DNA from: Flavobacterium fluviale
GTDB lineage: Bacteria; Bacteroidota; Bacteroidia; Flavobacteriales; Flavobacteriaceae
Direction of reading: 5' to 3'
DNA: 64,000 nt
NCBI RefSeq assembly: GCF_003312915.1
Contig: NZ_CP030261.1
Location: 744,001 to 808,000 of the forward strand
In this document: positions 1-64,000 of the stretch, piece by piece
How the letters are laid out: each line of letters begins with the position of its first letter
How positions within the stretch are numbered: the stretch's first letter is position 1
Program-made: the position numbers and the translations under genes
The notes under the pieces: model-generated
Told to the model about the DNA's origin: nothing
Database searches by the model: none
The model's input: the letters and a program-made list of their open reading frames with translations, nothing else

Positions 1-646
1 CTGGCCCTCCGACTTTGTAATCTTTGTTAACTGCTTTTACACCGCGGGCAGCATAATCATACAATTTGAAATATTCTGCCTGAGTTCCTGTCCAAAAACC
101 TGGTGTTAAATTTGGTTCGTTCCAAACTTCAAAATACCATGTTTTTACTTCTTCAACTCCGTAACGTTCTGTAAAATGTGCAGTTAGATTTTTGATTAAA
201 TCTTCCCATTTTTTATAATCTTTTGGAGGCGTGACATTTCCTTTCCACCAAAAAATAGTTTCTTTTCCGCTTGCCAGTGCATTCGGCATAAAGCCTAATT
301 CAACAAAAGGTTTCATTTTCATACTCACAATATAATCGAACAAAACATCTACGTATTGATAATTATATTCTGGATTTCCTTTTGAGTCTTCACGGTAAAC
401 CGCCATATCATCAGACAACAAACCATGAAAACGAATGTATTTAAAATCGCATTCTTTTTTAACCAATGCTAATTGCTGCTGCCAGTCGGCTCTCAAACCT
501 TCGTTTGCTCTTCCGGCACCGATGCATTCTTTAAACATGGTGTTTAATTTTCCAGCCGATTTGTTGTAATCCACTTTTATCGTTCGGTCTTGAGCCATCA
601 AATGGACTGAAGTAATTAAAACTGCTGCTATTAAAAGTTTTTTCAT
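1..646 (-). CDS. GH39-family glycoside hydrolase, probable beta-xylosidase (3' end missing)
   Basis: I translated this leftward reading frame from the ATG at 646; it stays open to the window edge, so only the first 215 residues are visible. Residues 1-19 form a Sec signal peptide ending MAQ, so the enzyme is exported. The rest reads as the N-terminal part of a GH39 (beta/alpha)8 barrel: RFHGLLSDD near residue 73, FVELGFMP near 114, and WNEPN at 175-179, where E177 is the expected general acid/base of clan GH-A. The nucleophile lies beyond the edge. Family members mostly remove beta-xylosyl units. It sits last in the visible PUL gene run, 281 bp beyond the GH97 gene and in the same direction. 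Another GH39 specificity is possible. Confidence 0.85.
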   Translation of the reverse strand, partial: MKKLLIAAVLITSVHLMAQDRTIKVDYNKSAGKLNTMFKECIGAGRANEGLRADWQQQLALVKKECDFKYIRFHGLLSDDMAVYREDSKGNPEYNYQYVDVLFDYIVSMKMKPFVELGFMPNALASGKETIFWWKGNVTPPKDYKKWEDLIKNLTAHFTERYGVEEVKTWYFEVWNEPNLTPGFWTGTQAEYFKLYDYAARGVKAVNKDYKVGGP

Positions 647-927
647 CTGGAAATGTTTTTTTATTTTTTGCCACAGATTAATGAGGATTCTAAAGGATTT
701 TTCTTTTCTCTCGCAGATTTTGCACATCATGCAGATTCAAATCTTTTTAATCATTTTAATCTGTGGCTAAATATTTTATTTTCTAACAATATGTTAGACG
801 CACTGCAGTGCATCTCTACAAATTATGCGTAATCGTTCCGTTACAAAACCCTACAGTCCCGAAGCCTCGGTATAAAAAACCTGTCGGGTTTAACTTTTTA
901 CTTCTAACATTTAATCTCTAACCCAAA
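647..927. repeat. Intergenic spacer with three palindromic repeat types
   Basis: No gene is seen here. GCCACAGATTAA at 670-681 is matched by its exact reverse complement at 756-767, which could close a hairpin of about 100 bp. At 782-798 is the palindrome TCTAACA-ATA-TGTTAGA. Overlapping it, 796-815 is a 20-bp palindrome centred on CACTGCAGTG with one mismatched pair. At 856-870, TCCCGAAGCCTCGG resembles the inner hairpin downstream of glyS at 32801-32816. These look like chromosomally dispersed intergenic palindromes rather than operators. Confidence 0.6.
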
Positions 928-2934
928 TTACAATTTTTTGAATCTTACTGCACCACCGCCAGCTCCGCCTAATTTCAATTGTAATTTATCTGAAGCTTTT
1001 ACTGTTTTCTTAGAAATTGCCACTGCTTCTGGATTGTGCGTTTGATCTGTTCCTTCAGCATCCACATAAATTTGTGCCTCGTAAGTTGCATTTGGATCTA
1101 AGAATGATAATGAAACTTCTACATTTCTTGGTTTTTCATTTGTCAAAGTTCCCAAATACCAGTCAGCGCTGTTTCTGTCTTTTCTAGCTGTTGTAATGTA
1201 TTCACCAATTTTTCCTTCTACAATTTTAGTGTCTTCCCAATCTGTCGGAACATCTTTTAAGAATTGTAAAGCTGGTTTTCCTTCGTAGTTTTCTGGAAGA
1301 TCTGCCAGCATTTGAATTGGAGAATAAAGCACTACATACAATGCTAACTGCTGTCCCACTGTTCCTTGAATTCTTTTTCCTGGATACCCTTGTTTTACCT
1401 CAACATCGAAAATCCCAGGTGTAAAATCCATCGGTCCTGAAAGTAATCTTGTAAACGGGATAATGCTTAAATGATTTGGCGGATTTCCTTCACTCCACGC
1501 GTTGTATTCTTGTCCACGTGCTGCTTCTCTCGAAACCATGTTTGGGAAAGTTCTTCTTTCTCCAGTATCTTTTATTGATTCGTGGTATAAAACTGCTAAA
1601 TCGTACTGTGCCGCTTTTTCTAAAATGTATCTGAAATAGTTCACTCCAAATTGTCCAAAGTGCATTTGTTTCATATTTAATTTTGAACCAACGTGACCAA
1701 TTTTTACGGTATGAATTCCTAGTTTTTTGTATAAAGCAAAACCTTCGTCAACTTCTTTTAAATAATTAATTAAGTTTGAACCTGTTTCGTGATATCCGAT
1801 TAATTCGATATTCTTTTTCTTTCCGTATTCAACTACTTTTTCAAGGTCGAAATTGTCAGCGCTTTTGGTGAAGCTGAACATGTGCATACGGTTTTCGTAC
1901 CATCCTGGAGTCCATCCTTTATTCCATCCTTCGATCAATAAATGGTTGAAACCTTCTTTTGCTGTAAAGTCGATATACGCTTCGGCGTTTTTAGTTGTTG
2001 CACCTTGTTTATCGCTTTCCCAGAACGTATACTTCCCGATGTGCATTCCCCACCAGATTCCTAAATATTTATAAGGTTTGAAATAACTGTTTGTGTTTTT
2101 TAATTTGTTTGGTTCGTTTAAGTTTAAAACCAAATATGAAGTGATCAATTCACCTGGATTTTCTCCAATTTGAATGGTTCTCCAAGAAGAGGTGAAAGTA
2201 TCTTTTACACGAACTTTTACACCATCAGGCCATGGCACCAAATCCGATTTTAATTCTGTTCCTCTATTGTTTACCAAAGTCATACTTGCGAAATCGATCA
2301 AGTTTGCTTCGTGAAAACTTAGAGCCAATCCGCTTTTACTTTCTATTGTAAGTGGAGTTAAAACGGTGTCAAGTGTACTTACCGGTGCATCTTTGAAAAG
2401 ATATTCGTCACGGTTTTCTCTGTTTGCCGGAATCCACCATGCTTTTCCATCTTCTTTTAAGTTAAAAGTTGTTTTTTCATCCATGATGAAAATACTGTCT
2501 TTTACATTTTGTTTTGGATAAACATATCGAAACGCCACTCCATCGTCGAAAGCACGAAACTGAATTTGCAATTTTCTTTTGTTTCCAGTCTTTTGCTGTA
2601 AATCAACAACCAACTGATTGTAATTGTTTCTGATATTTTTCTTTTCTCCCCAAACTTGTTCCCAAGTTTCATCAAACGAAGAAGTTTTTGCTCCCTTAAT
2701 TTCAAAATTTGAACTTAAATCTTCATTTCCTTTTAGTAAAAATCCCATTTCTGATGGTGTAATCACTTCGGTTTTTCCGTGTGAAACAGCATATTTTGGA
2801 GCATTTTTTACCAGCTCAAACTTGATTTTATTTTGTCCGTTTGGCGATGCCAGTTCGTAAGCGTTTTTGTTTTTCTGACTGTAGCCCATTGCTACTGAAA
2901 ACAAAACGGCTGGGAGAATTAGATAGTTTTTCAT
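928..2934 (-). CDS. GH97 family glycoside hydrolase (inverting, SusB-like)
   Basis: A 668-residue protein with a signal peptide (residues 1-19, ending YSQ), an N-terminal GH97 beta-sandwich (about 25-290), a catalytic barrel (about 290-560) and a C-terminal beta domain. GH97 enzymes hydrolyse alpha-glucosides by inversion or alpha-galactosides by retention. E383 (YHETG), E452 (YHES) and E476 (GQEY) sit where I recall the two base glutamates and the acid of Bacteroides SusB, and E208 and E470 match calcium ligands. Retaining members have a nucleophilic Asp in a VDF-type motif; here the segment is KIGHVG (411-416), with no Asp. An inverting alpha-glucosidase-like activity is therefore expected. 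It lies in the PUL between the GH31 and GH39 genes. Confidence 0.9.
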   Translation of the reverse strand: MKNYLILPAVLFSVAMGYSQKNKNAYELASPNGQNKIKFELVKNAPKYAVSHGKTEVITPSEMGFLLKGNEDLSSNFEIKGAKTSSFDETWEQVWGEKKNIRNNYNQLVVDLQQKTGNKRKLQIQFRAFDDGVAFRYVYPKQNVKDSIFIMDEKTTFNLKEDGKAWWIPANRENRDEYLFKDAPVSTLDTVLTPLTIESKSGLALSFHEANLIDFASMTLVNNRGTELKSDLVPWPDGVKVRVKDTFTSSWRTIQIGENPGELITSYLVLNLNEPNKLKNTNSYFKPYKYLGIWWGMHIGKYTFWESDKQGATTKNAEAYIDFTAKEGFNHLLIEGWNKGWTPGWYENRMHMFSFTKSADNFDLEKVVEYGKKKNIELIGYHETGSNLINYLKEVDEGFALYKKLGIHTVKIGHVGSKLNMKQMHFGQFGVNYFRYILEKAAQYDLAVLYHESIKDTGERRTFPNMVSREAARGQEYNAWSEGNPPNHLSIIPFTRLLSGPMDFTPGIFDVEVKQGYPGKRIQGTVGQQLALYVVLYSPIQMLADLPENYEGKPALQFLKDVPTDWEDTKIVEGKIGEYITTARKDRNSADWYLGTLTNEKPRNVEVSLSFLDPNATYEAQIYVDAEGTDQTHNPEAVAISKKTVKASDKLQLKLGGAGGGAVRFKKL

Positions 2935-3208
2935 GTTTTTTGGAATTATATTTTTTTAGCCACGAATTCACGAATTTTATTAATTAAATCTTTGACTAGA
3001 TTATTTTAAACACATAGAATCATAGTTAATTTGAAACTTAAAAAAAGGCGTTTCACTTGTTTAAATTCACATAGCTATGTGTTGGAAACTAGTTTCTTTT
3101 TATTCTCTTTTTCAGAAACAAAAAGTCTATGTTTCTATGTGTTTATTTTTTTCGCCACGAATTCGCGAATTATACAGATTAAATTCGTGAATTCGTGGCT
3201 ATAACTTT
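2935..3208. repeat. Nested inverted repeats between the GH97 and GH31 genes
   Basis: A perfect 20-bp inverted repeat, beginning AGCCACGAATTC, has arms at 2958-2977 and 3181-3200. Inside it, AAACACATAGAATCATAG at 3008-3025 pairs with 3128-3145 at 17 of 18 positions. Further inside is the palindrome CACATAGCTATGTG at 3069-3082. A further copy of the outer motif, GCCACGAATTCGCGAATT, lies at 3154-3171. Most of the 274-bp gap could fold into one long stem in RNA. No coding sequence is evident. Confidence 0.7.
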
Positions 3209-5608
3209 TTATTTAATCCACTCGGTTTTAAAAGTGGTTTTTCCGTTTAATGGATTTCCAGTTACGTCAAAATTGTTTCCGTTTTTGGTCACTTTTATTT
3301 CTTGTACTGCATCGCCGTCTGGTAAAAATACTTTAGCTGTTGCCGAAGTTGTTTTGTCGCTTGCATAAACTTTTAATGTCAGCTTGCTCCAATCCATGTC
3401 TTTTGTAGACTGCGCTAAACCGATGTGTGGAATCGCAGTTCCGTCTTTAATTAAAACTACAATTGGCACTTCGCCAGCTTTAATTTTATGCCATCCCGAT
3501 TGGTATACTTTTTTAGTTTGATAATCGATCCAAGTTCCTTCCGGAAGATAAACGTCTCTTTCTTCAACATCTTCAAAAAGTGGTGCCACTAAAATGCTTG
3601 AACCAAATAAATATTCGTTATCAACTAACCAAGCTCCCGGATCGTTTGGATATTCTACAAATAAGGCACGCATCATTGGCAATCCTTTTTGAGAACTTTC
3701 TTTTGCCTGAGCATAGATATATGGCATTAATTCGTAACGCATATTATCTGCTTTTCTAAATCCTTCTAAGAACTCTTTGCTGTACAACCAAGGTTCGCGT
3801 GGAGGCTCTCCGTGGCTTCTTACGTGCGATGTAAACATTCCGAATGGTGTCCATCTTCTATAAATATTCTCAGGAGATTTAGTTGCAAATCCTCCAACAT
3901 CATGACTCCAGAAACTGAAACCAGAAAGACCTAATGAAAGTCCGCCGCGTAATTCTGCTGACATGGCTCCGTTTGAAGTTTCAGAATCTCCTCCCCAATG
4001 CAAAGGATAACGCTGAGATCCTGCCCAAGTACTTCTTGCCCAGATTAAGGTGTATCCTTTTTCTTTCTGCGTAATTTCAGCAACAGCTTTGTTGTAACGT
4101 AACGGATATAAATTGTGCTCGTAAAAACCAGTTCTTCCAGAATGGTAAATTCCGTCTGGCGGTGCCGCTTCTCCAAAATCAACTTTGAAAACGGCTACGC
4201 CTTCATCAAATAATTTTTTCAATTTTCCTTGGTACCAAGCAATCGTTTCTGGATTTGAGAAATCTAAAACGGCATCTTCGTACGGAAGATTTCCTTTTCT
4301 GTCTCTTACCGCTAAGTTTTTCTCCATTATTTCAGGAAACAAAGTATTCTTTGGCGTGAAATACGGTAATTGCCATAAACAAACTTGGAAACCATCTTTC
4401 TTTAAATCAGACATCATTTTGGTTGCGTCTGGGAAACGAGATTTTGCAAACTCGTAGTTGTTTCTCCAATCTACATCAAACCATCCTGTATCGAAATGAA
4501 TAACATCGGTTGGGATTTTGTATTTACGCAAATCTCTTGCTACATCTCTTCCTTCTTTTTCTGAGAAATAAGTGATTCGGCTCATCCAGAAACCGAAAGA
4601 CCAAAGTGGCGGCATCGCAGCTTTTCCAGTCAAATTAGTGTATTGATCTAAAACGTCTTTTGGTTCTCCGATAAAGAAAAATAAATCGGCTTCATCATCG
4701 CCAATGTACATTTCGTTGGCACTTGAAAAATATTTCCCAAAGTCAACTGTAATTGGTGTAGAATGGTGCATGAAAACTCCGTAACCGCGGCTGCTCATGT
4801 AAAACGGAATCGGTTTGTACATGGTTTCATTTTGGATTCCGTTCGCGTCATCTGTCCATAAAACTACTTTTTGTCCGCGTTTGTTGAATTGTGTGAATGA
4901 TTCTCCACAACCAAATATTTTTTCGTCTGGTTCTAAACTGAACGCCGCGCCCATACTTCTTGAATAATCGCTGTTTCTGCGAACATAAGAAAACGGAAGT
5001 GTTGGTGTATACGTATTTTTAAAATCGGTATCGTGAAGCGTGCTTGTCAGCATTTTTCCTTTTTCATCGTAGATTTTTACGTGCCAAGGTTTGGTCAAAA
5101 TTTCAACTCTTCCGTGTTTGCTTGTATAACTGTGCCCGCCTTCAATTTTAGAATATTTCCATAATTCCGGGTGATTTGGCGCAACGCCGTCAACCAGCAT
5201 TAAAGATTCTTTTTGCGGATGAAACTGCGGTCCAGAAGTCGTTTTGATTCTAACTGTTCTATCGGAAACAAACTGAATTTCAAACGGCAAAACTGGAGAT
5301 TCTGCGTATTCTGTTGTTGGGAATTCGTTTGCTTTTTCTACATCAGGTTTCATCATCATGTTGTTGAAAGCCTGACGCGTTTTGTAATTGTATCTCAAAT
5401 ATTTTATAGTTCCTTTTCCTGTTGCAGGATCAAAAGAGGCCAATTCATCTGCGAAATAAAAGGTGTTCAGATAATTCTGAAAATCTTTACTGATATCAAT
5501 TGGTGCATTTAATACTTCTGCATTTTGAATTTGTGCTGATGCTTTCGGCACCGCAATAAATCCAAACATTAAGGCAGAAAATAATGCGGTTAGTTTTGAG
5601 TTTTTCAT
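3209..5608 (-). CDS. GH31 family alpha-xylosidase-type glycoside hydrolase
   Basis: A 799-residue exported enzyme with a signal peptide ending ASAQ at about residue 26. The GH31 N-terminal beta-sandwich spans about 40-330, the catalytic barrel about 330-640, and beta-sheet domains follow. KVDFGE (475-480) gives nucleophile D477, and HWGGD (537-541) gives acid/base D541. The surrounding words (DFGEAAPPDG, LRGGLSLGLSGF, FWSHDVGGF) match the YicI alpha-xylosidase branch more closely than alpha-glucosidases. Such enzymes remove alpha-1,6-xylose from the non-reducing end of xyloglucan oligosaccharides. The gene lies between GH2 and GH97 in the PUL. Alpha-xylosidase specificity is inferred from these motifs alone. 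Confidence 0.9.
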   Translation of the reverse strand: MKNSKLTALFSALMFGFIAVPKASAQIQNAEVLNAPIDISKDFQNYLNTFYFADELASFDPATGKGTIKYLRYNYKTRQAFNNMMMKPDVEKANEFPTTEYAESPVLPFEIQFVSDRTVRIKTTSGPQFHPQKESLMLVDGVAPNHPELWKYSKIEGGHSYTSKHGRVEILTKPWHVKIYDEKGKMLTSTLHDTDFKNTYTPTLPFSYVRRNSDYSRSMGAAFSLEPDEKIFGCGESFTQFNKRGQKVVLWTDDANGIQNETMYKPIPFYMSSRGYGVFMHHSTPITVDFGKYFSSANEMYIGDDEADLFFFIGEPKDVLDQYTNLTGKAAMPPLWSFGFWMSRITYFSEKEGRDVARDLRKYKIPTDVIHFDTGWFDVDWRNNYEFAKSRFPDATKMMSDLKKDGFQVCLWQLPYFTPKNTLFPEIMEKNLAVRDRKGNLPYEDAVLDFSNPETIAWYQGKLKKLFDEGVAVFKVDFGEAAPPDGIYHSGRTGFYEHNLYPLRYNKAVAEITQKEKGYTLIWARSTWAGSQRYPLHWGGDSETSNGAMSAELRGGLSLGLSGFSFWSHDVGGFATKSPENIYRRWTPFGMFTSHVRSHGEPPREPWLYSKEFLEGFRKADNMRYELMPYIYAQAKESSQKGLPMMRALFVEYPNDPGAWLVDNEYLFGSSILVAPLFEDVEERDVYLPEGTWIDYQTKKVYQSGWHKIKAGEVPIVVLIKDGTAIPHIGLAQSTKDMDWSKLTLKVYASDKTTSATAKVFLPDGDAVQEIKVTKNGNNFDVTGNPLNGKTTFKTEWIK

Positions 5609-5636
5609 TGGTTAATAATTCTAGATGTTAGTTTAT

Positions 5637-5726
5637 CCTAACAGGTTTTAGAAACCTGTTAGGTATTTTATTTTATATCTTGATAAAAATCTATTGATAC
5701 CTAACAGGTTTCTAAAACCTGTTAGG
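5637..5726. repeat. Pair of 27-bp palindromes in inverted arrangement
   Basis: Two palindromic units, each reading CCTAACAGGTTT, a 3-base centre, then AAACCTGTTAGG, lie at 5637-5663 and 5700-5726. The second is the exact reverse complement of the first, and the match extends outwards to 30 bp (arms 5637-5666 and 5697-5726, with 30 bp between them). The layout resembles a bacterial interspersed mosaic element (paired REP units). It lies in the 129-bp gap between the GH31 and GH2 genes and could form hairpins in PUL mRNA. Confidence 0.75.
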
Positions 5727-5737
5727 AACGTAACTTA

Positions 5738-8224
5738 TTACTCTGCTGTAATTACAATTGTAGATTGCTTTAATCCGTTGGCTTTTGCGGTTAATTCCAA
5801 TCTTCCTGATTGATCACCTGATTGTACAATTACCAAACATTTTCCAGCCAAAGCGGTATGTTTAGTTCCTTTGTACGGTTCATGGCTTACCGGATCTCCG
5901 CTGCAAACACCCACAATTTTTCCGTTTCCTTTTAAAGAGAAATTAACTTCGTTATTGGCATTTGGAGATAATGTTCCTTTATCGTCTAAAATATCAACTG
6001 TAATAAATGACAAATCATTTTTATCTGCTTTTATCGTACTTCTATCCGCAGTCAGTTTTAATTGAGATGGATTTCCAGCGGTTTTGATTTCTTTTTCTAA
6101 AACCACTTTTCCGTCTTTACGAGAAACTGCTTTTAAGGTTCCTGCTTCAAAAGGAATTCGCCACATTATATGAAGATCGTCTCCTTTTTTGCTTCTTTTT
6201 CCAACTGATTTTCCGTTTACGAAGAGCTCCACTTCATCGGCTTTATTGTAGTATGCCCAAACGTCAACAGTCTGCCCGGCTTTCCAGTTCCAATGCGGAA
6301 AAATATGAAGAACCGTCTTGTCTGTCCATTCGCTTTGATACATATAATACACATCTTTAGGGAAACCGGCTAAATCAACGATTCCGAAATAAGAACTGAT
6401 AGACGGCCATTCGTACGGCGTTGGTTCTCCGATGTAATCGAAACCTGTCCAAATGTACATTCCAGAAAGGAAATCGTGTTTTTTAATGACTTTCCAAGTT
6501 GCTTCGTGTGTTGAACCCCAAGGTGTCTGTACCTGATCGTATGCTGAAACGGTATTTCCTGGATTTCCTTCTGTAAATTTAAGATCCCATCTTACCGGCC
6601 ATTTTTTGATAGTGTCTGAAACGGCATCATAATAACCTCTCGTCTGCAGACCTGAAGTTGTTTCGGTTGCAATGAAAGGTGTATTTGGGAAATTCTTCAG
6701 ATGATGTTCATACGTTTGATGCGCATAATTGTATCCGATTAAATCTAAGACTCCAGATCCAGCAAGCGGATTGATCGAAACATCTTTTTTCTCAAATTGT
6801 AAAGTCACAGCATCAATATTCATGTTTACCGGCGGATTCATCGCTGCGGTCAACGGACGTGTTTTATCATATTGACGTGTGATTGCTGCTAATTCTTTAG
6901 CAATTTCCACACCTTTTTCATTCCATTGTTCCGGAATTTCATTTCCGATACTCCAAACAAAAATACTTGGATGATTTCGGTCGCGAAGCAATTGATCGAT
7001 TAGATCTTTTTTGTGCCATTTGTCCCAATCGTTTCCGTAATCGTATTTGGTTTTGGTTTGTTTCCACATGTCAAAAGCTTCGTCCATGACAATGAAACCC
7101 ATTTTATCGCAAAGATCCAAAAGTTCTGGAGCGGGCGGATTATGAGAAGTTCTGATTCCGTTTACACCCATTTCTTTCATGATTTCCAATTGGCGTTCGA
7201 TGGCGCGCGTGTTAATAGCAGAACCTAAAGGGCCTAAATCGTGATGTAAACAAACTCCTTTTATTTTTACCTGTTTTCCATTCAAAATAAAACCTTTATT
7301 CAAATCGAATTTAAAATCTCTGATTCCGAAATTGGTTTTGTATTGATCTACAATTTTATCATCAACAGAAATTTCCGTAACTGCCGTATACAATTCTGGT
7401 TTTTCAACTGACCATAAAATAGGATTTTCAACTTCGGCCGATTGCTTTAATGTCTGATCGCCATTTGCGTTGATTGTTATATCTTGAGTAAGTGATGTTA
7501 CTTTAGTATCTTCTTTAAAAATAGTGGTGGTTACAGTTGCTTTTTTATTTTGAGCATATTGATTTTTAATCTTTGTTTCAAAATTAACTGAAGCTTTTTC
7601 AGCCGTAACTTTTGGAGTGGTAATATAAGTTCCCCACTGTGCAACATGCAGTTTATCTGTGGTTTCGATCCAGACATTTCTAAAAATTCCAGAACCTGAA
7701 TACCAGCGTGAATTAGGCTGTTTTGAATTGTCAACCTTAACAATAATTTCGTTGTTTTTATCTCCGTAATTTAAATATTTGGAGATTTCATATTGAAAAC
7801 CAATATATCCGTTTGGACGTTTTCCTAAATAATGGCCGTTTACCCAGACTTCGCTGTCTTTGTAAACACCGTCAAAAGTGATAGAAGTTATTTTTGTGCT
7901 GTCTGCTGCAGCGACTTTAAATGTTTTTTTGTACCAGCCTAAACCTCCGTTTAATGCTCCTCCGCCATAACCAGCAGGACTTTTTTCATCAAAATTTCCT
8001 TCGATGCTCCAATCGTGAGGAACGTCTAGTTTTCTCCATTTTGTGGTATTTCCGATAGTATCTTTATCAATTATACTATCGTTTAGATGGAAACTCCAAT
8101 CTGTATTAAAAGAAACTTTTCTATTTATAAATGCATCCTCTTTTTTAGCGCAGGAATTGAGTAAAATTACTCCTGCTGCTACTGCCGACAAACATATACT
8201 TTTTATGTTTTTTCTAATATGCAT
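5738..8224 (-). CDS. GH2 family glycoside hydrolase (beta-galactosidase-like), lipoprotein
   Basis: An 828-residue enzyme with a lipoprotein signal: LLNSC, with lipidated C25. The architecture is a sugar-binding jelly-roll (about 35-190), an Ig-like domain (about 195-300), a GH2 barrel (about 305-600), and C-terminal beta domains of the DUF4982 and Ig-like type often seen in Bacteroidota GH2. GNEIPE gives acid/base E429, and ATETTSG gives nucleophile E521. Beta-galactosidase is the commonest activity of this architecture, but beta-glucuronidase, beta-mannosidase and other activities occur in GH2. Lipidation suggests anchoring in a membrane, perhaps on the periplasmic side. It lies 137 bp beyond the SusE-like gene in the same direction. 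Confidence 0.88.
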   Translation of the reverse strand: MHIRKNIKSICLSAVAAGVILLNSCAKKEDAFINRKVSFNTDWSFHLNDSIIDKDTIGNTTKWRKLDVPHDWSIEGNFDEKSPAGYGGGALNGGLGWYKKTFKVAAADSTKITSITFDGVYKDSEVWVNGHYLGKRPNGYIGFQYEISKYLNYGDKNNEIIVKVDNSKQPNSRWYSGSGIFRNVWIETTDKLHVAQWGTYITTPKVTAEKASVNFETKIKNQYAQNKKATVTTTIFKEDTKVTSLTQDITINANGDQTLKQSAEVENPILWSVEKPELYTAVTEISVDDKIVDQYKTNFGIRDFKFDLNKGFILNGKQVKIKGVCLHHDLGPLGSAINTRAIERQLEIMKEMGVNGIRTSHNPPAPELLDLCDKMGFIVMDEAFDMWKQTKTKYDYGNDWDKWHKKDLIDQLLRDRNHPSIFVWSIGNEIPEQWNEKGVEIAKELAAITRQYDKTRPLTAAMNPPVNMNIDAVTLQFEKKDVSINPLAGSGVLDLIGYNYAHQTYEHHLKNFPNTPFIATETTSGLQTRGYYDAVSDTIKKWPVRWDLKFTEGNPGNTVSAYDQVQTPWGSTHEATWKVIKKHDFLSGMYIWTGFDYIGEPTPYEWPSISSYFGIVDLAGFPKDVYYMYQSEWTDKTVLHIFPHWNWKAGQTVDVWAYYNKADEVELFVNGKSVGKRSKKGDDLHIMWRIPFEAGTLKAVSRKDGKVVLEKEIKTAGNPSQLKLTADRSTIKADKNDLSFITVDILDDKGTLSPNANNEVNFSLKGNGKIVGVCSGDPVSHEPYKGTKHTALAGKCLVIVQSGDQSGRLELTAKANGLKQSTIVITAE

Positions 8225-8361
8225 AGGTACTTTTTGTGTTTTTGGAATTGGAAGATAGAAATAAAAATCGATTTCGAATATTTCTTCTTTAAATAATTTA
8301 AGTCTCAGTCTTAAAGCACGTTAGAAACATGTTTAAAACTGAGACTTCAAAACTAACTAAC

Positions 8362-9231
8362 TTATGATTTTGGAACCAAATGATAAATCAAATAATCACC
8401 ATCTGCTCTAATAGCAATAAAGCATAAACTTGTATCAGTAAGTTCAACAATTTTTACATTTGTAAAACTGAAAGAAGGACTGAAATAGCTTGGTTCACTT
8501 GGATGCAACATTTCTGTTCCTCCATTAAATGAAATTCTATCATTTGTTTCGCCTGCTGTAAGGCTGAAATTGAATGTTCCTACTTTTGTTGTTTTTTGTG
8601 TATTTCCTAAAGCTGGGTTAGTTTGGGTTACAGAAACATTGTAGCCTCCATCCAAATCAAATGTAATTTCTCCCCAATCTTTATTTTCTAGGCCAGCCCA
8701 AGAAATATCTGTAAGATTTGGCCACCATCCTGGACCGCTAACTTCTCTATTAACATAACTAGGCGTGTTTCCAATAAACTCTAATGGAGCTGTCATATAC
8801 AGTACCCAAGTTTTTCCAGCCTGCCCGTTGGTAAGTTTTGTCCATCTTGGATCGCTGAAAAAAGCATCGTCGTTTTCTGGAACATCTACTGTTACTGGAG
8901 CAGCTTCAACAGATCCTCCTCTAACAAATGCTGTGTAAAAAATAGTATACTTTCCTGCAAAAGGGAAATTTACTTTATCATCGCTTTTATTAGAATGTCC
9001 AAGTTCATTTCCGTTCCCATCAACATATCTCCAATATGGAATTACAGTTGGATCATCATTCTTTAAAATTACTTCATTCTTTTTTGCTGTGTTTTGAGTA
9101 ATTGAAAACTCAAGTGTTTCTGGTGTTTGCGTTACCGCTGGCAGACTTTCACGATCTTCAACAGGCTCGCAAGAGAATAAAAACGAACTGATTGTTACAG
9201 CCGCTAATACTATATATAATATACGTTTCAT
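8362..9231 (-). CDS. SusE/SusF-like surface glycan-binding lipoprotein
   Basis: I chose the ATG at 9231 (289 residues) because it is followed at once by a lipoprotein signal (MKRILYI...FLFSC, C21); the longer reading frame would start inside susD and put 30 unrelated residues before it. After a short linker comes a beta-rich region with an Ig-like segment (about 40-130), a GKTWVL motif near 150 and a beta-sandwich rich in Trp and Asn. No catalytic motif is seen. Position directly after susD, 17 bp away, is typical of surface glycan-binding proteins that assist SusCD. Sequence in this family is highly divergent, so the call rests mainly on position, the lipobox and the fold-like pattern. Confidence 0.75.
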   Translation of the reverse strand: MKRILYIVLAAVTISSFLFSCEPVEDRESLPAVTQTPETLEFSITQNTAKKNEVILKNDDPTVIPYWRYVDGNGNELGHSNKSDDKVNFPFAGKYTIFYTAFVRGGSVEAAPVTVDVPENDDAFFSDPRWTKLTNGQAGKTWVLYMTAPLEFIGNTPSYVNREVSGPGWWPNLTDISWAGLENKDWGEITFDLDGGYNVSVTQTNPALGNTQKTTKVGTFNFSLTAGETNDRISFNGGTEMLHPSEPSYFSPSFSFTNVKIVELTDTSLCFIAIRADGDYLIYHLVPKS

Positions 9232-9248
9232 AATCAATTGTTTAAATG

Positions 9249-10829
9249 TTAGTTCCAACCTGGATTTTGTTGAATAGTACCATTTGAAAGTACTATTTGT
9301 GATTGTGGTAAAGGAAACCATCCTAAAGTTTCTGGTCTAAATGTTACAGCAAACTGAGAATCTCCAGTAGTATTATCGATAGCCGCTTTCATTACTGGCA
9401 TTCCTTGTCTGATTAAGTCAAAATAACGTAATCCTTCCAAAGCCAATTCTAAACGACGCTCTTCCATAATATTAGCCTGAGTTGCAGGAATTCTATTAGT
9501 CGTACTTTTGAAAGCACGGTCACGTACTCTGTCTAAATCTGTTTGTGCTAGTGCTGCATTTGTTCCTAAATTCAATTCGGCAGCCATTAATAAAACATCT
9601 GCAAAACGAATAATTGCATAATCTTGGTAGTTGTCAATTTGGAAGTTTCCTCCGTTTGCTTCAACAACAGCTGTTCCCGCTGCATTAGTAATCGGACAAT
9701 ATTTTTTCCAAGAATATCCAGTGTATTGACGTTGTTCTCTAGCCTGTGGATCAAAATTTAGTCCTTCACCAGCGTAGTCAATAAATGAAGCTGCTTTTCT
9801 GCTGTCAGCATTATCGTATGCTGCAACCAATTTAGGATTTACAGTTGCTCCTCCCCATCCTGTTGCGTATCTTCCGATAGAACCACCACGAGGCGCAATA
9901 TTTACTTGAAAACGGTTTCCTTCATGAAGATCCCAGTTTCCTTTTCCTGAACCGTTGAAACGAACAGCCCAAACCATTTCTGTATTATCTTCTCCAGCAA
10001 AATTTTCTAAAGAAGCTGCTAACCAAAGATTCGCAAAATCTGCTACTAATCCGTGGCCGCTATTATTTACAGCATCATTAATGTACGTTACAACTTGTGG
10101 TTTCGTAACTACACCTGCTAAATCTGTTTTGTTATAAGCTCCAGTGTAAAACAAGAATGTTCTAGCCAAATAAGCTTCTGCAGCCCATTTTGTAATTCGT
10201 CCGTAGTTTGCATTTCCTGCTTGCGAGTAATTTTCTGGACCTAAGTTATCTGCAGCAAATTTTAAATCGTTTGCAATTAAAGCATAAGTAACTTCTGGTG
10301 CTTGTCTTGGTAATTCAAATTCACTTGTCGTTACCGTATGATCTAGCGGAATAATATCACCAAACATTTTTGCCGCCTGGAAATGAAAATGTGCTCTTAA
10401 GAAACGAGCTTCAGCTTCGTAACGTGTTTTTAAAGCAGTATTAGCTCCCCAATTTACTTTGTCTAAGTTTTCTAACAAAACATTCGCTCTGTAAATTCCA
10501 AGATAAGAGTTTGACCATGTTAAGGCATTCATATCTTTATCTGTAGTATACTGAAAGCGGTCCCACTGCAAATCTACCGTTGGATCTGCAATACCAAATC
10601 CACCAAAACAGTTGTCAGATGCCTGCTCGCTTACGATCAATTGTGTACCGTAAGCTTCTCTTTGCAATACATCGTAAACAGCAACCAAACCTTCAAAAGC
10701 ATCAGATGGAGTTTTATAAAAATTCTCTGTTACTTTATCTGTATATGGTTCGTTTTCCAAAAAATCTTCCGAACAAGCCCCTAGGGTTAGTAAGCTTGAA
10801 AGTGCAAATAATTTTATATATGTTTTCAT
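9249..10829 (-). CDS. SusD/RagB family nutrient-binding outer membrane lipoprotein
   Basis: A protein of 526 residues from the ATG at 10829; a TTG three codons upstream is less likely. The signal ends LTLGAC with lipidated C19, followed by SEDFLENEP, the usual start of mature SusD proteins. The TPR-like helical SusD fold follows (WSNSYLGIYRANVLLENLD, RFLRAHFHF), and the C-terminal RagB/SusD block carries RRLELALEGLRYFDLIRQG. SusD is the hinged lid on the SusC channel that captures oligosaccharides at the cell surface. The gene starts 12 bp after susC ends, so the two are surely co-transcribed and form one complex. Confidence 0.96.
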   Translation of the reverse strand: MKTYIKLFALSSLLTLGACSEDFLENEPYTDKVTENFYKTPSDAFEGLVAVYDVLQREAYGTQLIVSEQASDNCFGGFGIADPTVDLQWDRFQYTTDKDMNALTWSNSYLGIYRANVLLENLDKVNWGANTALKTRYEAEARFLRAHFHFQAAKMFGDIIPLDHTVTTSEFELPRQAPEVTYALIANDLKFAADNLGPENYSQAGNANYGRITKWAAEAYLARTFLFYTGAYNKTDLAGVVTKPQVVTYINDAVNNSGHGLVADFANLWLAASLENFAGEDNTEMVWAVRFNGSGKGNWDLHEGNRFQVNIAPRGGSIGRYATGWGGATVNPKLVAAYDNADSRKAASFIDYAGEGLNFDPQAREQRQYTGYSWKKYCPITNAAGTAVVEANGGNFQIDNYQDYAIIRFADVLLMAAELNLGTNAALAQTDLDRVRDRAFKSTTNRIPATQANIMEERRLELALEGLRYFDLIRQGMPVMKAAIDNTTGDSQFAVTFRPETLGWFPLPQSQIVLSNGTIQQNPGWN

Positions 10830-10841
10830 CGTGTTCAAAAT

Positions 10842-13800
10842 TTAAAAGTTAACATTTAGACCCATCATGTAGGTTCTTGGCTGCGGATAATATCCAACAT
10901 CGATTCCTTTAGCCCAAGATTGATTTACGTTTCCGAAACCAATTTCCGGATCCATTCCTTTGTACTTTGTAAAAGTGTAAATGTTATTACCTGCAACGTA
11001 CAATCTGAACTTAGAGAAGAATTTTAACTTGTCTGTTAACTTTGTCAAATCACATCCAATTGTAGCATTTTTAATTCTGAAGAAATCTGAATCCTGAATA
11101 TACAAATCAGAGAATTTAGTGTAGTTACCATTATCATCTGTTCCGTATGTTACTCTTGGAACTGTGTTTGAAGTTCCTTCGCTTGTCCATCTGTTTAAAA
11201 CATCTGTAGTGTTGTTTGTGTAGGCACGAGTGTAATCGTGAATTCCGAAAACGTTTTGTCCTCCAGCAGTACCATAGGTATTAATAGATAAATCAAAAGC
11301 TTTGTATGATAATTCTAAATTAACACCGTAGTTAATATCTGGATTTGGATCTCCAATCTGCGTTTTATCATTTGCATCAATTTGTCCGTCACCATTCAAA
11401 TCTACGAAACGAACATCTCCAGGAACTGCATTTGGCTGAACTCCTGCTGCAACTTCTGCTGCATTTTGAAAAATTCCAGCTGTTTTTAATCCGTAGAAAT
11501 AACCCATTGGTTTACCAACCTCAACACGGTTCATTTCGTCTAGACCTTGGAATAAAACATTTGATTCTCCGTGAATGATTCCTTCGTTGTTTGCAATTCG
11601 TAATACTTCGTTTTGGTTGCGAGAAAGGTTTGCATTAATACCAAAATTCCAATCTTTTCCAATACGTGTGCGGTAAGCCAATCCAATTTCAAAACCTTTA
11701 TTACTAACGTCTCCACCATTAATGTAAGGTGCAGTTGCTCCAGCATAAGCTGGGATAGAAGCCAAAACTAACCAGTCTTTCGTTTTCTTGTCGTAGTAAT
11801 CGAAAGTTAAAGTAAAGTTGGTAAATAAAGTAGCATCAAAACCTAAGTCTAACTGCTCAGAAGTTTCCCATTTTAAATTACGGTTTGCTAATTGATCCGG
11901 GCTTGAACCTACTAATAAAGTTTCGTCACCTGTTCCAAAATGATACGTTTTATCTGTTGAGTTTACAACCGACATGTAAGCAAATCTTCTTGCAAATTGA
12001 TCGTTACCATTTTGTCCCCAGCTTGCTCTTAATTTGAAAGTATTTAATACTTTATTTTCTTTAAAGAAAGCTTCTTTGTCTAAATTCCAACCAGCAGAGA
12101 ACGATGGGAAAATAGCATATTTGTTGTCTGGACCAAATTCTGAAGATCCGTCACGACGAACTGTAGCTGAGAATAAATATTTATTATCATAATCGTACAA
12201 TAAACGTCCGAAGTAAGATTGAATAGCATAATCTCTACGATTTCCTTTTACCACATTTGATGTTGGGTCTTTTGCATTATCCAAATAAGCATGTGCGAAA
12301 TCATCAAAAATTAAGTTTCTTCCTTGTCCTTCCATATAATCAGAAGTATTCTTTTTAGCAGAAGTACCCGCTAACAAGTCAAAATTGTGAGAACCTGCAA
12401 TATTGAATTTATACTGAAGTGTATTTTCGAAAATCCATCCTAAAGATTTTGTAGAACTTTGCGTAACACTTGAAACTGTGTTATTATCGTTTGAAGAAAG
12501 AGAATATACAGGTCTGAAAGAACGGTAATTACTATCTGTCATATCAACACCATAACTCGTTCTAAAGGTAAAATCTTTTGCAAACTTTAATTCAGCAAAA
12601 ATGTTACCTACATAACGGTTTGTTTTGGTTTGGTTGAAGTTATTGTAGTATAAAGACCCAACAGGATTTGTTACATCATTCGAAATAATTGAACGTGCAA
12701 AATCTCCGTTTTCATCATAAGGAGCGTCGATTGGCGCAGCATTTAAAAACGCTCTAATTGCGTTGCTGTAAATACCATCATCTGCAACACCGCTTGATTT
12801 GATGTTTGATAAAGTGAAATTTTCACCAATTTTCAAGAAACCTTTAATTACTTCCGAAGTAGAGTTTACTGTAAAAGTAATACGATCGTATTGCGATTGA
12901 CTAGTCGATCCTCCAATCATACCATCTTGTCCGTAGTAAGATAAACCAGTTGCAATAGTTGATTTTTCATCACCTCCAGTAATCAAAAGAGAGTGATTTT
13001 GTTTTATTGCACCTTCATTAAATAAACTTTTCTGCCAATCTGTGTCTGGAAATCCAGCGATTTGCGCTTTTGTGTATAATGGAGCATATCCAGAATTTAC
13101 ACGAGCTTCGTTTATAATAGTTGTATATTCTTGCGTATTCATCAAATCTAGTTTTTTAGCAATCTGCTGAAAACCTGTATAAGAACTGAAAGACACATTC
13201 ATTTTACCATCTTTTCCTTTTTTTGTTGTAACCAAGATAACTCCGTTTGCCGCTCTTGCTCCGTAGATAGAAGCTGCAGAAGCATCTTTTAAAACGTCAA
13301 CCCTTTCAATAACAGAAGGATCTAAATATCCAATTCCGTTATCAACCACGACACCATCAACAACATAAAGCGGATCACTGTTTCCTGCTGTACCGGCACC
13401 ACGAATATTTACCACCATATTCGCACCAGGCTGACCAGAAGAAGAAGTTACAGAAACTCCCGAAGCCTGACCTTGTAAAGCATTTACAACATCAAGACTC
13501 GCAACCTGCTGAATGTCTTTTCCTGATACCAAAGAAGTTGCAGCTGTATTAACTTTCTTCTTTTGAGTACCGTATCCGATTACCACAATTTCTTTAAGTT
13601 CTGCAGTTTCTGGCTGCAAAACTGCATTGACTACTTTTTGAGCGCCAACAGTTATGTTTTGTGTTTTGAAACCCACAAAAGTGACCACTAAAACATCGCC
13701 TGTTTTGGCTTCCACTTTATATTTTCCATCAAAATCGGTAACAGTACTCGATTTTGTTCCCTGTACTTGTACAGTTGCTCCGGGAACTCCAAATCCGTCT

Positions 13801-13931
13801 TCGGCAGAAGTGATTGTTCCACTTACAGTTTTGGATTCTTGTGCAAATCCAAACTGCATCATAAATACGCTAAGCAGCACCGCCATAAAATATGGAAGCT
13901 TTGTTGTTTTAATACAATTTTTGCTTTTCAT
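10842..13931 (-). CDS. SusC/RagA family TonB-linked outer membrane transporter
   Basis: A 1029-residue protein with a signal peptide (to about residue 30, ending GFAQ), a carboxypeptidase-regulatory-like beta domain (about 35-110), a TonB-box-like stretch ELKEIVVIGYGTQKKK, a plug domain (about 120-235, with LYVVDGVVVD and the SusC signature SAASIYGARAANGVILVTTKKG), then a 22-strand barrel ending in the aromatic C-terminus NVNF. It imports oligosaccharides across the outer membrane using TonB energy, in complex with the adjacent SusD. It is the first gene of the leftward PUL transcript and faces the Nudix regulators across a 577-bp spacer, which fits control by them. Confidence 0.97.
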   Translation of the reverse strand: MKSKNCIKTTKLPYFMAVLLSVFMMQFGFAQESKTVSGTITSAEDGFGVPGATVQVQGTKSSTVTDFDGKYKVEAKTGDVLVVTFVGFKTQNITVGAQKVVNAVLQPETAELKEIVVIGYGTQKKKVNTAATSLVSGKDIQQVASLDVVNALQGQASGVSVTSSSGQPGANMVVNIRGAGTAGNSDPLYVVDGVVVDNGIGYLDPSVIERVDVLKDASAASIYGARAANGVILVTTKKGKDGKMNVSFSSYTGFQQIAKKLDLMNTQEYTTIINEARVNSGYAPLYTKAQIAGFPDTDWQKSLFNEGAIKQNHSLLITGGDEKSTIATGLSYYGQDGMIGGSTSQSQYDRITFTVNSTSEVIKGFLKIGENFTLSNIKSSGVADDGIYSNAIRAFLNAAPIDAPYDENGDFARSIISNDVTNPVGSLYYNNFNQTKTNRYVGNIFAELKFAKDFTFRTSYGVDMTDSNYRSFRPVYSLSSNDNNTVSSVTQSSTKSLGWIFENTLQYKFNIAGSHNFDLLAGTSAKKNTSDYMEGQGRNLIFDDFAHAYLDNAKDPTSNVVKGNRRDYAIQSYFGRLLYDYDNKYLFSATVRRDGSSEFGPDNKYAIFPSFSAGWNLDKEAFFKENKVLNTFKLRASWGQNGNDQFARRFAYMSVVNSTDKTYHFGTGDETLLVGSSPDQLANRNLKWETSEQLDLGFDATLFTNFTLTFDYYDKKTKDWLVLASIPAYAGATAPYINGGDVSNKGFEIGLAYRTRIGKDWNFGINANLSRNQNEVLRIANNEGIIHGESNVLFQGLDEMNRVEVGKPMGYFYGLKTAGIFQNAAEVAAGVQPNAVPGDVRFVDLNGDGQIDANDKTQIGDPNPDINYGVNLELSYKAFDLSINTYGTAGGQNVFGIHDYTRAYTNNTTDVLNRWTSEGTSNTVPRVTYGTDDNGNYTKFSDLYIQDSDFFRIKNATIGCDLTKLTDKLKFFSKFRLYVAGNNIYTFTKYKGMDPEIGFGNVNQSWAKGIDVGYYPQPRTYMMGLNVNF

Positions 13932-14508
13932 AATAAGAATTGATTAAGTTTAAGTTATAGTTAGTAATTTTTACCCTAAGAGAAATCTGGAAAAACTTCC
14001 CAAGCAGGTCATGCCAAAAATGAGGGCCTGAATCTCATTCTCAACATTTAGTACTTGCAGACTATAAGCAGCTATTTTTAATATCAAAATCGATTAAAAA
14101 TCAATTTCTATAAAAACATTTGTGGTAAGTTTAAGTTAAGTCGTAGCTTTGCCTTTTTTACTTATAGTCAATTTGAATTTATCTTATGGTAAATTTGACT
14201 ACAAGTGTAAAACAAATTTTCTATATTAACAAAATATTAGGGTTAATTTTTTTCAATTCTAATAAATACCATTTCATTTTTATCAATGCTGTAAAAACAG
14301 AAATGAAATTGAAATAAAAATTAGAGAAAAACCAACGTTTTATAAAATTGACAATCAGTCGTTTAAGAATTAAAGTATTTTAATACATTTTTAAGCACAT
14401 TTTTAAATCACTGATTATCAAAATTTTGTTTCGTTAAAAAAAATATAAAGCTTTTAAGAAGGCTAATAATCATTTTATTTATTTAATTTGTCAAAATTTA
14501 TCTCGAAT
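13932..14508. promoter_or_regulatory. Divergent PUL/regulator spacer with candidate operator
   Basis: This 577-bp AT-rich gap separates susC from the first Nudix regulator and must hold both promoters; I found no clean TAnnTTTG box on the susC strand. A dyad with perfect arms TAGTCAA (14165-14171) and TTGACTA (14195-14201), and partial symmetry inside, is the best operator candidate. A 13-bp direct repeat TAAGTTTAAGTTA occurs at 13945-13957, just upstream of the susC start, and again at 14126-14138. Long A/T runs occupy 14222-14460. No additional gene is seen. Confidence 0.45.
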
Positions 14509-15225
14509 ATGGTTGAAAATGTAGATGACGGAACTGTTCCAAAAAACGAACAAAGTGCCATGAATGCGATCACGATTGACTGTGTCATTTTTGGTTTTGA
14601 CAAAGGCAGTCTCGAGGTGCTTTTGGTGCAGCACGGAGAAGGAATCAGTAAAGGAAAATGGGGTCTTCCTGGGGGATGGATTTATAAAAAAGAAAGCACA
14701 GATGATGCTGCTCATCGCTTATTAAATGAACTTACTGGGCTTGATAATATTTATCTGGAACAGCTTAAAGCATTTGGCGATCCTAATCGTTTTCCGCTCA
14801 GACGAGTAATTACAATTGGTTATTATGCTTTGGTCAAAAGAGAAGATTACAATATTAAAGCCGGTTTTACAGCTTCGGATGCAAAATGGTATAAAATAAA
14901 CAATATTCCAGATTTGATTTATGATCATAATGAGATTTTAGCGTATAGTTTGAAACACCTTCGCAGCAAAGTCCGACAGACACCAATCGGTTTTAATTTA
15001 TTACCTGAAAAATTTACTTTATTACAGTTGATGCAGTTGTATGAGGAAATTTTAGGAATTGAAATGGACAAACCTAATTTTAGAAGAAAAATTCTTCACA
15101 TGAAACTTTTGGCAGCTTTAGACGAAAAACAGCAGGACGTTTCCCACCGAGCAGCTCAATTATACAAATTTGATCCAGAAATTTACACGAAACTAACCGA
15201 GAAGGGTTTCAATTTTGAATTCTGA
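14509..15225 (+). CDS. Nudix-fold transcriptional regulator (NrtR/AraR-like), copy 1
   Basis: A protein of 238 residues from the ATG at 14509 (a TTG at 14488 would add seven). The N-terminal half is a Nudix domain, and the C-terminal half from about residue 150 is a winged-helix-like region (FTLLQLMQLYEEILG, NFRRKILHM). The Nudix box is degenerate: in GX5EX7REUXEEXGU the second and last catalytic Glu are Leu (RLLNELTGL), so hydrolysis is unlikely and ligand sensing likely. Bacteroidota regulators of this type sense sugars such as arabinose or xylose and control the matching gene clusters. Placed head-to-head with susC, it most likely regulates this PUL; the ligand is unknown. Confidence 0.85.
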   Translation: MVENVDDGTVPKNEQSAMNAITIDCVIFGFDKGSLEVLLVQHGEGISKGKWGLPGGWIYKKESTDDAAHRLLNELTGLDNIYLEQLKAFGDPNRFPLRRVITIGYYALVKREDYNIKAGFTASDAKWYKINNIPDLIYDHNEILAYSLKHLRSKVRQTPIGFNLLPEKFTLLQLMQLYEEILGIEMDKPNFRRKILHMKLLAALDEKQQDVSHRAAQLYKFDPEIYTKLTEKGFNFEF

Positions 15226-15278
15226 TTTTCATTTGAGAAATAAAAAACACTTTTTGCACTTCGAAACACAACAATAAA

Positions 15279-15980
15279 TTGACAGAAATAACTACTAATC
15301 ATCACAAACCAGCCGTAGACGGAATCACAATTGACTGTGTTTTCTTCGGATTTAATAAGGAGAGTCTCGAAGTTCTCTTGGTGCAGCATGCCCAAGGCGA
15401 AAGTAAAGGAAAATGGGGGCTTCTCGGTGGATGGCTGCAACTGGAGGAAAGTGCCGATGATGCAGCACAGCGCATTTTACAAGAACTTACTGGTCTTGAA
15501 AATATTTATCTGGAGCAGTTAAAAGCTTTTACAAATCCGAAACGTGTTCTGGAAAGACGTGTGGTTACCATTGGTTATTACACATTAGTCAATCGGGAAG
15601 ATTATAACATTAAAGCCAGTTTAAGGGTTATCGAAGCCAAATGGTATAAAATAAATGAAATTCCAGATTTGATTTTTGACCATAACGAAATTCTGGATTT
15701 CAGTTTATCGCAGCTGCGAAATCGCGTTCGTCAAGCGCCGATTGGTTTTAATTTACTGCCAGAAAAATTTACCTTATTACAGTTGATGCATTTGTATGAA
15801 GAAATTTTAGGAATCGAATTGGATAAATCGAATTTCAGACGAAAAATTCTTCACATGAAACTGCTGACAGAACTCAACGAAAAACAAAAAGACGTTTCGC
15901 ACAGAGCGGCTAAACTTTATAAATTTGATGCTGAAATGTACAAGAAATTAACAGAAAAAGGGTTCAATTTTGAATTTTAG
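15279..15980 (+). CDS. Nudix-fold transcriptional regulator, tandem copy 2
   Basis: A 233-residue paralog of the preceding gene, about 76% identical by my alignment of 218 positions, starting at a TTG because no ATG exists in frame upstream. The gap to copy 1 is 53 bp, so they are probably co-transcribed. The Nudix box is again degraded (RILQELTGL), and the usual GLPGG is GLLGG. The C-terminal winged-helix region is nearly unchanged between copies, while the sugar-side Nudix part differs more. This suggests a shared DNA site but different effectors, or simply a recent duplication. Which copy acts on the PUL cannot be told from sequence. Confidence 0.82.
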   Translation: MTEITTNHHKPAVDGITIDCVFFGFNKESLEVLLVQHAQGESKGKWGLLGGWLQLEESADDAAQRILQELTGLENIYLEQLKAFTNPKRVLERRVVTIGYYTLVNREDYNIKASLRVIEAKWYKINEIPDLIFDHNEILDFSLSQLRNRVRQAPIGFNLLPEKFTLLQLMHLYEEILGIELDKSNFRRKILHMKLLTELNEKQKDVSHRAAKLYKFDAEMYKKLTEKGFNFEF

Positions 15981-16045
15981 GCTTCTTTTTAATTCACAAC
16001 CATCAACTATCGCATATCAACATTCCAGAATCCAAAACTTTGCGC

Positions 16046-16053
16046 TATCTTTG
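16046..16053 (+). promoter_or_regulatory. Promoter -7 box for lepA
   Basis: TATCTTTG fits the Bacteroidota -7 consensus TAnnTTTG and lies 88 bp before the lepA ATG. The leader contains the perfect palindrome AAAGCAATTGCTTT (16073-16086), flanked by ATAAC/GTTAT, that could fold into a hairpin. No clear -33 TTTG is seen. Confidence 0.5.
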
Positions 16054-16141
16054 CGCCTTAATAACATGCTTTAAAGCAATTGCTTTGGCGTTATTTACAC
16101 CCAAAAAATACTTAAACTCGTTAGAGAACTGATATATAAAA

Positions 16142-17938
16142 ATGAAGAAGATACGTAACTTTTGCATTATTGCACACATTGACCACGGTAAAAGTACATT
16201 GGCGGACAGATTATTAGGCGCAACACAAACCGTTACAGCTCGTGAAGAAAAAGCACAATTGCTTGACAACATGGATCTGGAGCGTGAGCGTGGAATTACC
16301 ATTAAGAGTCATGCCATTCAAATGGAATATACTTATAAAGGAGAAGAATACATCTTGAATTTAATTGACACTCCTGGTCACGTAGATTTTTCGTATGAAG
16401 TATCGAGATCTATCGCAGCCTGCGAAGGAGCTTTATTAATTGTTGATGCTGCACAAAGTATTCAGGCACAAACGATTTCAAATTTATATTTAGCACTTGA
16501 AAATGACTTGGAAATTATTCCGGTTTTAAACAAAGTCGATTTGCCAAGTGCCAATCCAGAAGAAGTTAGTGATGATATTATCGATTTATTAGGATGTAAA
16601 TTAGAAGATATTATTCACGCCTCTGGAAAAACAGGTTTTGGTGTTGAGAACATTCTTGCCGCTATTATCGAAAAAATTCCTGCACCTAAGGGAAATCCAG
16701 ACGAACCTCTACAAGCTTTGATCTTTGACTCGGTTTACAATCCGTTTCGTGGAATCGAAGTTATCTTTAGAGTTGTAAATGGTGAAATCAAAAAAGGTCA
16801 GAAAATTAAATTCATGGCAACTGGCAATGAATATTTTGCTGACGAAATTGGAACTTTAAAATTAAATCAGGTTCCAAAAAATGTCATTTCCAGTGGAGAT
16901 GTTGGTTATTTGATTTCTGGAATTAAAGAAGCAAAAGAAGTAAAAGTTGGTGATACCTTAACGGATGCTAAAACGCCGACTACAAATATGATTACAGGTT
17001 TTGAGGATGTAAAACCAATGGTTTTCGCCGGAATTTATCCTGTTGACACAGAAGATTATGAAGATTTGCGTTCTTCTATGGAGAAATTGCAACTGAATGA
17101 TGCTTCGCTGGTTTTCACACCTGAAAGTTCTGCAGCTCTAGGATTTGGTTTCCGCTGCGGATTCTTAGGAATGCTTCACATGGAAATTATTCAGGAACGT
17201 TTAGAGCGTGAGTTTGATATGACCGTAATTACTACAGTTCCTAACGTTTCGTATTTGGCTTATACCAAAAAGGAACCAGACAATGCATTTGTTGTAAACA
17301 ATCCTTCTGACTTGCCTGAACCTTCTCGTTTGGACAGAGTTGAAGAACCATTTATAAAAGCTACTATTATTACAAAAGCTGATTTCGTAGGAAACGTAAT
17401 GAGTTTATGTATCGAAAAACGTGGTTTAATTACGAATCAAACGTATTTAACTACTGAAAGAGTTGAGTTAAATTTTGACATGCCTTTGGCTGAAATTGTA
17501 TTCGATTTTTACGATCGTTTAAAAACAGTTTCTAAAGGTTATGCTTCTTTCGATTACTCTCCTATCGGAATGAGAACTTCGAAATTGGTTAAACTGGACG
17601 TTCTTTTAAATGCACAAACTGTCGATGCACTTTCGGCATTAATCCACGAAGACAATGCTTATAATATCGGTAAAAAAATGACCGAGAAATTACGAGAGTT
17701 AATCCCAAGACAACAATTTGATATTCCGATTCAAGCTGCAATTGGAGCGAAAATTATTGCTCGTGAAACAATTAAAGCACTTCGTAAAGACGTTACCGCA
17801 AAATGTTACGGTGGAGATATTTCGCGTAAGCGTAAATTGCTTGAAAAACAGAAAAAAGGTAAAAAACGTATGCGTCAGGTAGGAAACGTCGAGATTCCAC
17901 AAGAAGCATTTATGGCTGTTTTGAAATTGAACGATTAA
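16142..17938 (+). CDS. lepA: Elongation factor 4 (LepA), GTPase
   Basis: A 598-residue protein, the normal LepA length. The GTPase domain carries G1 AHIDHGKST (residues 10-18), DTPGH, and NKVD. Domain II (about 190-280), an EF-G-like domain III, domain V and the LepA-specific C-terminal domain follow ([25 protein letters not shown]). LepA binds ribosomes and hydrolyses GTP, promoting back-translocation or assisting ribosome function under stress. It is a single gene with its own promoter and terminator, unrelated to the upstream PUL regulators. Confidence 0.98.
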
Positions 17939-17979
17939 GTATTAGTATTAAGATTTTAGTACTAAGTACCAAGATTAAC

Positions 17980-18015
17980 AACCCGATAACTTTTGTTATC
18001 GGGTTTTTGTTTTTT
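17980..18015 (+). terminator. Rho-independent terminator after lepA
   Basis: An 11-bp perfect stem AACCCGATAAC/GTTATCGGGTT with a TTTT loop, followed by a T-rich tract, 41 bp after the lepA stop. Confidence 0.9.
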
Positions 18016-18209
18016 AAGAATTAATTTGTCAATAAACACAAGGCTTTGTCCTTCAAAACTTAAAATTATACCCAAAATTAAACAAGTAAATACTTATAAA
18101 TTTATGTGTTTTTTAACTCTATAGATTCATTATTGATGCATTCGATTTAGATTCGAATATTTCTAGATTTTTAAATATAACTTTAATCTTACAACTTAAA
18201 ATTATTATT

Positions 18210-18824
18210 ATGAAAACTAAATTTTTTATTCTTTTATCGATGTTAACTTTCTCATTTGCTAACGCACAACAAGAAGAAGTTGATTCGGAAATGAACTCAG
18301 CAAAAGGGGTAACCTTTGAAAGCGGTGATATGTTCTTAGAAGGTTCTATCAAAATTAGCACAGGCGGAAATGTAGATTATTACGGTTTTAGTCCAAAATT
18401 TGGCTACCTTTTAAATGATAAAGTAGCAGTAGGAGCTAAACTGAACTATGAAAGCTCTGAAACTGAAACTACTCAGACTAAAGTGAATGTTTTTGGAGTT
18501 GGCGCGTTTGCTCGTTATTACTTTTTAGAACTTGACAAAAAACGTTTCAAAGCTTATGGAGAAGCTGGCTTAGGTTTTGGAAGAAATAAAACTGAAGTGG
18601 AAGGACTTTCAGATACTGACAATAGTGTTACAGCCGATATTACTGTAGGTTTAAACTATTTTGTCACTAAAAATATTGCTGTAACTTTTGTATTAGCTAA
18701 TATGCTTTCTTACAATAGTGTTTCTCCAGAAGAAGGACCTTCAGCAAATACTTTTCAATTAAATATTAATTTATTTGAAAATATCTTCGATCAACCACAG
18801 TTTGGTCTTTTATATAGATTTTAA
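18210..18824 (+). CDS. Small outer membrane beta-barrel protein
   Basis: A 204-residue protein with a signal peptide MKTKFFILLSMLTFSFANAQ cleaved before QEEV. The mature part has alternating amphipathic strands (YYGFSPKFGYLL, VAVGAKLNYES, VFGVGAFARYYF, FKAYGEAGLGFGR, VTADITVGLNYFV) and ends in the terminal aromatic motif GLLYRF needed for barrel insertion. About eight strands fit the outer-membrane-protein beta-barrel family (OmpA/OmpW-like fold). Function is unknown; such proteins act in envelope stability or small-molecule passage. It is monocistronic, with a terminator on its right. Confidence 0.8.
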   Translation: MKTKFFILLSMLTFSFANAQQEEVDSEMNSAKGVTFESGDMFLEGSIKISTGGNVDYYGFSPKFGYLLNDKVAVGAKLNYESSETETTQTKVNVFGVGAFARYYFLELDKKRFKAYGEAGLGFGRNKTEVEGLSDTDNSVTADITVGLNYFVTKNIAVTFVLANMLSYNSVSPEEGPSANTFQLNINLFENIFDQPQFGLLYRF

Positions 18825-18849
18825 TTCTTTCCTGCTATTTACTTATAAA

Positions 18850-18877
18850 AAAGCTGTCTTCAATGACAGCTTTTTTT
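18850..18877 (+). terminator. Terminator after the beta-barrel gene (probably bidirectional)
   Basis: Stem AAAGCTGTC/GACAGCTTT with loop TTCAAT and a following T7 run. It lies between converging genes, with A residues on the left giving a T run for leftward transcripts from the Lgt-like operon. Confidence 0.85.
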
Positions 18878-18903
18878 ATATGCCAAATAATTTTGGATTT
18901 TTC

Positions 18904-19101
18904 TTATGATAAAAGTGTTCCGCATATTCCTAATCCAATAATCAGATATAGTGCTCCTATAATAAAACAAACCTTTGCTCCATTGGGGCTACTTTTCTTA
19001 ATTGCAAAACCAGTGATAGCCATTAAAATTGGCGGACCAACCATAATCGCTACAAAAAATGCGACCAAACCATCTAAATTACCTACTTCTAGCGCTGTCA
19101 T
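18904..19101 (-). CDS. 65-residue two-helix membrane protein in the Lgt-like/radical SAM operon
   Basis: A small leftward gene beginning four bases after the radical SAM stop. After a short N-terminus (MTALEVGNLDGL) come two hydrophobic segments, about residues 13-34 (LVAFFVAIMVGPPILMAITG) and 43-63 (VCFIIGALYLIIGLGICGTL), joined by a basic loop AIKKSSPNGAK. I recognise no family. Tight spacing behind the radical SAM gene and typical codon use argue it is translated. It could be a subunit, an anchor or even a substrate of the upstream enzymes. A rightward frame over the same bases is rejected. Confidence 0.65.
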   Translation of the reverse strand: MTALEVGNLDGLVAFFVAIMVGPPILMAITGFAIKKSSPNGAKVCFIIGALYLIIGLGICGTLLS

Positions 19102-19105
19102 ATTC

Positions 19106-20497
19106 TTATATGTTAGTTCTTAATTCTTCTAATCTTTTTACTTTATCATCTCTGTAAAACAAATTCATGGTTTCAAAAGGAATTATTTTATTATCCTTAT
19201 TGACAATATGTACGCATGATTTTTTTATTGCCCTTACATCAAAATTATAGGCATCAATAAACTGCATTATAATAATTCTAAACAGATTATCGTAACCTAA
19301 TTCAGGCGCATCAATATTAGGGAGACAGCATAATATCGATTTCAAGTTTTCTTGCGCTACTTCTACAGAATTTCCTGTGCTAAACAAATCTATCATTTTA
19401 CCTCTAAGCACTTCATCCTGCTCGTAAATAATCGTGTTTTTACTATTATCCAATAAATCATTTGGATTAATATATCGCGTTAACGGAAAAACTTCGTCTC
19501 CTAACTTCAACGCATAACCCATTACTAAAGCGTCAGGATTACAAGGAACAGGAAGTAAATCATCTGAATTGAAAACGGTAGTTTGCTCCAGAATTTTTCT
19601 TCTTACTTCTGTTAAAGTCATGCGATCGGTTTCTAAGTTAAAGTTCTCCAATCTACCCGCTATTTGAGTCGGCTGAAATGTAACACCTCGAACGCATTTT
19701 TGCTTTAGTGCAAACTCAACAATTTTACCTATTTCATGATCGTTTAATCCTTTTTGAAGCGTAACAACCAAAGTGGTTGACAAATTAACTTCATTTAGAT
19801 TTTCTAAAGCCTGTTTTCGTATTTCGCTTAAATCGGCTCCACGCAATTCCTGCAATACACTATCTTCAAAAGAATCAAACTGAAGATAGATTTCAAAATC
19901 TGGAGAATAGGTTTTTAGCCTCTGAACGAATTCTTTGTCTTTTGCAATTTTAATTCCGTTTGTGTTTAGCATTAAATGTTTTATCGGAATTGATTTTGCA
20001 TAATCCAAAATTTCAAAAAACTCAGGATGTATGGTTGGTTCTCCTCCGCTAATCTGAACTACATCAGGTTCTTTTTCGTTTTTAACAACCGTATCGAGCA
20101 TTGCTTTTATTTCTTCAAGAGTTCTGTGTCTACCATAATTAGGCGATGAACCAGCGTAACAAGTTGGACATGTCAGATTACATCGATCTGTAACCTCAAC
20201 AACTGTAAGGCAAGAATGCTGTTCATGATCTGGACATAAACCGCAATCGTACGGACAGCCATAGTGCGTTTTTGTATTAAAAGTATACGGCATCTCAGAT
20301 GGTTTATTGTAGTTTCGGATATTCTTGTAATACTCAATATCGTCAGCAATCAAAACCTTCGAACTTCCGTGTTCCGGACATCTTTTAAGCATGTAGACAT
20401 TCTCGTCTTCAAAAACAATTTTAGCATCAATTCTCTTTAAGCATTCTGGACAAAGGCTTAATGTAAAGTCATAATAAGTATATTTTCTAACTGGCAT
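19106..20497 (-). CDS. Multi-cluster radical SAM protein resembling tetraether lipid synthase (Tes/MJ0619 type)
   Basis: A 463-residue protein. The radical SAM core has CNLTCPTC (C106, C110, C113) and GGEP (151-154). Before it come a rubredoxin-like pair CPEC (C16, C19) with C40 in CPEH, then YGCPYDCGLCPDH with C81, C85, C88 and C96. After the barrel are C319, C390, C391 and C428, enough for another Fe-S cluster. This order (N-terminal zinc/rubredoxin-like site, extra cluster, SAM cluster, C-terminal cluster) is what I recall for archaeal MJ0619/Tes, which couples lipid tails or methylates a pterin. The start overlaps the Lgt-like gene by 11 bp, implying translational coupling. Its substrate here is unknown. 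Confidence 0.78.
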   Translation of the reverse strand: MPVRKYTYYDFTLSLCPECLKRIDAKIVFEDENVYMLKRCPEHGSSKVLIADDIEYYKNIRNYNKPSEMPYTFNTKTHYGCPYDCGLCPDHEQHSCLTVVEVTDRCNLTCPTCYAGSSPNYGRHRTLEEIKAMLDTVVKNEKEPDVVQISGGEPTIHPEFFEILDYAKSIPIKHLMLNTNGIKIAKDKEFVQRLKTYSPDFEIYLQFDSFEDSVLQELRGADLSEIRKQALENLNEVNLSTTLVVTLQKGLNDHEIGKIVEFALKQKCVRGVTFQPTQIAGRLENFNLETDRMTLTEVRRKILEQTTVFNSDDLLPVPCNPDALVMGYALKLGDEVFPLTRYINPNDLLDNSKNTIIYEQDEVLRGKMIDLFSTGNSVEVAQENLKSILCCLPNIDAPELGYDNLFRIIIMQFIDAYNFDVRAIKKSCVHIVNKDNKIIPFETMNLFYRDDKVKRLEELRTNI

Positions 20498-21230
20498 TTT
20501 TTACAAATAAATTTAAAATTGTTTTGTTATAATAGAGCAGACAAATCAAACATAAAATCTGAATCGAACTTATTCCAAAAATCAAGAAATAATTGGGTTT
20601 CAGAAATTCTACAAAAAAGCGAAATGCAAAATAGGCAATCATAAAATACTGAAATATAAGTCCGTTTTTTATATTTCTGTTTTTTAATTTTTTCAGAACA
20701 AAAAATAAAATGATCAAAAAAATTAATTCGTATAATGCAATTGGATGCCTTATAATATTGTCGCCAAGATTCATACCTGTAAAAAAGGTCGTTTCTTTTC
20801 CATATGTAAACTCATTGGTTCCAGATAAAAAACAACCAATTCTTCCTATAAAAATTCCCAAAATAATCGGAAAGGTAAATAAATCTCCTGATGATTCTTT
20901 TTCTCCTATAACCTTCTTAGCAATTTCAACGCCCAAAAGTCCGCCAAACAATCCTCCCATAATGGTCTTCGCATTGAAGAGTTCTAAAATTGATCTTGCA
21001 TCAAGATGAAAAACAGGATTTTCTAAAAAACCCATAATTCTAGAACCCAAAAAAGCTCCAATTGCAGCTCCTAATATGATTGATAATCTATTGGAAGAAA
21101 CAATACTATCGTTCGTTCTTTTTCTCAAAAAAACATAATATCGATATCCTAAAAAAAATGCCAGATATTCTAAAACTAAATGGATATTGATTTCATAACC
21201 AAAAATAACTGGCTCAAAAGGAAGTTTCAT
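20487..21230 (-). CDS. Diverged prolipoprotein diacylglyceryl transferase (Lgt) paralog
   Basis: A 247-residue, roughly seven-helix membrane protein with Lgt hallmarks: GGLFGGLLG (92-100), GRIGCFLSG (129-137), HPIALYE (162-168) and RFFVEFLKP (204-212). Canonical Lgt transfers diacylglycerol from phosphatidylglycerol to lipoprotein Cys. Two conserved residues are changed: the His of the FHGG motif is Phe (position 95), and the Asn of GRxGNF is Cys133. The Arg of GRIG (R130) and R204 remain. Ordinary lipoprotein lipidation is therefore unlikely to be its job; a related lipid transfer or lipid binding is more plausible. It is first in an operon with the radical SAM gene. Confidence 0.8.
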   Translation of the reverse strand: MKLPFEPVIFGYEINIHLVLEYLAFFLGYRYYVFLRKRTNDSIVSSNRLSIILGAAIGAFLGSRIMGFLENPVFHLDARSILELFNAKTIMGGLFGGLLGVEIAKKVIGEKESSGDLFTFPIILGIFIGRIGCFLSGTNEFTYGKETTFFTGMNLGDNIIRHPIALYELIFLIILFFVLKKLKNRNIKNGLIFQYFMIAYFAFRFFVEFLKPNYFLIFGISSIQILCLICLLYYNKTILNLFVKNAS

Positions 21231-21304
21231 TCTACATTCTAAAATTTAATACTATAATTCTGTAAAGATGCAAAAAATGTTTAAATTAATTCGACTTATA
21301 AAGT

Positions 21305-21337
21305 AAAAGCTGTTCTAGTTTAGAACAGCTTTTTTTA
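21305..21337. terminator. Orphan terminator-like hairpin between divergent genes
   Basis: Perfect 13-bp stem AAAAGCTGTTCTA/TAGAACAGCTTTT with a 3-base loop and a T run on the right. It lies between the divergent starts of the Lgt-like gene and the WYL regulator, where no annotated transcript should end. A 12-codon rightward frame (from the ATG at 21268, sequence MQKMFKLIRLIK) stops right at the stem, so this may be the tail of a lost gene or of a small transcript. Confidence 0.6.
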
Positions 21338-21360
21338 TTTCTCTTTACTTTTTACATTTG

Positions 21361-21368
21361 TATCTTTG
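21361..21368 (+). promoter_or_regulatory. Promoter -7 box(es) for the WYL regulator
   Basis: TATCTTTG (21361-21368) fits TAnnTTTG; immediately before it TACATTTG (21353-21360) fits as well, giving two overlapping candidates. They lie 56-71 bp before the ATG. The leader at 21386-21420 is a degenerate 8-bp tandem repeat (CTCAGCAA, CTCAGAAC, CTTAGAAT, CTTAAAAA). Confidence 0.5.
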
Positions 21369-21423
21369 AATTAGCAAAAAAAACTTAGAGTCTCAGCAAC
21401 TCAGAACCTTAGAATCTTAAAAA

Positions 21424-22383
21424 ATGCTCGACGAAACTCCCAAACGATTTGACCGAATTGTTGCGATTCTTATTCAATTACAATCTAAAAAGATTGTAAA
21501 AGCACAAGAATTGGCAGATCGTTTCGAGTGCAGTTTACGAACTATTTACAGGGATATTAGAACGCTCGAAGCTTCTGGCGTTCCTATTTACAGCGAAGCA
21601 GGAGTTGGTTATGCTTTAATGGAAGGCTACAGACTTCCGCCCGTAATGTTTACACGAGAGGAAATAAGCAGTTTTATTGCTGCCGAAAAGCTGATGCAAA
21701 AATTTACTGATCCTTCTTTGGGGACGCATCACGCATCGGCGATGTACAAACTGAAATCGGTTTTAAGAAGTGCAGACAAAGACTGGCTTTCTAACATTGA
21801 GTCAAGGGTAGTTATGCAGACTGCAGAGCCAATGTTTAATGACAATTCTCCGAATACACTGGCTGTTCTTTTTGAAGGAATTGCAGAGAAAAAGCAAATT
21901 CTTTTAACCTATAAAACTTTTGATAAAGACGAAACTACACAAAGAAATCTCGAACCAGTTGGGGTTTTTCACGATAATAACAATTGGTATTTTCTAGGTT
22001 ATTGCCATTTGCGAAAAGATTACCGCCAGTTTAGAACCGATCGCATTCAGGAAATCAAAAAAACCGAATTTGATTTTACTATAGAACACGATGCATTGGA
22101 AACTTATCTCAATAAAACCGAAACTTGTGCTACGACAACAGTAAGAATCTTAGTCGAAAAAAAAATCGCAAGATATTTGAACTATGAAAGAAAATATCAT
22201 GGCTTTGTCTCCGAAAAAGAAATAGGTGACAAAATCGAAATGCATTTTATGTGCCGTGATATTGAAAGTGGTTTTCCAAGGTGGTATCTTATGTTTGGAG
22301 ATTATGCAGAAATCTTGGAACCTGAAATATTAAAGACTAAAGTTTTAGAACTACTTGAAATCAATAAAAAAAGACTTATATAA
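21424..22383 (+). CDS. YafY-type HTH/WYL domain transcriptional regulator
   Basis: A 319-residue protein. Residues 1-65 hold a DeoR-type winged helix (RFDRIVAILIQLQSKK, RTIYRDIRTLEASGVPIYSE, GVGYALMEGYRLPP). A linker precedes a WYL domain at about 145-215 (ILLTYKTFDKDE, LEPVGVFHDNNNWYFLGYC, RQFRTDRI), then the WYL C-terminal extension. WYL domains bind nucleotides or nucleic acid and control stress or defence genes. It converges on a DinB-like gene across a shared terminator, a pairing I associate with YafY-type regulators in this group, and it is also divergent from the Lgt-like operon. Either may be its target. Confidence 0.9.
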   Translation: MLDETPKRFDRIVAILIQLQSKKIVKAQELADRFECSLRTIYRDIRTLEASGVPIYSEAGVGYALMEGYRLPPVMFTREEISSFIAAEKLMQKFTDPSLGTHHASAMYKLKSVLRSADKDWLSNIESRVVMQTAEPMFNDNSPNTLAVLFEGIAEKKQILLTYKTFDKDETTQRNLEPVGVFHDNNNWYFLGYCHLRKDYRQFRTDRIQEIKKTEFDFTIEHDALETYLNKTETCATTTVRILVEKKIARYLNYERKYHGFVSEKEIGDKIEMHFMCRDIESGFPRWYLMFGDYAEILEPEILKTKVLELLEINKKRLI

Positions 22384-22389
22384 AATTAT

Positions 22390-22427
22390 AAAAAAACTCT
22401 TGAAGAATATTTTCAAGAGTTTTTTTC
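22390..22427. terminator. Bidirectional terminator between WYL regulator and DinB-like gene
   Basis: Stem AAAAAACTCTTGAA paired with TTCAAGAGTTTTTT, with a 7-base loop, sits in the 55-bp convergent gap and gives T runs in both directions. Confidence 0.88.
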
Positions 22428-22438
22428 GTTTTTACTAT

Positions 22439-22918
22439 TTATCTTTCCCAGAAAAATGGCGGTTCGATATTTAAAGCTCTTAAATACACATATGCTTGTC
22501 CTCGGTGATGAACTTCATTATCAATGAAATACAAAATATTTTGAATAACTGGAAATTCATATTGTCCGAACAAATTAAAAGTTTCACTGAAATCTTCGAC
22601 TGATAATTGTTCCCAATATTTATTAATTTCTTCTGTCGCTTCATCCCATTTTTGAAGATACTGTGCTTTAAAAATCAATTTTTCTGCTCCTTCCGAAAAT
22701 GCTTCGGTTTGTTTCGTTACAATTCCCTTAAGTCCTGGAACTGCTATCGCTAGAAGTTCGTCCACTAATTTGGCAAAAGGACGCATGCCGCCAATTGAAA
22801 ATTCAAAGAAATCTTTCTCAGGAAAAAGTTCAATCAATCTGCGTGTAAGAGCGCGGTGCCCCTGCCAGTGTTTCAATAAATCTTCTGATGTAATAACTTG
22901 TGCTTCTAATGTTTTCAT
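22439..22918 (-). CDS. DinB-like four-helix bundle protein
   Basis: A 159-residue protein predicted all-helical, ending in the DinB superfamily block EVHHRGQAYVYLRAL (about 135-149). DinB/YfiT proteins form four-helix bundles with a three-His metal site and often act as thiol-dependent transferases. Here the last-helix His pair is H137/H138, but the residue four before H138 is N134, where family members I recall carry His, and the second-helix position is not an obvious His either (RPFAKLVDEL). Metal binding may be altered or lost. It converges on the WYL regulator; no other partner is near. Confidence 0.8.
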   Translation of the reverse strand: MKTLEAQVITSEDLLKHWQGHRALTRRLIELFPEKDFFEFSIGGMRPFAKLVDELLAIAVPGLKGIVTKQTEAFSEGAEKLIFKAQYLQKWDEATEEINKYWEQLSVEDFSETFNLFGQYEFPVIQNILYFIDNEVHHRGQAYVYLRALNIEPPFFWER

Positions 22919-23233
22919 GGTCTTAAAGTTTAAATATTTTTAATACTTCAAAAGTAAAATGGGCTGGTGACAACAGTTTGTCAGCAGGAAAAAATATTTT
23001 TTATAAATATTTAATTATTGGCTCTTTAAAACATAGTCAAACAACTCCGCTCTCTTTATATACAAACAATCTATAGCGTGCTGCTTTTTAATTTTTTTAG
23101 AATTTAACAAAATTTGAAATTATAATCCACTTTTGTGCATTCATTCACAAATAATCATAAAATACTGACAATCAAAAATTTAAAAAGAAATAATTTCGTA
23201 ACTTTAAATAAGCCAACTAATAGAATATGAATT
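22919..23233. promoter_or_regulatory. Divergent spacer with DinB-like gene promoter box
   Basis: On the minus strand, TACTTTTG at 22949-22956 fits the -7 consensus TAnnTTTG, 30 bp before the DinB-like start. The remaining 275 bp to the T9SS type B gene is AT-rich; I see no further gene, hairpin or clear box for the rightward gene. Confidence 0.45.
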
Positions 23234-26200
23234 ATGAGATCTGCTCTACTTCTATTTTTATTATTTTATTCGACCCTATCTTTATCTCAAGGAATCGTGG
23301 TCGACACTACAACTTTGGGCATACCTGAACTGATACGGTCAGAATTAATGCAAAATGGCTGTTCAAACGAAAGTAATTTCAAGTTTTCATCTCATCAAGG
23401 CATTGGTAAATTCACTAGCACAAATCCAAACTTCCCCATTTCAAGCGGAATCATTATAAGAAACGGAATCGCCAAATATACAGAAGGATCATACAGCGGT
23501 ACTAATGAAAGCAGCCAGCTGAACAACGCTACTGATAGTGATCTGCAGATTATCAGCGATAATAACGGACAAGTTGTACCCGTAACAGATGTCAGTTTTC
23601 TTCAATTTGATTTTACACCGCTGTCAAGTAATTTCAGCTTCGATTTTCTTTTTGCTTCCAATGAATATGGTGAATTTCAATGTGGATTTAGTGATGTTTT
23701 TGCTTTCATACTAACTGATTTAACGACAGGGATTTCAACAAATCTTGCCGTTTTGCCGGGAACAAATACTCCAGTTTCAGTCAAAAATATTAGAGATCAG
23801 CAGTATAATTCATCCTGTTTATCTGCAAATGCTAATTTATTTGATCGGTATAATGTCGCGAATCCGTCTCAGTCGTCCCTCAATATGAGAGGCGAGACGA
23901 AAGTTTTAACGGCTTATTCAACTGTGGTTCCCAATAGAACTTATCGTATAAAACTTGCTATTGGCGATTACAACGACAGTAATTATGATTCGGCAGTTTT
24001 CATAAAAGGCGGCAGTTTTATGACAACAATGGATTTGGGTCCCGACAGAACTATCTGTCAAGGTGAAAAAATTACACTCAAATCTGATCTTGTGGGCAAT
24101 TTTGCTTATACATGGACATTAAATGGAACAGTAATTCCTAATGAAACCACCAATTCTTTGACAGTCGATAAAGCAGGAATTTATGGAGTTACGGCAACAC
24201 TTTCTGGTTGTGTGGTTAAAGATGAAGTTGTAATTAATGAGTTAATTATTAAACCTGCGCAAAATTTAACGGCCTGTTATAGTGCGACTGGTTCTTATCA
24301 ATATGATTTAACGCAAAATAACTTAACGACATTAGGTATCGATCCGGCTAAACACGCTATTTATTATTTTGATTCCTTAGCTTCTGCCAATGCAAACGGG
24401 CCAATTATACCAGAAAATCAATTAAAATCTTTCACAAGTTCTGGCAATCAAACCATATATATAAAAGTGGTGCCTGTTTATGACAAAACGTTTTTTTGCA
24501 ACAATATAATTTCATTTAATCTTTTGACAACTGCTCCAATCAATGTGGTAAAACCATCCGACTTAAATGTCTGCGATAATATTTCCAAAAATATATCTGT
24601 TGATTTAACGACTCAGGAATCTCTTATTCTTAATGGATCAGATGCTTCCGAATATAGAATCAGGTATTATAACAGCGAAATAGACGCTAACAATGCCAGA
24701 AATAATATTGCCGAACCGAAAACATTTACTACGTCTACTCAATCTTCGACAACTATCTGGGTACGGATTGAAAATATTGCGAACTCGGTTTGTTACACAA
24801 CAGTCAGTTTCAGTATACTTATTAACCCGCTGCCGCCAGTAAATACTATTCCGAATGTCATTGCCTGTAACAGTTATACATTGCCGCCAATTTCAAACGG
24901 GCAGTATAATACGGCCCCTAATGGAACAGGAACTAGATTAAATGCAGGTGATGTTATTACGAAAGGAGGCCGTTACTATATCTATCAAGGTCCCACGACA
25001 AATAACTGTACCAATGAAACAAGCTTTAATGTGACCCTGATTTATGAAATTAGTTTTAAAAAAGAAGCGTGTGGTCAATACGCCGTTCCGCTCGTGCCTG
25101 CAGGTGGTTTTTTTACGCAGCCTGGAGGGCAGGGAGATGTAATCCCGGGAGGAACAGTATTTACAAACAGTCAGACTATTTATTATTATGCGGTAATCAA
25201 TGGAGCGGTGTGTCGTGACATAGCGGTACCTTTTACAGTTTATCCTTTACCCGCAATAGATAAACCTGAGAATGTAGTGACTTGCGATTCATACACCTTA
25301 CCAGTCTTGGCAAACGGAAATTACTTTACATTATCAGGAGGTTTAGGAAGAGCCCTAAAGGCGGGAGACAAAATAACTTCGAGTCAGACAGTATTTGTTT
25401 TTGCAAATGATGGAAGATGTACCGATGAGCATTCTTTTAAAATAGATATTGTCAATTCTCCAATTTTTGTTCCAATTTCACGATGCGGAAGTTTTACGCT
25501 GCCTCCCGTTTCCATTGGCGGTTATTTCGAAAATGCTGGTGGTCAGGGAAAAAATATTCCAGCTGGAACTGTTATTACCAGTTCGCAAACCGTATATTAT
25601 TATGCTGCAACTACAACTTCGCCCAACTGTACAGAAAATCTTAAATATGTTATTACTATAAAACCGCTTCCATTGGTAGATACTCCTGCCAACAGACTCG
25701 AATGCGCAAGATACGTTTTACCTCCATTGACAAATGGTAACTATTTTACAAAAACTAATGGTGGAGGAACACGACTAAAGGCAGGAGACATCATTACCTC
25801 AACACAAACTATATATGTTTTTTCGGTAGGGCCTGAATGTACAAATGAGCATAGTTTTACCGTCGAAATCAGACCTCTGCCTCTTGTTGACAGTTTTACC
25901 GATGTAGTTACCTGCACCGATTTTAAACTTCCGAAATTAAAAAATGGAAAATATTATACAGCCACGGGAGGACCAAATGGCGCGGGAACACAACTTACTG
26001 AGGGAACAGTTATTAACACCACACAGACTATTTATATTTATAACGAATGGCCCAATTTTACATCTTGCAGCAATGAAACGTTTTTTAAAGTTAATTACAA
26101 CGGAATTGATGTGGGCAATTTCAGCAATATAAATGTTTGTGACAGTTATACTTTGCCTCCGTTACAATTGGGTAATTATTATGCACAGCCAGGCGGAAAA

Positions 26201-27286
26201 GGCGCTGTAATTCCAGCTGGAACAATTTTAAAAACTTCGCAGATCATTTATGTTTATGCCGTAAGCGGTACACGTCTGACTTGTGTTAGTGAAAAGAATT
26301 TTTCAGTGACGATTTCTCCTACTCCTATCTTGGCGAATACTCTTGATGTGGCTATTTGTGAAAGTTATACTTTGCCTGTTTTGGCTGTCGGAAACTATTA
26401 CAGCAAACCCAACGCGACGGGAACTCAATATGCGGCAGGACAGAAAATAAGTACGAGTCAAAAAATGTATATCTACGCAGCTTCTGCCACAAATTCCAGC
26501 TGTTTTGCTCAGGATGATTTTTACATTACTATTTATCCATTAAAAAATTTCTCTTTACAAAATGGAGTCATTTGTGTTGATTATCAAACGGGAACATTAC
26601 AGCATTCGGCACAATTGAATTCAGGAATCACTTCTGCAGATTATACTGTCGAGTGGTATTTTAACGGAAATAAAGTAGGCACAGGACCAACTTATACCGC
26701 TGCTCAAGAAGGAACATATACAGTTGTGCCCGTTAAAAACATTCCAGATGTTGGTAACGACTGTGGTTATAATCCAGCCACTGTAGTTGTCGAAAAATCC
26801 AGTCCGGCAATTGCAACCGTAACTGTGTCAGATGAATTCGCAGATAATATTGATATCATTGTAAATCTCACAAACGGTTTCGGAACTTATGAATACCAGT
26901 TGGATGACGGCGATTTTCAAACCAGTAATATATTTCAGAATGTTGACTCGGGAGAACATGCTATTACAATTAGAGATATAAAAGCCAATTGTGACAATCT
27001 TATTCTATTTGCCAAAGTACTCAAATATCCTAAATTTTTCACACCAAACAACGATGGTTACAATGACACTTGGAACATTCCAGATCTCGCTTACCAGCCA
27101 GATGCGGTCATCACGATTTACGACCGTTATGGTAAGTTATTAAAAATGATTAAACCTTCTGGTGCCGGCTGGGATGGTAATTTCGACGGCAGTCCGCTTC
27201 CTTCTTCCGATTATTGGTTTCGGGTTACTTATACACAAAATGGTATCATTCAAGAATTCAAAGCCCATTTTAGCATGAAACGATAA
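23234..27286 (+). CDS. T9SS type B sorted repeat protein with choice-of-anchor L domain
   Basis: A 1350-residue secreted protein with a signal peptide to about residue 19 (ending LSLSQ). Residues 20-265 match a choice-of-anchor L type domain (FDFLFASNEYGEFQCGFSDVFAFIL, YRIKLAIGDYNDSNYDSAVFIKGG). Ig-like segments follow, then eight repeats of about 70 residues (roughly 545-1105), each with Cys, YTLPPL-like, GxY, GGxG, AGxxI, SQTxYxY and a second Cys. The last 90 residues (FFTPNNDGYNDTW, IYDRYGKLL, GWDGNFDGSPLPSSDYWF) are the gliding-motility-associated type B C-terminal domain that directs export by T9SS. A surface adhesin or filament-like role is likely. It appears monocistronic. Confidence 0.9.
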   Translation: MRSALLLFLLFYSTLSLSQGIVVDTTTLGIPELIRSELMQNGCSNESNFKFSSHQGIGKFTSTNPNFPISSGIIIRNGIAKYTEGSYSGTNESSQLNNATDSDLQIISDNNGQVVPVTDVSFLQFDFTPLSSNFSFDFLFASNEYGEFQCGFSDVFAFILTDLTTGISTNLAVLPGTNTPVSVKNIRDQQYNSSCLSANANLFDRYNVANPSQSSLNMRGETKVLTAYSTVVPNRTYRIKLAIGDYNDSNYDSAVFIKGGSFMTTMDLGPDRTICQGEKITLKSDLVGNFAYTWTLNGTVIPNETTNSLTVDKAGIYGVTATLSGCVVKDEVVINELIIKPAQNLTACYSATGSYQYDLTQNNLTTLGIDPAKHAIYYFDSLASANANGPIIPENQLKSFTSSGNQTIYIKVVPVYDKTFFCNNIISFNLLTTAPINVVKPSDLNVCDNISKNISVDLTTQESLILNGSDASEYRIRYYNSEIDANNARNNIAEPKTFTTSTQSSTTIWVRIENIANSVCYTTVSFSILINPLPPVNTIPNVIACNSYTLPPISNGQYNTAPNGTGTRLNAGDVITKGGRYYIYQGPTTNNCTNETSFNVTLIYEISFKKEACGQYAVPLVPAGGFFTQPGGQGDVIPGGTVFTNSQTIYYYAVINGAVCRDIAVPFTVYPLPAIDKPENVVTCDSYTLPVLANGNYFTLSGGLGRALKAGDKITSSQTVFVFANDGRCTDEHSFKIDIVNSPIFVPISRCGSFTLPPVSIGGYFENAGGQGKNIPAGTVITSSQTVYYYAATTTSPNCTENLKYVITIKPLPLVDTPANRLECARYVLPPLTNGNYFTKTNGGGTRLKAGDIITSTQTIYVFSVGPECTNEHSFTVEIRPLPLVDSFTDVVTCTDFKLPKLKNGKYYTATGGPNGAGTQLTEGTVINTTQTIYIYNEWPNFTSCSNETFFKVNYNGIDVGNFSNINVCDSYTLPPLQLGNYYAQPGGKGAVIPAGTILKTSQIIYVYAVSGTRLTCVSEKNFSVTISPTPILANTLDVAICESYTLPVLAVGNYYSKPNATGTQYAAGQKISTSQKMYIYAASATNSSCFAQDDFYITIYPLKNFSLQNGVICVDYQTGTLQHSAQLNSGITSADYTVEWYFNGNKVGTGPTYTAAQEGTYTVVPVKNIPDVGNDCGYNPATVVVEKSSPAIATVTVSDEFADNIDIIVNLTNGFGTYEYQLDDGDFQTSNIFQNVDSGEHAITIRDIKANCDNLILFAKVLKYPKFFTPNNDGYNDTWNIPDLAYQPDAVITIYDRYGKLLKMIKPSGAGWDGNFDGSPLPSSDYWFRVTYTQNGIIQEFKAHFSMKR

Positions 27287-27338
27287 TGACTAGAAAGAGA
27301 AAAAAACTTCGTTTATAGTTATTAAGCCTTCAACTTTG

Positions 27339-27346
27339 TACCTTTG
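27339..27346 (+). promoter_or_regulatory. Promoter -7 box for thiL
   Basis: TACCTTTG fits TAnnTTTG, 30 bp before the thiL ATG. The segment around it repeats itself: CTTTGTACCTT occurs at 27334-27344 and again at 27359-27369. No distinct -33 TTTG is seen at the usual distance. Confidence 0.5.
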
Positions 27347-27375
27347 CATCTTAAAAACCTTTGTACCTTAAAAAA

Positions 27376-28422
27376 ATGATTGAAGATAAAAATCAACAAA
27401 GAACTAGTATAGCTCAATTGGGCGAATTTGGCTTAATTGAACATTTAACCAAAAATTTTGATGTTACTCAGGAATCAACATTAAAGAGTATAGGCGATGA
27501 TGCAGCTGTTCTTGATTTTAAAGACAAAAAAGTTGTAGTTTCGACCGATTTATTAATAGAAGGCGTTCACTTTGATTTGGCTTACATGCCTCTAAAACAT
27601 TTAGGTTACAAATCTGTTGTGGTAAATGTTTCAGACATTTGTGCCATGAATGCAAAACCGACTCAAATTACAGTTTCTGTGGCGGTTTCAAATCGTTTTC
27701 CGCTTGAAGCTCTAGAAGAGTTGTTTGCTGGAATTACACATGCTGCAAAAGAATATAAAGTTGATGTTATTGGAGGCGATACAACCTCATCTCAAAAAGG
27801 TTTAATTATCAGCATTACTGCAATTGGCGAAGCTGATGAAAATGAATTGGTTTACCGTAATGGAGCCAAACAAACCGATTTATTAGTTGTTACCGGAGAT
27901 CTTGGTGCCGCTTACATGGGACTTCAGGTTTTGGAACGTGAAAAACAGGTTTTCCAAGTTAATCCAAATAATCAGCCAGATTTAGATCCTTACACTTATT
28001 TGGTAGAACGTCAGTTAAAACCAGAAGCTCGAAAAGATGTTCGAACATTGCTTCACGCCTTAGATATTAAACCAACTGCTATGATCGATATTTCGGATGG
28101 ACTTTCGTCTGAGATTATTCATATCTGTAAACAATCAAAGGTAGGATGTAATTTATACGAAGATAAACTGCCGCTAGATCCTCAGTTTATTTCTACCTGC
28201 GAAGAATTCAATATAGACAGCACAACTGTTGCCATAAACGGCGGTGAAGATTACGAACTTTTATTTACAATTGATATTAATGATTTTGATAAAATAAAAG
28301 GAAACCCAAATTTCTCTGTTATTGGACACATGGCAGAAGAAAACGAAGGAATTCATCTCGTAACTCGTGCTAACACTAAAATTCCTTTAAAAGCACGCGG
28401 GTGGGATGCGCTTACTGAATAA
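27376..28422 (+). CDS. thiL: Thiamine-monophosphate kinase
   Basis: A protein of 348 residues from the ATG at 27376; an upstream TTG would add five. ThiL phosphorylates thiamine monophosphate to thiamine pyrophosphate with ATP. The AIR-synthase-like fold is marked by SIGDDAAVLDF near residue 36, the Mg-binding STDLLIEGVHFD, VNVSDICAMNAKPTQITVS, VIGGDTTSS, VTGDLGAAYMGL, and the C-terminal MIDISDGLSSEI and NGGEDYELLFT. All motifs are present and length is normal. No other thiamine gene is adjacent, so it appears to be a stand-alone unit between a T9SS protein and a two-component system. Confidence 0.97.
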   Translation: MIEDKNQQRTSIAQLGEFGLIEHLTKNFDVTQESTLKSIGDDAAVLDFKDKKVVVSTDLLIEGVHFDLAYMPLKHLGYKSVVVNVSDICAMNAKPTQITVSVAVSNRFPLEALEELFAGITHAAKEYKVDVIGGDTTSSQKGLIISITAIGEADENELVYRNGAKQTDLLVVTGDLGAAYMGLQVLEREKQVFQVNPNNQPDLDPYTYLVERQLKPEARKDVRTLLHALDIKPTAMIDISDGLSSEIIHICKQSKVGCNLYEDKLPLDPQFISTCEEFNIDSTTVAINGGEDYELLFTIDINDFDKIKGNPNFSVIGHMAEENEGIHLVTRANTKIPLKARGWDALTE

Positions 28423-28444
28423 ATTTTTAAAAAATTCCAAATAA

Positions 28445-28492
28445 AAAATTCCAAATTCCAGTATCGATTAACGTGTTGGAGTTTGGAATTTT
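28445..28492. terminator. Bidirectional terminator between thiL and the response regulator
   Basis: A 16-bp stem with one mismatch: AAAATTCCAAATTCCA (28445-28460) pairs with TGGAGTTTGGAATTTT (28477-28492), in the convergent gap. Confidence 0.85.
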
Positions 28493-28496
28493 CATT

Positions 28497-29195
28497 TTAA
28501 AAAAGCCCTTTGCTTCTAGCTTCTTTAATCAAATCTTCATCAGATCCGCTTCTAATTTTGAGCAGTTCTTTCAAATGTTTTTTTCGTTTTTCAATAGCAT
28601 TTAAAGAGATTGGAATGTTTGGAAGCATATCATTGCTGGAAACTCCATTGGATAAATGAACTAAGATCTGTTTATCGTATTGATCAATTTCAATGGCATT
28701 ATGGGTAGACTGGTTCAGCATCTTGACTACTGACTGACTGTAATACTTTTCATTTTTCATTACTTTATCAAAAGCCAAAAGCAATTCTTCGAAAGTTAGA
28801 TCGTTTTTAATAATTAAACCATTTGGCTGAATCGCTCTAATGATCGTTTTTATTTTCAAAAGTTCTGTATACATCGTCAGTAAAATGATCTTACAAGAAG
28901 GCATTTTTACCGAAAGCAGTTTGGCTAAATCTTCGCCCGAAAAAATATCTTTCTCTTCGTATGCCGGCATACTGATATCCAAAAAAGCTATATCAAACAC
29001 TGGCGTGTTATTATCTTCAATTATATCATAACCAGATCTGCAATCATGTGCCTGTGAAATCAAAAACTCATACTGATTTGGATTATAACGAGTTATAGCA
29101 TTTTTATACCCTTCAATAATAAATGGATGATCATCTACTATTAAAATATTCTTTTTAACTAATTTTGGAACTGGGGCTGTTAAATCAAATGTCAT
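28497..29195 (-). CDS. NarL/LuxR-type response regulator
   Basis: A 232-residue protein. The receiver domain (about 15-140) has the acidic pair DD at 21-22, phospho-acceptor D73 in FLDISMP, T103 in LLTMY and K129 in IIKND. A C-terminal LuxR-like helix-turn-helix (about 165-215, ILVHLSNGVSSNDMLPNIPISLNAIEKRKKHLKELL) is recognisable but diverged from the usual GLSNKEIA pattern. Its start overlaps the end of the sensor kinase gene by 11 bp, so the two are translationally coupled and surely form one phosphorelay. Targets are unknown. Confidence 0.92.
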   Translation of the reverse strand: MTFDLTAPVPKLVKKNILIVDDHPFIIEGYKNAITRYNPNQYEFLISQAHDCRSGYDIIEDNNTPVFDIAFLDISMPAYEEKDIFSGEDLAKLLSVKMPSCKIILLTMYTELLKIKTIIRAIQPNGLIIKNDLTFEELLLAFDKVMKNEKYYSQSVVKMLNQSTHNAIEIDQYDKQILVHLSNGVSSNDMLPNIPISLNAIEKRKKHLKELLKIRSGSDEDLIKEARSKGLF

Positions 29196-31239
29196 TATGC
29201 TGCAGGTTATTATTGGATTCTATTGGGATTTTTATAATGAGAACTGTTCCTTCATCTTTGGCAGACTTTATTGTAAATGTGCCTTTACATTCGGCTGCCC
29301 TGTATTCAATATTATGTAAACCGATTCCGTTTTTGGTTCTGCTGGTATTAAATCCTTCTCCATCATCTTCGATTGTTAAAACCAAATTATCTTTTTCATT
29401 TTTAAACTCTACTTTAATAATATCCGCATTAGCATATTTATTACAGTTCTGAAGTCCTTCTTGAATAATTCGGTATAAATTGATTTTGACAATATTACTA
29501 ATTAATTCCCATTTAATATCAGGATCAAATGAAGTAATTAATTTAGAACTATATGTATTTCTTTGATCTTCAAACAGCTTATTAAGAATTACAATAAAAT
29601 TATTGATTAATTCCGATTTTTCTCTGTTTAAGTCGTGAGAAATTTCACGAATATCCTGTTCAATACTCTTAAGTTCAGCAAGATATTTTTTTCTTTTGGA
29701 GGCTGCTTCAGCCTCATCAACCTTATCTAAACTATCCAAACTAATCCGGATACCAAACATTCGTCCCAAGACTCCATCGTGCAGATCCTGAGCAACTTTC
29801 TTCTTTTCTTTAATTCTGGTTATTTCGATTTCATTTTGCTGCGAAATCATCATATTGTAAATATCTTCATTTGCAATCTGCTGCTGCTGTTTGAAAAGAA
29901 GTTCACGGTTTTTTGCCTGCTGGGTTTTATAAACGTAAAAAAACAATCCGATCAATGTACAGATACTAAATACATAAACAAGAGTTTTATTTTTTTCCTG
30001 AAGATTGGAATTTTGATCTTTTATTTCGTTGGTTTCGTACTCAATACGCGAGAATTTTTCTCCCATGTTACGCTCTGCTTTGAGCATTTTATCATTTAAT
30101 CGAATATATTCTTTTGAATACATTGAAGCATTTTTGGGGTCCACAATTGCGATTTGCTTTAGAGCACCTAAAGTGTTATTTATTTTCTCCGAAGAACGGG
30201 AAACTAATAAAGCCTGCTTTGCAAATTGCATCGCTTTAAAAGTGTCTTTTTTAGAAGCATAATATTCAGATAATCGAATTTGATTAGAAATCATCGCCGA
30301 CTTTAACCCTAAACTATCTCGAATTTTTAAAGATCTGTAAAAGTCATCTGGAAGACCATCTTTCTTTCCAGATTTAAATTTTGCATACCCTAAGTTATCC
30401 AATAACATTGCATACAAGATGGTCTTTTCTTTAAATAGATTTTTCTCAGCTAATCCTCTTTCAAAATAAACTATAGCTTTTTTATAATCACCTTTATTTA
30501 TATAAATGAAACCAATATTATTTAATGACGTCGCTTTTAATTGAAGGTCTGTTGGAATTGATTTATCTTTTAATGTACTAAGTGCTTTGTTTTGATATTC
30601 TAACGCTTTATTAAATTCTTCTTTCTCATTATAAAGAATTCCAAGCAGATTATAGCACTCATAAAGTTTATCATTTACATTATTTTCATTCTTCAATATC
30701 TCTAAAGCTTTGAATACCCCGATTTCACTTTCAAAAAAATCACCTTCGTTAAACTGTAAGTTGGCTTTACTTATTAGCGTTTTAGCCAAATTAAGATCAT
30801 CATTAATTTGTGTATAAATTTTTTGAGCCTTAAAATAATGCCTATAAGCACTATCTGAAATAGCTGCTGAGCTATAATAATCTCCTAAATATGAATAAGC
30901 TTTAGCCGCACTTGCTGAATCTTTTCCTGTTATAGATCTCTCTAAAGCTAATTGTGATATATCACGATATGATTTAAAATCATTCATATTGTAATATCTA
31001 TTAGCAATTTTAAAGAGATTGACCCTGTAAAGAGAATCATTTTCCTGACTGTTAACAATTGAAAATGCTTTTTTTGCATTTTGCTGTTTAAGTTCATAAC
31101 TCAAATTGATATCATTAGCCAAATCTAAATAGGTAATCAGGCTATCTTTAGAAGAAGATAGATTATCTGAAGTTTTTTTCTTGGTACAGGCAGAAACAAA
31201 CAACAATACAAACAATACTATTAGGTATTTTGTTTTCAA
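29185..31239 (-). CDS. TPR-repeat sensor histidine kinase (HisKA_3 type), lipoprotein-like signal
   Basis: A 684-residue protein starting at a TTG, chosen because the signal MKTKYLIVLFVLLFVSAC follows directly and no ATG is upstream. C18 sits in a lipobox-like VSAC. Residues about 70-330 are TPR repeats (YNLLGILYNEKEEFNKALEY, LNNIGFIYINKGDYKKAIVYF). A coiled coil and a transmembrane helix (about 425-443) lead to a NarX/DesK-type kinase: DLHDGVLG with H487, then an HATPase_c domain with NKYANA, DDGEGF and GIGLHNI. It should autophosphorylate H487 and pass phosphate to the overlapping response regulator. The periplasmic TPR domain probably senses an envelope or peptide signal. Confidence 0.92.
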   Translation of the reverse strand: MKTKYLIVLFVLLFVSACTKKKTSDNLSSSKDSLITYLDLANDINLSYELKQQNAKKAFSIVNSQENDSLYRVNLFKIANRYYNMNDFKSYRDISQLALERSITGKDSASAAKAYSYLGDYYSSAAISDSAYRHYFKAQKIYTQINDDLNLAKTLISKANLQFNEGDFFESEIGVFKALEILKNENNVNDKLYECYNLLGILYNEKEEFNKALEYQNKALSTLKDKSIPTDLQLKATSLNNIGFIYINKGDYKKAIVYFERGLAEKNLFKEKTILYAMLLDNLGYAKFKSGKKDGLPDDFYRSLKIRDSLGLKSAMISNQIRLSEYYASKKDTFKAMQFAKQALLVSRSSEKINNTLGALKQIAIVDPKNASMYSKEYIRLNDKMLKAERNMGEKFSRIEYETNEIKDQNSNLQEKNKTLVYVFSICTLIGLFFYVYKTQQAKNRELLFKQQQQIANEDIYNMMISQQNEIEITRIKEKKKVAQDLHDGVLGRMFGIRISLDSLDKVDEAEAASKRKKYLAELKSIEQDIREISHDLNREKSELINNFIVILNKLFEDQRNTYSSKLITSFDPDIKWELISNIVKINLYRIIQEGLQNCNKYANADIIKVEFKNEKDNLVLTIEDDGEGFNTSRTKNGIGLHNIEYRAAECKGTFTIKSAKDEGTVLIIKIPIESNNNLQHNDI

Positions 31240-31258
31240 TAGAAGTTGTGAATTTTAC

Positions 31259-31266
31259 CAAAAATA
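31259..31266 (-). promoter_or_regulatory. Candidate -7 box for the kinase/regulator operon
   Basis: On the minus strand TATTTTTG fits TAnnTTTG and lies 19 bp before the TTG start, which supports that start choice. No clear -33 box is seen. Confidence 0.4.
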
Positions 31267-31282
31267 CTAAAACTAAGGACAT

Positions 31283-31311
31283 AAAAAAAGGCTGCCAAAA
31301 TTTGACAGCCT
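31283..31311 (-). terminator. Terminator after the small secreted protein gene
   Basis: On the minus strand the stem AGGCTG/CAGCCT extends inwards with one mismatched pair and is followed by a run of seven T residues. It separates the 79-residue gene from the kinase promoter. Confidence 0.85.
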
Positions 31312-31335
31312 AAATATTTGAATTTTTACTTCTAA

Positions 31336-31575
31336 TTAATCTAATTTTCTGCTTCCGCCTAAAGATTGATTAACATCCAAAAAATTATTACTTTTAATTT
31401 CAAGTTTATTTTCTGTTGCATGGAAATCTTGTTTTCTACCACCACCAGCACTAGAACCTCCAGGAGGAACAATACTTAAATTTTCACTAGAAGTATTTGG
31501 AGTTGTAGGATTTGCAAAAGAAGTTGCAACCATTACTAAAGATAATAATCCGAATGTCAAAGCTGTTTTTTTCAT
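31336..31575 (-). CDS. Small secreted protein of unknown function, 79 residues
   Basis: A short gene with a clear Sec signal peptide (MKKTALTFGLLSLVMVATSFA, cleaved before NPTT) and a mature part of about 58 residues. The mature part is polar, with a Gly/Ser patch (PPGGSSAGGGRK) and a C-terminus LGGSRKLD that echoes it; there is no Cys. It has its own terminator. I recognise no family. It lies between a TPR sensor kinase operon and a LytTR regulator, all leftward, so it could be a regulated product or a signal peptide for one of them, but this is speculative. Confidence 0.6.
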   Translation of the reverse strand: MKKTALTFGLLSLVMVATSFANPTTPNTSSENLSIVPPGGSSAGGGRKQDFHATENKLEIKSNNFLDVNQSLGGSRKLD

Positions 31576-31750
31576 GACCTGAGGTTTTTAATGTTTGTTT
31601 AATTTTTGGAGAATGATTTGTTGTTTTGTGCAAATCATGGTGTAAAACTAATACCGAGATCGAAAAAAATTTATACAAAAAATTGAGTTTATGGTAGATC
31701 ATACCCAATTGATAGTCAACGGATAGCAAATTCGTGTAAACATCTGGTTT

Positions 31751-32569
31751 TTAGATTTCTAAATAATTTCCTGCAGCAAAATCGGCAATTATCAAATCGA
31801 CATTTGCTTTGTAGGTTTTAGAAAATGGAATCTTTTTGGAAGAGTTTTTTATGTAACAGATTGAGTTTCCGCTATGAATTCTAGAAATGTAATTTCGATT
31901 GATTACGTAACTATTGTGAATACGAATAAATGGATAGGTTAAAACACTTTCAAAATGCTTTAACGTTTTAAATGCAGTAATCATTTCACCAGTATTCAAA
32001 TAAATATCGGTTGAATTGTTATCAGCCTGAAAGTAACTTATATCCGCTGCATTTAAGTACCGATAATCACCATACGATTTTATACAAATCGTTAATGGTT
32101 TCTCGACATTTTGAGGAATTGTAACGTTATTGACATTATCAATAACAATAGAAGCTGGCTCTTCTGTAAAAACTGTGCTTTTAGGTGCCAAATTTGCCTT
32201 TTTAAGCTTTAAAACAGTTTTTAGAAGATCAAGATGCGCAAGAGGTTTTAAAATATAATCAAACACACCGTATTGGATGGCATCAAAGGCTTTGTCCTTT
32301 TGCTTGGTTGTAATAATAATTTTTGGAATCTCTTGAAAAAATCGATGCAGTTCGCTTATAAAACTCAAAGACAATTGACTTGATAAGTCTTTAGGCTCGA
32401 TCTCCAGAAAAACCAAAGCCGGCTTATGCTCTAAAACCAAATTTAAACCATCTTGAAAATTTGACGCCGATGCGGTAAAAGATAATTCTGAAAAACCTGC
32501 AGCGGTTGTTTTGGTCTTCAAAATACTTTCAGCATCATCGTCAATTATAATATACGAGTACTTTTTCAA
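31751..32569 (-). CDS. LytTR-family response regulator with Glu at the phospho-acceptor site
   Basis: A 272-residue protein starting at a TTG; no ATG lies in frame upstream. The receiver domain (1-125) keeps the acidic cluster DDD (10-12), T87/T88 and K108 (YILKPL), but the expected acceptor Asp in the FLDIE motif is Glu: FLEIE, E56. The C-terminal LytTR DNA-binding domain (about 165-268) has IKSYGDYRYLNAADISYFQADNN and FIRIHNSYVINRNYISRI. Glu often mimics phospho-Asp, so the protein may be constitutively active or controlled by other means. No cognate LytS-type kinase is adjacent. Confidence 0.9.
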   Translation of the reverse strand: MKKYSYIIIDDDAESILKTKTTAAGFSELSFTASASNFQDGLNLVLEHKPALVFLEIEPKDLSSQLSLSFISELHRFFQEIPKIIITTKQKDKAFDAIQYGVFDYILKPLAHLDLLKTVLKLKKANLAPKSTVFTEEPASIVIDNVNNVTIPQNVEKPLTICIKSYGDYRYLNAADISYFQADNNSTDIYLNTGEMITAFKTLKHFESVLTYPFIRIHNSYVINRNYISRIHSGNSICYIKNSSKKIPFSKTYKANVDLIIADFAAGNYLEI

Positions 32570-32788
32570 TTTATGGTTTTGTTGCTTTTCTCACTTCACA
32601 ATCATAATCAAAAAAATAATTAAATTTTGATTGAACGCAAAAAAATTTGATTTTGGCATTTTTCCGCATTTAAAATTACGGATTTTAGATTTTTAAATAT
32701 TTCATTGTTAACACAATACCTTAAAATGTTGATACAAAATGATGAAATACAAAAAACATCGATAAAATGCCTGTTTTTAAAAATCAAA

Positions 32789-32829
32789 AATCCCAAACTC
32801 TCCCGAGGTTTCGGGACGGAATTTGGGAT
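32789..32829 (-). terminator. Nested hairpin downstream of glyS
   Basis: Outer stem ATCCCAAA (32790-32797)/TTTGGGAT (32822-32829) encloses inner stem TCCCGA (32801-32806)/TCGGGA (32811-32816). On the minus strand it is followed by T-rich sequence, 22 bp after the glyS stop. The inner TCCCGA(N4)TCGGGA element resembles a repeat at 856-870. Confidence 0.7.
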
Positions 32830-32850
32830 CTATAGTATAAGTTGTAAAGA

Positions 32851-34392
32851 TTACATTTTCATTAACCAGTTTTTCATCGAAACTTCATTTTCGATAATAG
32901 CTCTAAGTTCAGTAATTTTTACACGATCTTGTTTCATTGTATCTCTATGACGAATTGTAACTGTTTCGTCTTCAAGAGTCTGATGATCTATTGTGATACA
33001 GAATGGCGTTCCTAAAGCATCTTGTCTTCTGTAACGACGTCCTACAGCGTCTTTTTCATCATATGCCACATTGAAATCCCATTTCAAATCTTCGATGATT
33101 TTTCTTGAAATTTCCGGCAGACCATCTTTTTTAACCAACGGTAATACTGCTGCTTTTGTCGGTGCTAAAACTGCTGGCAGTTTTAAAACAGTTCTTGTAG
33201 AACCGTCTTCTAATGTTTCTTCTTTTAATGAAGTTGCAAAAACAGCCAGGAACATACGATCTAAACCAACAGAAGTTTCTACTACATATGGAACATAGTT
33301 TTCGTTTAGTTCAGGATCGAAATATTGTAATTTTCTTCCAGAATATTCTTCGTGTGCTTTCAAATCGAAATCTGTACGAGAGTGAATTCCTTCCAATTCT
33401 TTAAACCCGAATGGGAAATTAAATTCGATATCCGCTGCTGCATTTGCGTAGTGCGCTAATTTTTCGTGATCGTGAAAACGGTAATTTTCTTTTCCTAATC
33501 CTAAAGATAAATGCCATTTCAAACGAGTTTCTTTCCAGTATTCGTATGATTTCATTTCTTCTCCAGGACGTACAAAAAACTGCATTTCCATTTGTTCAAA
33601 TTCACGCATACGGAAAATAAATTGTCTTGCAACAATCTCGTTTCTGAATGCTTTACCCGTTTGAGCAATTCCAAAAGGAACTTTCATACGACCTGATTTC
33701 TGAACATTTAAAAAGTTAACGAAAATACCCTGCGCCGTTTCTGGACGTAAGTATAAATCCATTGCGCTTTCTGCAGATGCACCCAGTTTTGTTCCGAACA
33801 TTAAGTTAAATTGTTTTACCTCTGTCCAGTTTTTAGAACCAGTTTCAGGATCAGCAATTTCAAGTTCTTCTATCAAAGCTTTTACATCAGCTAAATCTCC
33901 GTTTCCTAAAGAACGTCCTAAACGCTCTCTGATTTCTTTTTCTTTAGCTAAATATTCAATTACACGAGCATTTGTAGTTACAAATTCTTGTTCGTTGAAT
34001 GCATCGCCAAAACGAGCTTTTGCTTTGTCAATTTCTTTTTGTGCTTTTTGGTGAATTTTTTCAGCATGATCTTCAACCAAAACGTCAGCTCTATATCTTT
34101 TTTTAGAATCTTTATTATCAATTAATGGATCATTGAATGCATCAACGTGTCCAGAAGCTTTCCAAGTTGTTGGATGCATTAATATTGCAGCATCAAGGCC
34201 GACAATATTCTCATTCATTTGAACCATTGATTTCCACCAATATTCACGGATATTCTTTTTTAATTCGACACCATTTTGTGCATAATCATAAACAGCACTC
34301 AGTCCGTCGTAAACTTCGCTTGACGGAAAAATAAATCCGTACTCTTTTGCGTGCGAAACCACATTCTTAAATATATCTTCTTGTTTTGCCAT
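32851..34392 (-). CDS. glyS: Glycine--tRNA ligase, alpha2 (eukaryote/archaea-like) class II type
   Basis: A 513-residue single-chain synthetase that charges tRNA-Gly. Class II motif 1 lies near the N-terminus (GFIFPSSEVYDGL, YDYAQNGVELKKNI). Motif 2 is FRNEIVARQFIFRMREFEQME, and motif 3 is GLDRMFLAVF. The anticodon-binding domain occupies about the last 110 residues (LAPTKAAVLPL, YRRQDALGTPFCITID). The family uses an alpha2 dimer, unlike the alpha2beta2 form of many bacteria, and is usual in Bacteroidota. It is divergent from comF with 98 bp between. A TATTTTTG box on the minus strand at 34400-34407 implies a very short leader. Confidence 0.97.
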   Translation of the reverse strand: MAKQEDIFKNVVSHAKEYGFIFPSSEVYDGLSAVYDYAQNGVELKKNIREYWWKSMVQMNENIVGLDAAILMHPTTWKASGHVDAFNDPLIDNKDSKKRYRADVLVEDHAEKIHQKAQKEIDKAKARFGDAFNEQEFVTTNARVIEYLAKEKEIRERLGRSLGNGDLADVKALIEELEIADPETGSKNWTEVKQFNLMFGTKLGASAESAMDLYLRPETAQGIFVNFLNVQKSGRMKVPFGIAQTGKAFRNEIVARQFIFRMREFEQMEMQFFVRPGEEMKSYEYWKETRLKWHLSLGLGKENYRFHDHEKLAHYANAAADIEFNFPFGFKELEGIHSRTDFDLKAHEEYSGRKLQYFDPELNENYVPYVVETSVGLDRMFLAVFATSLKEETLEDGSTRTVLKLPAVLAPTKAAVLPLVKKDGLPEISRKIIEDLKWDFNVAYDEKDAVGRRYRRQDALGTPFCITIDHQTLEDETVTIRHRDTMKQDRVKITELRAIIENEVSMKNWLMKM

Positions 34393-34462
34393 AGTGATGC
34401 AAAAATATAAAAAGTACCTTTAAAAAAAAGAAAAATAATAAAGATTGAAGTATTCATTTTGT

Positions 34463-34470
34463 TACTTTTG
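34463..34470 (+). promoter_or_regulatory. Promoter -7 box for comF
   Basis: TACTTTTG fits TAnnTTTG and lies 20 bp before the GTG start. A TTG at 34445-34447 is closer than the usual -33 spacing. Confidence 0.5.
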
Positions 34471-34490
34471 TAAATAAAATCTCTCTTTTT

Positions 34491-35174
34491 GTGATTAATT
34501 ACCTAATAAATCTATTTTTCCCTAAAGTCTGCGATGGATGCCGAGCTATTTTACTGCAGAATGAAATTGTTTTCTGTACTTCATGCCGTCACGAAATGCC
34601 TCTTACTCAATATCATTTAGACCCAAAAAATCAAGCGGTAAAAAAGTTTTACGGCAAAATTGACATTCAATTTGCTGCGGCATTTTTATATTTTAATAAA
34701 AAGGGAATGGTTCAGGAATTAATTCACAACCTAAAGTATAAAGGTCATGAAGAAATTGGAACTGTTTTAGGAAACTGGTACGCCGAAGATTTAAAAGAAA
34801 TTCAATTAGCAATTTCTTTTGATGTTGTAATTCCAGTCCCTTTACATCCAAAAAAATTTAAGGAACGCGGTTACAATCAAGTTACGACTTTTGGAAAGGC
34901 TTTAGCCGAAGGTTTAAAAATTCCTTACGATGATTCTGTTTTGTACCGAAAGAAATACTCTAAAACGCAGTCTAAAAAGAATCTTTTGGGAAGATCTGAA
35001 AACATCGAAAATATTTTTGATGCAGTTTTAACAGAAGAAAATCAAAATAAACATTTTCTAATTGTTGATGATGTTCTCACTACTGGTGCAACACTCGAAG
35101 CTTGTTCGAGAGCATTATTAAAAATTCCAGGAGCAAAACTAAGCATTGTCTGCATGGCAATGGCGAACTCTTAG
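34491..35174 (+). CDS. comF: ComF-family phosphoribosyltransferase-like protein
   Basis: A 227-residue protein starting at a GTG; no ATG precedes the conserved N-terminus. A double zinc-finger pair CDGC (C14, C17) and CTSC (C29, C32) is followed by the ComF phosphoribosyltransferase domain, with PVPLHPKKFKERGYNQ near 115-130 and the PRPP-binding loop FLIVDDVLTTGATL near 190. ComF proteins are needed for single-stranded DNA uptake in natural competence in several bacteria; the reaction, if any, is not settled. It stands alone, converging on the metalloprotease gene. Confidence 0.93.
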   Translation: MINYLINLFFPKVCDGCRAILLQNEIVFCTSCRHEMPLTQYHLDPKNQAVKKFYGKIDIQFAAAFLYFNKKGMVQELIHNLKYKGHEEIGTVLGNWYAEDLKEIQLAISFDVVIPVPLHPKKFKERGYNQVTTFGKALAEGLKIPYDDSVLYRKKYSKTQSKKNLLGRSENIENIFDAVLTEENQNKHFLIVDDVLTTGATLEACSRALLKIPGAKLSIVCMAMANS

Positions 35175-35190
35175 TGTAAAATTTCAATAA

Positions 35191-35233
35191 AAAAAATCCA
35201 AATTCCAATTAGTATTGGAATTTGGATTTTTTT
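35191..35233. terminator. Bidirectional terminator between comF and the metalloprotease
   Basis: A long perfect stem (at least AATCCAAATTCCAAT with its complement) around a 4-base loop TAGT, with A run on the left and T run on the right, in the convergent gap. Confidence 0.92.
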
Positions 35234-35252
35234 ATTTGGTACTTAAAATTTT

Positions 35253-37928
35253 TTAATTCACTAAAATTTTCCTGATTGTTCTTTTATCTCCGTCTATAAC
35301 AGTAACTAGATAAACTCCATTTGGCACATTTGGCAATTGAACATCTTGAATGAAGTATCCAGAACCTTGGAAAGTATTACTGTATACGTATTTGCCTAAA
35401 ATATCATGGACATAAATTTTCACTTCACTTACTGAATCTCGGTTAAATTGAACCGTAAAATTTCCTTTGTTTGGATTTGGATATAGGGCAAAATCTATAT
35501 TTTCAAAATCTGAATTTCCGAGTGTATATGTTGTATTACAGATATTTACAGACGCTGAATTTATTGTTCCAAAACCTCCAGTGACTGCATCTTTAACGCT
35601 AAAAGTCCAATTTCCCTGCGAATTTTCCCCATTAAAAGCACTTAACGCACTGGCTGGAATTACAATCTGACTTGTGGTTGTATTACAATTTAGAGCGTTT
35701 CCGCTGTCATCAAATTGAAGTGCTAAAGTGGAATTTGTAGTACCGCAGCTTTTATTAAATAAGGTAACAACTTTGCCGCTTGGACTTACAATCTGCATTT
35801 CTAAATCTTCAAATCTAGCATGTGTCACGTTAACCGAAACATTTACATCAGAAATAGTTCCAATCGAAGCGGGCACCGTAACTGTCTTACTTAAAAAATT
35901 TGAACTAGTTCCTATAGCATAACCGCCTTCAAAATTAAATGTGGAACAATTTGTAGAAACTGTGTAACCTATTGCAAAAGGAGCACTATTTACGGCGTAA
36001 TAAATATTATTTACCGGCTCTATTAAAAGTCTGCAATTTGTAGAGGCTTCAATATTGGATGGAACCAAAACAGTTTCTGAACCGTCATTTAATATATTTG
36101 ACGCTAAAGTTATTGGAAAGGTCAAACCTCCATCCAGAGATAATTTTATATTTACATTTGATGATCCTGGAAGTGTGTTTGTATTATTGACACTCCAATT
36201 AATTGTTTGTGTTGAGCCTTTTTGCCATGCTACATCACCAGTATTTTGTGATGTTACTGCAAATGGCCCTGCAGCAGCGCTTACTGTAACAACCATTGCA
36301 TCTGTGTACGTTTGTGCGGTTCCTTCTGGTGCATTGTCTCTTCCTGTCAAAGTAAAATTCATTGTTTTCGCAATTGAAGAAACAGATTCCCAGGTTGTTG
36401 TCAATTGATTATTCAATACAGAATTCAAAGCCGGCATGTAACGAACAGACGAAGTTGTTGGAGGCAGGGATCGAAACATTGGTCCGTTTGGTTTTGTGGC
36501 ATAAGCAATACTATTTGCACCTGAGGTAGTAGTAGCATTATCAAGCTGTTCCCAAGAATAAGTAATGGTATTTCCTTCAGAGTCTGAACCTGTTCCTTTT
36601 AAAACAAATGCTGTACTAATTGGAATCGTATAGTTCGGACCTGCATCAATTACCGGTGGATTATTGATAATTGGAGTAGTAACGGGACAAGTTTTTCCGG
36701 CTAAATTATTCTGTATTTGATTAATACTTGCATACGAGAAATAATCATCTGAATTACTCTGAACATCATAATTTGTAATCCCAGCATAGGCCATAATGGT
36801 TGAACCACTTCCTGGCTCATAACTTGTTCCTAATCCTTCGAGAGCATGAGAGAAAGTATGTGATGCGCCTAGTTGATGACCCATTTCATGCGCCACAAAA
36901 TCAATATCAAAAGTATCGCCTTGTGGTCTTGCATCTTTTGGAGATGTAAATGCACTGCCCTTTGCCAAAGGATTACTGGATGTTGGGCTAACACAAACAC
37001 AACCAATACAATTCGCAAGACCTCCCCCGCCTGAAGCCCCAAACAAATGTCCGATATCATAATTGCCATCACCAATCACATTGGTTAATGTAGTTTGAAC
37101 TTGTTGTCCCCAAGTTGGATTACTTTCTGCCGCTCCAATTGAAGGAATAGAATAAGGGTCTGTAGAAGCATCTGTATAAATAACAGCATCATTATTAGCC
37201 ACTAAAACGAGTTTTACTGAAAGATCTCTATCAAAAATTCCATTAACACGGCTAAGGGTTGCGTTCATACCTGCCAATGCTGCAGCTTTTGTTCCGCCGA
37301 AATATGTAGTATATTCCGCTGTGCAGGATAATGCTAAACGAAGTGTTTTAAACTGTTTGGCATTTGAAGCTGTTTTTGCTGTAGATCCAGTTTTATTCTC
37401 TGAAATTGAATTAGCTGTTTTACAATCCAGCAGCATCTTTGAATCTGCATTATCTATAGATTTAAACAAAACATATTCTGACTTATTATCTGGGTTTTGC
37501 TCAATATACTCAGTTGGTTTTTCCAAACGAAAAACCATAGTCTGCATTCCGATTGGAGCAACGCTAAAATGAATTTTAGCATTTTTATCATCTATTCCTC
37601 TTCCTTCATAAGCTCTAATTTCTGGATATTTAGCTTGTAATTCTGGATCAAAATTCGAAGATTCCCAAACCGAAAAACGTTCTAATTTTCCTTCTGTATT
37701 CGGAATTGTAATTTCTGTCCTATTGCTTACAGCCAATTTACTTGTCGTTGAAGCAAGTTTGGCAGAAAGCAGATCGGTATTCAATTTATAATACACTTTT
37801 GCATCTGAAATACCTGCCTTTCGCGAAAGCGATGATGAAGAGGTTACTTTTTGCCACAAAACATCATTCTGGGCAATACCATTTGCGCAACACAAAACAA
37901 GAAATATATAAAGTAGTTGTTTTTTCAT
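35253..37928 (-). CDS. Secreted reprolysin-like zinc metalloprotease with P-domain and T9SS type A signal
   Basis: A protein of 891 residues from the ATG at 37928; the TTG seven codons upstream is less likely because the signal peptide begins MKKQLLYIFLVLCCANG. A pro-region (about 20-190) precedes an M12B-type protease domain with the zinc motif HEMGHQLGASH (347-357) and Met-turn SGSTIMAYAG near 375. An Ig-like/FN3 region follows, then a P/Homo B domain (about 665-800). The last 75 residues (YPNPNKGNFTVQF, VYLVTVIDG, RKILVN) form the type A T9SS sorting domain, so the protease is exported through the outer membrane. It probably degrades external protein. Confidence 0.93.
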   Translation of the reverse strand: MKKQLLYIFLVLCCANGIAQNDVLWQKVTSSSSLSRKAGISDAKVYYKLNTDLLSAKLASTTSKLAVSNRTEITIPNTEGKLERFSVWESSNFDPELQAKYPEIRAYEGRGIDDKNAKIHFSVAPIGMQTMVFRLEKPTEYIEQNPDNKSEYVLFKSIDNADSKMLLDCKTANSISENKTGSTAKTASNAKQFKTLRLALSCTAEYTTYFGGTKAAALAGMNATLSRVNGIFDRDLSVKLVLVANNDAVIYTDASTDPYSIPSIGAAESNPTWGQQVQTTLTNVIGDGNYDIGHLFGASGGGGLANCIGCVCVSPTSSNPLAKGSAFTSPKDARPQGDTFDIDFVAHEMGHQLGASHTFSHALEGLGTSYEPGSGSTIMAYAGITNYDVQSNSDDYFSYASINQIQNNLAGKTCPVTTPIINNPPVIDAGPNYTIPISTAFVLKGTGSDSEGNTITYSWEQLDNATTTSGANSIAYATKPNGPMFRSLPPTTSSVRYMPALNSVLNNQLTTTWESVSSIAKTMNFTLTGRDNAPEGTAQTYTDAMVVTVSAAAGPFAVTSQNTGDVAWQKGSTQTINWSVNNTNTLPGSSNVNIKLSLDGGLTFPITLASNILNDGSETVLVPSNIEASTNCRLLIEPVNNIYYAVNSAPFAIGYTVSTNCSTFNFEGGYAIGTSSNFLSKTVTVPASIGTISDVNVSVNVTHARFEDLEMQIVSPSGKVVTLFNKSCGTTNSTLALQFDDSGNALNCNTTTSQIVIPASALSAFNGENSQGNWTFSVKDAVTGGFGTINSASVNICNTTYTLGNSDFENIDFALYPNPNKGNFTVQFNRDSVSEVKIYVHDILGKYVYSNTFQGSGYFIQDVQLPNVPNGVYLVTVIDGDKRTIRKILVN

Positions 37929-38090
37929 ACTGTAAGATATATAAATCAAAATTACTTCAATTAATTTAAATTGTACAATATATAAGACAATTAATGTTTT
38001 TTAATCGACGAGTCAGCTTATTTTCACAAAAAGAAATATATCCTAACTAAAATTCGATTTAGCTATTATTATATTTAAAACAGAATAGTA

Positions 38091-38098
38091 TAAATTTG
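38091..38098 (+). promoter_or_regulatory. Promoter -7 box for ribF
   Basis: TAAATTTG fits TAnnTTTG and lies 21 bp before the TTG start of ribF, supporting that start. Confidence 0.5.
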
Positions 38099-38119
38099 CA
38101 GCATCTTAAATAATTTGTT

Positions 38120-39049
38120 TTGAAGCTCTTTCATTCTATAAACGATTTTCAGTCGACCAAGAAAACAATTTTAACTCTTGGTACCTTTGACGGCGTGCAT
38201 ATTGGTCACAAAAAAATTCTGGAACGAATTACACAAAATACTGAAAACGGAAAATACGAAAGTCTGGTACTTACATTTTTTCCGCATCCGCGAATGGTGC
38301 TTCAAGAAAAATCAGAAATAAAATTGCTGAATACTATTAGCGAAAAAATAAAACTTCTTGAGGCTACTGGCATTGAAAATTTAATCGTTCATCCGTTCGA
38401 CGAAAGTTTTTCAAGACTTACTGCAGAAGAATTTGTTCATACTATTTTGGTTGATAAATTTCAGATTCACAAAATAATTATCGGACATGATCATCGTTTT
38501 GGACGCAATCGAACTGCAAACATTGATGATTTAATTGCTTTCGGAAAAGAATACGACTTTGAAGTCGAACAAATTTCTGCTGAAGAAATTCAAGATGTTT
38601 CGGTAAGTTCAACCAAAATCAGAAAAGCTTTAAACGAAGGAAATATGGCTTTGGCCAATGAATATTTAGGATACAATTACTTCTTAAACGGAACGATTGT
38701 AAAAGGAAAACAGCTGGGAAGAACAATTGGTTTTCCTACTGCAAATATTCACATCGAGGAAGAGTACAAACTAATTCCAAAAATTGGTGTTTACGTTGTA
38801 AAAGCTCTTGTAAACGAAGAAATTGTTTACGGAATGATGAATATTGGTTTCAATCCGACTGTAAATGGCGAAAAACAAACTGTCGAGGTTCATCTTTTTA
38901 ATTTCGACAAAGATATTTATGAGCAAAATATTCAAGTATCGTTGCTGCATTACATTCGCGAAGAACAGAAATTTGGCTCTGTAGATGCGCTGAAAGACCA
39001 GCTTAAACAAGATCAAAACCAAGCTTTAGCTTATATAAATCTTCTCTAA
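38120..39049 (+). CDS. ribF: Bifunctional riboflavin kinase/FAD synthetase
   Basis: A 309-residue protein beginning at a TTG; the conserved N-terminus (MKLFHSINDF) follows and no ATG is in frame upstream. The N-terminal FAD synthetase nucleotidyltransferase has TLGTFDGVHIGHKKIL, TFFPHPR, IIGHDHRFGRNR and the ISSTKIR-like VSSTKIRKAL. The C-terminal riboflavin kinase domain (from about 180) has GKQLGRTIGFPTANI, GVYVVKA, MMNIGFNPT and VEVHLFNFDKDIY. It converts riboflavin to FMN and then FAD. Both domains look intact and the length is typical. Confidence 0.97.
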   Translation: MKLFHSINDFQSTKKTILTLGTFDGVHIGHKKILERITQNTENGKYESLVLTFFPHPRMVLQEKSEIKLLNTISEKIKLLEATGIENLIVHPFDESFSRLTAEEFVHTILVDKFQIHKIIIGHDHRFGRNRTANIDDLIAFGKEYDFEVEQISAEEIQDVSVSSTKIRKALNEGNMALANEYLGYNYFLNGTIVKGKQLGRTIGFPTANIHIEEEYKLIPKIGVYVVKALVNEEIVYGMMNIGFNPTVNGEKQTVEVHLFNFDKDIYEQNIQVSLLHYIREEQKFGSVDALKDQLKQDQNQALAYINLL

Positions 39050-39165
39050 AAAATCTGATTCTGTAGTTTTTTCCATTTTTAAATCATTGTAGTTATTTTT
39101 TTAGTAAATTTGATAGAAGACTGTTTTTCAAATATTTACTATTAACTTCTTTAAAAATAACCACT

Positions 39166-39603
39166 ATGAAATTACCTAAAGAAATTACCAACGGTTTTTT
39201 GATTTTTCTCGGAATTGGCATTTATTTTTTATTGATGAATGTGTTAGGTTTAGCCGATTTGTTTTATTTAAGAACACTAAACGTATTCTTCATATTCTAC
39301 GGTGTTAATAGGACAATGCAGATGAACCTGCATGAGGGAGAAACAAATTTTGTATCTAATGCCGTTTCCGCAATGGCAACTTCTGTTGTCGGAGTATCAT
39401 TAAGCGTATTTGGCTTATTGGTTTACAGTTATGCTCGAGGTGGAGACGCATATGTAAGAAGCTTATCTGAAACATTTATGTTCGGAGGAAATCCATCAGT
39501 ACCAACATATTGCATCTGTTTATTGTTTGAAGGAATTGCTTCATCCGTAATTGTAACTTTAATGATGATGCTGTATTGGAATAATAAATATGCTGCTGAT
39601 TAA
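39166..39603 (+). CDS. Four-helix membrane protein of unknown function
   Basis: A 145-residue protein with about four transmembrane segments: residues 9-30 (NGFLIFLGIGIYFLLMNVLG), 34-50, 67-90 (AMATSVVGVSLSVFGLLVYSY) and 114-138 (YCICLLFEGIASSVIVTLMM). A short loop with NRTMQMNLHEGETNF lies between helices 2 and 3. I recognise no family or catalytic residue. It follows ribF by 116 bp and has a strong terminator of its own, so it is probably expressed separately. Confidence 0.7.
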   Translation: MKLPKEITNGFLIFLGIGIYFLLMNVLGLADLFYLRTLNVFFIFYGVNRTMQMNLHEGETNFVSNAVSAMATSVVGVSLSVFGLLVYSYARGGDAYVRSLSETFMFGGNPSVPTYCICLLFEGIASSVIVTLMMMLYWNNKYAAD

Positions 39604-39631
39604 TTAATCAGAATAAAAAACAACATTTTGG

Positions 39632-39685
39632 CACTCTAAAATTATAGAAATTCTTAATTCTATGATTTTAGAGTGTTTCTTTTTT
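39632..39685 (+). terminator. Terminator after the membrane protein gene
   Basis: An 18-bp stem with one mismatch, CACTCTAAAATTATAGAA paired with TTCTATGATTTTAGAGTG, loop of eight bases, then a T-rich tail. Confidence 0.9.
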
Positions 39686-39776
39686 GAAAAACAATTGAAA
39701 ATCTTCATTTTTAACAGGCCAATAAATCTGTTATCATAATTTACTTACTTTTAATGCTCCAAAAAACAATTTATCC

Positions 39777-40865
39777 ATGAGCATTACAAAACACAATTGG
39801 ACAAAAGACCAAATAATTGCCATCTATAATAAACCATTGATGGACTTGCTTTACGAAGCTGCTACAATTCACAGACAGAAACACGACCCAAACGTTGTTC
39901 AAGTGTCTACTTTACTTTCTATAAAAACCGGCGGCTGTCCCGAAGATTGTGGCTATTGCCCGCAAGCTGCAAGATACAACACAGGAGTTGAAGGAAATGA
40001 TTTAATGACTGTTAGTCAGGTAAAAGCGCAGGCATTAAGAGCCAAAGCAAGTGGATCTTCTCGTGTCTGCATGGGAGCTGCTTGGAGGAATGTGAAAGAT
40101 GGCGAAGAATTTGATCAGGTTTTAGAAATGGTCCGTACGATCAATAAACTTGATATGGAAGTTTGCTGCACGTTAGGAATGCTTACAGAAAATCAGGCAC
40201 AGCGTTTGGCTGAAGCAGGGCTCTACGCTTACAATCATAATTTAGATACTTCCGAAGAATATTATAAAGATGTGATTTCAACACGAGGTTTCGAAGATCG
40301 TTTACAAACTATAGAGAATGTCCGCAAAACAAATGTTACCGTTTGCAGCGGAGGAATTATCGGAATGGGAGAAAGTATTGAAGACCGAGCTGGAATGCTT
40401 GTAGCTCTTTCGACTTTAAATCCGCAGCCAGAATCTGTTCCAATTAATGCATTAGTTGCTGTTGAAGGAACTCCAATGGAGGATGAAAAACCAGTTGAAA
40501 TTTGGGAAATGATTCGAATGGTCGCTACAACAAGAATCGTAATGCCCGAAACACAAGTACGTTTGTCTGCAGGAAGAACCAATATGTCACGCGAAGGTCA
40601 GGCAATGTGCTTTTTCGCAGGAGCGAACTCGATATTTGCCGGCGACAAATTACTTACAACCCCAAATCCTGATGTTCATGAAGATATGAAAATGTTTGAA
40701 ATGTTAGGATTAATTCCGCAAAAGCCTTTTATAAAAGTTTCACAACCAGCAACTGTAGAGGCATCCGATTCTCAATTTAATTCTTTGGGAGAAAAACCTA
40801 AATGGTCACGGCCAGAACATAAAATAGAACGAAATATCGACGCTTCGATCAGATCAAAAAAATAA
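39777..40865 (+). CDS. bioB: Biotin synthase, radical SAM
   Basis: A 362-residue enzyme that inserts sulfur into dethiobiotin. The SAM cluster motif is CPEDCGYC with C54, C58 and C61. BioB-specific blocks follow: ASGSSRVCMGAAWRN, CCTLGMLTENQAQRLAEAGL, YNHNLDTSEEYY, TVCSGGIIGMGES, PINALVAVEGTPM and RLSAGR, whose Arg ligates the 2Fe-2S cluster. The C-terminus has a FLAVO-type extension (KWSRPEHKIERN). No other biotin gene is adjacent, and terminators on both sides suggest a stand-alone unit. Confidence 0.98.
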   Translation: MSITKHNWTKDQIIAIYNKPLMDLLYEAATIHRQKHDPNVVQVSTLLSIKTGGCPEDCGYCPQAARYNTGVEGNDLMTVSQVKAQALRAKASGSSRVCMGAAWRNVKDGEEFDQVLEMVRTINKLDMEVCCTLGMLTENQAQRLAEAGLYAYNHNLDTSEEYYKDVISTRGFEDRLQTIENVRKTNVTVCSGGIIGMGESIEDRAGMLVALSTLNPQPESVPINALVAVEGTPMEDEKPVEIWEMIRMVATTRIVMPETQVRLSAGRTNMSREGQAMCFFAGANSIFAGDKLLTTPNPDVHEDMKMFEMLGLIPQKPFIKVSQPATVEASDSQFNSLGEKPKWSRPEHKIERNIDASIRSKK

Positions 40866-40901
40866 TTAAAAGAGTTAATAAATTTCAATAAATATTATTA
40901 A

Positions 40902-40937
40902 ATTGCTTATGCACAGAGTTATAAGCAATTTTTTTAT
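40902..40937 (+). terminator. Terminator after bioB
   Basis: Stem ATTGCTTAT/ATAAGCAAT around a 10-base loop, followed by T8, 36 bp after the bioB stop and just before the next start. Confidence 0.85.
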
Positions 40938-40945
40938 TTATAAAA

Positions 40946-41812
40946 ATGAAATTAAAAGAAATAGAAAGGGTTAAGAAAATCTCTAAAGATGATTTTATTT
41001 CCCAATATGTAAAAAAACAAATTCCAGTTGTTGTTGAAGAACTGACCGAAGACTGGCCGGCTTATCAAAAATGGAAATTATCCTATATTAATGATATAGC
41101 AGGAGATATCACCGTTCCTTTGTACGATGATCGACCTGTAAACCATGAAGAAGGATTTAATGAAGCTCACATGAAAATGAAAATGAGCGACTATATCAAT
41201 CTTTTAGAATCAAAACCTACCAACTATCGCATTTTTCTTTATAATTTAATGAAAGATGTGCCAACGCTAAAAAATGACTTTTTATGGCCGGATATTGGTT
41301 TAAAATTGGTTAAACAACTACCAATGCTATTTTTTGGAGGAGAAAACGCAAGGGTTTTTATGCATTATGATATTGATTATTCAAATATTCTGCATTTTCA
41401 TTTTCATGGAGAAAAGCAGTGCATGATTTTTCCGCCAGACCAGTCAAAATATATGTATAAAGTCCCGCATGCTTTGATTTCTAGAGAAGATATTGATTTT
41501 GATAATCCAGATTATGAAAAATTTCCGGCACTCAAAAATGCTGAAGGTTACATTACCAATCTTAAGCATGGCGAAATGCTTTATATGCCAGAAGGTTATT
41601 GGCATTATATGAAATATTTAACTCCTGGATTTTCTATGAGCCTTCGTGCATTTCCAAAAAATATAGCAAATTTATCCAAGGCTGCTTATAATGTTTTTAT
41701 CATGCGTCATTTTGATATCATGATGCGAAAAATCAAAGGTCAAAAATGGATTGATTATAAAAATGAAAAGGCAATTATCAACACTAATGAAAATTTGAGG
41801 CGATCGGCTTAA
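40946..41812 (+). CDS. Cupin_8/JmjC-like 2-oxoglutarate oxygenase family protein
   Basis: A 288-residue protein with the JmjC/cupin_8 fold of Fe(II)/2-oxoglutarate hydroxylases. The iron triad is probably H140 and D142 (MHYDID) and H220 (PEGYWHYM). HFHFHGEKQCMIFPP (149-163) is the usual strand-rich block that binds 2-oxoglutarate, and ARVFMHYD precedes it. Members hydroxylate proteins or small molecules; the substrate here is unknown. The C-terminal 55 residues are helical (IMRHFDIMMRKIKGQKW). It has its own flanking terminators, so it is not clearly linked to bioB. Confidence 0.85.
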   Translation: MKLKEIERVKKISKDDFISQYVKKQIPVVVEELTEDWPAYQKWKLSYINDIAGDITVPLYDDRPVNHEEGFNEAHMKMKMSDYINLLESKPTNYRIFLYNLMKDVPTLKNDFLWPDIGLKLVKQLPMLFFGGENARVFMHYDIDYSNILHFHFHGEKQCMIFPPDQSKYMYKVPHALISREDIDFDNPDYEKFPALKNAEGYITNLKHGEMLYMPEGYWHYMKYLTPGFSMSLRAFPKNIANLSKAAYNVFIMRHFDIMMRKIKGQKWIDYKNEKAIINTNENLRRSA

Positions 41813-41820
41813 TTATAAAA

Positions 41821-41855
41821 AAAGCGGTTGAGAAATAAACTCAACCGCTTTTTTA
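41821..41855. terminator. Bidirectional terminator between the cupin gene and the first type C protein
   Basis: Perfect 12-bp stem AAAGCGGTTGAG/CTCAACCGCTTT with a 7-base loop and T/A runs on both sides. Confidence 0.92.
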
Positions 41856-41856
41856 T

Positions 41857-44800
41857 TTAGTTAAAGATTACTTTTCTCGTGAATGTTTTTCCATTATCTA
41901 AAGTAATTTTTACGAGCAGCACCTGAGGCCCAGAACGGAGATTTGTAATAATCCATTCTTTACCATCAATTCCTTTTTTATGGTAAAGCAGCTTTCCTCC
42001 AACATCATAAACAGCTGTTTCCTGTAATTTTTCTTCATCTGCGGCGGCTTGCAGTTTTATACTTTTATCTTTAACCGAAACGTAAACATTTCGATCTGTA
42101 CCTGTAAAATCATCATTACCTAAAGTGACAGAAGGATCTGTATAACGAATTACAAATCGTTGCTGAAAAACACCTTTTGTAGTTGTAAATTTATAGCCGC
42201 CTGATTTTAGATTATGCAGCGTTTTCGTTACATTATCCTGGAGATAAATTGCTTGATTATTTAAATTTCCATCGGTATGATCTATTGCAATGGTAAATTC
42301 ACCTTCTAAAGCCGATCTATAACCTAACGGAATTGTATCTGATGCCGCAAAAGGTACTTCACGCCCTTGTATAACCAGTTTCTTCGCCTGATTTATACTG
42401 TAAAAATCAATATAAGGATGCGCATCCATGGTTACGGCATCATAATTATTGTCCCACAAATTCGTAGCTCCTGTAACATATGCGATTAGTAATTGTTTAA
42501 ATGCTCCTTCACTATTTGTTAAATTTAACCATACTCGATGTTTTTGTATTTCGTTAGCTGCACTAGATTTATAAAACTGACTGTTACGACCTGGCACCCT
42601 CATCGAATTAGTAAAAATGGCTCTTTGATTTGTTCTTGCTTTAGCAAAGAAACCTTGCCCAGCGGCTATATATCCTAACGGCGGACTTTGATTACCAGGA
42701 GTTGTTGCACCTACTCCTTCTAAGTTTCCTATCGTAATAGCTCCAGATAAATTATAAATTGCGTAATCATCATTATTATAACTGAACACATGAGTTCCCG
42801 GAGTGCTTTGGCTAGGAGGAGTATTATGAGTCCAAAAAAACAATGTCCCATAAATATTGGCTGCATTATCATAAATGAATTGATCTGCATATATTGCTGA
42901 CGGGTAAGGATTTCCAAAAAAAGTAAATTTTTCAGCAACAGCTTCTGGCGCTAAAATATCTCCATTATTAGGTACACCAATAAATTCACCATGAAAAATC
43001 TCGGTTAAAAGTAATTCGTAGTTTTGAGGAGCACGAATGGTATAACCTTTTCCCGCTACCATTTCCTCTGCTCCGCTATTAATAATGATCCATTTTGTCA
43101 CTGGGTCGTATTTATAAAATTTATCAAATAATGTTCCTGGCGAGAAATCAAAAAGCGTAAAAACTGGTACTCGAGTAATTGGGGAAGACCAATGGGTTAG
43201 ATCATAACGTCTAACCGGCGGAGTATCTCGTTTATAAATTATGTTTCCAGTATTAACAGCGTTTGACACCTGAACTAGACTGGCATTATTTTCAAAGGTA
43301 AAAACCCCGTTACCCAATACATTTACTTCATTAGTAATTGTTATTGTATTTGTTCCCTCAACTATTAAAGAACCATTATTTTCTACAGTAATTCTATTCG
43401 CAAAAAAAGAACCATCTGTTCCCGAAATAATTGGATTAGTTGTTACATCTGGTATAGTAACACAATCAGATGCAAGCGGTACTCCTGCTGGAGTCCAATT
43501 CGCTGCATCTCCCCAACTTGCACTTACACTGCCATTCCACATTTTTGTAACAACTGCATTTACATTAAGAGGTGTTGAAGGAGATTCGCATCCCGATGTA
43601 ATATTTTTTGCTTTTACATTATAAACTCCAGGAGCAAGACCTGTAAAAACTCCAGAAGTATTACTGAAATCAACTCCATCAATACTATAAGAATAACCTG
43701 TCCCTGGTTGAGGTACAGTTACGGTTATAATACCTGAATTAGTTTGACAGCTTGGCTGTTGTGTTACAGAAGCTGAAGGTGCTGACACAGCGTTTATAGT
43801 TAAAGAAACTGCTTGATTTACGGGACATCCATTTGCTGCTGAAATTGTCATGACACCATTATACGTTCCAGCTGTCGCATTCGCAGGAACATTCACATTA
43901 ATAACAGTTCCCGATCCCGAACTAAAAGTAAACGGCGTTGATGTCTGATCTGTTAAGGCAATCCAATCTATAGCATAGTTAATTGGAGATCCTGTTGTAG
44001 AATTGTAATTTAAAGTTGTCGTTTGAGGAGAAGTACTTTCACAAACTGGAGTAAATATCCCTGTTGTATTTATAGTAGGAGAACCATTTACTATTAATAA
44101 AATATTCTGACTTGACGAACATCCATTAGCATTTAAAATCGTTAAAACACCAGAGTAATTCCCGGCAGGTGTATTTGCAGGTACGTTTATCGTATTGATA
44201 TTTCCTGCTCCGGCACCAAAACTAAAAGGAGTTGAACCCTGATCTGTTAATGTTCCCCAGTCGATAGAATAACTTATGGGTGAATTGGCCGTAGCCGTGT
44301 AAGGCAGAGATGCAGTTGCTGCCAATGTATTTTGACAAACTGCTGTTACCGTACCAGATGTTGTTATACTTGGAAGAGCATTAACAGTAAAAGAAATATT
44401 CTGACTAGATGAGCATCCATTGGCATTTAAAATCGTTAAAACACCTGGATAATTTCCGGCAGGTGTATTTGCTGGAACGTTTATCGTATTGATACTTCCT
44501 GCTCCGGCACCAAAACTAAAAGGAGTTGAACCCTGATCTGTTAATGTTCCCCAATCGATAGAATAACTTATGGGTGAATTGGCCGTAGCCGTGTAAGGAA
44601 GAGATGCGGTTGTTGCCAATGCATTTTGACAAACAGCCGTTACCGTACCCGATGTCGTTATACTTGGAAGAGCATTAACGGTTAAAGAAATATTCTGACT
44701 AGACGAACACCCATTGACATTTAAAATCGTTAAAACACCTGGATAATTTCCGGCAGGTGTATTTGCTGGAACGTTTATGGTATTGATACTTCCTGCTCCG

Positions 44801-46932
44801 GCACCAAAACTAAAAGGAGTTGAACCCTGATCTGTTAATGTTCCCCAATCGATAGAATAACTTATGGGTGAATTGGCCGTAGCAGTGTAGGGAAGAGATG
44901 CGGTTGTTGCCAATGCATTTTGACAAATCGCCGTTACAGTACCCGATGTCGTTATACTTGGAAGAGCATTAACGGTTAGAGAAATATTCTGACTAGACGA
45001 ACACCCATTGGCATTTAAAATCGTTAAAACACCTGGATAATTTCCGGCAGGTGTATTTGCTGGAACGTTTATCGTATTGATACTTCCTGCTCCGGCACCA
45101 AAACTAAAAGGAGTTGAGCCCTGATCTGTCAGTGTTACCCAGTCGATAGAATAACTTATTGGTGAATTGGCCGTAGCCGTGTAAGGCAGAGATGCGGTTG
45201 TTGCCAATGCATTTTGACAAACTGCCGTTACCGTACCAGATGTTGTTATACTTGGAAGAGCATTAACGGTTAAAGAAATATTCTGACTAGACGAACATCC
45301 ATTGGCATTTAAAATCGTTAAAACACCTGGGTAATTTCCTGCTGGTGTATTTGCAGGTACGTTTATCGTATTGATACTTCCTGCTCCGGCACCAAAACTA
45401 AAAGGAGTTGAACCCTGATCTGTCAGTGTTCCCCAGTCGATAGAATAACTTATTGGCGAATTGGCGGTAGCCGTGTAAGGCAGAGATGCAGTTGTTGCCA
45501 ATGTATTTCGACAAACTGCTGTTACGACACCTGTTGTTGTAATGGCAGGATTTGCATTAATAACAACTGTAAAAGGATAAGTAGTTGATACACAACCCGC
45601 TGCATTACTAACGGTAAGATTTCCTGTATACGTCCCTGGTTGAGTATTTGCAGGAATTGTTATGTTTATTGAAGAAGGTGTCAAAGAATTACTAACTGCC
45701 GCGAAACTATTTGAAGGAGATGCATTCCATGTTATGCTATAAGTAGTTGGATCATTAGTTACTGTACTGTAAGGCAGTGTTGTGCTTTGCAAATTTGAAC
45801 TAGCGCATCTTGCAGTAGTTGTTCCTAATGCAATAGTTGGCCTTGTACCAACAACAACTTGAAAGGTATTATTAGCACTCAGTGTAGAGGAGCAATCTTG
45901 TGAAGCTAAAGAAACAACAGTAATAGTACTATTTCCTACAACATTCAGTCCTGTTGCGCTAAACTGTCCTGTTCCAGCAGTAGTAACAGTCATATTGACT
46001 GTAAGATTGTTTTGTGATGGACTACTTGTACTATAAGTCACGGTATAATTCCCCTTTGGCAAACTAGCTGCAGTACCTGTGAGTGTAACTAAAGAAGTTG
46101 TTCCGTTAGGTACACAAACATTTGCGGCCGAAGTTGCTGTTAAACTATAAGTTTTACAAGTATAAGTAACATTGACATGACCACGCGCTCCATTTCCTCC
46201 AGTTCTTAAATTACTGGAACTTGCCGCCCCTGCGCCACCCCCACCATAAGTACTTCCAGGATTTCCATTAACATTTGCCCCTATTAAACTTGCAACTCCA
46301 GCTCCCCCAGCTCCTCCAGCTCCAACTCCAAAATTACCACCATTACCGCCACTTCCTGACGAAAGTCCCAAACTTAATAATGAATTGGATCCCCCACCTG
46401 AAGATCCTCCATTTGCTGTAGCTAAATTCCCCAAAGCTCCTGTAGCTCCTGCGACACCACTGGGAGGATTACCCGATAAAAGATTAGCAATACCTCCTGG
46501 ACCACCAGGAGCATTAAACACACTTGTAAATCCAGTTATATAAGAATCACCCCCTTTTGTTCCATTTCCTTCTCCACCTAGATTAACACCTCCAACGACA
46601 ACAGATAAACTAGAAAATCCAATTGTTGAAATATTTCCTCTAGCATATGCGCCACCGCCACCGCCACCACCGCCTCGTGCTAATCCTCCTCCAAGCATAG
46701 CTGCACCTCCAGCACCTCCAGCGCCCCACGCTTCTACAGTAACCTGATCCATACCAGCCGGAAGAATTAACGTTCCACTTGATATGTACGGATGTGTCCT
46801 AGTTTGTGCTTTGACCGAATTATAAAAGAGTGAAATAATTAAAATCAGAAGGAATTTTAATGATTTGTCAAAATGTTCTTGTGAGGGAAAAACAGTAAAA
46901 TGCTTTAAGGCAGTAAGTAAATCTTTTTTCAT
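41857..46932 (-). CDS. Giant secreted protein with 98-residue tandem repeats and T9SS type C sorting region
   Basis: A 1691-residue protein with an unusually long N-terminus before its hydrophobic signal core (about 25-42, ending KAQ). Residues 60-240 are very Gly-rich (AWGAGGAGG, GGGGGGGGAYARG), like bacterial glycine-rich lectin-like domains. Seven Ig-like repeats of about 98 residues follow; units 2-6 (459-948) are near identical and units 1 and 7 are diverged copies. A Gly-poor linker leads to the shared type C module (about 1130-1691): RRYDLTHWSSPI, FTFFGNPYPSAI, MRVPGRNSQFYKS, RVWLNLTNSEG and the terminal sorting part ending RKVIFN. An adhesin role is likely. It is first of three leftward relatives. 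Confidence 0.88.
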   Translation of the reverse strand: MKKDLLTALKHFTVFPSQEHFDKSLKFLLILIISLFYNSVKAQTRTHPYISSGTLILPAGMDQVTVEAWGAGGAGGAAMLGGGLARGGGGGGGGAYARGNISTIGFSSLSVVVGGVNLGGEGNGTKGGDSYITGFTSVFNAPGGPGGIANLLSGNPPSGVAGATGALGNLATANGGSSGGGSNSLLSLGLSSGSGGNGGNFGVGAGGAGGAGVASLIGANVNGNPGSTYGGGGAGAASSSNLRTGGNGARGHVNVTYTCKTYSLTATSAANVCVPNGTTSLVTLTGTAASLPKGNYTVTYSTSSPSQNNLTVNMTVTTAGTGQFSATGLNVVGNSTITVVSLASQDCSSTLSANNTFQVVVGTRPTIALGTTTARCASSNLQSTTLPYSTVTNDPTTYSITWNASPSNSFAAVSNSLTPSSINITIPANTQPGTYTGNLTVSNAAGCVSTTYPFTVVINANPAITTTGVVTAVCRNTLATTASLPYTATANSPISYSIDWGTLTDQGSTPFSFGAGAGSINTINVPANTPAGNYPGVLTILNANGCSSSQNISLTVNALPSITTSGTVTAVCQNALATTASLPYTATANSPISYSIDWVTLTDQGSTPFSFGAGAGSINTINVPANTPAGNYPGVLTILNANGCSSSQNISLTVNALPSITTSGTVTAICQNALATTASLPYTATANSPISYSIDWGTLTDQGSTPFSFGAGAGSINTINVPANTPAGNYPGVLTILNVNGCSSSQNISLTVNALPSITTSGTVTAVCQNALATTASLPYTATANSPISYSIDWGTLTDQGSTPFSFGAGAGSINTINVPANTPAGNYPGVLTILNANGCSSSQNISFTVNALPSITTSGTVTAVCQNTLAATASLPYTATANSPISYSIDWGTLTDQGSTPFSFGAGAGNINTINVPANTPAGNYSGVLTILNANGCSSSQNILLIVNGSPTINTTGIFTPVCESTSPQTTTLNYNSTTGSPINYAIDWIALTDQTSTPFTFSSGSGTVINVNVPANATAGTYNGVMTISAANGCPVNQAVSLTINAVSAPSASVTQQPSCQTNSGIITVTVPQPGTGYSYSIDGVDFSNTSGVFTGLAPGVYNVKAKNITSGCESPSTPLNVNAVVTKMWNGSVSASWGDAANWTPAGVPLASDCVTIPDVTTNPIISGTDGSFFANRITVENNGSLIVEGTNTITITNEVNVLGNGVFTFENNASLVQVSNAVNTGNIIYKRDTPPVRRYDLTHWSSPITRVPVFTLFDFSPGTLFDKFYKYDPVTKWIIINSGAEEMVAGKGYTIRAPQNYELLLTEIFHGEFIGVPNNGDILAPEAVAEKFTFFGNPYPSAIYADQFIYDNAANIYGTLFFWTHNTPPSQSTPGTHVFSYNNDDYAIYNLSGAITIGNLEGVGATTPGNQSPPLGYIAAGQGFFAKARTNQRAIFTNSMRVPGRNSQFYKSSAANEIQKHRVWLNLTNSEGAFKQLLIAYVTGATNLWDNNYDAVTMDAHPYIDFYSINQAKKLVIQGREVPFAASDTIPLGYRSALEGEFTIAIDHTDGNLNNQAIYLQDNVTKTLHNLKSGGYKFTTTKGVFQQRFVIRYTDPSVTLGNDDFTGTDRNVYVSVKDKSIKLQAAADEEKLQETAVYDVGGKLLYHKKGIDGKEWIITNLRSGPQVLLVKITLDNGKTFTRKVIFN
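44089..45558 (-). repeat. Five tandem 294-bp repeats inside the coding region
   Basis: Five consecutive in-frame units of exactly 98 codons each, together 1470 bp, differing by scattered substitutions only. Each encodes NxxPSITTSG at the start and NGCSSSQNISLTV at the end. No length variation is seen among units, so they look recently expanded or homogenised by recombination. Confidence 0.95.
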
Positions 46933-47395
46933 TTTGTGGCATTTTAGTAATTGAAAAATAAATTCAAACTCAAAACAAGATTAATTGCAATTGAAAGGAT
47001 TTAAATCAAAAGATTAATCCAGAGAGAGGATATTTTCCACTTTGCAATTAATTAAGGCAGGTAAAAAACAGTTTAATAAACTGACTTATGAATAAAAAAG
47101 ATATAATTATAAGGCTTGTAAAAACTATAACTTAATCGATTATAATTGCATTTTATCGATTAAACACCACAACAAGGTACGATTTTATTTACATTGAAAA
47201 TTGTCTTGTAGTATTAAACATATAATTTTAACACCTAAAACCCAATAAATTAAAAAAATAGGAAAAAACTGTTAATTAATAAAAAATAAACAGTTAATTA
47301 ACTAAAAATCAAAATTTTAAATAATATACTGGAGTTAAAAAAAGCCTTTCACGTAAATAATGCAAAAGGCTTTCGAAAATTATATGCAATAAAGC
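46933..47395. other. 463-bp spacer with terminator for the delta-60 protein gene
   Basis: On the minus strand, AAAGCCTTT (47341-47349) and AAAGGCTTT (47365-47373) form a stem followed by a T run at 47334-47340, a terminator for the gene to its right. The remaining 400 bp is very AT-rich and presumably holds the promoter of the type C gene at 46932. I see no clear -7 box, gene or RNA there. Confidence 0.6.
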
Positions 47396-50300
47396 TTAAA
47401 AAATTACTTTATAAGAAGTTGAATTCTTGTTTTCAACAATGACTTTGACAAATAAAACTTGATGGGAAGAAACTAAATTTTGAATGGATATTTTTTTTGC
47501 TTCAATGTTAGTTTTCTTATACAATTGATTTCCAGAAACATCATATATACAAACTTCGTTAATATTATCCGCAAACGAATTTATAGTAATTATTTTACTT
47601 TCTACAGATACTAGAACTCTTTCTTTATCTCTTGTATTTTCATTAATCTCCAGAGTTTTATTAGTATAAATTATTGAAAAGCGATCATTAAAAGTCCCTA
47701 TATCAGAATCAAATTGATAAGGGGTTTCACTAAGATTATGAATTTTATTTAAAGTTTTATCGACTAAAAAAATAGTACGTGAATTAAAGAATTTATCCTG
47801 ATGATCGATTTCAAAAGTTAAAGCAGCTTTGAAATTAGCTTTGTACCCTAAAATAATTGAATCGCTTTCAACAAACGGCCAGGCTTTTCCTTGAATTGTT
47901 AATTTTTTATTTTCTAGAATACTATAAAAATCCAATGCACCATCTGATGCCAAAAGCTCCGCATCATAACTTAAATCTAAAGAATTCGATGCTCCATCTT
48001 CGTAACCTAATAAAATTTGTCTGAATCCATTTTCATTATTCTTAAGATTAAGCCAAAAACGATGTTTTTCATTTTGAGATTCTTTTTCTAAGTTCTTAGC
48101 GGGCTTAAAAAAAGCACTATTTCTACCTGGAATCCGCATACTGTTATTAAATTCTATGGTTCCTTCTACATTGCTTTTTACAAAAAAACCTTGTCCTGAA
48201 GCGATAGTGCCATCGGGTGCCAAATTACTAACACCAGAATCGACTGCAGATCTTGTACCAACACCGCCCAGAAGATTATAAACAGCGTAACTATCATCAG
48301 AATAGTGACCATTTAGTGGAGGAGAATTGTGCGTCCAAAAATAAAGTGCCCCTCTTGTTTTTCCAGCATTATACTTTAAAAACTCATCCGCATTTATAGC
48401 CGAAGGATATGGATTTCCAATTAGATAAAAACGATTTGCGTGCTCAAAATTAATTTCTACTTTTCCATTGTTTGGAATTCCTTTGAAAATTCCTTCAAAT
48501 AATGAACGTTCTGTAAGTGAGTAATTTTGCGGAGCACGGATAGTATAACCTTGACCTGCAATCATTGTCATTGTACCATAATAATTAATATTCCATTTGG
48601 AAATTGGATCGTACCAATAAAATTTGTCAAAGAGTGTTTGGGGAGAAAAATCAAATAATTTCTGATTACCTACAGGTGAAGACCAGAAAGTAAGATCGTA
48701 CCGTATTACGGGATTTGTTTTTCGTTTCATATGAATAATTCCAGTGTTAATCATATCATCATCTGATTGATAAAGACTAGCGCCGTCTTCTAAAACCAAA
48801 GTTCCTGCACCAACATAGGCAAATTCTATTCCTAATGTATTTTTCTCTAACAATACAACTTTTTTATCTTGGTCGATAGAACAGCCGCAAATGGTTGTAG
48901 TCGTTAAGTTTGGATAGCTTTCTTTAAAATAAACATCTTTTCCCGGCGAGGGAAAACCATTAGACCAAGAATTTCCATTCCAAGTAGTGTTATCTACACA
49001 TAGTTTTAGTCGGGCAATTCTATGCTTTGAAATACCTGATATTGAATTAAAATTTCCGCCTATTAACAATTTATAATCTTCAGCGAAACTCATGGTAAAA
49101 AGAGTATTGTTTAATGGAGCTGTAAAAGAATTATCATAGTCCCCTGATGCCAATAATCGGATAAGCCTTTGAGAAGTAATATTTTTATAGGTCCCTGAAA
49201 AAGCCCCTCCAACTAAAATTCTCTGGTCAGGCTGAACCAAAATAGCTCGAACATCACCTTTACTAAAACCAGTTCCAGATTCAAAAGAAGCATCTAGACT
49301 TCCGTCAGTATTTAATCGAAGAATTCTTTTTTGTGAAATGCCATTGAAAGTTACAAAGGAACCGCCGATAATAATCTTTTGATCAGATTGCAAAGCAATC
49401 GCATAAACATATTTGTCAAATCCTTGGCGGATATTAAAACTTGAATCAATACTTCCATCGGTATTTAAACGTACTAAACCGGCAAAAGGTAAATTATTAA
49501 AAGTCTTAAAACGGCCTCCTGCCAGAATCTTGCCATCTGGTTGAAGTGCTACTATTTCTATAATTCCATCAGCACCTAAACCTGTATCGAAACTAGGATC
49601 TTTTGATCCATCTGGCAGTAACCTGACAATTCTGCAAGCATTTAATGATGAACCATTGAATTTTGTAAAACTACCCGCAGCAATTATCTTCTGATCAGGC
49701 TGAATTGCGACTGAATTTATCTGCCCACTGAAACCTTCTCCCAGTATAAAAGAAGTATCTATTTGTCCATTTTCAAAAATCCTGACCAATCGATTACTTA
49801 AAACATCATTATATTTTGTAAAATTACCTCCTAAAATTACTTTACCATCGGTTTGTAAAACCGCTGTTTTTATTAAATTATTTGCACCAGAATTTTGAGT
49901 ATTAAAAGAATGATCTATAGAACCATCTTCAAGAAGACAAGTTATTTTAGAAACCGGCACTTCATTAAATTTTTTAAAATTACCTCCGACAATTATTTTT
50001 CTACTCGGCAGGGGCAGAATACTAAAAACCGAATTGTCAAAACCAATTCCAGAAGACAAATAAGCACTATCATGTTCTCCTTCACTATTGATCTTAGCTA
50101 ACTTACCTTGATTGTGTCCATTAAAAACAAAGAAAGATCCTCCGATAAACCAATTACCTTCATCATCAAATTCTAGGCTGAAAACAGATGCTGTAGCAGG
50201 TCCTGTCCCGATGTCAAAATTTGGATGTAATGTTCCGTCTGCGTTAAGAAAAATTAACCTGTTAAATTCCGTATTATTATAAAGACCCGAAAAAGATGTT

Positions 50301-51256
50301 CCTACCATTATTTCACCATCCGCATTTATCTTTATTACCTGAACTCCATCTTTATTAAAACCTAAACCTGTTTGAAAACTTTCATCTATCGTTCCGTCTT
50401 CATTTAACCGAATTATCCGATTTGCAGCAACTCCATTATAAGTACTGAAGCTGCCTCCTAAAATAATTTTCCCATCAGGCTGTAATGCCGCAGCGTTTAT
50501 GTTGCCGTCAAAACCACTTCCTGTACTAAAATCAGTATCAAGAGTACCATTTATATTTAATCTGATAATTCTATTGGCTGGAATTCCGTTAAAAGTGGTA
50601 AAGTTTCCTGTAAAAGTAATTTTCCCACTTGGTAAAACCCGCACATGTGAAACATTCAATGGAGAACCTGAGCCAGTTAAAAACGAAGAATCGAGTGAAC
50701 CGTTCGGGAATAAACGTGCCACTCTATTTACTGTAGTATTGTTATACTTTGTAAAGCTTCCAACAATAATTATTTTCCCATCAGATTGAAAGGCAATATC
50801 ATAAACAATTCCTGTTGTAGCTCCTATGGTAGTATTGAAAGTCGAATCGTAAGAACCATCAGAATTTAAACGAATGAGTCTTCCCGCACTAATCCCATTA
50901 TAACTTGTAAAACTACCTCCGAGTATAATTTTTCCATCATCCTGCAGAAAAGATGCATAAATTTTACCATTGAAACCTGTTCCCGTATTAAAGCTTTCAT
51001 CTATAGTACCGTCAGGATTTAAGCGCGTCAGATAAGATACTGGAAATCCGTTTAAACTTAAATAATCGCCACCAACAATTAAATTGCCATCCCTTTGCAG
51101 AAGAAGGGTTCTAACAGGGTCGTTAAATCCGTCTCCTTTTGTTCCGTCATCGAATGTATTAAAAGTATTATCTACTTTACCTTGTTGTGCAAAAAGATAT
51201 GGGTTACCAGAGAAGAAAAAAGTAAAAATGAATAAATAAAATAATTTTCTAATCAA
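47396..51256 (-). CDS. Delta-60 repeat propeller-like protein with T9SS type C sorting region
   Basis: A 1286-residue protein starting at a TTG, with no ATG upstream and a signal peptide at once after it (ending YLFAQ). Residues about 28-770 contain some 14 delta-60 repeats of about 52 residues, each with DGKIILGGSF, RLIRL, DGSxDxSF. Such repeats are expected to build beta-propellers. The rest is the shared type C module: IRYDLTFWSSPV, LFDFSPQTLFDKFYWYD, GQGYTIRAPQNY, FYLIGNPYPSAI, SMRIPGRNSAFFK and the end VKVIVENKNSTSYKVIF. It probably sits on the surface or is released. It lies 463 bp from its left relative and 151 bp from its right one. Confidence 0.87.
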   Translation of the reverse strand: MIRKLFYLFIFTFFFSGNPYLFAQQGKVDNTFNTFDDGTKGDGFNDPVRTLLLQRDGNLIVGGDYLSLNGFPVSYLTRLNPDGTIDESFNTGTGFNGKIYASFLQDDGKIILGGSFTSYNGISAGRLIRLNSDGSYDSTFNTTIGATTGIVYDIAFQSDGKIIIVGSFTKYNNTTVNRVARLFPNGSLDSSFLTGSGSPLNVSHVRVLPSGKITFTGNFTTFNGIPANRIIRLNINGTLDTDFSTGSGFDGNINAAALQPDGKIILGGSFSTYNGVAANRIIRLNEDGTIDESFQTGLGFNKDGVQVIKINADGEIMVGTSFSGLYNNTEFNRLIFLNADGTLHPNFDIGTGPATASVFSLEFDDEGNWFIGGSFFVFNGHNQGKLAKINSEGEHDSAYLSSGIGFDNSVFSILPLPSRKIIVGGNFKKFNEVPVSKITCLLEDGSIDHSFNTQNSGANNLIKTAVLQTDGKVILGGNFTKYNDVLSNRLVRIFENGQIDTSFILGEGFSGQINSVAIQPDQKIIAAGSFTKFNGSSLNACRIVRLLPDGSKDPSFDTGLGADGIIEIVALQPDGKILAGGRFKTFNNLPFAGLVRLNTDGSIDSSFNIRQGFDKYVYAIALQSDQKIIIGGSFVTFNGISQKRILRLNTDGSLDASFESGTGFSKGDVRAILVQPDQRILVGGAFSGTYKNITSQRLIRLLASGDYDNSFTAPLNNTLFTMSFAEDYKLLIGGNFNSISGISKHRIARLKLCVDNTTWNGNSWSNGFPSPGKDVYFKESYPNLTTTTICGCSIDQDKKVVLLEKNTLGIEFAYVGAGTLVLEDGASLYQSDDDMINTGIIHMKRKTNPVIRYDLTFWSSPVGNQKLFDFSPQTLFDKFYWYDPISKWNINYYGTMTMIAGQGYTIRAPQNYSLTERSLFEGIFKGIPNNGKVEINFEHANRFYLIGNPYPSAINADEFLKYNAGKTRGALYFWTHNSPPLNGHYSDDSYAVYNLLGGVGTRSAVDSGVSNLAPDGTIASGQGFFVKSNVEGTIEFNNSMRIPGRNSAFFKPAKNLEKESQNEKHRFWLNLKNNENGFRQILLGYEDGASNSLDLSYDAELLASDGALDFYSILENKKLTIQGKAWPFVESDSIILGYKANFKAALTFEIDHQDKFFNSRTIFLVDKTLNKIHNLSETPYQFDSDIGTFNDRFSIIYTNKTLEINENTRDKERVLVSVESKIITINSFADNINEVCIYDVSGNQLYKKTNIEAKKISIQNLVSSHQVLFVKVIVENKNSTSYKVIF

Positions 51257-51349
51257 AACAATACAATTAAAGTTAATACACGTAAGAATTTAGCTAAAAT
51301 TATAAAGTATTAATAAGGACTGCAATACCTAGATTTAGGGATATTATAG

Positions 51350-51386
51350 AATAAAAAAAGTCCATTCTTTTTAAGGAATGGACTTT
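51350..51386 (-). terminator. Terminator after the 2073-residue type C gene
   Basis: On the minus strand the stem AAAGTCCATTC/GAATGGACTTT is followed by a T7 run, 22 bp after the stop at 51408. Confidence 0.9.
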
Positions 51387-51407
51387 TAAATTTATTGGAT
51401 TTTACAA

Positions 51408-54400
51408 TTACAAATTACTATAAATAATTTTCTTGGTAAATGTATGTCCATTTTCTAGAGTGATTTTTACTAATAACGCTTGGTCGCTAGAATGTAAATT
51501 TGAAATTATTAATTCTGAAGAATTCACTTTGTTTTTATTATATAACAATTGTGCTCCAACATTAAAAATATTCACTTCCTTTAATAATTCTTTTGAAGAA
51601 GTAATTTTTACAACTCCATCTTTTACCGATACAACAACACTATTTTCAAGATTCTCAAAATCGTCTGTTCCTAATGTTTTAGAAGTGTAGCGAATTACAA
51701 AACGATTATTGAAACTTCCTTCTGCTGTTGTAAACGTATAATTTTCCAGACGCAGATTTGTTGTTTTTCCAGTTTCTTTATCAACTAAGTAAACATCTTG
51801 ATTATTAAAGATTCCATCAGCATGATCAATTGAAATAGTGTAATCTCCTTTAGCTGATAACTTATATCCTAACGGAACTTCATCGCTTTTTTCAAATGGC
51901 AGTGCACGTCCTTGTATTGTTAGCTTCTTATTGGTGTTAATACTATAAAAATCTACAAGACTATTGGCTGCCATCGAAACAGCATCATAATTAATATCCA
52001 GACTGTTTGTTGCTCCCTGGATATAACCAAAAAGGATTTGTTTGAAAACACCGCTGCTGCTTGTAATATTCAGCCACACACGGTTTCTTTCAATGCTTTC
52101 TGCTGCTGCTGTTTTATAAAACTGGCTGTTGTTTCCTGCTCTTCTTTCATTGTTTTTAAATACTATCGTTCCTGTTTCTGGTTTTGCAAAGAATCCCTGA
52201 GTTGCGGCTATATATCCATTAAATGGTACTCCGCCGCCTCCTGTCGTAGCTCCAGATGCATTAAAAATGGTATAATCGTTATTGTAATAATAGGTGTTAT
52301 CTGCAGGATTACGCACGGGCAGTTCTTCATGCCCCCAGAAATACAGCGAACCTAAATTTGGATTATCGGCCATTAACTGCTGTGCGCTTATTGCAGAAGG
52401 ATAAGGATTTCCAATTAAATTCCATTTGGTATTTACAACTGGAACAGAGATGTCGCCATTATTAGGAACACCTGTAAATACAGCAGTAAAATCCTGTGGT
52501 ATGATAAGATGATAACTCTGAGGAGCCCTGATCGTATAACCTTTACCAGTTTCCATTACCATAGTTCCGTTATTACTGATGCCCCATTTTCCTGCATTCG
52601 AATCGTAATAATGGAATTTATCGAACAGTGTGCCTGGAGATAAATCATGCATGGTAAAGCCTGATTTTGTAACCGGCATAGACCAGTATGTCAGGTCGTA
52701 ACGGCGTACAGAAGTTGTTCTTTTATAAACAATGTCCCCGCTATTTACTGCATTTGTAGTTTGTATTAAACTTGATCCGCTTTCAAAAACTAATTTACCA
52801 TTAGATGTTACAGAATTTGTAATTGTTAAAGTTACTCCGTTTGGAATTATAACATCGGGATCTCCGGCCCCAGTAGGAACATTTATTGTTAGAGAACAAG
52901 CCGCAATATTAATTGTAAATGGCTGATTAGCTGCCGAATTTACAATCACTCTTTTCGAACTATCTGGATCACCATTAGACCAGCTTGAACCATTCCAAAT
53001 TGTTGTAGAAATTTGATCTACTATAGTTGCAGAAACTGCAGGACTCGAAGTACAATTTGAGGCATTGGTTACAGTAAAATAATAAGTACCTGCTGCTAAG
53101 TTTGCAATACTGTGAGAACTTCCCGTACCAGAAATTGTTTGTAATGCTGTACCTGTTTGATTAATTGTCCAGTTTCCTGATGGCAAATTAGTAATACTAA
53201 CTCCACCAGAAGTTTCACAAGTTATATCGGTTTTTGCTACCGTTGGAGTGGTTGGAAGCGGGTTTACGGTTATTGTTGCATTTCCAGTTATTCCTGCTGC
53301 TACTGCTGTACAATTTGCATCGCTTAGAGCTGTAATAGCATAAGTTGTTGTACTTGTTGGATTAACACTAACAGTATATGGATTTAAACTAGTTGAAAAG
53401 CTACCAGATGTTGCTCCATATGTATATGATATATTCCAGGGCGCTGTACCTGTGAATGCAACAGAAATAGTGGTGCTTTCACCGCTGCAAATCGTAGTTG
53501 ATCCACTTACAGCAGCTGTCGGTCTCGGATTAATTGAAATTACAGCATTTCCTGTTCTGTCTGCTGGAATTGATGGGCAATTGTTCGCATCATTTAAAGC
53601 TGTAACAGTGTAAGTTGTATTTGCTGTTGGACTTACATTGAATGTATATGGGCTTGCGGTAATTCCAGAAACATTTGTTGTATTTGTACCATCTGAATAG
53701 GTTAAGCTCCAAGGTGCTGTCCCTGTTAATGCAACTGAAACTGTCGCACTTGTCCCGTTACAAATTGACGTTGTGCCGCTTACCACTGAAGTAGGTCTTG
53801 GATTTACTTTTACCAATACCATCGTTGATGTACTACTGCAGCCATTAGAAGTAACTGTTCTTCTAAAAAATGTACTTTGGTTTAATATTCCTGGAGAATA
53901 ATCTTGAGAATTTGCACCTGATATAGTAGAGAAACTTCCTTCTACACCTGTAGTACTGCTTTCCCAAGAATAAGTATAAGTCCCATTTCCAGTTGGAGTG
54001 TTACCTGAAATTATTGGAGCTGTCGTTCCCTGGCATATTGGCTGTGTATAAGATGCAGAACCATAAAATCGCTTAAAAACATTAAAACAAGGATCGCCAT
54101 AATTTGTATTATCAGCTAAAAAGGAAGTCGTATTAGTCCCTAATAGCAGTTCTTCTGTTTTAGATTGACTTGTAGAAGAATGACAGCTTTGAATAGTATA
54201 AGAACCACATGAGCCATCTGGTCTACCATAGCTGGCAAAATTTACAGTGTTAAAGTAATTTCCAGCAGGAGCAATAAAATTAATAGGATTGTTTTCATCT
54301 GCAAAAGCACATACAGTTCCTGAAGTACCATTTGTATAACTAATAGTGTTATTTCCAACTCCAATTGTTATAGTACCACTAGTTGTTGCAACAGTACAAG

Positions 54401-57400
54401 AATTCCCTGTTGTAGTAACATTATAAGTAAATTGACCACTTACTGTCGGTGTTCCGCTAATAGTCAAAACTCCCGATGCGACAGAACTTGTAACTCCTGA
54501 AGGTAAACCTGTAACAGTTGCCCCTGTAGCACCACCTCCTAAGGTCATTGTAATATTAGTCATTGCGTTATTTTGGCATACGCTTCTATTTGCTCCTGCG
54601 GTAATAGTATGTACTTGATTTACCGTTATCGTTGCTACAGTACTATTTGCTGCTATACACGCTCCACTTGCAACTACCGCTCTATAATAAGTTGTAGCAG
54701 TCAAATTGGTTGCTATTAATGTGGTAGTAGTATTTGAAATATCGGTAATTGATGATGCAAATGTACTAGATGGAGAGGATTGCCATTTTGTAACTAATCC
54801 CGTATGACCGCTTAATGTTAAAGTGGTAGTATTTAATCCTGTACAAACCGTTGCTCCTCCTGCAATGTTTCCTCCAACAGAAGTCGGGTTTACAACAATA
54901 ACAGCACTTCCACTCATATTTAAAGCACAACTATTTGGAGAAGGATTTGTAGCAACTACCGTATACGTACCAGAAGCTGTTCTATTGCCAAAAGTAATTG
55001 CTGCTCCTGTTCCTGAAACCACAGCTCCACTAACATCAATTCCATCCAATTTCAATTGATAACTAACCCCAGAAGTTGAATTAGCCAGACCAACAGCAAC
55101 TCCTATACCTCCAGAGCAATATGAGCCTCCTCCTGTAACATTATAAATTGTCGGGGCAGCTAGTAAATTAACATATGTACTAGAAGGTGCTCCTGCACAA
55201 CCGCCAGAAGAAGTTACTATAACTGTTACTTCTTGAGTTCCTGTTGCTGTTGCTGCGAAGGTTATCATAGGATTTTTAATATTCGTTGACGAAAACACTG
55301 CTCCTGGAGATGTGCTCGTCCATGCATAAGTCACACCAGAAGTCGGAACGTTCTCGACATCTAACTGAACAGGTACTCCTGCACATGCTGTTAAGGTTTT
55401 AAAAGTTCCTTTAGGAGATGTTGTTGCTATTGGAGTTACCTGAGCACTTGGAATTAAAACAATATTATCTATGATCGAACCTAGGGTTGTTGATCCTAAA
55501 GAATTGTAAAATTCAACATATATAGTAGATGTCGTTGGTACAAACGTAAGAGTCCCAAGAAAGGGAGTGCTATTATTATTACTGGTAGTATAGTTTATTG
55601 ATGGGGTTGCAGCTCCACCTAGTATTCTAGCATCAACCGCAACAGATGCTGGAGACCCTGGTCTTCGAGCGTATAGAAAATTTAAGGTATAAGAAACTCC
55701 TGGTACAACTGTTACTTGTTGTCTTAGTGATGCTTGTGAATCTAGTTCCGCTGTATTATCATTACTGCCGTTACTAAAATAAACACCTTCAGTTAAGACT
55801 TCAGTATATGATCCTCGTGCTGTGGCTGTTGACCAATCTGCTGATCCATTTTTAAAATCACCATTCTTAATTAAATTGGTGACACAGTTTGCAACAAGAA
55901 CGACGTCATCTGTTGATGTACCACAACTATTTGTTACTGTCCAGCGTAATGTATACGAACCTGTTCCAAACGGAGTAAATGTAGCCGTTGCACTGGAAGT
56001 ATTATTAAACTGACTTAGTGAAGTACTAGGACCACTCACTATTGTCCATGCACCCGTACCAGCCGATGGCGTATTAGCCGCCAGCGTGAATACACCATTG
56101 CCATTTTGATCAGCACCTGCATTTGATGCAGTTGGAAGCGGATTTATACTTACCGTAGCAGTACCGGTCATTTGAGTGCTGTTTCCGCAAGATGATGCTA
56201 AGACATTAAAAGTTGTCGTTGCTGTTAAATTTCCTGTTGGCAAATTAATATTTCCGCCTGTACCCGAAACTGGAGCTCCTACAGCAGTAGTGCCATTTCT
56301 TAATTGGTAACTTACACCAATTTCTGATGAAGAAACTGTAATATTAGTACTGTTTCCAGAACAAATTGGTGAACTAGCTACTGCAATAGTTTTATTGGCT
56401 GGCGAAGCAAGAATAGTCTGTACGGAAGAGGTAGAGACGGCGTTGCCAGGACCAGCACCATTTTGATTCGATGCAAACCAAAAAGGACCTTCATAAACAA
56501 CATCGAAAGTAAGTCTATTAGTTGTACCACCTACAAAAGCTGTTGAATATCCAGTTCCATTATTATTTGATGCGGTAATTGGAAGAGTATATGTTTGTGT
56601 AGCTCCAGGAGCTAAACTCCCAGCATCAACTCTCGAATGATAATCAGTCCAGCTTGTCCCATTCGTGTTCCATTTTACTCCAATATTAATATCTGGACTT
56701 CCAGATGCTCCGTCTGTCCATGTTGCTGTACCTGTATTTCTTATTGTAACATCAACATTTCTTGTTTCTCCTGGACACCAAGTTGTTGGACCTGAACTAA
56801 TAGAGATAATTTGACTTTTATATGTCAATGGCTTAAGAGCTACTAAAACAGCTCCACTTGTTTGGTTGCTGTTCATAGAAACAGTTCCAGATCCAGTTGC
56901 TCCGTTTGCATCCTTACGTGCCCAAGCTGCTCCCACAGAAACATCTCCCCCAGTATCTTTCTTGTTATAATATAACTGCGTTAAAGCTCCTGGCGATGTT
57001 GCAGTTTGCCAACCACTGCTTAAGTCTGGAGCTGAATTTGCTACTTGAATAAACATTATGACAGAAGAATTTGGAGATACTGTAGTTATTCCACTAGCTG
57101 TCGGAGTATTTGTTGTTGTTACATTTATAGAAGTTGAAATTACCTCTGGTGTATTTCCTGAAACATCAACTCCTGAAAAAGCAACAATAGATCCAATTGC
57201 TCCATCTATTGTTGAACTAACCGAAAAAGTATAACTCGAAGGCTCAGAATTTGTAGCAACTTTATATAAAATTGCTCCCCAACGGTCCCTTCCCGAAGTT
57301 CCAAGTCTTTGACCTCTGATTAAATTCCAACCTGAAGAATTAGGATTACTTAAAGTGTTAGTATTATTACCAGTACCAACCTGTGATATATTGACAATCA

Positions 57401-57629
57401 TAACATCTCCAGCAACTACGTTATTTGGTCTATCAATAGTCAACATTGTAGATCCTTGCACAGTTCCACTAGTTACATTTCCGCGTTGCAGAATCTGTCC
57501 AGAAATGGAATTAGAAAAAACTATAAACGTCCCGATACAAAGCAACCCTAAATTTGGAGTAAATGATCTTTTGGAAGAAAATTTAGATAAAATAAATAAT
57601 AAAAACGAGTAAAGTAATTTTCTCATCAT
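51408..57629 (-). CDS. Giant Ig-rich surface protein with SUEL-lectin-like domain and T9SS type C sorting region
   Basis: A 2073-residue protein. The hydrophobic signal segment lies near 28-45 (LGLLCIGTFIVFSNSISGQ). Residues 45-265 form a jelly-roll-like domain (ILYKVATNSEPSSYTFSVSS, VGAAWARKDANG). Several Ig/PKD-like segments follow, each with paired Cys. Around 1100-1195 is a stretch like a rhamnose/galactose-binding SUEL lectin (FASYGRPDGSC, CHSST, NYGDPCFNVFKRFYG). More Ig-like units lead to the type C module from about 1590, ending KKIIYSNL. Residues 1636-1992 are almost identical to those of the gene at 58797. The probable role is a carbohydrate-binding adhesin. Confidence 0.88.
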   Translation of the reverse strand: MMRKLLYSFLLFILSKFSSKRSFTPNLGLLCIGTFIVFSNSISGQILQRGNVTSGTVQGSTMLTIDRPNNVVAGDVMIVNISQVGTGNNTNTLSNPNSSGWNLIRGQRLGTSGRDRWGAILYKVATNSEPSSYTFSVSSTIDGAIGSIVAFSGVDVSGNTPEVISTSINVTTTNTPTASGITTVSPNSSVIMFIQVANSAPDLSSGWQTATSPGALTQLYYNKKDTGGDVSVGAAWARKDANGATGSGTVSMNSNQTSGAVLVALKPLTYKSQIISISSGPTTWCPGETRNVDVTIRNTGTATWTDGASGSPDINIGVKWNTNGTSWTDYHSRVDAGSLAPGATQTYTLPITASNNNGTGYSTAFVGGTTNRLTFDVVYEGPFWFASNQNGAGPGNAVSTSSVQTILASPANKTIAVASSPICSGNSTNITVSSSEIGVSYQLRNGTTAVGAPVSGTGGNINLPTGNLTATTTFNVLASSCGNSTQMTGTATVSINPLPTASNAGADQNGNGVFTLAANTPSAGTGAWTIVSGPSTSLSQFNNTSSATATFTPFGTGSYTLRWTVTNSCGTSTDDVVLVANCVTNLIKNGDFKNGSADWSTATARGSYTEVLTEGVYFSNGSNDNTAELDSQASLRQQVTVVPGVSYTLNFLYARRPGSPASVAVDARILGGAATPSINYTTSNNNSTPFLGTLTFVPTTSTIYVEFYNSLGSTTLGSIIDNIVLIPSAQVTPIATTSPKGTFKTLTACAGVPVQLDVENVPTSGVTYAWTSTSPGAVFSSTNIKNPMITFAATATGTQEVTVIVTSSGGCAGAPSSTYVNLLAAPTIYNVTGGGSYCSGGIGVAVGLANSTSGVSYQLKLDGIDVSGAVVSGTGAAITFGNRTASGTYTVVATNPSPNSCALNMSGSAVIVVNPTSVGGNIAGGATVCTGLNTTTLTLSGHTGLVTKWQSSPSSTFASSITDISNTTTTLIATNLTATTYYRAVVASGACIAANSTVATITVNQVHTITAGANRSVCQNNAMTNITMTLGGGATGATVTGLPSGVTSSVASGVLTISGTPTVSGQFTYNVTTTGNSCTVATTSGTITIGVGNNTISYTNGTSGTVCAFADENNPINFIAPAGNYFNTVNFASYGRPDGSCGSYTIQSCHSSTSQSKTEELLLGTNTTSFLADNTNYGDPCFNVFKRFYGSASYTQPICQGTTAPIISGNTPTGNGTYTYSWESSTTGVEGSFSTISGANSQDYSPGILNQSTFFRRTVTSNGCSSTSTMVLVKVNPRPTSVVSGTTSICNGTSATVSVALTGTAPWSLTYSDGTNTTNVSGITASPYTFNVSPTANTTYTVTALNDANNCPSIPADRTGNAVISINPRPTAAVSGSTTICSGESTTISVAFTGTAPWNISYTYGATSGSFSTSLNPYTVSVNPTSTTTYAITALSDANCTAVAAGITGNATITVNPLPTTPTVAKTDITCETSGGVSITNLPSGNWTINQTGTALQTISGTGSSHSIANLAAGTYYFTVTNASNCTSSPAVSATIVDQISTTIWNGSSWSNGDPDSSKRVIVNSAANQPFTINIAACSLTINVPTGAGDPDVIIPNGVTLTITNSVTSNGKLVFESGSSLIQTTNAVNSGDIVYKRTTSVRRYDLTYWSMPVTKSGFTMHDLSPGTLFDKFHYYDSNAGKWGISNNGTMVMETGKGYTIRAPQSYHLIIPQDFTAVFTGVPNNGDISVPVVNTKWNLIGNPYPSAISAQQLMADNPNLGSLYFWGHEELPVRNPADNTYYYNNDYTIFNASGATTGGGGVPFNGYIAATQGFFAKPETGTIVFKNNERRAGNNSQFYKTAAAESIERNRVWLNITSSSGVFKQILFGYIQGATNSLDINYDAVSMAANSLVDFYSINTNKKLTIQGRALPFEKSDEVPLGYKLSAKGDYTISIDHADGIFNNQDVYLVDKETGKTTNLRLENYTFTTAEGSFNNRFVIRYTSKTLGTDDFENLENSVVVSVKDGVVKITSSKELLKEVNIFNVGAQLLYNKNKVNSSELIISNLHSSDQALLVKITLENGHTFTKKIIYSNL
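51652..52723 (-). repeat. Inverted repeat, left copy (1072 bp, type C module)
   Basis: Matches 61687-62758 in opposite orientation without gaps. My base-by-base comparison finds about 25 mismatches, near 97.7% identity, and the part at 51723-52020 differs at one position only. The repeat ends inside both genes; the last 80 codons beyond it diverge strongly. Confidence 0.93.
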
Positions 57630-57907
57630 ATAACAGTAGGTATTTGTTTTAAATTTGTTTTTGGTTTGCTTAAAGCAAAAAAGGGCATTTCTTAAAAAAA
57701 CTAAATGTCTCTTGGTATTATAGTAGAATCTAAAATGTTAAAATTCTGCCTTTTAGCAGAAATCTGAAACTGTTAAATTCGCGTACAAAAATATTTAAAT
57801 TAGAGTAATACGCAAGGTCATAATTTAATTCTTTTTAGAATATATTAACAAATTTTAGAAATATTTTATAACTGTTTTAGCAAAAATCAATTTAAACGTT
57901 AAAAAGC
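57630..57907. other. 278-bp divergent spacer upstream of recX
   Basis: AT-rich region between the leftward 2073-residue gene and rightward recX. It should hold both promoters, but I found no clear TAnnTTTG box, no hairpin and no small gene. Confidence 0.5.
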
Positions 57908-58390
57908 ATGAAAAAACCGACGAACTGCACTTTTACCATCAAAGAAGCTTTACAAAAGTTAGAGCATTTTTGTGCTTATCAAGAGCGTTGTCATGAAGAA
58001 GTAGTTTCGAAATTATACAGCCTCAAAATGACTGCTGATGAAATTGATGTAATTATCGTACAGCTAATTGAAGGGAATTTTCTAAATGAAAGTCGCTTTG
58101 CCTGCAGTTTTGCCAGAGGTAAGCACCGTATGAAACACTGGGGAAAAATTAGAATTACAAATGAATTAAAAGCAAGACATATTTCCTCTACAAATATTAC
58201 TTTGGCATTAAAAGAAATTTCTGCAGAGGAATATTTCGAAACTTTTGAAAATTTGGCTGAAAGATGCTGGAATAATTTAACAGAAAGCAATGTCTTGAAA
58301 AAACGTAAAAAATTTTGCGACTATATGCTTCGAAGAGGTTATGAAAGTAATTTAATTTACGAAAAAGTAAAGGAATTGGAGAAAAGTTAA
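57908..58390 (+). CDS. recX: RecX-family regulatory protein
   Basis: A 160-residue, three-helix-repeat protein with RecX features: TIKEALQKLEHFCAYQERCHEEVVSKL at the N-terminus, IVQLIEGNFLNESRFACSFARGKHRMKHWGKIRI in the middle (the DEERYA-like block), and a third repeat with KRKKFCDYMLRRGYESNLI. RecX binds the RecA filament and limits strand exchange. It lies alone, about 5.2 kb from each of two long inverted repeats, divergent from one giant gene and upstream of the other; recA is not in the window. Confidence 0.92.
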   Translation: MKKPTNCTFTIKEALQKLEHFCAYQERCHEEVVSKLYSLKMTADEIDVIIVQLIEGNFLNESRFACSFARGKHRMKHWGKIRITNELKARHISSTNITLALKEISAEEYFETFENLAERCWNNLTESNVLKKRKKFCDYMLRRGYESNLIYEKVKELEKS

Positions 58391-58796
58391 AGTTCGCCCC
58401 TTTTTTCAATAATGAGATATTTTAACTCTTTCAAAATCATTTTTATCTTCAAAAAAAACCTATAAATTACTTACAGAGTTCCAACAACTTTTAGTTGTAA
58501 ATTATTCTTTTTTTTCGGAATTTATACCAAACGAGACGTTTTTCTATCTAAAACCGCAAAAACCAACGTCTAAAAATGTTAAAATTTACGATTATTCTTA
58601 TATATTTTTTTAACATTTTATAAGAATTCACGTCGATTGTTAATTTTTATTATGTAGTTCGTCGAGTTTTTTAACAACTCATCGAATAACTCCCCATTCT
58701 GAAAACCCTTCCTATTTCCAGCTCGTAGATGTGTCTATATTTGCGCGGGTATTAAATATTATGCCAGCATAACAAACTGATAGAAAACATTTAAGC
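58391..58796 (+). promoter_or_regulatory. 406-bp spacer with promoter -7 box for the PA14-type gene
   Basis: TATATTTG at 58736-58743 is a full match to TAnnTTTG, 53 bp before the ATG at 58797. The upstream 340 bp is AT-rich with T runs; I see no gene, and no strong terminator directly after recX. Confidence 0.6.
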
Positions 58797-61700
58797 ATGA
58801 AAAAAACTTTACTTTTATTTTTATTGTTGCCTTTTTTAGGGTTTGCCCAAGTGAATTTAGTTAAATGGGATAATCCTGCAGATAATTATGCTGTTGTTAA
58901 TGCTGCCTATACTAATGCAGTTGATGCAGAACCTGTCGGCTCTGGACCTGACTTAAATTTAGCTCCTTTGGATTACCAAGGCTTTAGAGGAACCCCTTGG
59001 ACAACCTCTTTTTCTATAGATCAAAGAAAATATTTTCAGTTTACTGTAAGTACTAAAACAGGCTATAAAGTAAAACTAAATACTTTTAATTTTACATATC
59101 GAGCAGAAAATCAATCATATTTACAACGTTACCAAGTTCGCTATTCTAAAGACGAATTTGCAACAAGTATGTTGTTAATAGACGAAGCAACTCAAAGTGG
59201 TAAAGTAAATAAATCTTTGGATTTATCTAAAATTACTTTATATGCAGGAGAAAAACTAACGATTAGAATATACGGCTACAAAGTAAAAACGTTGTCAGAC
59301 TACAACACCCCCTTGTTTTTAATCAACAAAAATACAGTTAACGAGCCAGGAAACACTACTCCAACGATTAGTGGAACGGTTTCCACTTACGACCCGGCAG
59401 ATTTAAATGCAAATGATGACCTGATTACAACACAAGAAAAAACAGCTGTTTCATTTAATCCTTTAACCAACGATACCAATCACACTGGTGCGACAATAAC
59501 AAATACACAGCCTCCAGCAGCAGAAGGAACTGTTTCAAGAAATGGTAATATTTTTACTTTTACTCCAGCTGCAGCATTTAAAGGCACAACCTCATTTACC
59601 TATACTCTAACAAACGGTGCAAAAACCTCTACAGCCACTGTAGTCGTTTATGTAAATGAGCTAGCTCCTAAATTGATTATTTGGAACGGTGCAGAACAAC
59701 AGCCAAAAGCCGTAGTTACAGATCCAAATATAACTGGAAATGACCTGTCACTTTCTCCTCCAACTCCAAATCAATCGAATTTGTCTTTGGGAATCTATAA
59801 CAATTATTTTCATATAAGCGGTTTACAAAATAATGGATCAAATGCCGAAACTCTTAACAGGTATATACAAGTAAGCATTACACCGAAGGATAAATACAAA
59901 CTTACCCTTACACAATTTAAATTTAGTTATTTCTCTCCAAGTAATGATGAAGGAGCTTCAATGTTTCAGGTTCGTTATTCTAAAGACCCTAATTTTGCCG
60001 ATAACGGAACTATTCTATTAGGACCAACAACAGCGGTAAGAGGAAATGATACAGAAGTGGTTTTAAATTTCCCTACTGGTACTTCGGTTACAAGTAATGG
60101 AAATCAGACTTTATACATCAGAATTTATCCATACGCTGTTAATAATTTATACAATGGATATTTCAGAATAAGAAATGATTACGGCGGAGAGGTAGGACCA
60201 ACTATTATGGGAGTTGTAGAGCCTTCAAATTTGATCACAGCAAATGCTGACTTTGCATCGGCTGCAACAAATACAGCTCTCACTATTCCAATTTTATCAA
60301 ATGACGAAAATTACACACCTCTAACATCTATTACTGTAACCCAGCCTTCTGTTGGAGGAACGGTACAAGTTAATGGCACGACTAATGTAACATTTACACC
60401 AGCACAAAATTTCACAGGAAAAACTACTTTTGAATATACTATTTTCAACGGAATAAATTATTCTACAGCTACTGTTACTGTAAACGTTACATGTCAGCTA
60501 ACGGGTGATCAAATCGCTTTTGGATCAGATCAATGGAATGGATATGTTTATAAATTAGCAAATAATGCTGCAATACCTCCAAATGTTACTTACCCAGCTT
60601 TGCCGAACAGCAGTATAGCAACTTATGTTGGAATTGTAACTGAAAACAAGAATTTCGATAGAAACATTGGAAGTGGAGCTATTACAGGTGTTACTTCAAA
60701 TTTTGGCTGCGCGACCGCACCTAATGATAGATTTTTTGTAAGATACAAAATGCGCACAACTCTTGCTGCTGGAAAATATTCAATACTGCTAGCTGGAGAT
60801 GACGGAACCAGACTTTACATTGATAATCAATTAATCGTTACACGCTGGAACGATCATGGCTATGTATCTGATATCCTTTTACAGGATATAGCTGCCGGCG
60901 AACATGAGTTTGTTATTGAATATTATGAAAATGGAGGTGATGCCAGAATAACATTTTCTTGCGATTTAACCAAAGGAGATCCAACAGAGTATGGTGATAA
61001 AGTTTGGAACGCATACGGATATCTTAGAAATGATTTGACATTAACCAATACCATCTATGCTGGTTATTATGTTGAACCTACTTTGAATATTAATTCACGA
61101 AATTATTGGGCTGCAAACAGCTCTCCTTCTGCAGCAGCAAATTGGCAGGGAGCTTCGATACCAAATGATAATTTTACAGTATCTTACAAACGTAAAGGTT
61201 TTCCTTGTGGCCAGTACCAAATTCAACGTGCGCATTATGATGATGCTATTCAGATATTCATAGACGATGTTGAAATTTTTTCTAGATCTGGCTGGGATAA
61301 TAACCCTGCGTTAATCAACAACAATGTTTATACTTTAAATAGCAATTCTAGAGTTGAAGTCCGCTTAAGAGAAGACGGCGGCGATGCAAATGTTGGAATT
61401 AACTTTTTAAAAGTACTAACTCCCTATACAGGAACTGGAACTTTAGCTCCAAACAGCGCTATCGAAATTAACTCTAATACAACATTAACTTCAGATCTTA
61501 CAGTTTGTTCTTGTACTATTAATCCAAACTATACTCTAACAGTTAAAGAAGGTGTTACATTAACAGTTGATGAAGATATCAATGTAGGAAATGGAGGAAA
61601 ATTACTAATTCAGAGCGGCGGATCATTTATTCAGACAAGTACAAGCAAAACTATGTTTACTGGTAATTCAGATGCCTTTGAATTACAAAGAACAACTTCT

Positions 61701-62996
61701 GTACGCCGTTATGACCTTACATACTGGTCTATGCCGGTTACAAAACCAGGTTTTACCATGCATGATTTATCTCCTGGCACATTGTTCGATAAATTTCATT
61801 ATTACGATTCGAATGCAGGAAAATGGGGCATCAGTAATAACGGAACTATGGTAATGGAAACTGGTAAAGGTTATACAATCAGAGCTCCTCAGAGTTACCA
61901 TCTTATGATACCGCAGGATTTTACTGCCGTATTTACAGGTGTTCCTAATAATGGCGACATCTCTGTTCCAGTTGTAAATACCAAATGGAATTTAATTGGA
62001 AATCCTTATCCTTCTGCAATAAGCGCACAGCAGTTAATGGCCGATAATCCAAATTTAGGTTCGCTGTATTTCTGGGGTCATGAAGAACTGCCGGTGCGTA
62101 ATCCTGCAGATAACACCTATTATTACAATAACGATTATACCATTTTTAATGCATCTGGAGCTACGACAGGAGGCGGCGGAGTACCTTTTAATGGATATAT
62201 AGCCGCAACTCAGGGATTCTTTGCAAAACCAGAAACAGGAACAATAGTATTTAAAAACAATGAAAGAAGAGCAGGGAACAACAGCCAGTTTTATAAAACA
62301 GCAGCAGCAGAAAGCATTGAAAGAAACCGTGTGTGGCTGAACATTACAAACACCAGCGGTGTTTTCAAACAAATCCTTTTTGGTTATATCCAGGGAGCAA
62401 CAAACAGTCTGGATATTAATTATGATGCTGTTTCGATGGCAGCCAATAGTCTTGTAGATTTTTATAGTATTAACACCAATAAGAAGCTAACAATACAAGG
62501 ACGTGCACTGCCATTTGAAAAAAGCGATGAAGTTCCGTTAGGATATAAGTTATCAGCTAAAGGAGATTACACTATTTCAATTGATCATGCTGATGGAATC
62601 TTTAATAATCAGGATGTTTACTTAGTTGATAAAGAAACTGGAAAAACAACAAATCTGCGTCTGGAAAATTATACGTTTACAACAGCAGAAGGAAGTTTCA
62701 ATAATCGTTTTGTAATTCGCTACACTTCTAAAACGTTAGGAACAGATGATTTTGAAAATTCGCAAAGCGGTGTTTTTGTTTCAGTAAAATCAAAAATAAT
62801 AAAAGTAAATTCTAATACAGAAAATATAAAAGAAGTTAAGATTTATAACATCGGCGGACAATTAATTTATACTAAAAACAAAATTGATTCCAATGAATTG
62901 CAAATAACAAATTTACAATCCAGCAATCAAGTTTTATTAGTCAACGTTATGTTAGAAAATGACTCGACAATCACGAAAAAGGTGATTTTTAACTAA
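58797..62996 (+). CDS. PA14-type surface protein with T9SS type C sorting region
   Basis: A 1399-residue protein with a signal peptide (MKKTLLLFLLLPFLGFAQ). Two similar modules follow (about 20-290 and 295-560): each is a beta-sandwich (YQVRYSKDEFA, FQVRYSKDPNFA) followed by a cadherin-like Ig unit (NDTNHTGATITNTQPPAAEG, NDENYTPLTSITVTQPSVGG). Next are two PA14-like domains (about 564-725 with AGDDGTRLYIDNQLIVTRWNDHG, and 728-875 with YDDAIQIFIDDVEIF), a fold that binds sugars. The type C module occupies about 940-1399; residues 964-1320 are nearly the same as in the 2073-residue protein. The end is TKKVIFN. An adhesin-like role is inferred. Confidence 0.9.
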   Translation: MKKTLLLFLLLPFLGFAQVNLVKWDNPADNYAVVNAAYTNAVDAEPVGSGPDLNLAPLDYQGFRGTPWTTSFSIDQRKYFQFTVSTKTGYKVKLNTFNFTYRAENQSYLQRYQVRYSKDEFATSMLLIDEATQSGKVNKSLDLSKITLYAGEKLTIRIYGYKVKTLSDYNTPLFLINKNTVNEPGNTTPTISGTVSTYDPADLNANDDLITTQEKTAVSFNPLTNDTNHTGATITNTQPPAAEGTVSRNGNIFTFTPAAAFKGTTSFTYTLTNGAKTSTATVVVYVNELAPKLIIWNGAEQQPKAVVTDPNITGNDLSLSPPTPNQSNLSLGIYNNYFHISGLQNNGSNAETLNRYIQVSITPKDKYKLTLTQFKFSYFSPSNDEGASMFQVRYSKDPNFADNGTILLGPTTAVRGNDTEVVLNFPTGTSVTSNGNQTLYIRIYPYAVNNLYNGYFRIRNDYGGEVGPTIMGVVEPSNLITANADFASAATNTALTIPILSNDENYTPLTSITVTQPSVGGTVQVNGTTNVTFTPAQNFTGKTTFEYTIFNGINYSTATVTVNVTCQLTGDQIAFGSDQWNGYVYKLANNAAIPPNVTYPALPNSSIATYVGIVTENKNFDRNIGSGAITGVTSNFGCATAPNDRFFVRYKMRTTLAAGKYSILLAGDDGTRLYIDNQLIVTRWNDHGYVSDILLQDIAAGEHEFVIEYYENGGDARITFSCDLTKGDPTEYGDKVWNAYGYLRNDLTLTNTIYAGYYVEPTLNINSRNYWAANSSPSAAANWQGASIPNDNFTVSYKRKGFPCGQYQIQRAHYDDAIQIFIDDVEIFSRSGWDNNPALINNNVYTLNSNSRVEVRLREDGGDANVGINFLKVLTPYTGTGTLAPNSAIEINSNTTLTSDLTVCSCTINPNYTLTVKEGVTLTVDEDINVGNGGKLLIQSGGSFIQTSTSKTMFTGNSDAFELQRTTSVRRYDLTYWSMPVTKPGFTMHDLSPGTLFDKFHYYDSNAGKWGISNNGTMVMETGKGYTIRAPQSYHLMIPQDFTAVFTGVPNNGDISVPVVNTKWNLIGNPYPSAISAQQLMADNPNLGSLYFWGHEELPVRNPADNTYYYNNDYTIFNASGATTGGGGVPFNGYIAATQGFFAKPETGTIVFKNNERRAGNNSQFYKTAAAESIERNRVWLNITNTSGVFKQILFGYIQGATNSLDINYDAVSMAANSLVDFYSINTNKKLTIQGRALPFEKSDEVPLGYKLSAKGDYTISIDHADGIFNNQDVYLVDKETGKTTNLRLENYTFTTAEGSFNNRFVIRYTSKTLGTDDFENSQSGVFVSVKSKIIKVNSNTENIKEVKIYNIGGQLIYTKNKIDSNELQITNLQSSNQVLLVNVMLENDSTITKKVIFN
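61687..62758 (+). repeat. Inverted repeat, right copy (1072 bp, type C module)
   Basis: Partner of 51652-52723. Only four residues differ between the encoded 357-residue segments, apart from the edges (Ser/Pro, Ile/Met and Ser-Ser/Asn-Thr changes). The copies enclose 8963 bp with the N-terminal parts of both giant genes and recX. Confidence 0.93.
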
Positions 62997-63014
62997 TGAA
63001 ATTAATCATAGCAG

Positions 63015-63045
63015 AATCCGACACTTCATCAATGTCGGATTTTTG
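63015..63045 (+). terminator. Terminator after the PA14-type gene
   Basis: Stem AATCCGACA/TGTCGGATT with a 9-base loop and T run, 18 bp after the stop. Confidence 0.9.
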
Positions 63046-63122
63046 CATGTTAAAGAAATCCATATAAATATTTAAGCATACCAAAAAGGCCCCATTATCA
63101 ACCAATCTTAACCACCAATTTC

Positions 63123-64000
63123 ATGAGCACAAAAAAGCTATTGAATTCCCATTCTATATCAGTAAAAAAATTAATCATTGCCTTTTTTCTGATATCATTA
63201 AAAATTACCAGTCAAAGTAATACAATAACCAGAATACATACCGACTGGAATAGAACTGGAACAGGATATTGGACATCAAATGGAGCGACGGGAGTAGGTA
63301 ATCGCCCAGATAATGTCAATAATTTATTAGCATTTGAGTGGAGAGGTACAACATTTTCTACAGGAGTAGATGATAACAAATTAAACACAAATTCTGTCTC
63401 TTATAACCCACAAAACTTTAGAGCTTTAAAAATTCAAACTTTAGGAGCAAACACAAGTACTTATTTTTTACAAGGATCGATGATAGATGGCTCTGCAACA
63501 GGAACAACATTGATTCCTCCATTAGCAGGAGCTGCATCAACTGGAAGTGAAAGAGCTTCAAGACTTACGGATGGCAGCAATGGACTAAGTCTAGGGACTG
63601 GAATTGCTAATATCCCCAATGGTACTGCAGAATTTAAAATCGGAACAAACAATTTAAATTTAGGCGGAATCAATGATAATATTCCCGACTTAATTGTTAC
63701 TCAAGTTGCAGAACCAGGAGGAACAGGGTCTGAAGATATATTTAAATTTGTCGATGCAGCAGGTAACACCGTTGGTAATCAAATATCTGTTAGTTTTAAT
63801 TCTGTCTCGGTTATTGGAACTTACAGTTTAGATTTATTTAGAGCAACAGATGGTGTGATGGCTTTTACACCAGCAGCTACGAGAGATATAAGAATGCTGG
63901 GAATTGAGACTAGTTCTTTTGGTATCACATCTGCAAATGCAGCTCAGGTTGACCGTTTTGTAGTTGTGTTTTCAGGAAGTTCAGATTGTGCTTTTATTGC
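63123..64000 (+). CDS. Secreted protein of unknown function, N-terminal part (cut by window edge)
   Basis: I translated this open frame from the ATG at 63123; it runs to the window end with 292 codons and no stop. A long N-region precedes a hydrophobic signal core (about 18-32, KLIIAFFLISLKIT, ending SQS). The mature part is Asn/Thr/Gly-rich and beta-prone (DWNRTGTGYWTSNGATGVGNRP, LLAFEWRGTTFSTG, LDLFRATDGVMAF, AAQVDRFVVVFSG). Its position after three other such genes, in the same direction as the PA14-type gene, suggests another T9SS-exported surface protein, but the sorting domain would lie outside the window. No family is recognised. Confidence 0.75.
   Translation, partial: MSTKKLLNSHSISVKKLIIAFFLISLKITSQSNTITRIHTDWNRTGTGYWTSNGATGVGNRPDNVNNLLAFEWRGTTFSTGVDDNKLNTNSVSYNPQNFRALKIQTLGANTSTYFLQGSMIDGSATGTTLIPPLAGAASTGSERASRLTDGSNGLSLGTGIANIPNGTAEFKIGTNNLNLGGINDNIPDLIVTQVAEPGGTGSEDIFKFVDAAGNTVGNQISVSFNSVSVIGTYSLDLFRATDGVMAFTPAATRDIRMLGIETSSFGITSANAAQVDRFVVVFSGSSDCAFI

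Follow-up and report, generated by a model that had tools for sequence, protein, structure and literature searches.

A conserved gene module of an Lgt paralog, a radical SAM enzyme, and a cysteine-bearing membrane peptide in Flavobacterium: a possible lipopeptide system

A minus-strand operon of Flavobacterium, in which an Lgt-like gene is followed by genes for a radical SAM enzyme and a membrane peptide of 65 residues, raises the question of what these three proteins could do together. The operon is located in a window (the whole stretch of DNA that was analysed) of 64,000 nucleotides. The coordinates of the open reading frames (ORFs) confirm the preliminary description of three packed leftward genes: the Lgt-like and radical SAM ORFs overlap by 11 bp (20487-20497), and the radical SAM and peptide ORFs are separated by a gap of 4 bp (19102-19105). 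The Bacteroidota promoter pattern has nine matches in the window, where 7.2 are expected by chance. None of them is positioned in the upstream region of the operon, and one lies inside the Lgt-like gene (20547-20579), approximately 50 bases before the start of the radical SAM gene. The WYL regulator (21424-22383) was rejected as a member of the system, because its homolog occurs in the flanks of just 15 of 120 loci. A defence system was rejected as well: the only PADLOC matches are to viperin models and cover the radical SAM core (47.9 bits). The features of the locus are as follows.

20487..21230, minus strand: Lgt paralog of 247 residues, first gene of the operon (Pfam LGT, TIGR00544 score, match of the AF2 model to 5AZB)
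20958..20960, minus strand: Met91 of MGGLFGG, at the place of the catalytic His103 (motif reading by eye)
20832..20834, minus strand: Cys133, at the place of Asn146, GRxGC for xRLGN (alignment and pattern count)
19106..20497, minus strand: radical SAM enzyme of the TrsS/Tes clan, 463 residues (Pfam, NCBIfam, tree, structure match)
20369..20452, minus strand: rubredoxin-type metal site C16-X2-C19-X20-C40-X2-H43 (Pfam, conservation count)
20234..20257, minus strand: motif of the N-terminal auxiliary cluster, C81-X3-C85-X2-C88 (all 115 Bacteroidota-type loci)
20210..20218, minus strand: H94-x-C96 (115 of 115 Bacteroidota-type loci, four of four actino-type rows)
20159..20182, minus strand: radical SAM cluster motif C106-X3-C110-X2-C113 (conservation count)
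19541..19543, minus strand: C319 in P-x-P-C (kept in the radical SAM family and in four TrsS-like rows)
18904..19101, minus strand: two-helix membrane peptide of 65 residues (ORF, homologs, in-operon relatives)
18922..18924, minus strand: Cys60 in LGICG, predicted lipid-attachment site of the peptide (conservation, motif counts)
18847..18876, no strand assigned: terminator-like element downstream of the peptide gene, with A and T tracts and a perfect inverted repeat of 12 bp

By comparison of gene neighbourhoods, the three genes form a conserved module. The trio recurs in all 80 named loci, with the Lgt ORF split or partial in L038, L046, L075, and L081, a recurrence not expected by chance. 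Among the 119 loci of the family, which are from Bacteroidota and Actinomycetota and are not independent because they include near copies such as L149 of the window locus, 117 have an Lgt-like ORF near the radical SAM gene, which bears out the expected adjacency of the three genes in related genomes. In 116 of these loci there is a small membrane peptide whose cysteine is close to the C-terminus, in three cases found by hand, and 105 contain a peptide that passes the strict motif count. The same trio was found in records of Mycobacterium and Nonomuraea. Of 395 Bacteroidota genomes, 33 encode the radical SAM enzyme and 31 the Lgt paralog; 30 encode both. Genome G017 has the paralog without the enzyme, and G034 has both genes unlinked, with no cysteine-bearing peptide found near either of them.

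The product of the first gene has the Lgt fold, as had been proposed: it matches Pfam LGT with 85.7 bits (cut-off 24.9), and 5AZB is the sole PDB match of its AF2 model with E <0.001 (TM 0.64/0.57). The paralog keeps residues matching R143, E202, Y235, R239, and E243 of E. coli Lgt, whose role is described in PMC4728403. For R143, Y235, R239, and E202, which belong to the phosphatidylglycerol site, the counterparts in the window are R130, Y200, R204, and E168, all four of which are invariant in a 40-row alignment. In contrast, the score against TIGR00544 is 55.1 bits, under the curated equivalog cut-off of 118.9, and the catalytic histidine is missing, a feature that the preliminary description overlooked. 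The motif at His103, HGGL in E. coli Lgt, reads MGGLFGG in the Flavobacterium paralog, and HGG was found in none of 111 paralogs, each of at least 200 residues. The correspondence of Met91 to His103 was set by eye; MAFFT leaves a gap opposite the histidine, and phmmer sets Phe95 there. In E. coli Lgt, complementation fails for all of the His103 variants A, N, Q, R, and Y (PMC4728403). The position of Asn146 is occupied by cysteine in 111 of 111 paralogs; 110 of them match GRxGC by pattern, and the exception, L036, reads GRIAC. The canonical Lgt copies L001 and L002 read RLGN at this position. With neither His103 nor Asn146 retained, the paralog may be unable to perform Lgt-type transfer. Two canonical Lgt copies are encoded elsewhere in the same genome.

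The second gene product matches Pfam Radical_SAM with 98.5 bits (cut-off 29.5) and Zn_ribbon_HMPTM with 73.7 bits (cut-off 27). Its previously proposed resemblance to Tes holds for the fold and the cofactor spacing, but not for membership in the family. The nearest solved structure is that of GDGT-MAS/Tes (7TOL, 7TOM; 254 bits, TM 0.77/0.72), and the next structure match other than 7TOM is a MoaA (TM 0.40/0.55). The window enzyme has both the rubredoxin-type CX2CX20CX2H site, whose spacing equals that in Tes (PMC9433317), and the N-terminal CX3CX2C motif, and it shares the radical SAM CX3CX2C motif with Tes. All the cysteine sets listed in the preliminary description are present. Residues C40, C81, C85, C88, C96, C106, C110, C113, and C319 are kept in all 115 Bacteroidota-type loci, C16, C19, and C428 in 114, and C390 and C391 in 112; C81-X3-C85-X2-C88 is absent from four of four actino-type rows. 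However, the score against the NCBIfam Tes model (NF045702) is 304.9 bits, under the cut-off of 450 (148.9-305.7 bits for five related loci). The position of Tes Tyr459 is occupied by Ile in 113 of 115 Bacteroidota-type loci and by Val in four of four actino-type rows, HxC and C319 (PxPC) are absent from the Tes-side rows L129 and L155, and the Tes-row cysteines CC...PFC read SC...PFE in the window. Membership in Tes was rejected on the basis of the cut-off and the differences at Tyr459, HxC, and C319. M411, which corresponds to Met439 of Tes, is Met in 112 of 115 Bacteroidota-type loci and Lys in four of four actino-type rows. Tyr459 and Met439 are conserved across 1,000 archaeal Tes homologs, and the Tes variants Y459F/L and M439A are active (PMC9433317).

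The best NCBIfam score of the enzyme, 341.2 bits, is to the radical SAM (seleno)protein TrsS (NF045646), for which no stated function was found, yet it is under the cut-off of 490. HxC and C319 are common to four TrsS-like proteins (L132, L135, L170, and L171), and the two of them that were scanned, L132 and L135, are both under the TrsS cut-off. Unlike the operon studied here, the examined TrsS-like loci adjoin a methyltransferase gene and are without an Lgt or a cysteine-bearing peptide. In an unrooted tree with long branches, a 97/85 branch parts 55 family rows, including five P rows of unknown gene context and two rows, L116 and L124, in which no Lgt is linked, from six Tes-/TrsS-like rows. 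The median identity to the window in the 80 named loci is 88.4% for the enzyme and 68.2% for the Lgt paralog; the enzyme is as slow-changing as LepA between genera only.

The 65-residue peptide has no family in Pfam and has 31 homologs with lengths of 64-67 residues. The preliminary description overlooked its conserved cysteine; of the 111 peptide ORFs from the 80 named loci, at least 97% retain this residue. Each peptide is a membrane protein with two or three helices, and the part that is widely kept is the last helix, at the predicted outer end of which the cysteine is positioned in a [GS]-[LF]-G-x-C motif, behind a K/R-rich loop. In 66 non-redundant peptide ORFs, about seven of which look spurious and were retained in the counts, G or S is at position -4 in 54 and at position -2 in 54, K/R precedes the helix in all 66, no K/R follows the cysteine in 49, and the median number of residues after the cysteine is six. 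The pattern [GS]x[GS]xC occurs in the last 25 residues of 139 of 172 in-operon two-helix ORFs, versus 8 of 135 in the flanks; this motif control replaced a weaker one that counted any cysteine among the 22 C-terminal residues (161 of 173 in-operon ORFs versus 59 of 141 outside). The median distance from the last K/R to the cysteine is 17 residues (n=48), versus 14 in lipoprotein-like signal peptides (n=51) from the same loci, picked by a pattern that itself bounds the spacing. Judged by these patterns, the helix with the cysteine motif resembles an embedded lipoprotein signal peptide. An ordinary lipoprotein was rejected, because 65 of the 66 peptides are without a canonical lipobox by pattern and two canonical Lgt copies are present elsewhere in the genome.

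Our tentative reading of the sequences is that the operon may specify a system devoted to making a lipopeptide. In a first step, the cysteine at the outer end of helix 2 of the peptide would receive a diacylglyceryl group through the action of the Lgt paralog. The lipid chains of this group would subsequently be altered by radical chemistry of the radical SAM enzyme. The donor would be phosphatidylglycerol, because the residues of its site are kept in the paralog, and the acceptor would be the peptide cysteine, because it is placed in the membrane like that of a lipobox. Cleavage by signal peptidase II is not expected, because only one of the 66 peptides has a canonical lipobox. A lipid is the putative substrate of the radical SAM enzyme, because the enzyme has the Tes fold and varies far less than the paralog and the peptides. 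Cys133 in the active site of the paralog could replace the function of His103 as a thiol relay. Several observations speak against the lipopeptide system: the paralog has lost His103 and Asn146; the cysteine motif is not a canonical lipobox; the enzyme has HxC and C319, is without Tyr459, and has Lys for M411 in the actino-type rows; its TrsS-like relatives adjoin methyltransferases rather than Lgt; the enzyme is assumed to be cytosolic and the cysteine is predicted to face outward; and the genes are dissociated in G017 and G034.

Small peptides next to a radical SAM enzyme are a usual layout of RiPP loci, and the peptides studied here are frequently arranged in tandem, with 36 of the 119 loci encoding two or three motif peptides. 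It is possible, although doubtful, that the enzyme modifies the peptide in a RiPP-like maturation, forming, for instance, a thioether or a backbone cross-link at the cysteine or close to it, with the Lgt paralog as a presenter or anchor. The absence of HxC and C319 from the Tes-side rows is in line with such a function. However, the peptides are membrane proteins with no visible leader-core layout, their kept last helix is predicted to place the cysteine across the membrane from a cytosolic enzyme, and no SPASM domain was found in the enzyme by Pfam.

It is rather unlikely that the three proteins form a membrane complex in which Cys133 and the cysteine of an unlipidated peptide relay thiols, electrons, or metal to a radical SAM reaction on a lipid or small molecule. 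All 111 paralogs lack HGG and have cysteine in place of Asn146, which would fit such a relay, as would the position of TrsS-like loci near genes for CcdA, disulfide oxidoreductase, or peroxiredoxin/redoxin, and the DUF4395 protein with a cysteine-rich end in the clusters of L126 and L127. In contrast, the kept phosphatidylglycerol-site residues would be needless for a thiol relay, and the fixed distance of the cysteine from the K/R loop is as expected of a lipidation site.

The broader idea of the preliminary description, radical chemistry on a lipid or on a lipidated product, may still hold. The original lipid reading, in which the enzyme is a bacterial Tes coupling free membrane lipids and the other two proteins are helpers, agrees with the Tes fold and cofactor spacing and with the membrane-spanning lipids proposed to be made by bacterial Tes homologs (PMC8941075), but is improbable given the score under the Tes cut-off, the missing Tyr459, the presence of HxC and C319, and the lack of an adjoining Lgt paralog or cysteine-bearing peptide at L129, a Bacteroidota Tes over the cut-off (493.8 bits). 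Very improbably, the histidine-less Lgt would join diacylglycerol to the outward cysteine of two-helix peptides and the radical SAM enzyme would weld the lipid tails to a lipid of the opposite leaflet or to that of a partner peptide, giving a membrane-spanning, protein-anchored lipid. We know of no organism with such a lipid.

If the lipopeptide system is real, bacteria have a second, dedicated lipidation route, whose target is the C-terminal helix of very small membrane peptides. The route would work without the essential histidine of Lgt and would challenge the accepted model of Lgt catalysis. A bacterial branch of the TrsS/Tes clan would gain a substrate, and Flavobacteriaceae, other Bacteroidota, and some Actinomycetota would gain a lipid-peptide product. 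The lipopeptide system would share with the RiPP-lipoprotein DybA (PMC12636315) a modified small peptide that also bears a lipid on a cysteine. The route proposed for DybA is the general Lgt/LspA pathway, with an MNIO enzyme and an N-terminal lipobox of the canonical type, whereas the system predicted here would combine a radical SAM enzyme with a C-terminal helix and an Lgt paralog of its own.

The three genes lie on the minus strand as the preliminary description had placed them, the Lgt-like and radical SAM genes overlapping by 11 bp and the radical SAM and peptide genes separated by 4 bp.

20487-21230, minus strand, ORF of the Lgt-like gene
19106-20497, minus strand, ORF of the radical SAM gene
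18904-19101, minus strand, ORF of the peptide gene
18847-18876, terminator-like perfect inverted repeat, 3' of the peptide gene
G000:C1:847230-847997 and 2409355-2410212, the two canonical Lgt copies of the genome (G000) besides the paralog

Between the operon and a divergent WYL regulator gene, a perfect inverted repeat of 13 bp (21305-21333) is accompanied by A and T tracts; it is terminator-like or may be an operator. The tandem genes at 14488-15225 and 15279-15980 have similar products, which presumably resemble NUDIX-type regulators.

The three-gene module is conserved. An Lgt-like ORF, the radical SAM gene, and small two-helix peptides are present in 80/80 of the loci closest to the window (the best 80 of 567 confirmed). 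Within this set, the Lgt ORF is split or partial in L038, L046, L075, and L081, and in L073 the peptide pair (12173-12574) follows the radical SAM gene at a distance of about 5 kb. Together with further Bacteroidota stretches and the plasmid records L133, L134, L136, and L137, 121 loci were examined. Two are outsiders, L129, which encodes a tetraether lipid synthase (Tes), and L155; the other 119, the window included, are family loci. A same-strand Lgt-like ORF is located at most 7 kb from the radical SAM gene in 117 of the 119 family loci, in line with the genes being neighbours in related genomes. In the exceptions, L116 and L124, an Lgt-like gene is present elsewhere in the genome (G034 and G268). 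A two-helix ORF with a cysteine in the last 22 residues is part of 116/119 operons (113 identified by script; L128, L137, and L167 by hand), and was not found in those of L116, L156 (at a contig end), and L164.

The commonest gene order is lgt-rsam-peptide. The order lgt-peptide-rsam occurs in L118, L120-L122, L153, L128, and Mycobacterium, and in Nonomuraea the peptide gene leads. L126 and L127 start with the radical SAM gene, followed by a DUF4395 gene and then by the lgt and peptide genes; L127 also has a gene matching the ICMT/PEMT-type methyltransferase profile between its radical SAM and Lgt genes. The DUF4395 protein of these distant Bacteroidota versions, assigned by profile match in L126 and L127, has a Cys-rich end. 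L148 resembles their layout by appearance, the profile scan having covered L126 and L127. The Bacteroidota Tes of L129 (genome G066) scores 493.8 bits, above the NCBIfam cut-off, and neither an Lgt paralog nor a Cys-peptide adjoins its gene.

The module was not found in the literature searched on Lgt and Lgt paralogs, radical SAM, COG1964, TrsS, lipobox, RiPP, tetraether, and membrane-spanning lipids. A count of bacterial Tes homologs with loose limits included a group with Bacteroidetes in its search (PMC8941075), and the radical SAM enzyme alone may already figure there. Bacterial Tes homologs are assigned to other phyla in PMC11868695.

The best solved relative of the radical SAM enzyme is the tetraether lipid synthase GDGT-MAS (7TOL, 254 bits). 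The AF2 model of the window enzyme (pLDDT 69.5, pTM 0.79; 112/463 residues below 50, including 66-92 and 368-401) matches 7TOL with TM 0.77/0.72, and the next match after 7TOM is a MoaA (0.40/0.55). The rubredoxin and cluster spacings are identical to those of Tes (PMC9433317). However, H94, C96, and C319, present in 119/119 family loci, are shared with four TrsS-like rows and missing from L129 and L155, and the position of Tes Tyr459 is Ile or Val in 118/119 (one row gapped). The C-terminal cysteines also differ: SC...PFE plus C390/C391 in the window enzyme, CC...PFC in the L129 Tes. Four actino-type rows (L133, L136, L137, and Bacteroidota L128) are without the N-terminal cluster cysteines and C390/C391. 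Of the TrsS-like rows L132, L135, L170, and L171, the TrsS cut-off scan covered L132 and L135, which themselves fall below it. The proposed Tes kinship thus holds for the scaffold and cofactor spacings, but by signature and score the enzyme is nearer to TrsS.

The genome (4.84 Mb, one contig) contains three LGT-family genes, of which the window copy is the weakest (85.1 bits versus 224.4 and 199.4). The Lgt fold ascribed to its product is supported by the AF2 model (pLDDT 76.0, pTM 0.74), whose sole match at E <0.001 is 5AZB. In an alignment with E. coli Lgt and both canonical copies, the paralog retains the counterparts of R143, E202, Y235, R239, and E243; R143 and R239 line the catalytic pocket of Lgt (PMC4728403). 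The HGG motif is absent from the paralogs (0/111). Read by eye, Met91 of an MGGL motif would replace His103; the alignment leaves a gap opposite His103, and another comparison sets Phe95 there. The E. coli variants H103A/N/Q/R/Y fail to complement (PMC4728403). The Asn146 position is occupied by Cys, within GRxGC in 110/111 paralogs and GRIAC in L036; Asn146Ala is inactive in Lgt (PMC8689077).

The peptides, 66 non-redundant ORFs of which about seven are probably spurious but still counted, have the consensus [GS]-[LF]-G-[VIT]-C by the C-terminus. Gly or Ser is at -4 from the cysteine in 54/66 and at -2 in 54/66, and 3-17 residues (median 6) follow the cysteine. The [GS]x[GS]xC motif occurs in 139/172 in-operon two-helix ORFs versus 8/135 flank ORFs, and a canonical lipobox in 1/66 peptides. 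Lys or Arg precedes the last helix in all 66 peptides, and 49/66 have neither beyond the cysteine; by the positive-inside rule, the loop is therefore predicted to be inside and the cysteine outside. The last Lys or Arg is a median of 17 residues before the cysteine (n=48). The corresponding median is 14 for lipoprotein-like signal peptides encoded at these loci (n=51), whose selection pattern itself bounds the spacing. In Actinomycetota, the peptides end in tails such as LSAGICTGINP, with Ile, Val, Leu, or Tyr preceding the cysteine.

The observations fit together best if the peptide were first lipidated by the Lgt paralog and the radical SAM enzyme then performed radical chemistry on the attached lipid. 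This putative reading draws on the His-less Lgt fold with its lipid-site residues, the cysteine at the place of an Lgt substrate, and the lipid-type radical SAM scaffold; the putative lipidation is better founded than the putative radical step. Conservation of the radical SAM enzyme while the neighbouring peptides vary favours an invariant substrate such as an acyl chain. Mss is a radical SAM enzyme. Its proposed condensation of iso-C15 diacylglycerols in bacteria (PMC13274423) provides a bacterial counterpart for such chemistry.

Across the best 80 of 567 loci, the radical SAM enzyme has a median identity to the window of 88.4%, and the Lgt paralog one of 68.2%. In other Flavobacteriaceae genera with flanking lepA, the enzyme is 87-90% and LepA 84-88% identical to the window. 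The enzyme is below LepA in L130 and L131 (81% versus 86-87%) and also within Flavobacterium, for example in L080 (87% versus 93%). The presence near the operon of lepA in 51/120 loci and of a dus gene in 54/120 points to vertical descent within Flavobacteriaceae. In the unrooted, long-branched enzyme tree, L117 and L154, from the window's genus, group with L119 of another family (support 100/100), which points to transfer.

The distribution of the enzyme family is patchy. Matches below 1e-40 occur in 25/296 genomes of one draw (G066 counted) and 18/295 of another. In two draws of 395 Bacteroidota genomes whose handles coincide, a search with L126 as query (E up to 1e-40) detected the enzyme in 33 genomes and a search with alignment A2 of Lgt paralogs (E up to 1e-20) detected the paralog in 31; 30 genomes have both. 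Three genomes have the enzyme without a listed paralog: G306, G066, whose match is the true Tes, and G096, where a divergent Lgt missed by the paralog search adjoins the enzyme gene (L128). G017 has the paralog without the enzyme. The best 120 of 2,875 Actinomycetota matches include proteins of Mycobacterium, Mycolicibacterium, Nocardia, Nonomuraea, and Microbispora, and the Mycobacterium and Nonomuraea enzymes are about 80% identical. Gene context there covers L133, L136, and L137; in L133 and L136, the system is on mycobacterial plasmids, with two Cys-peptides apiece.
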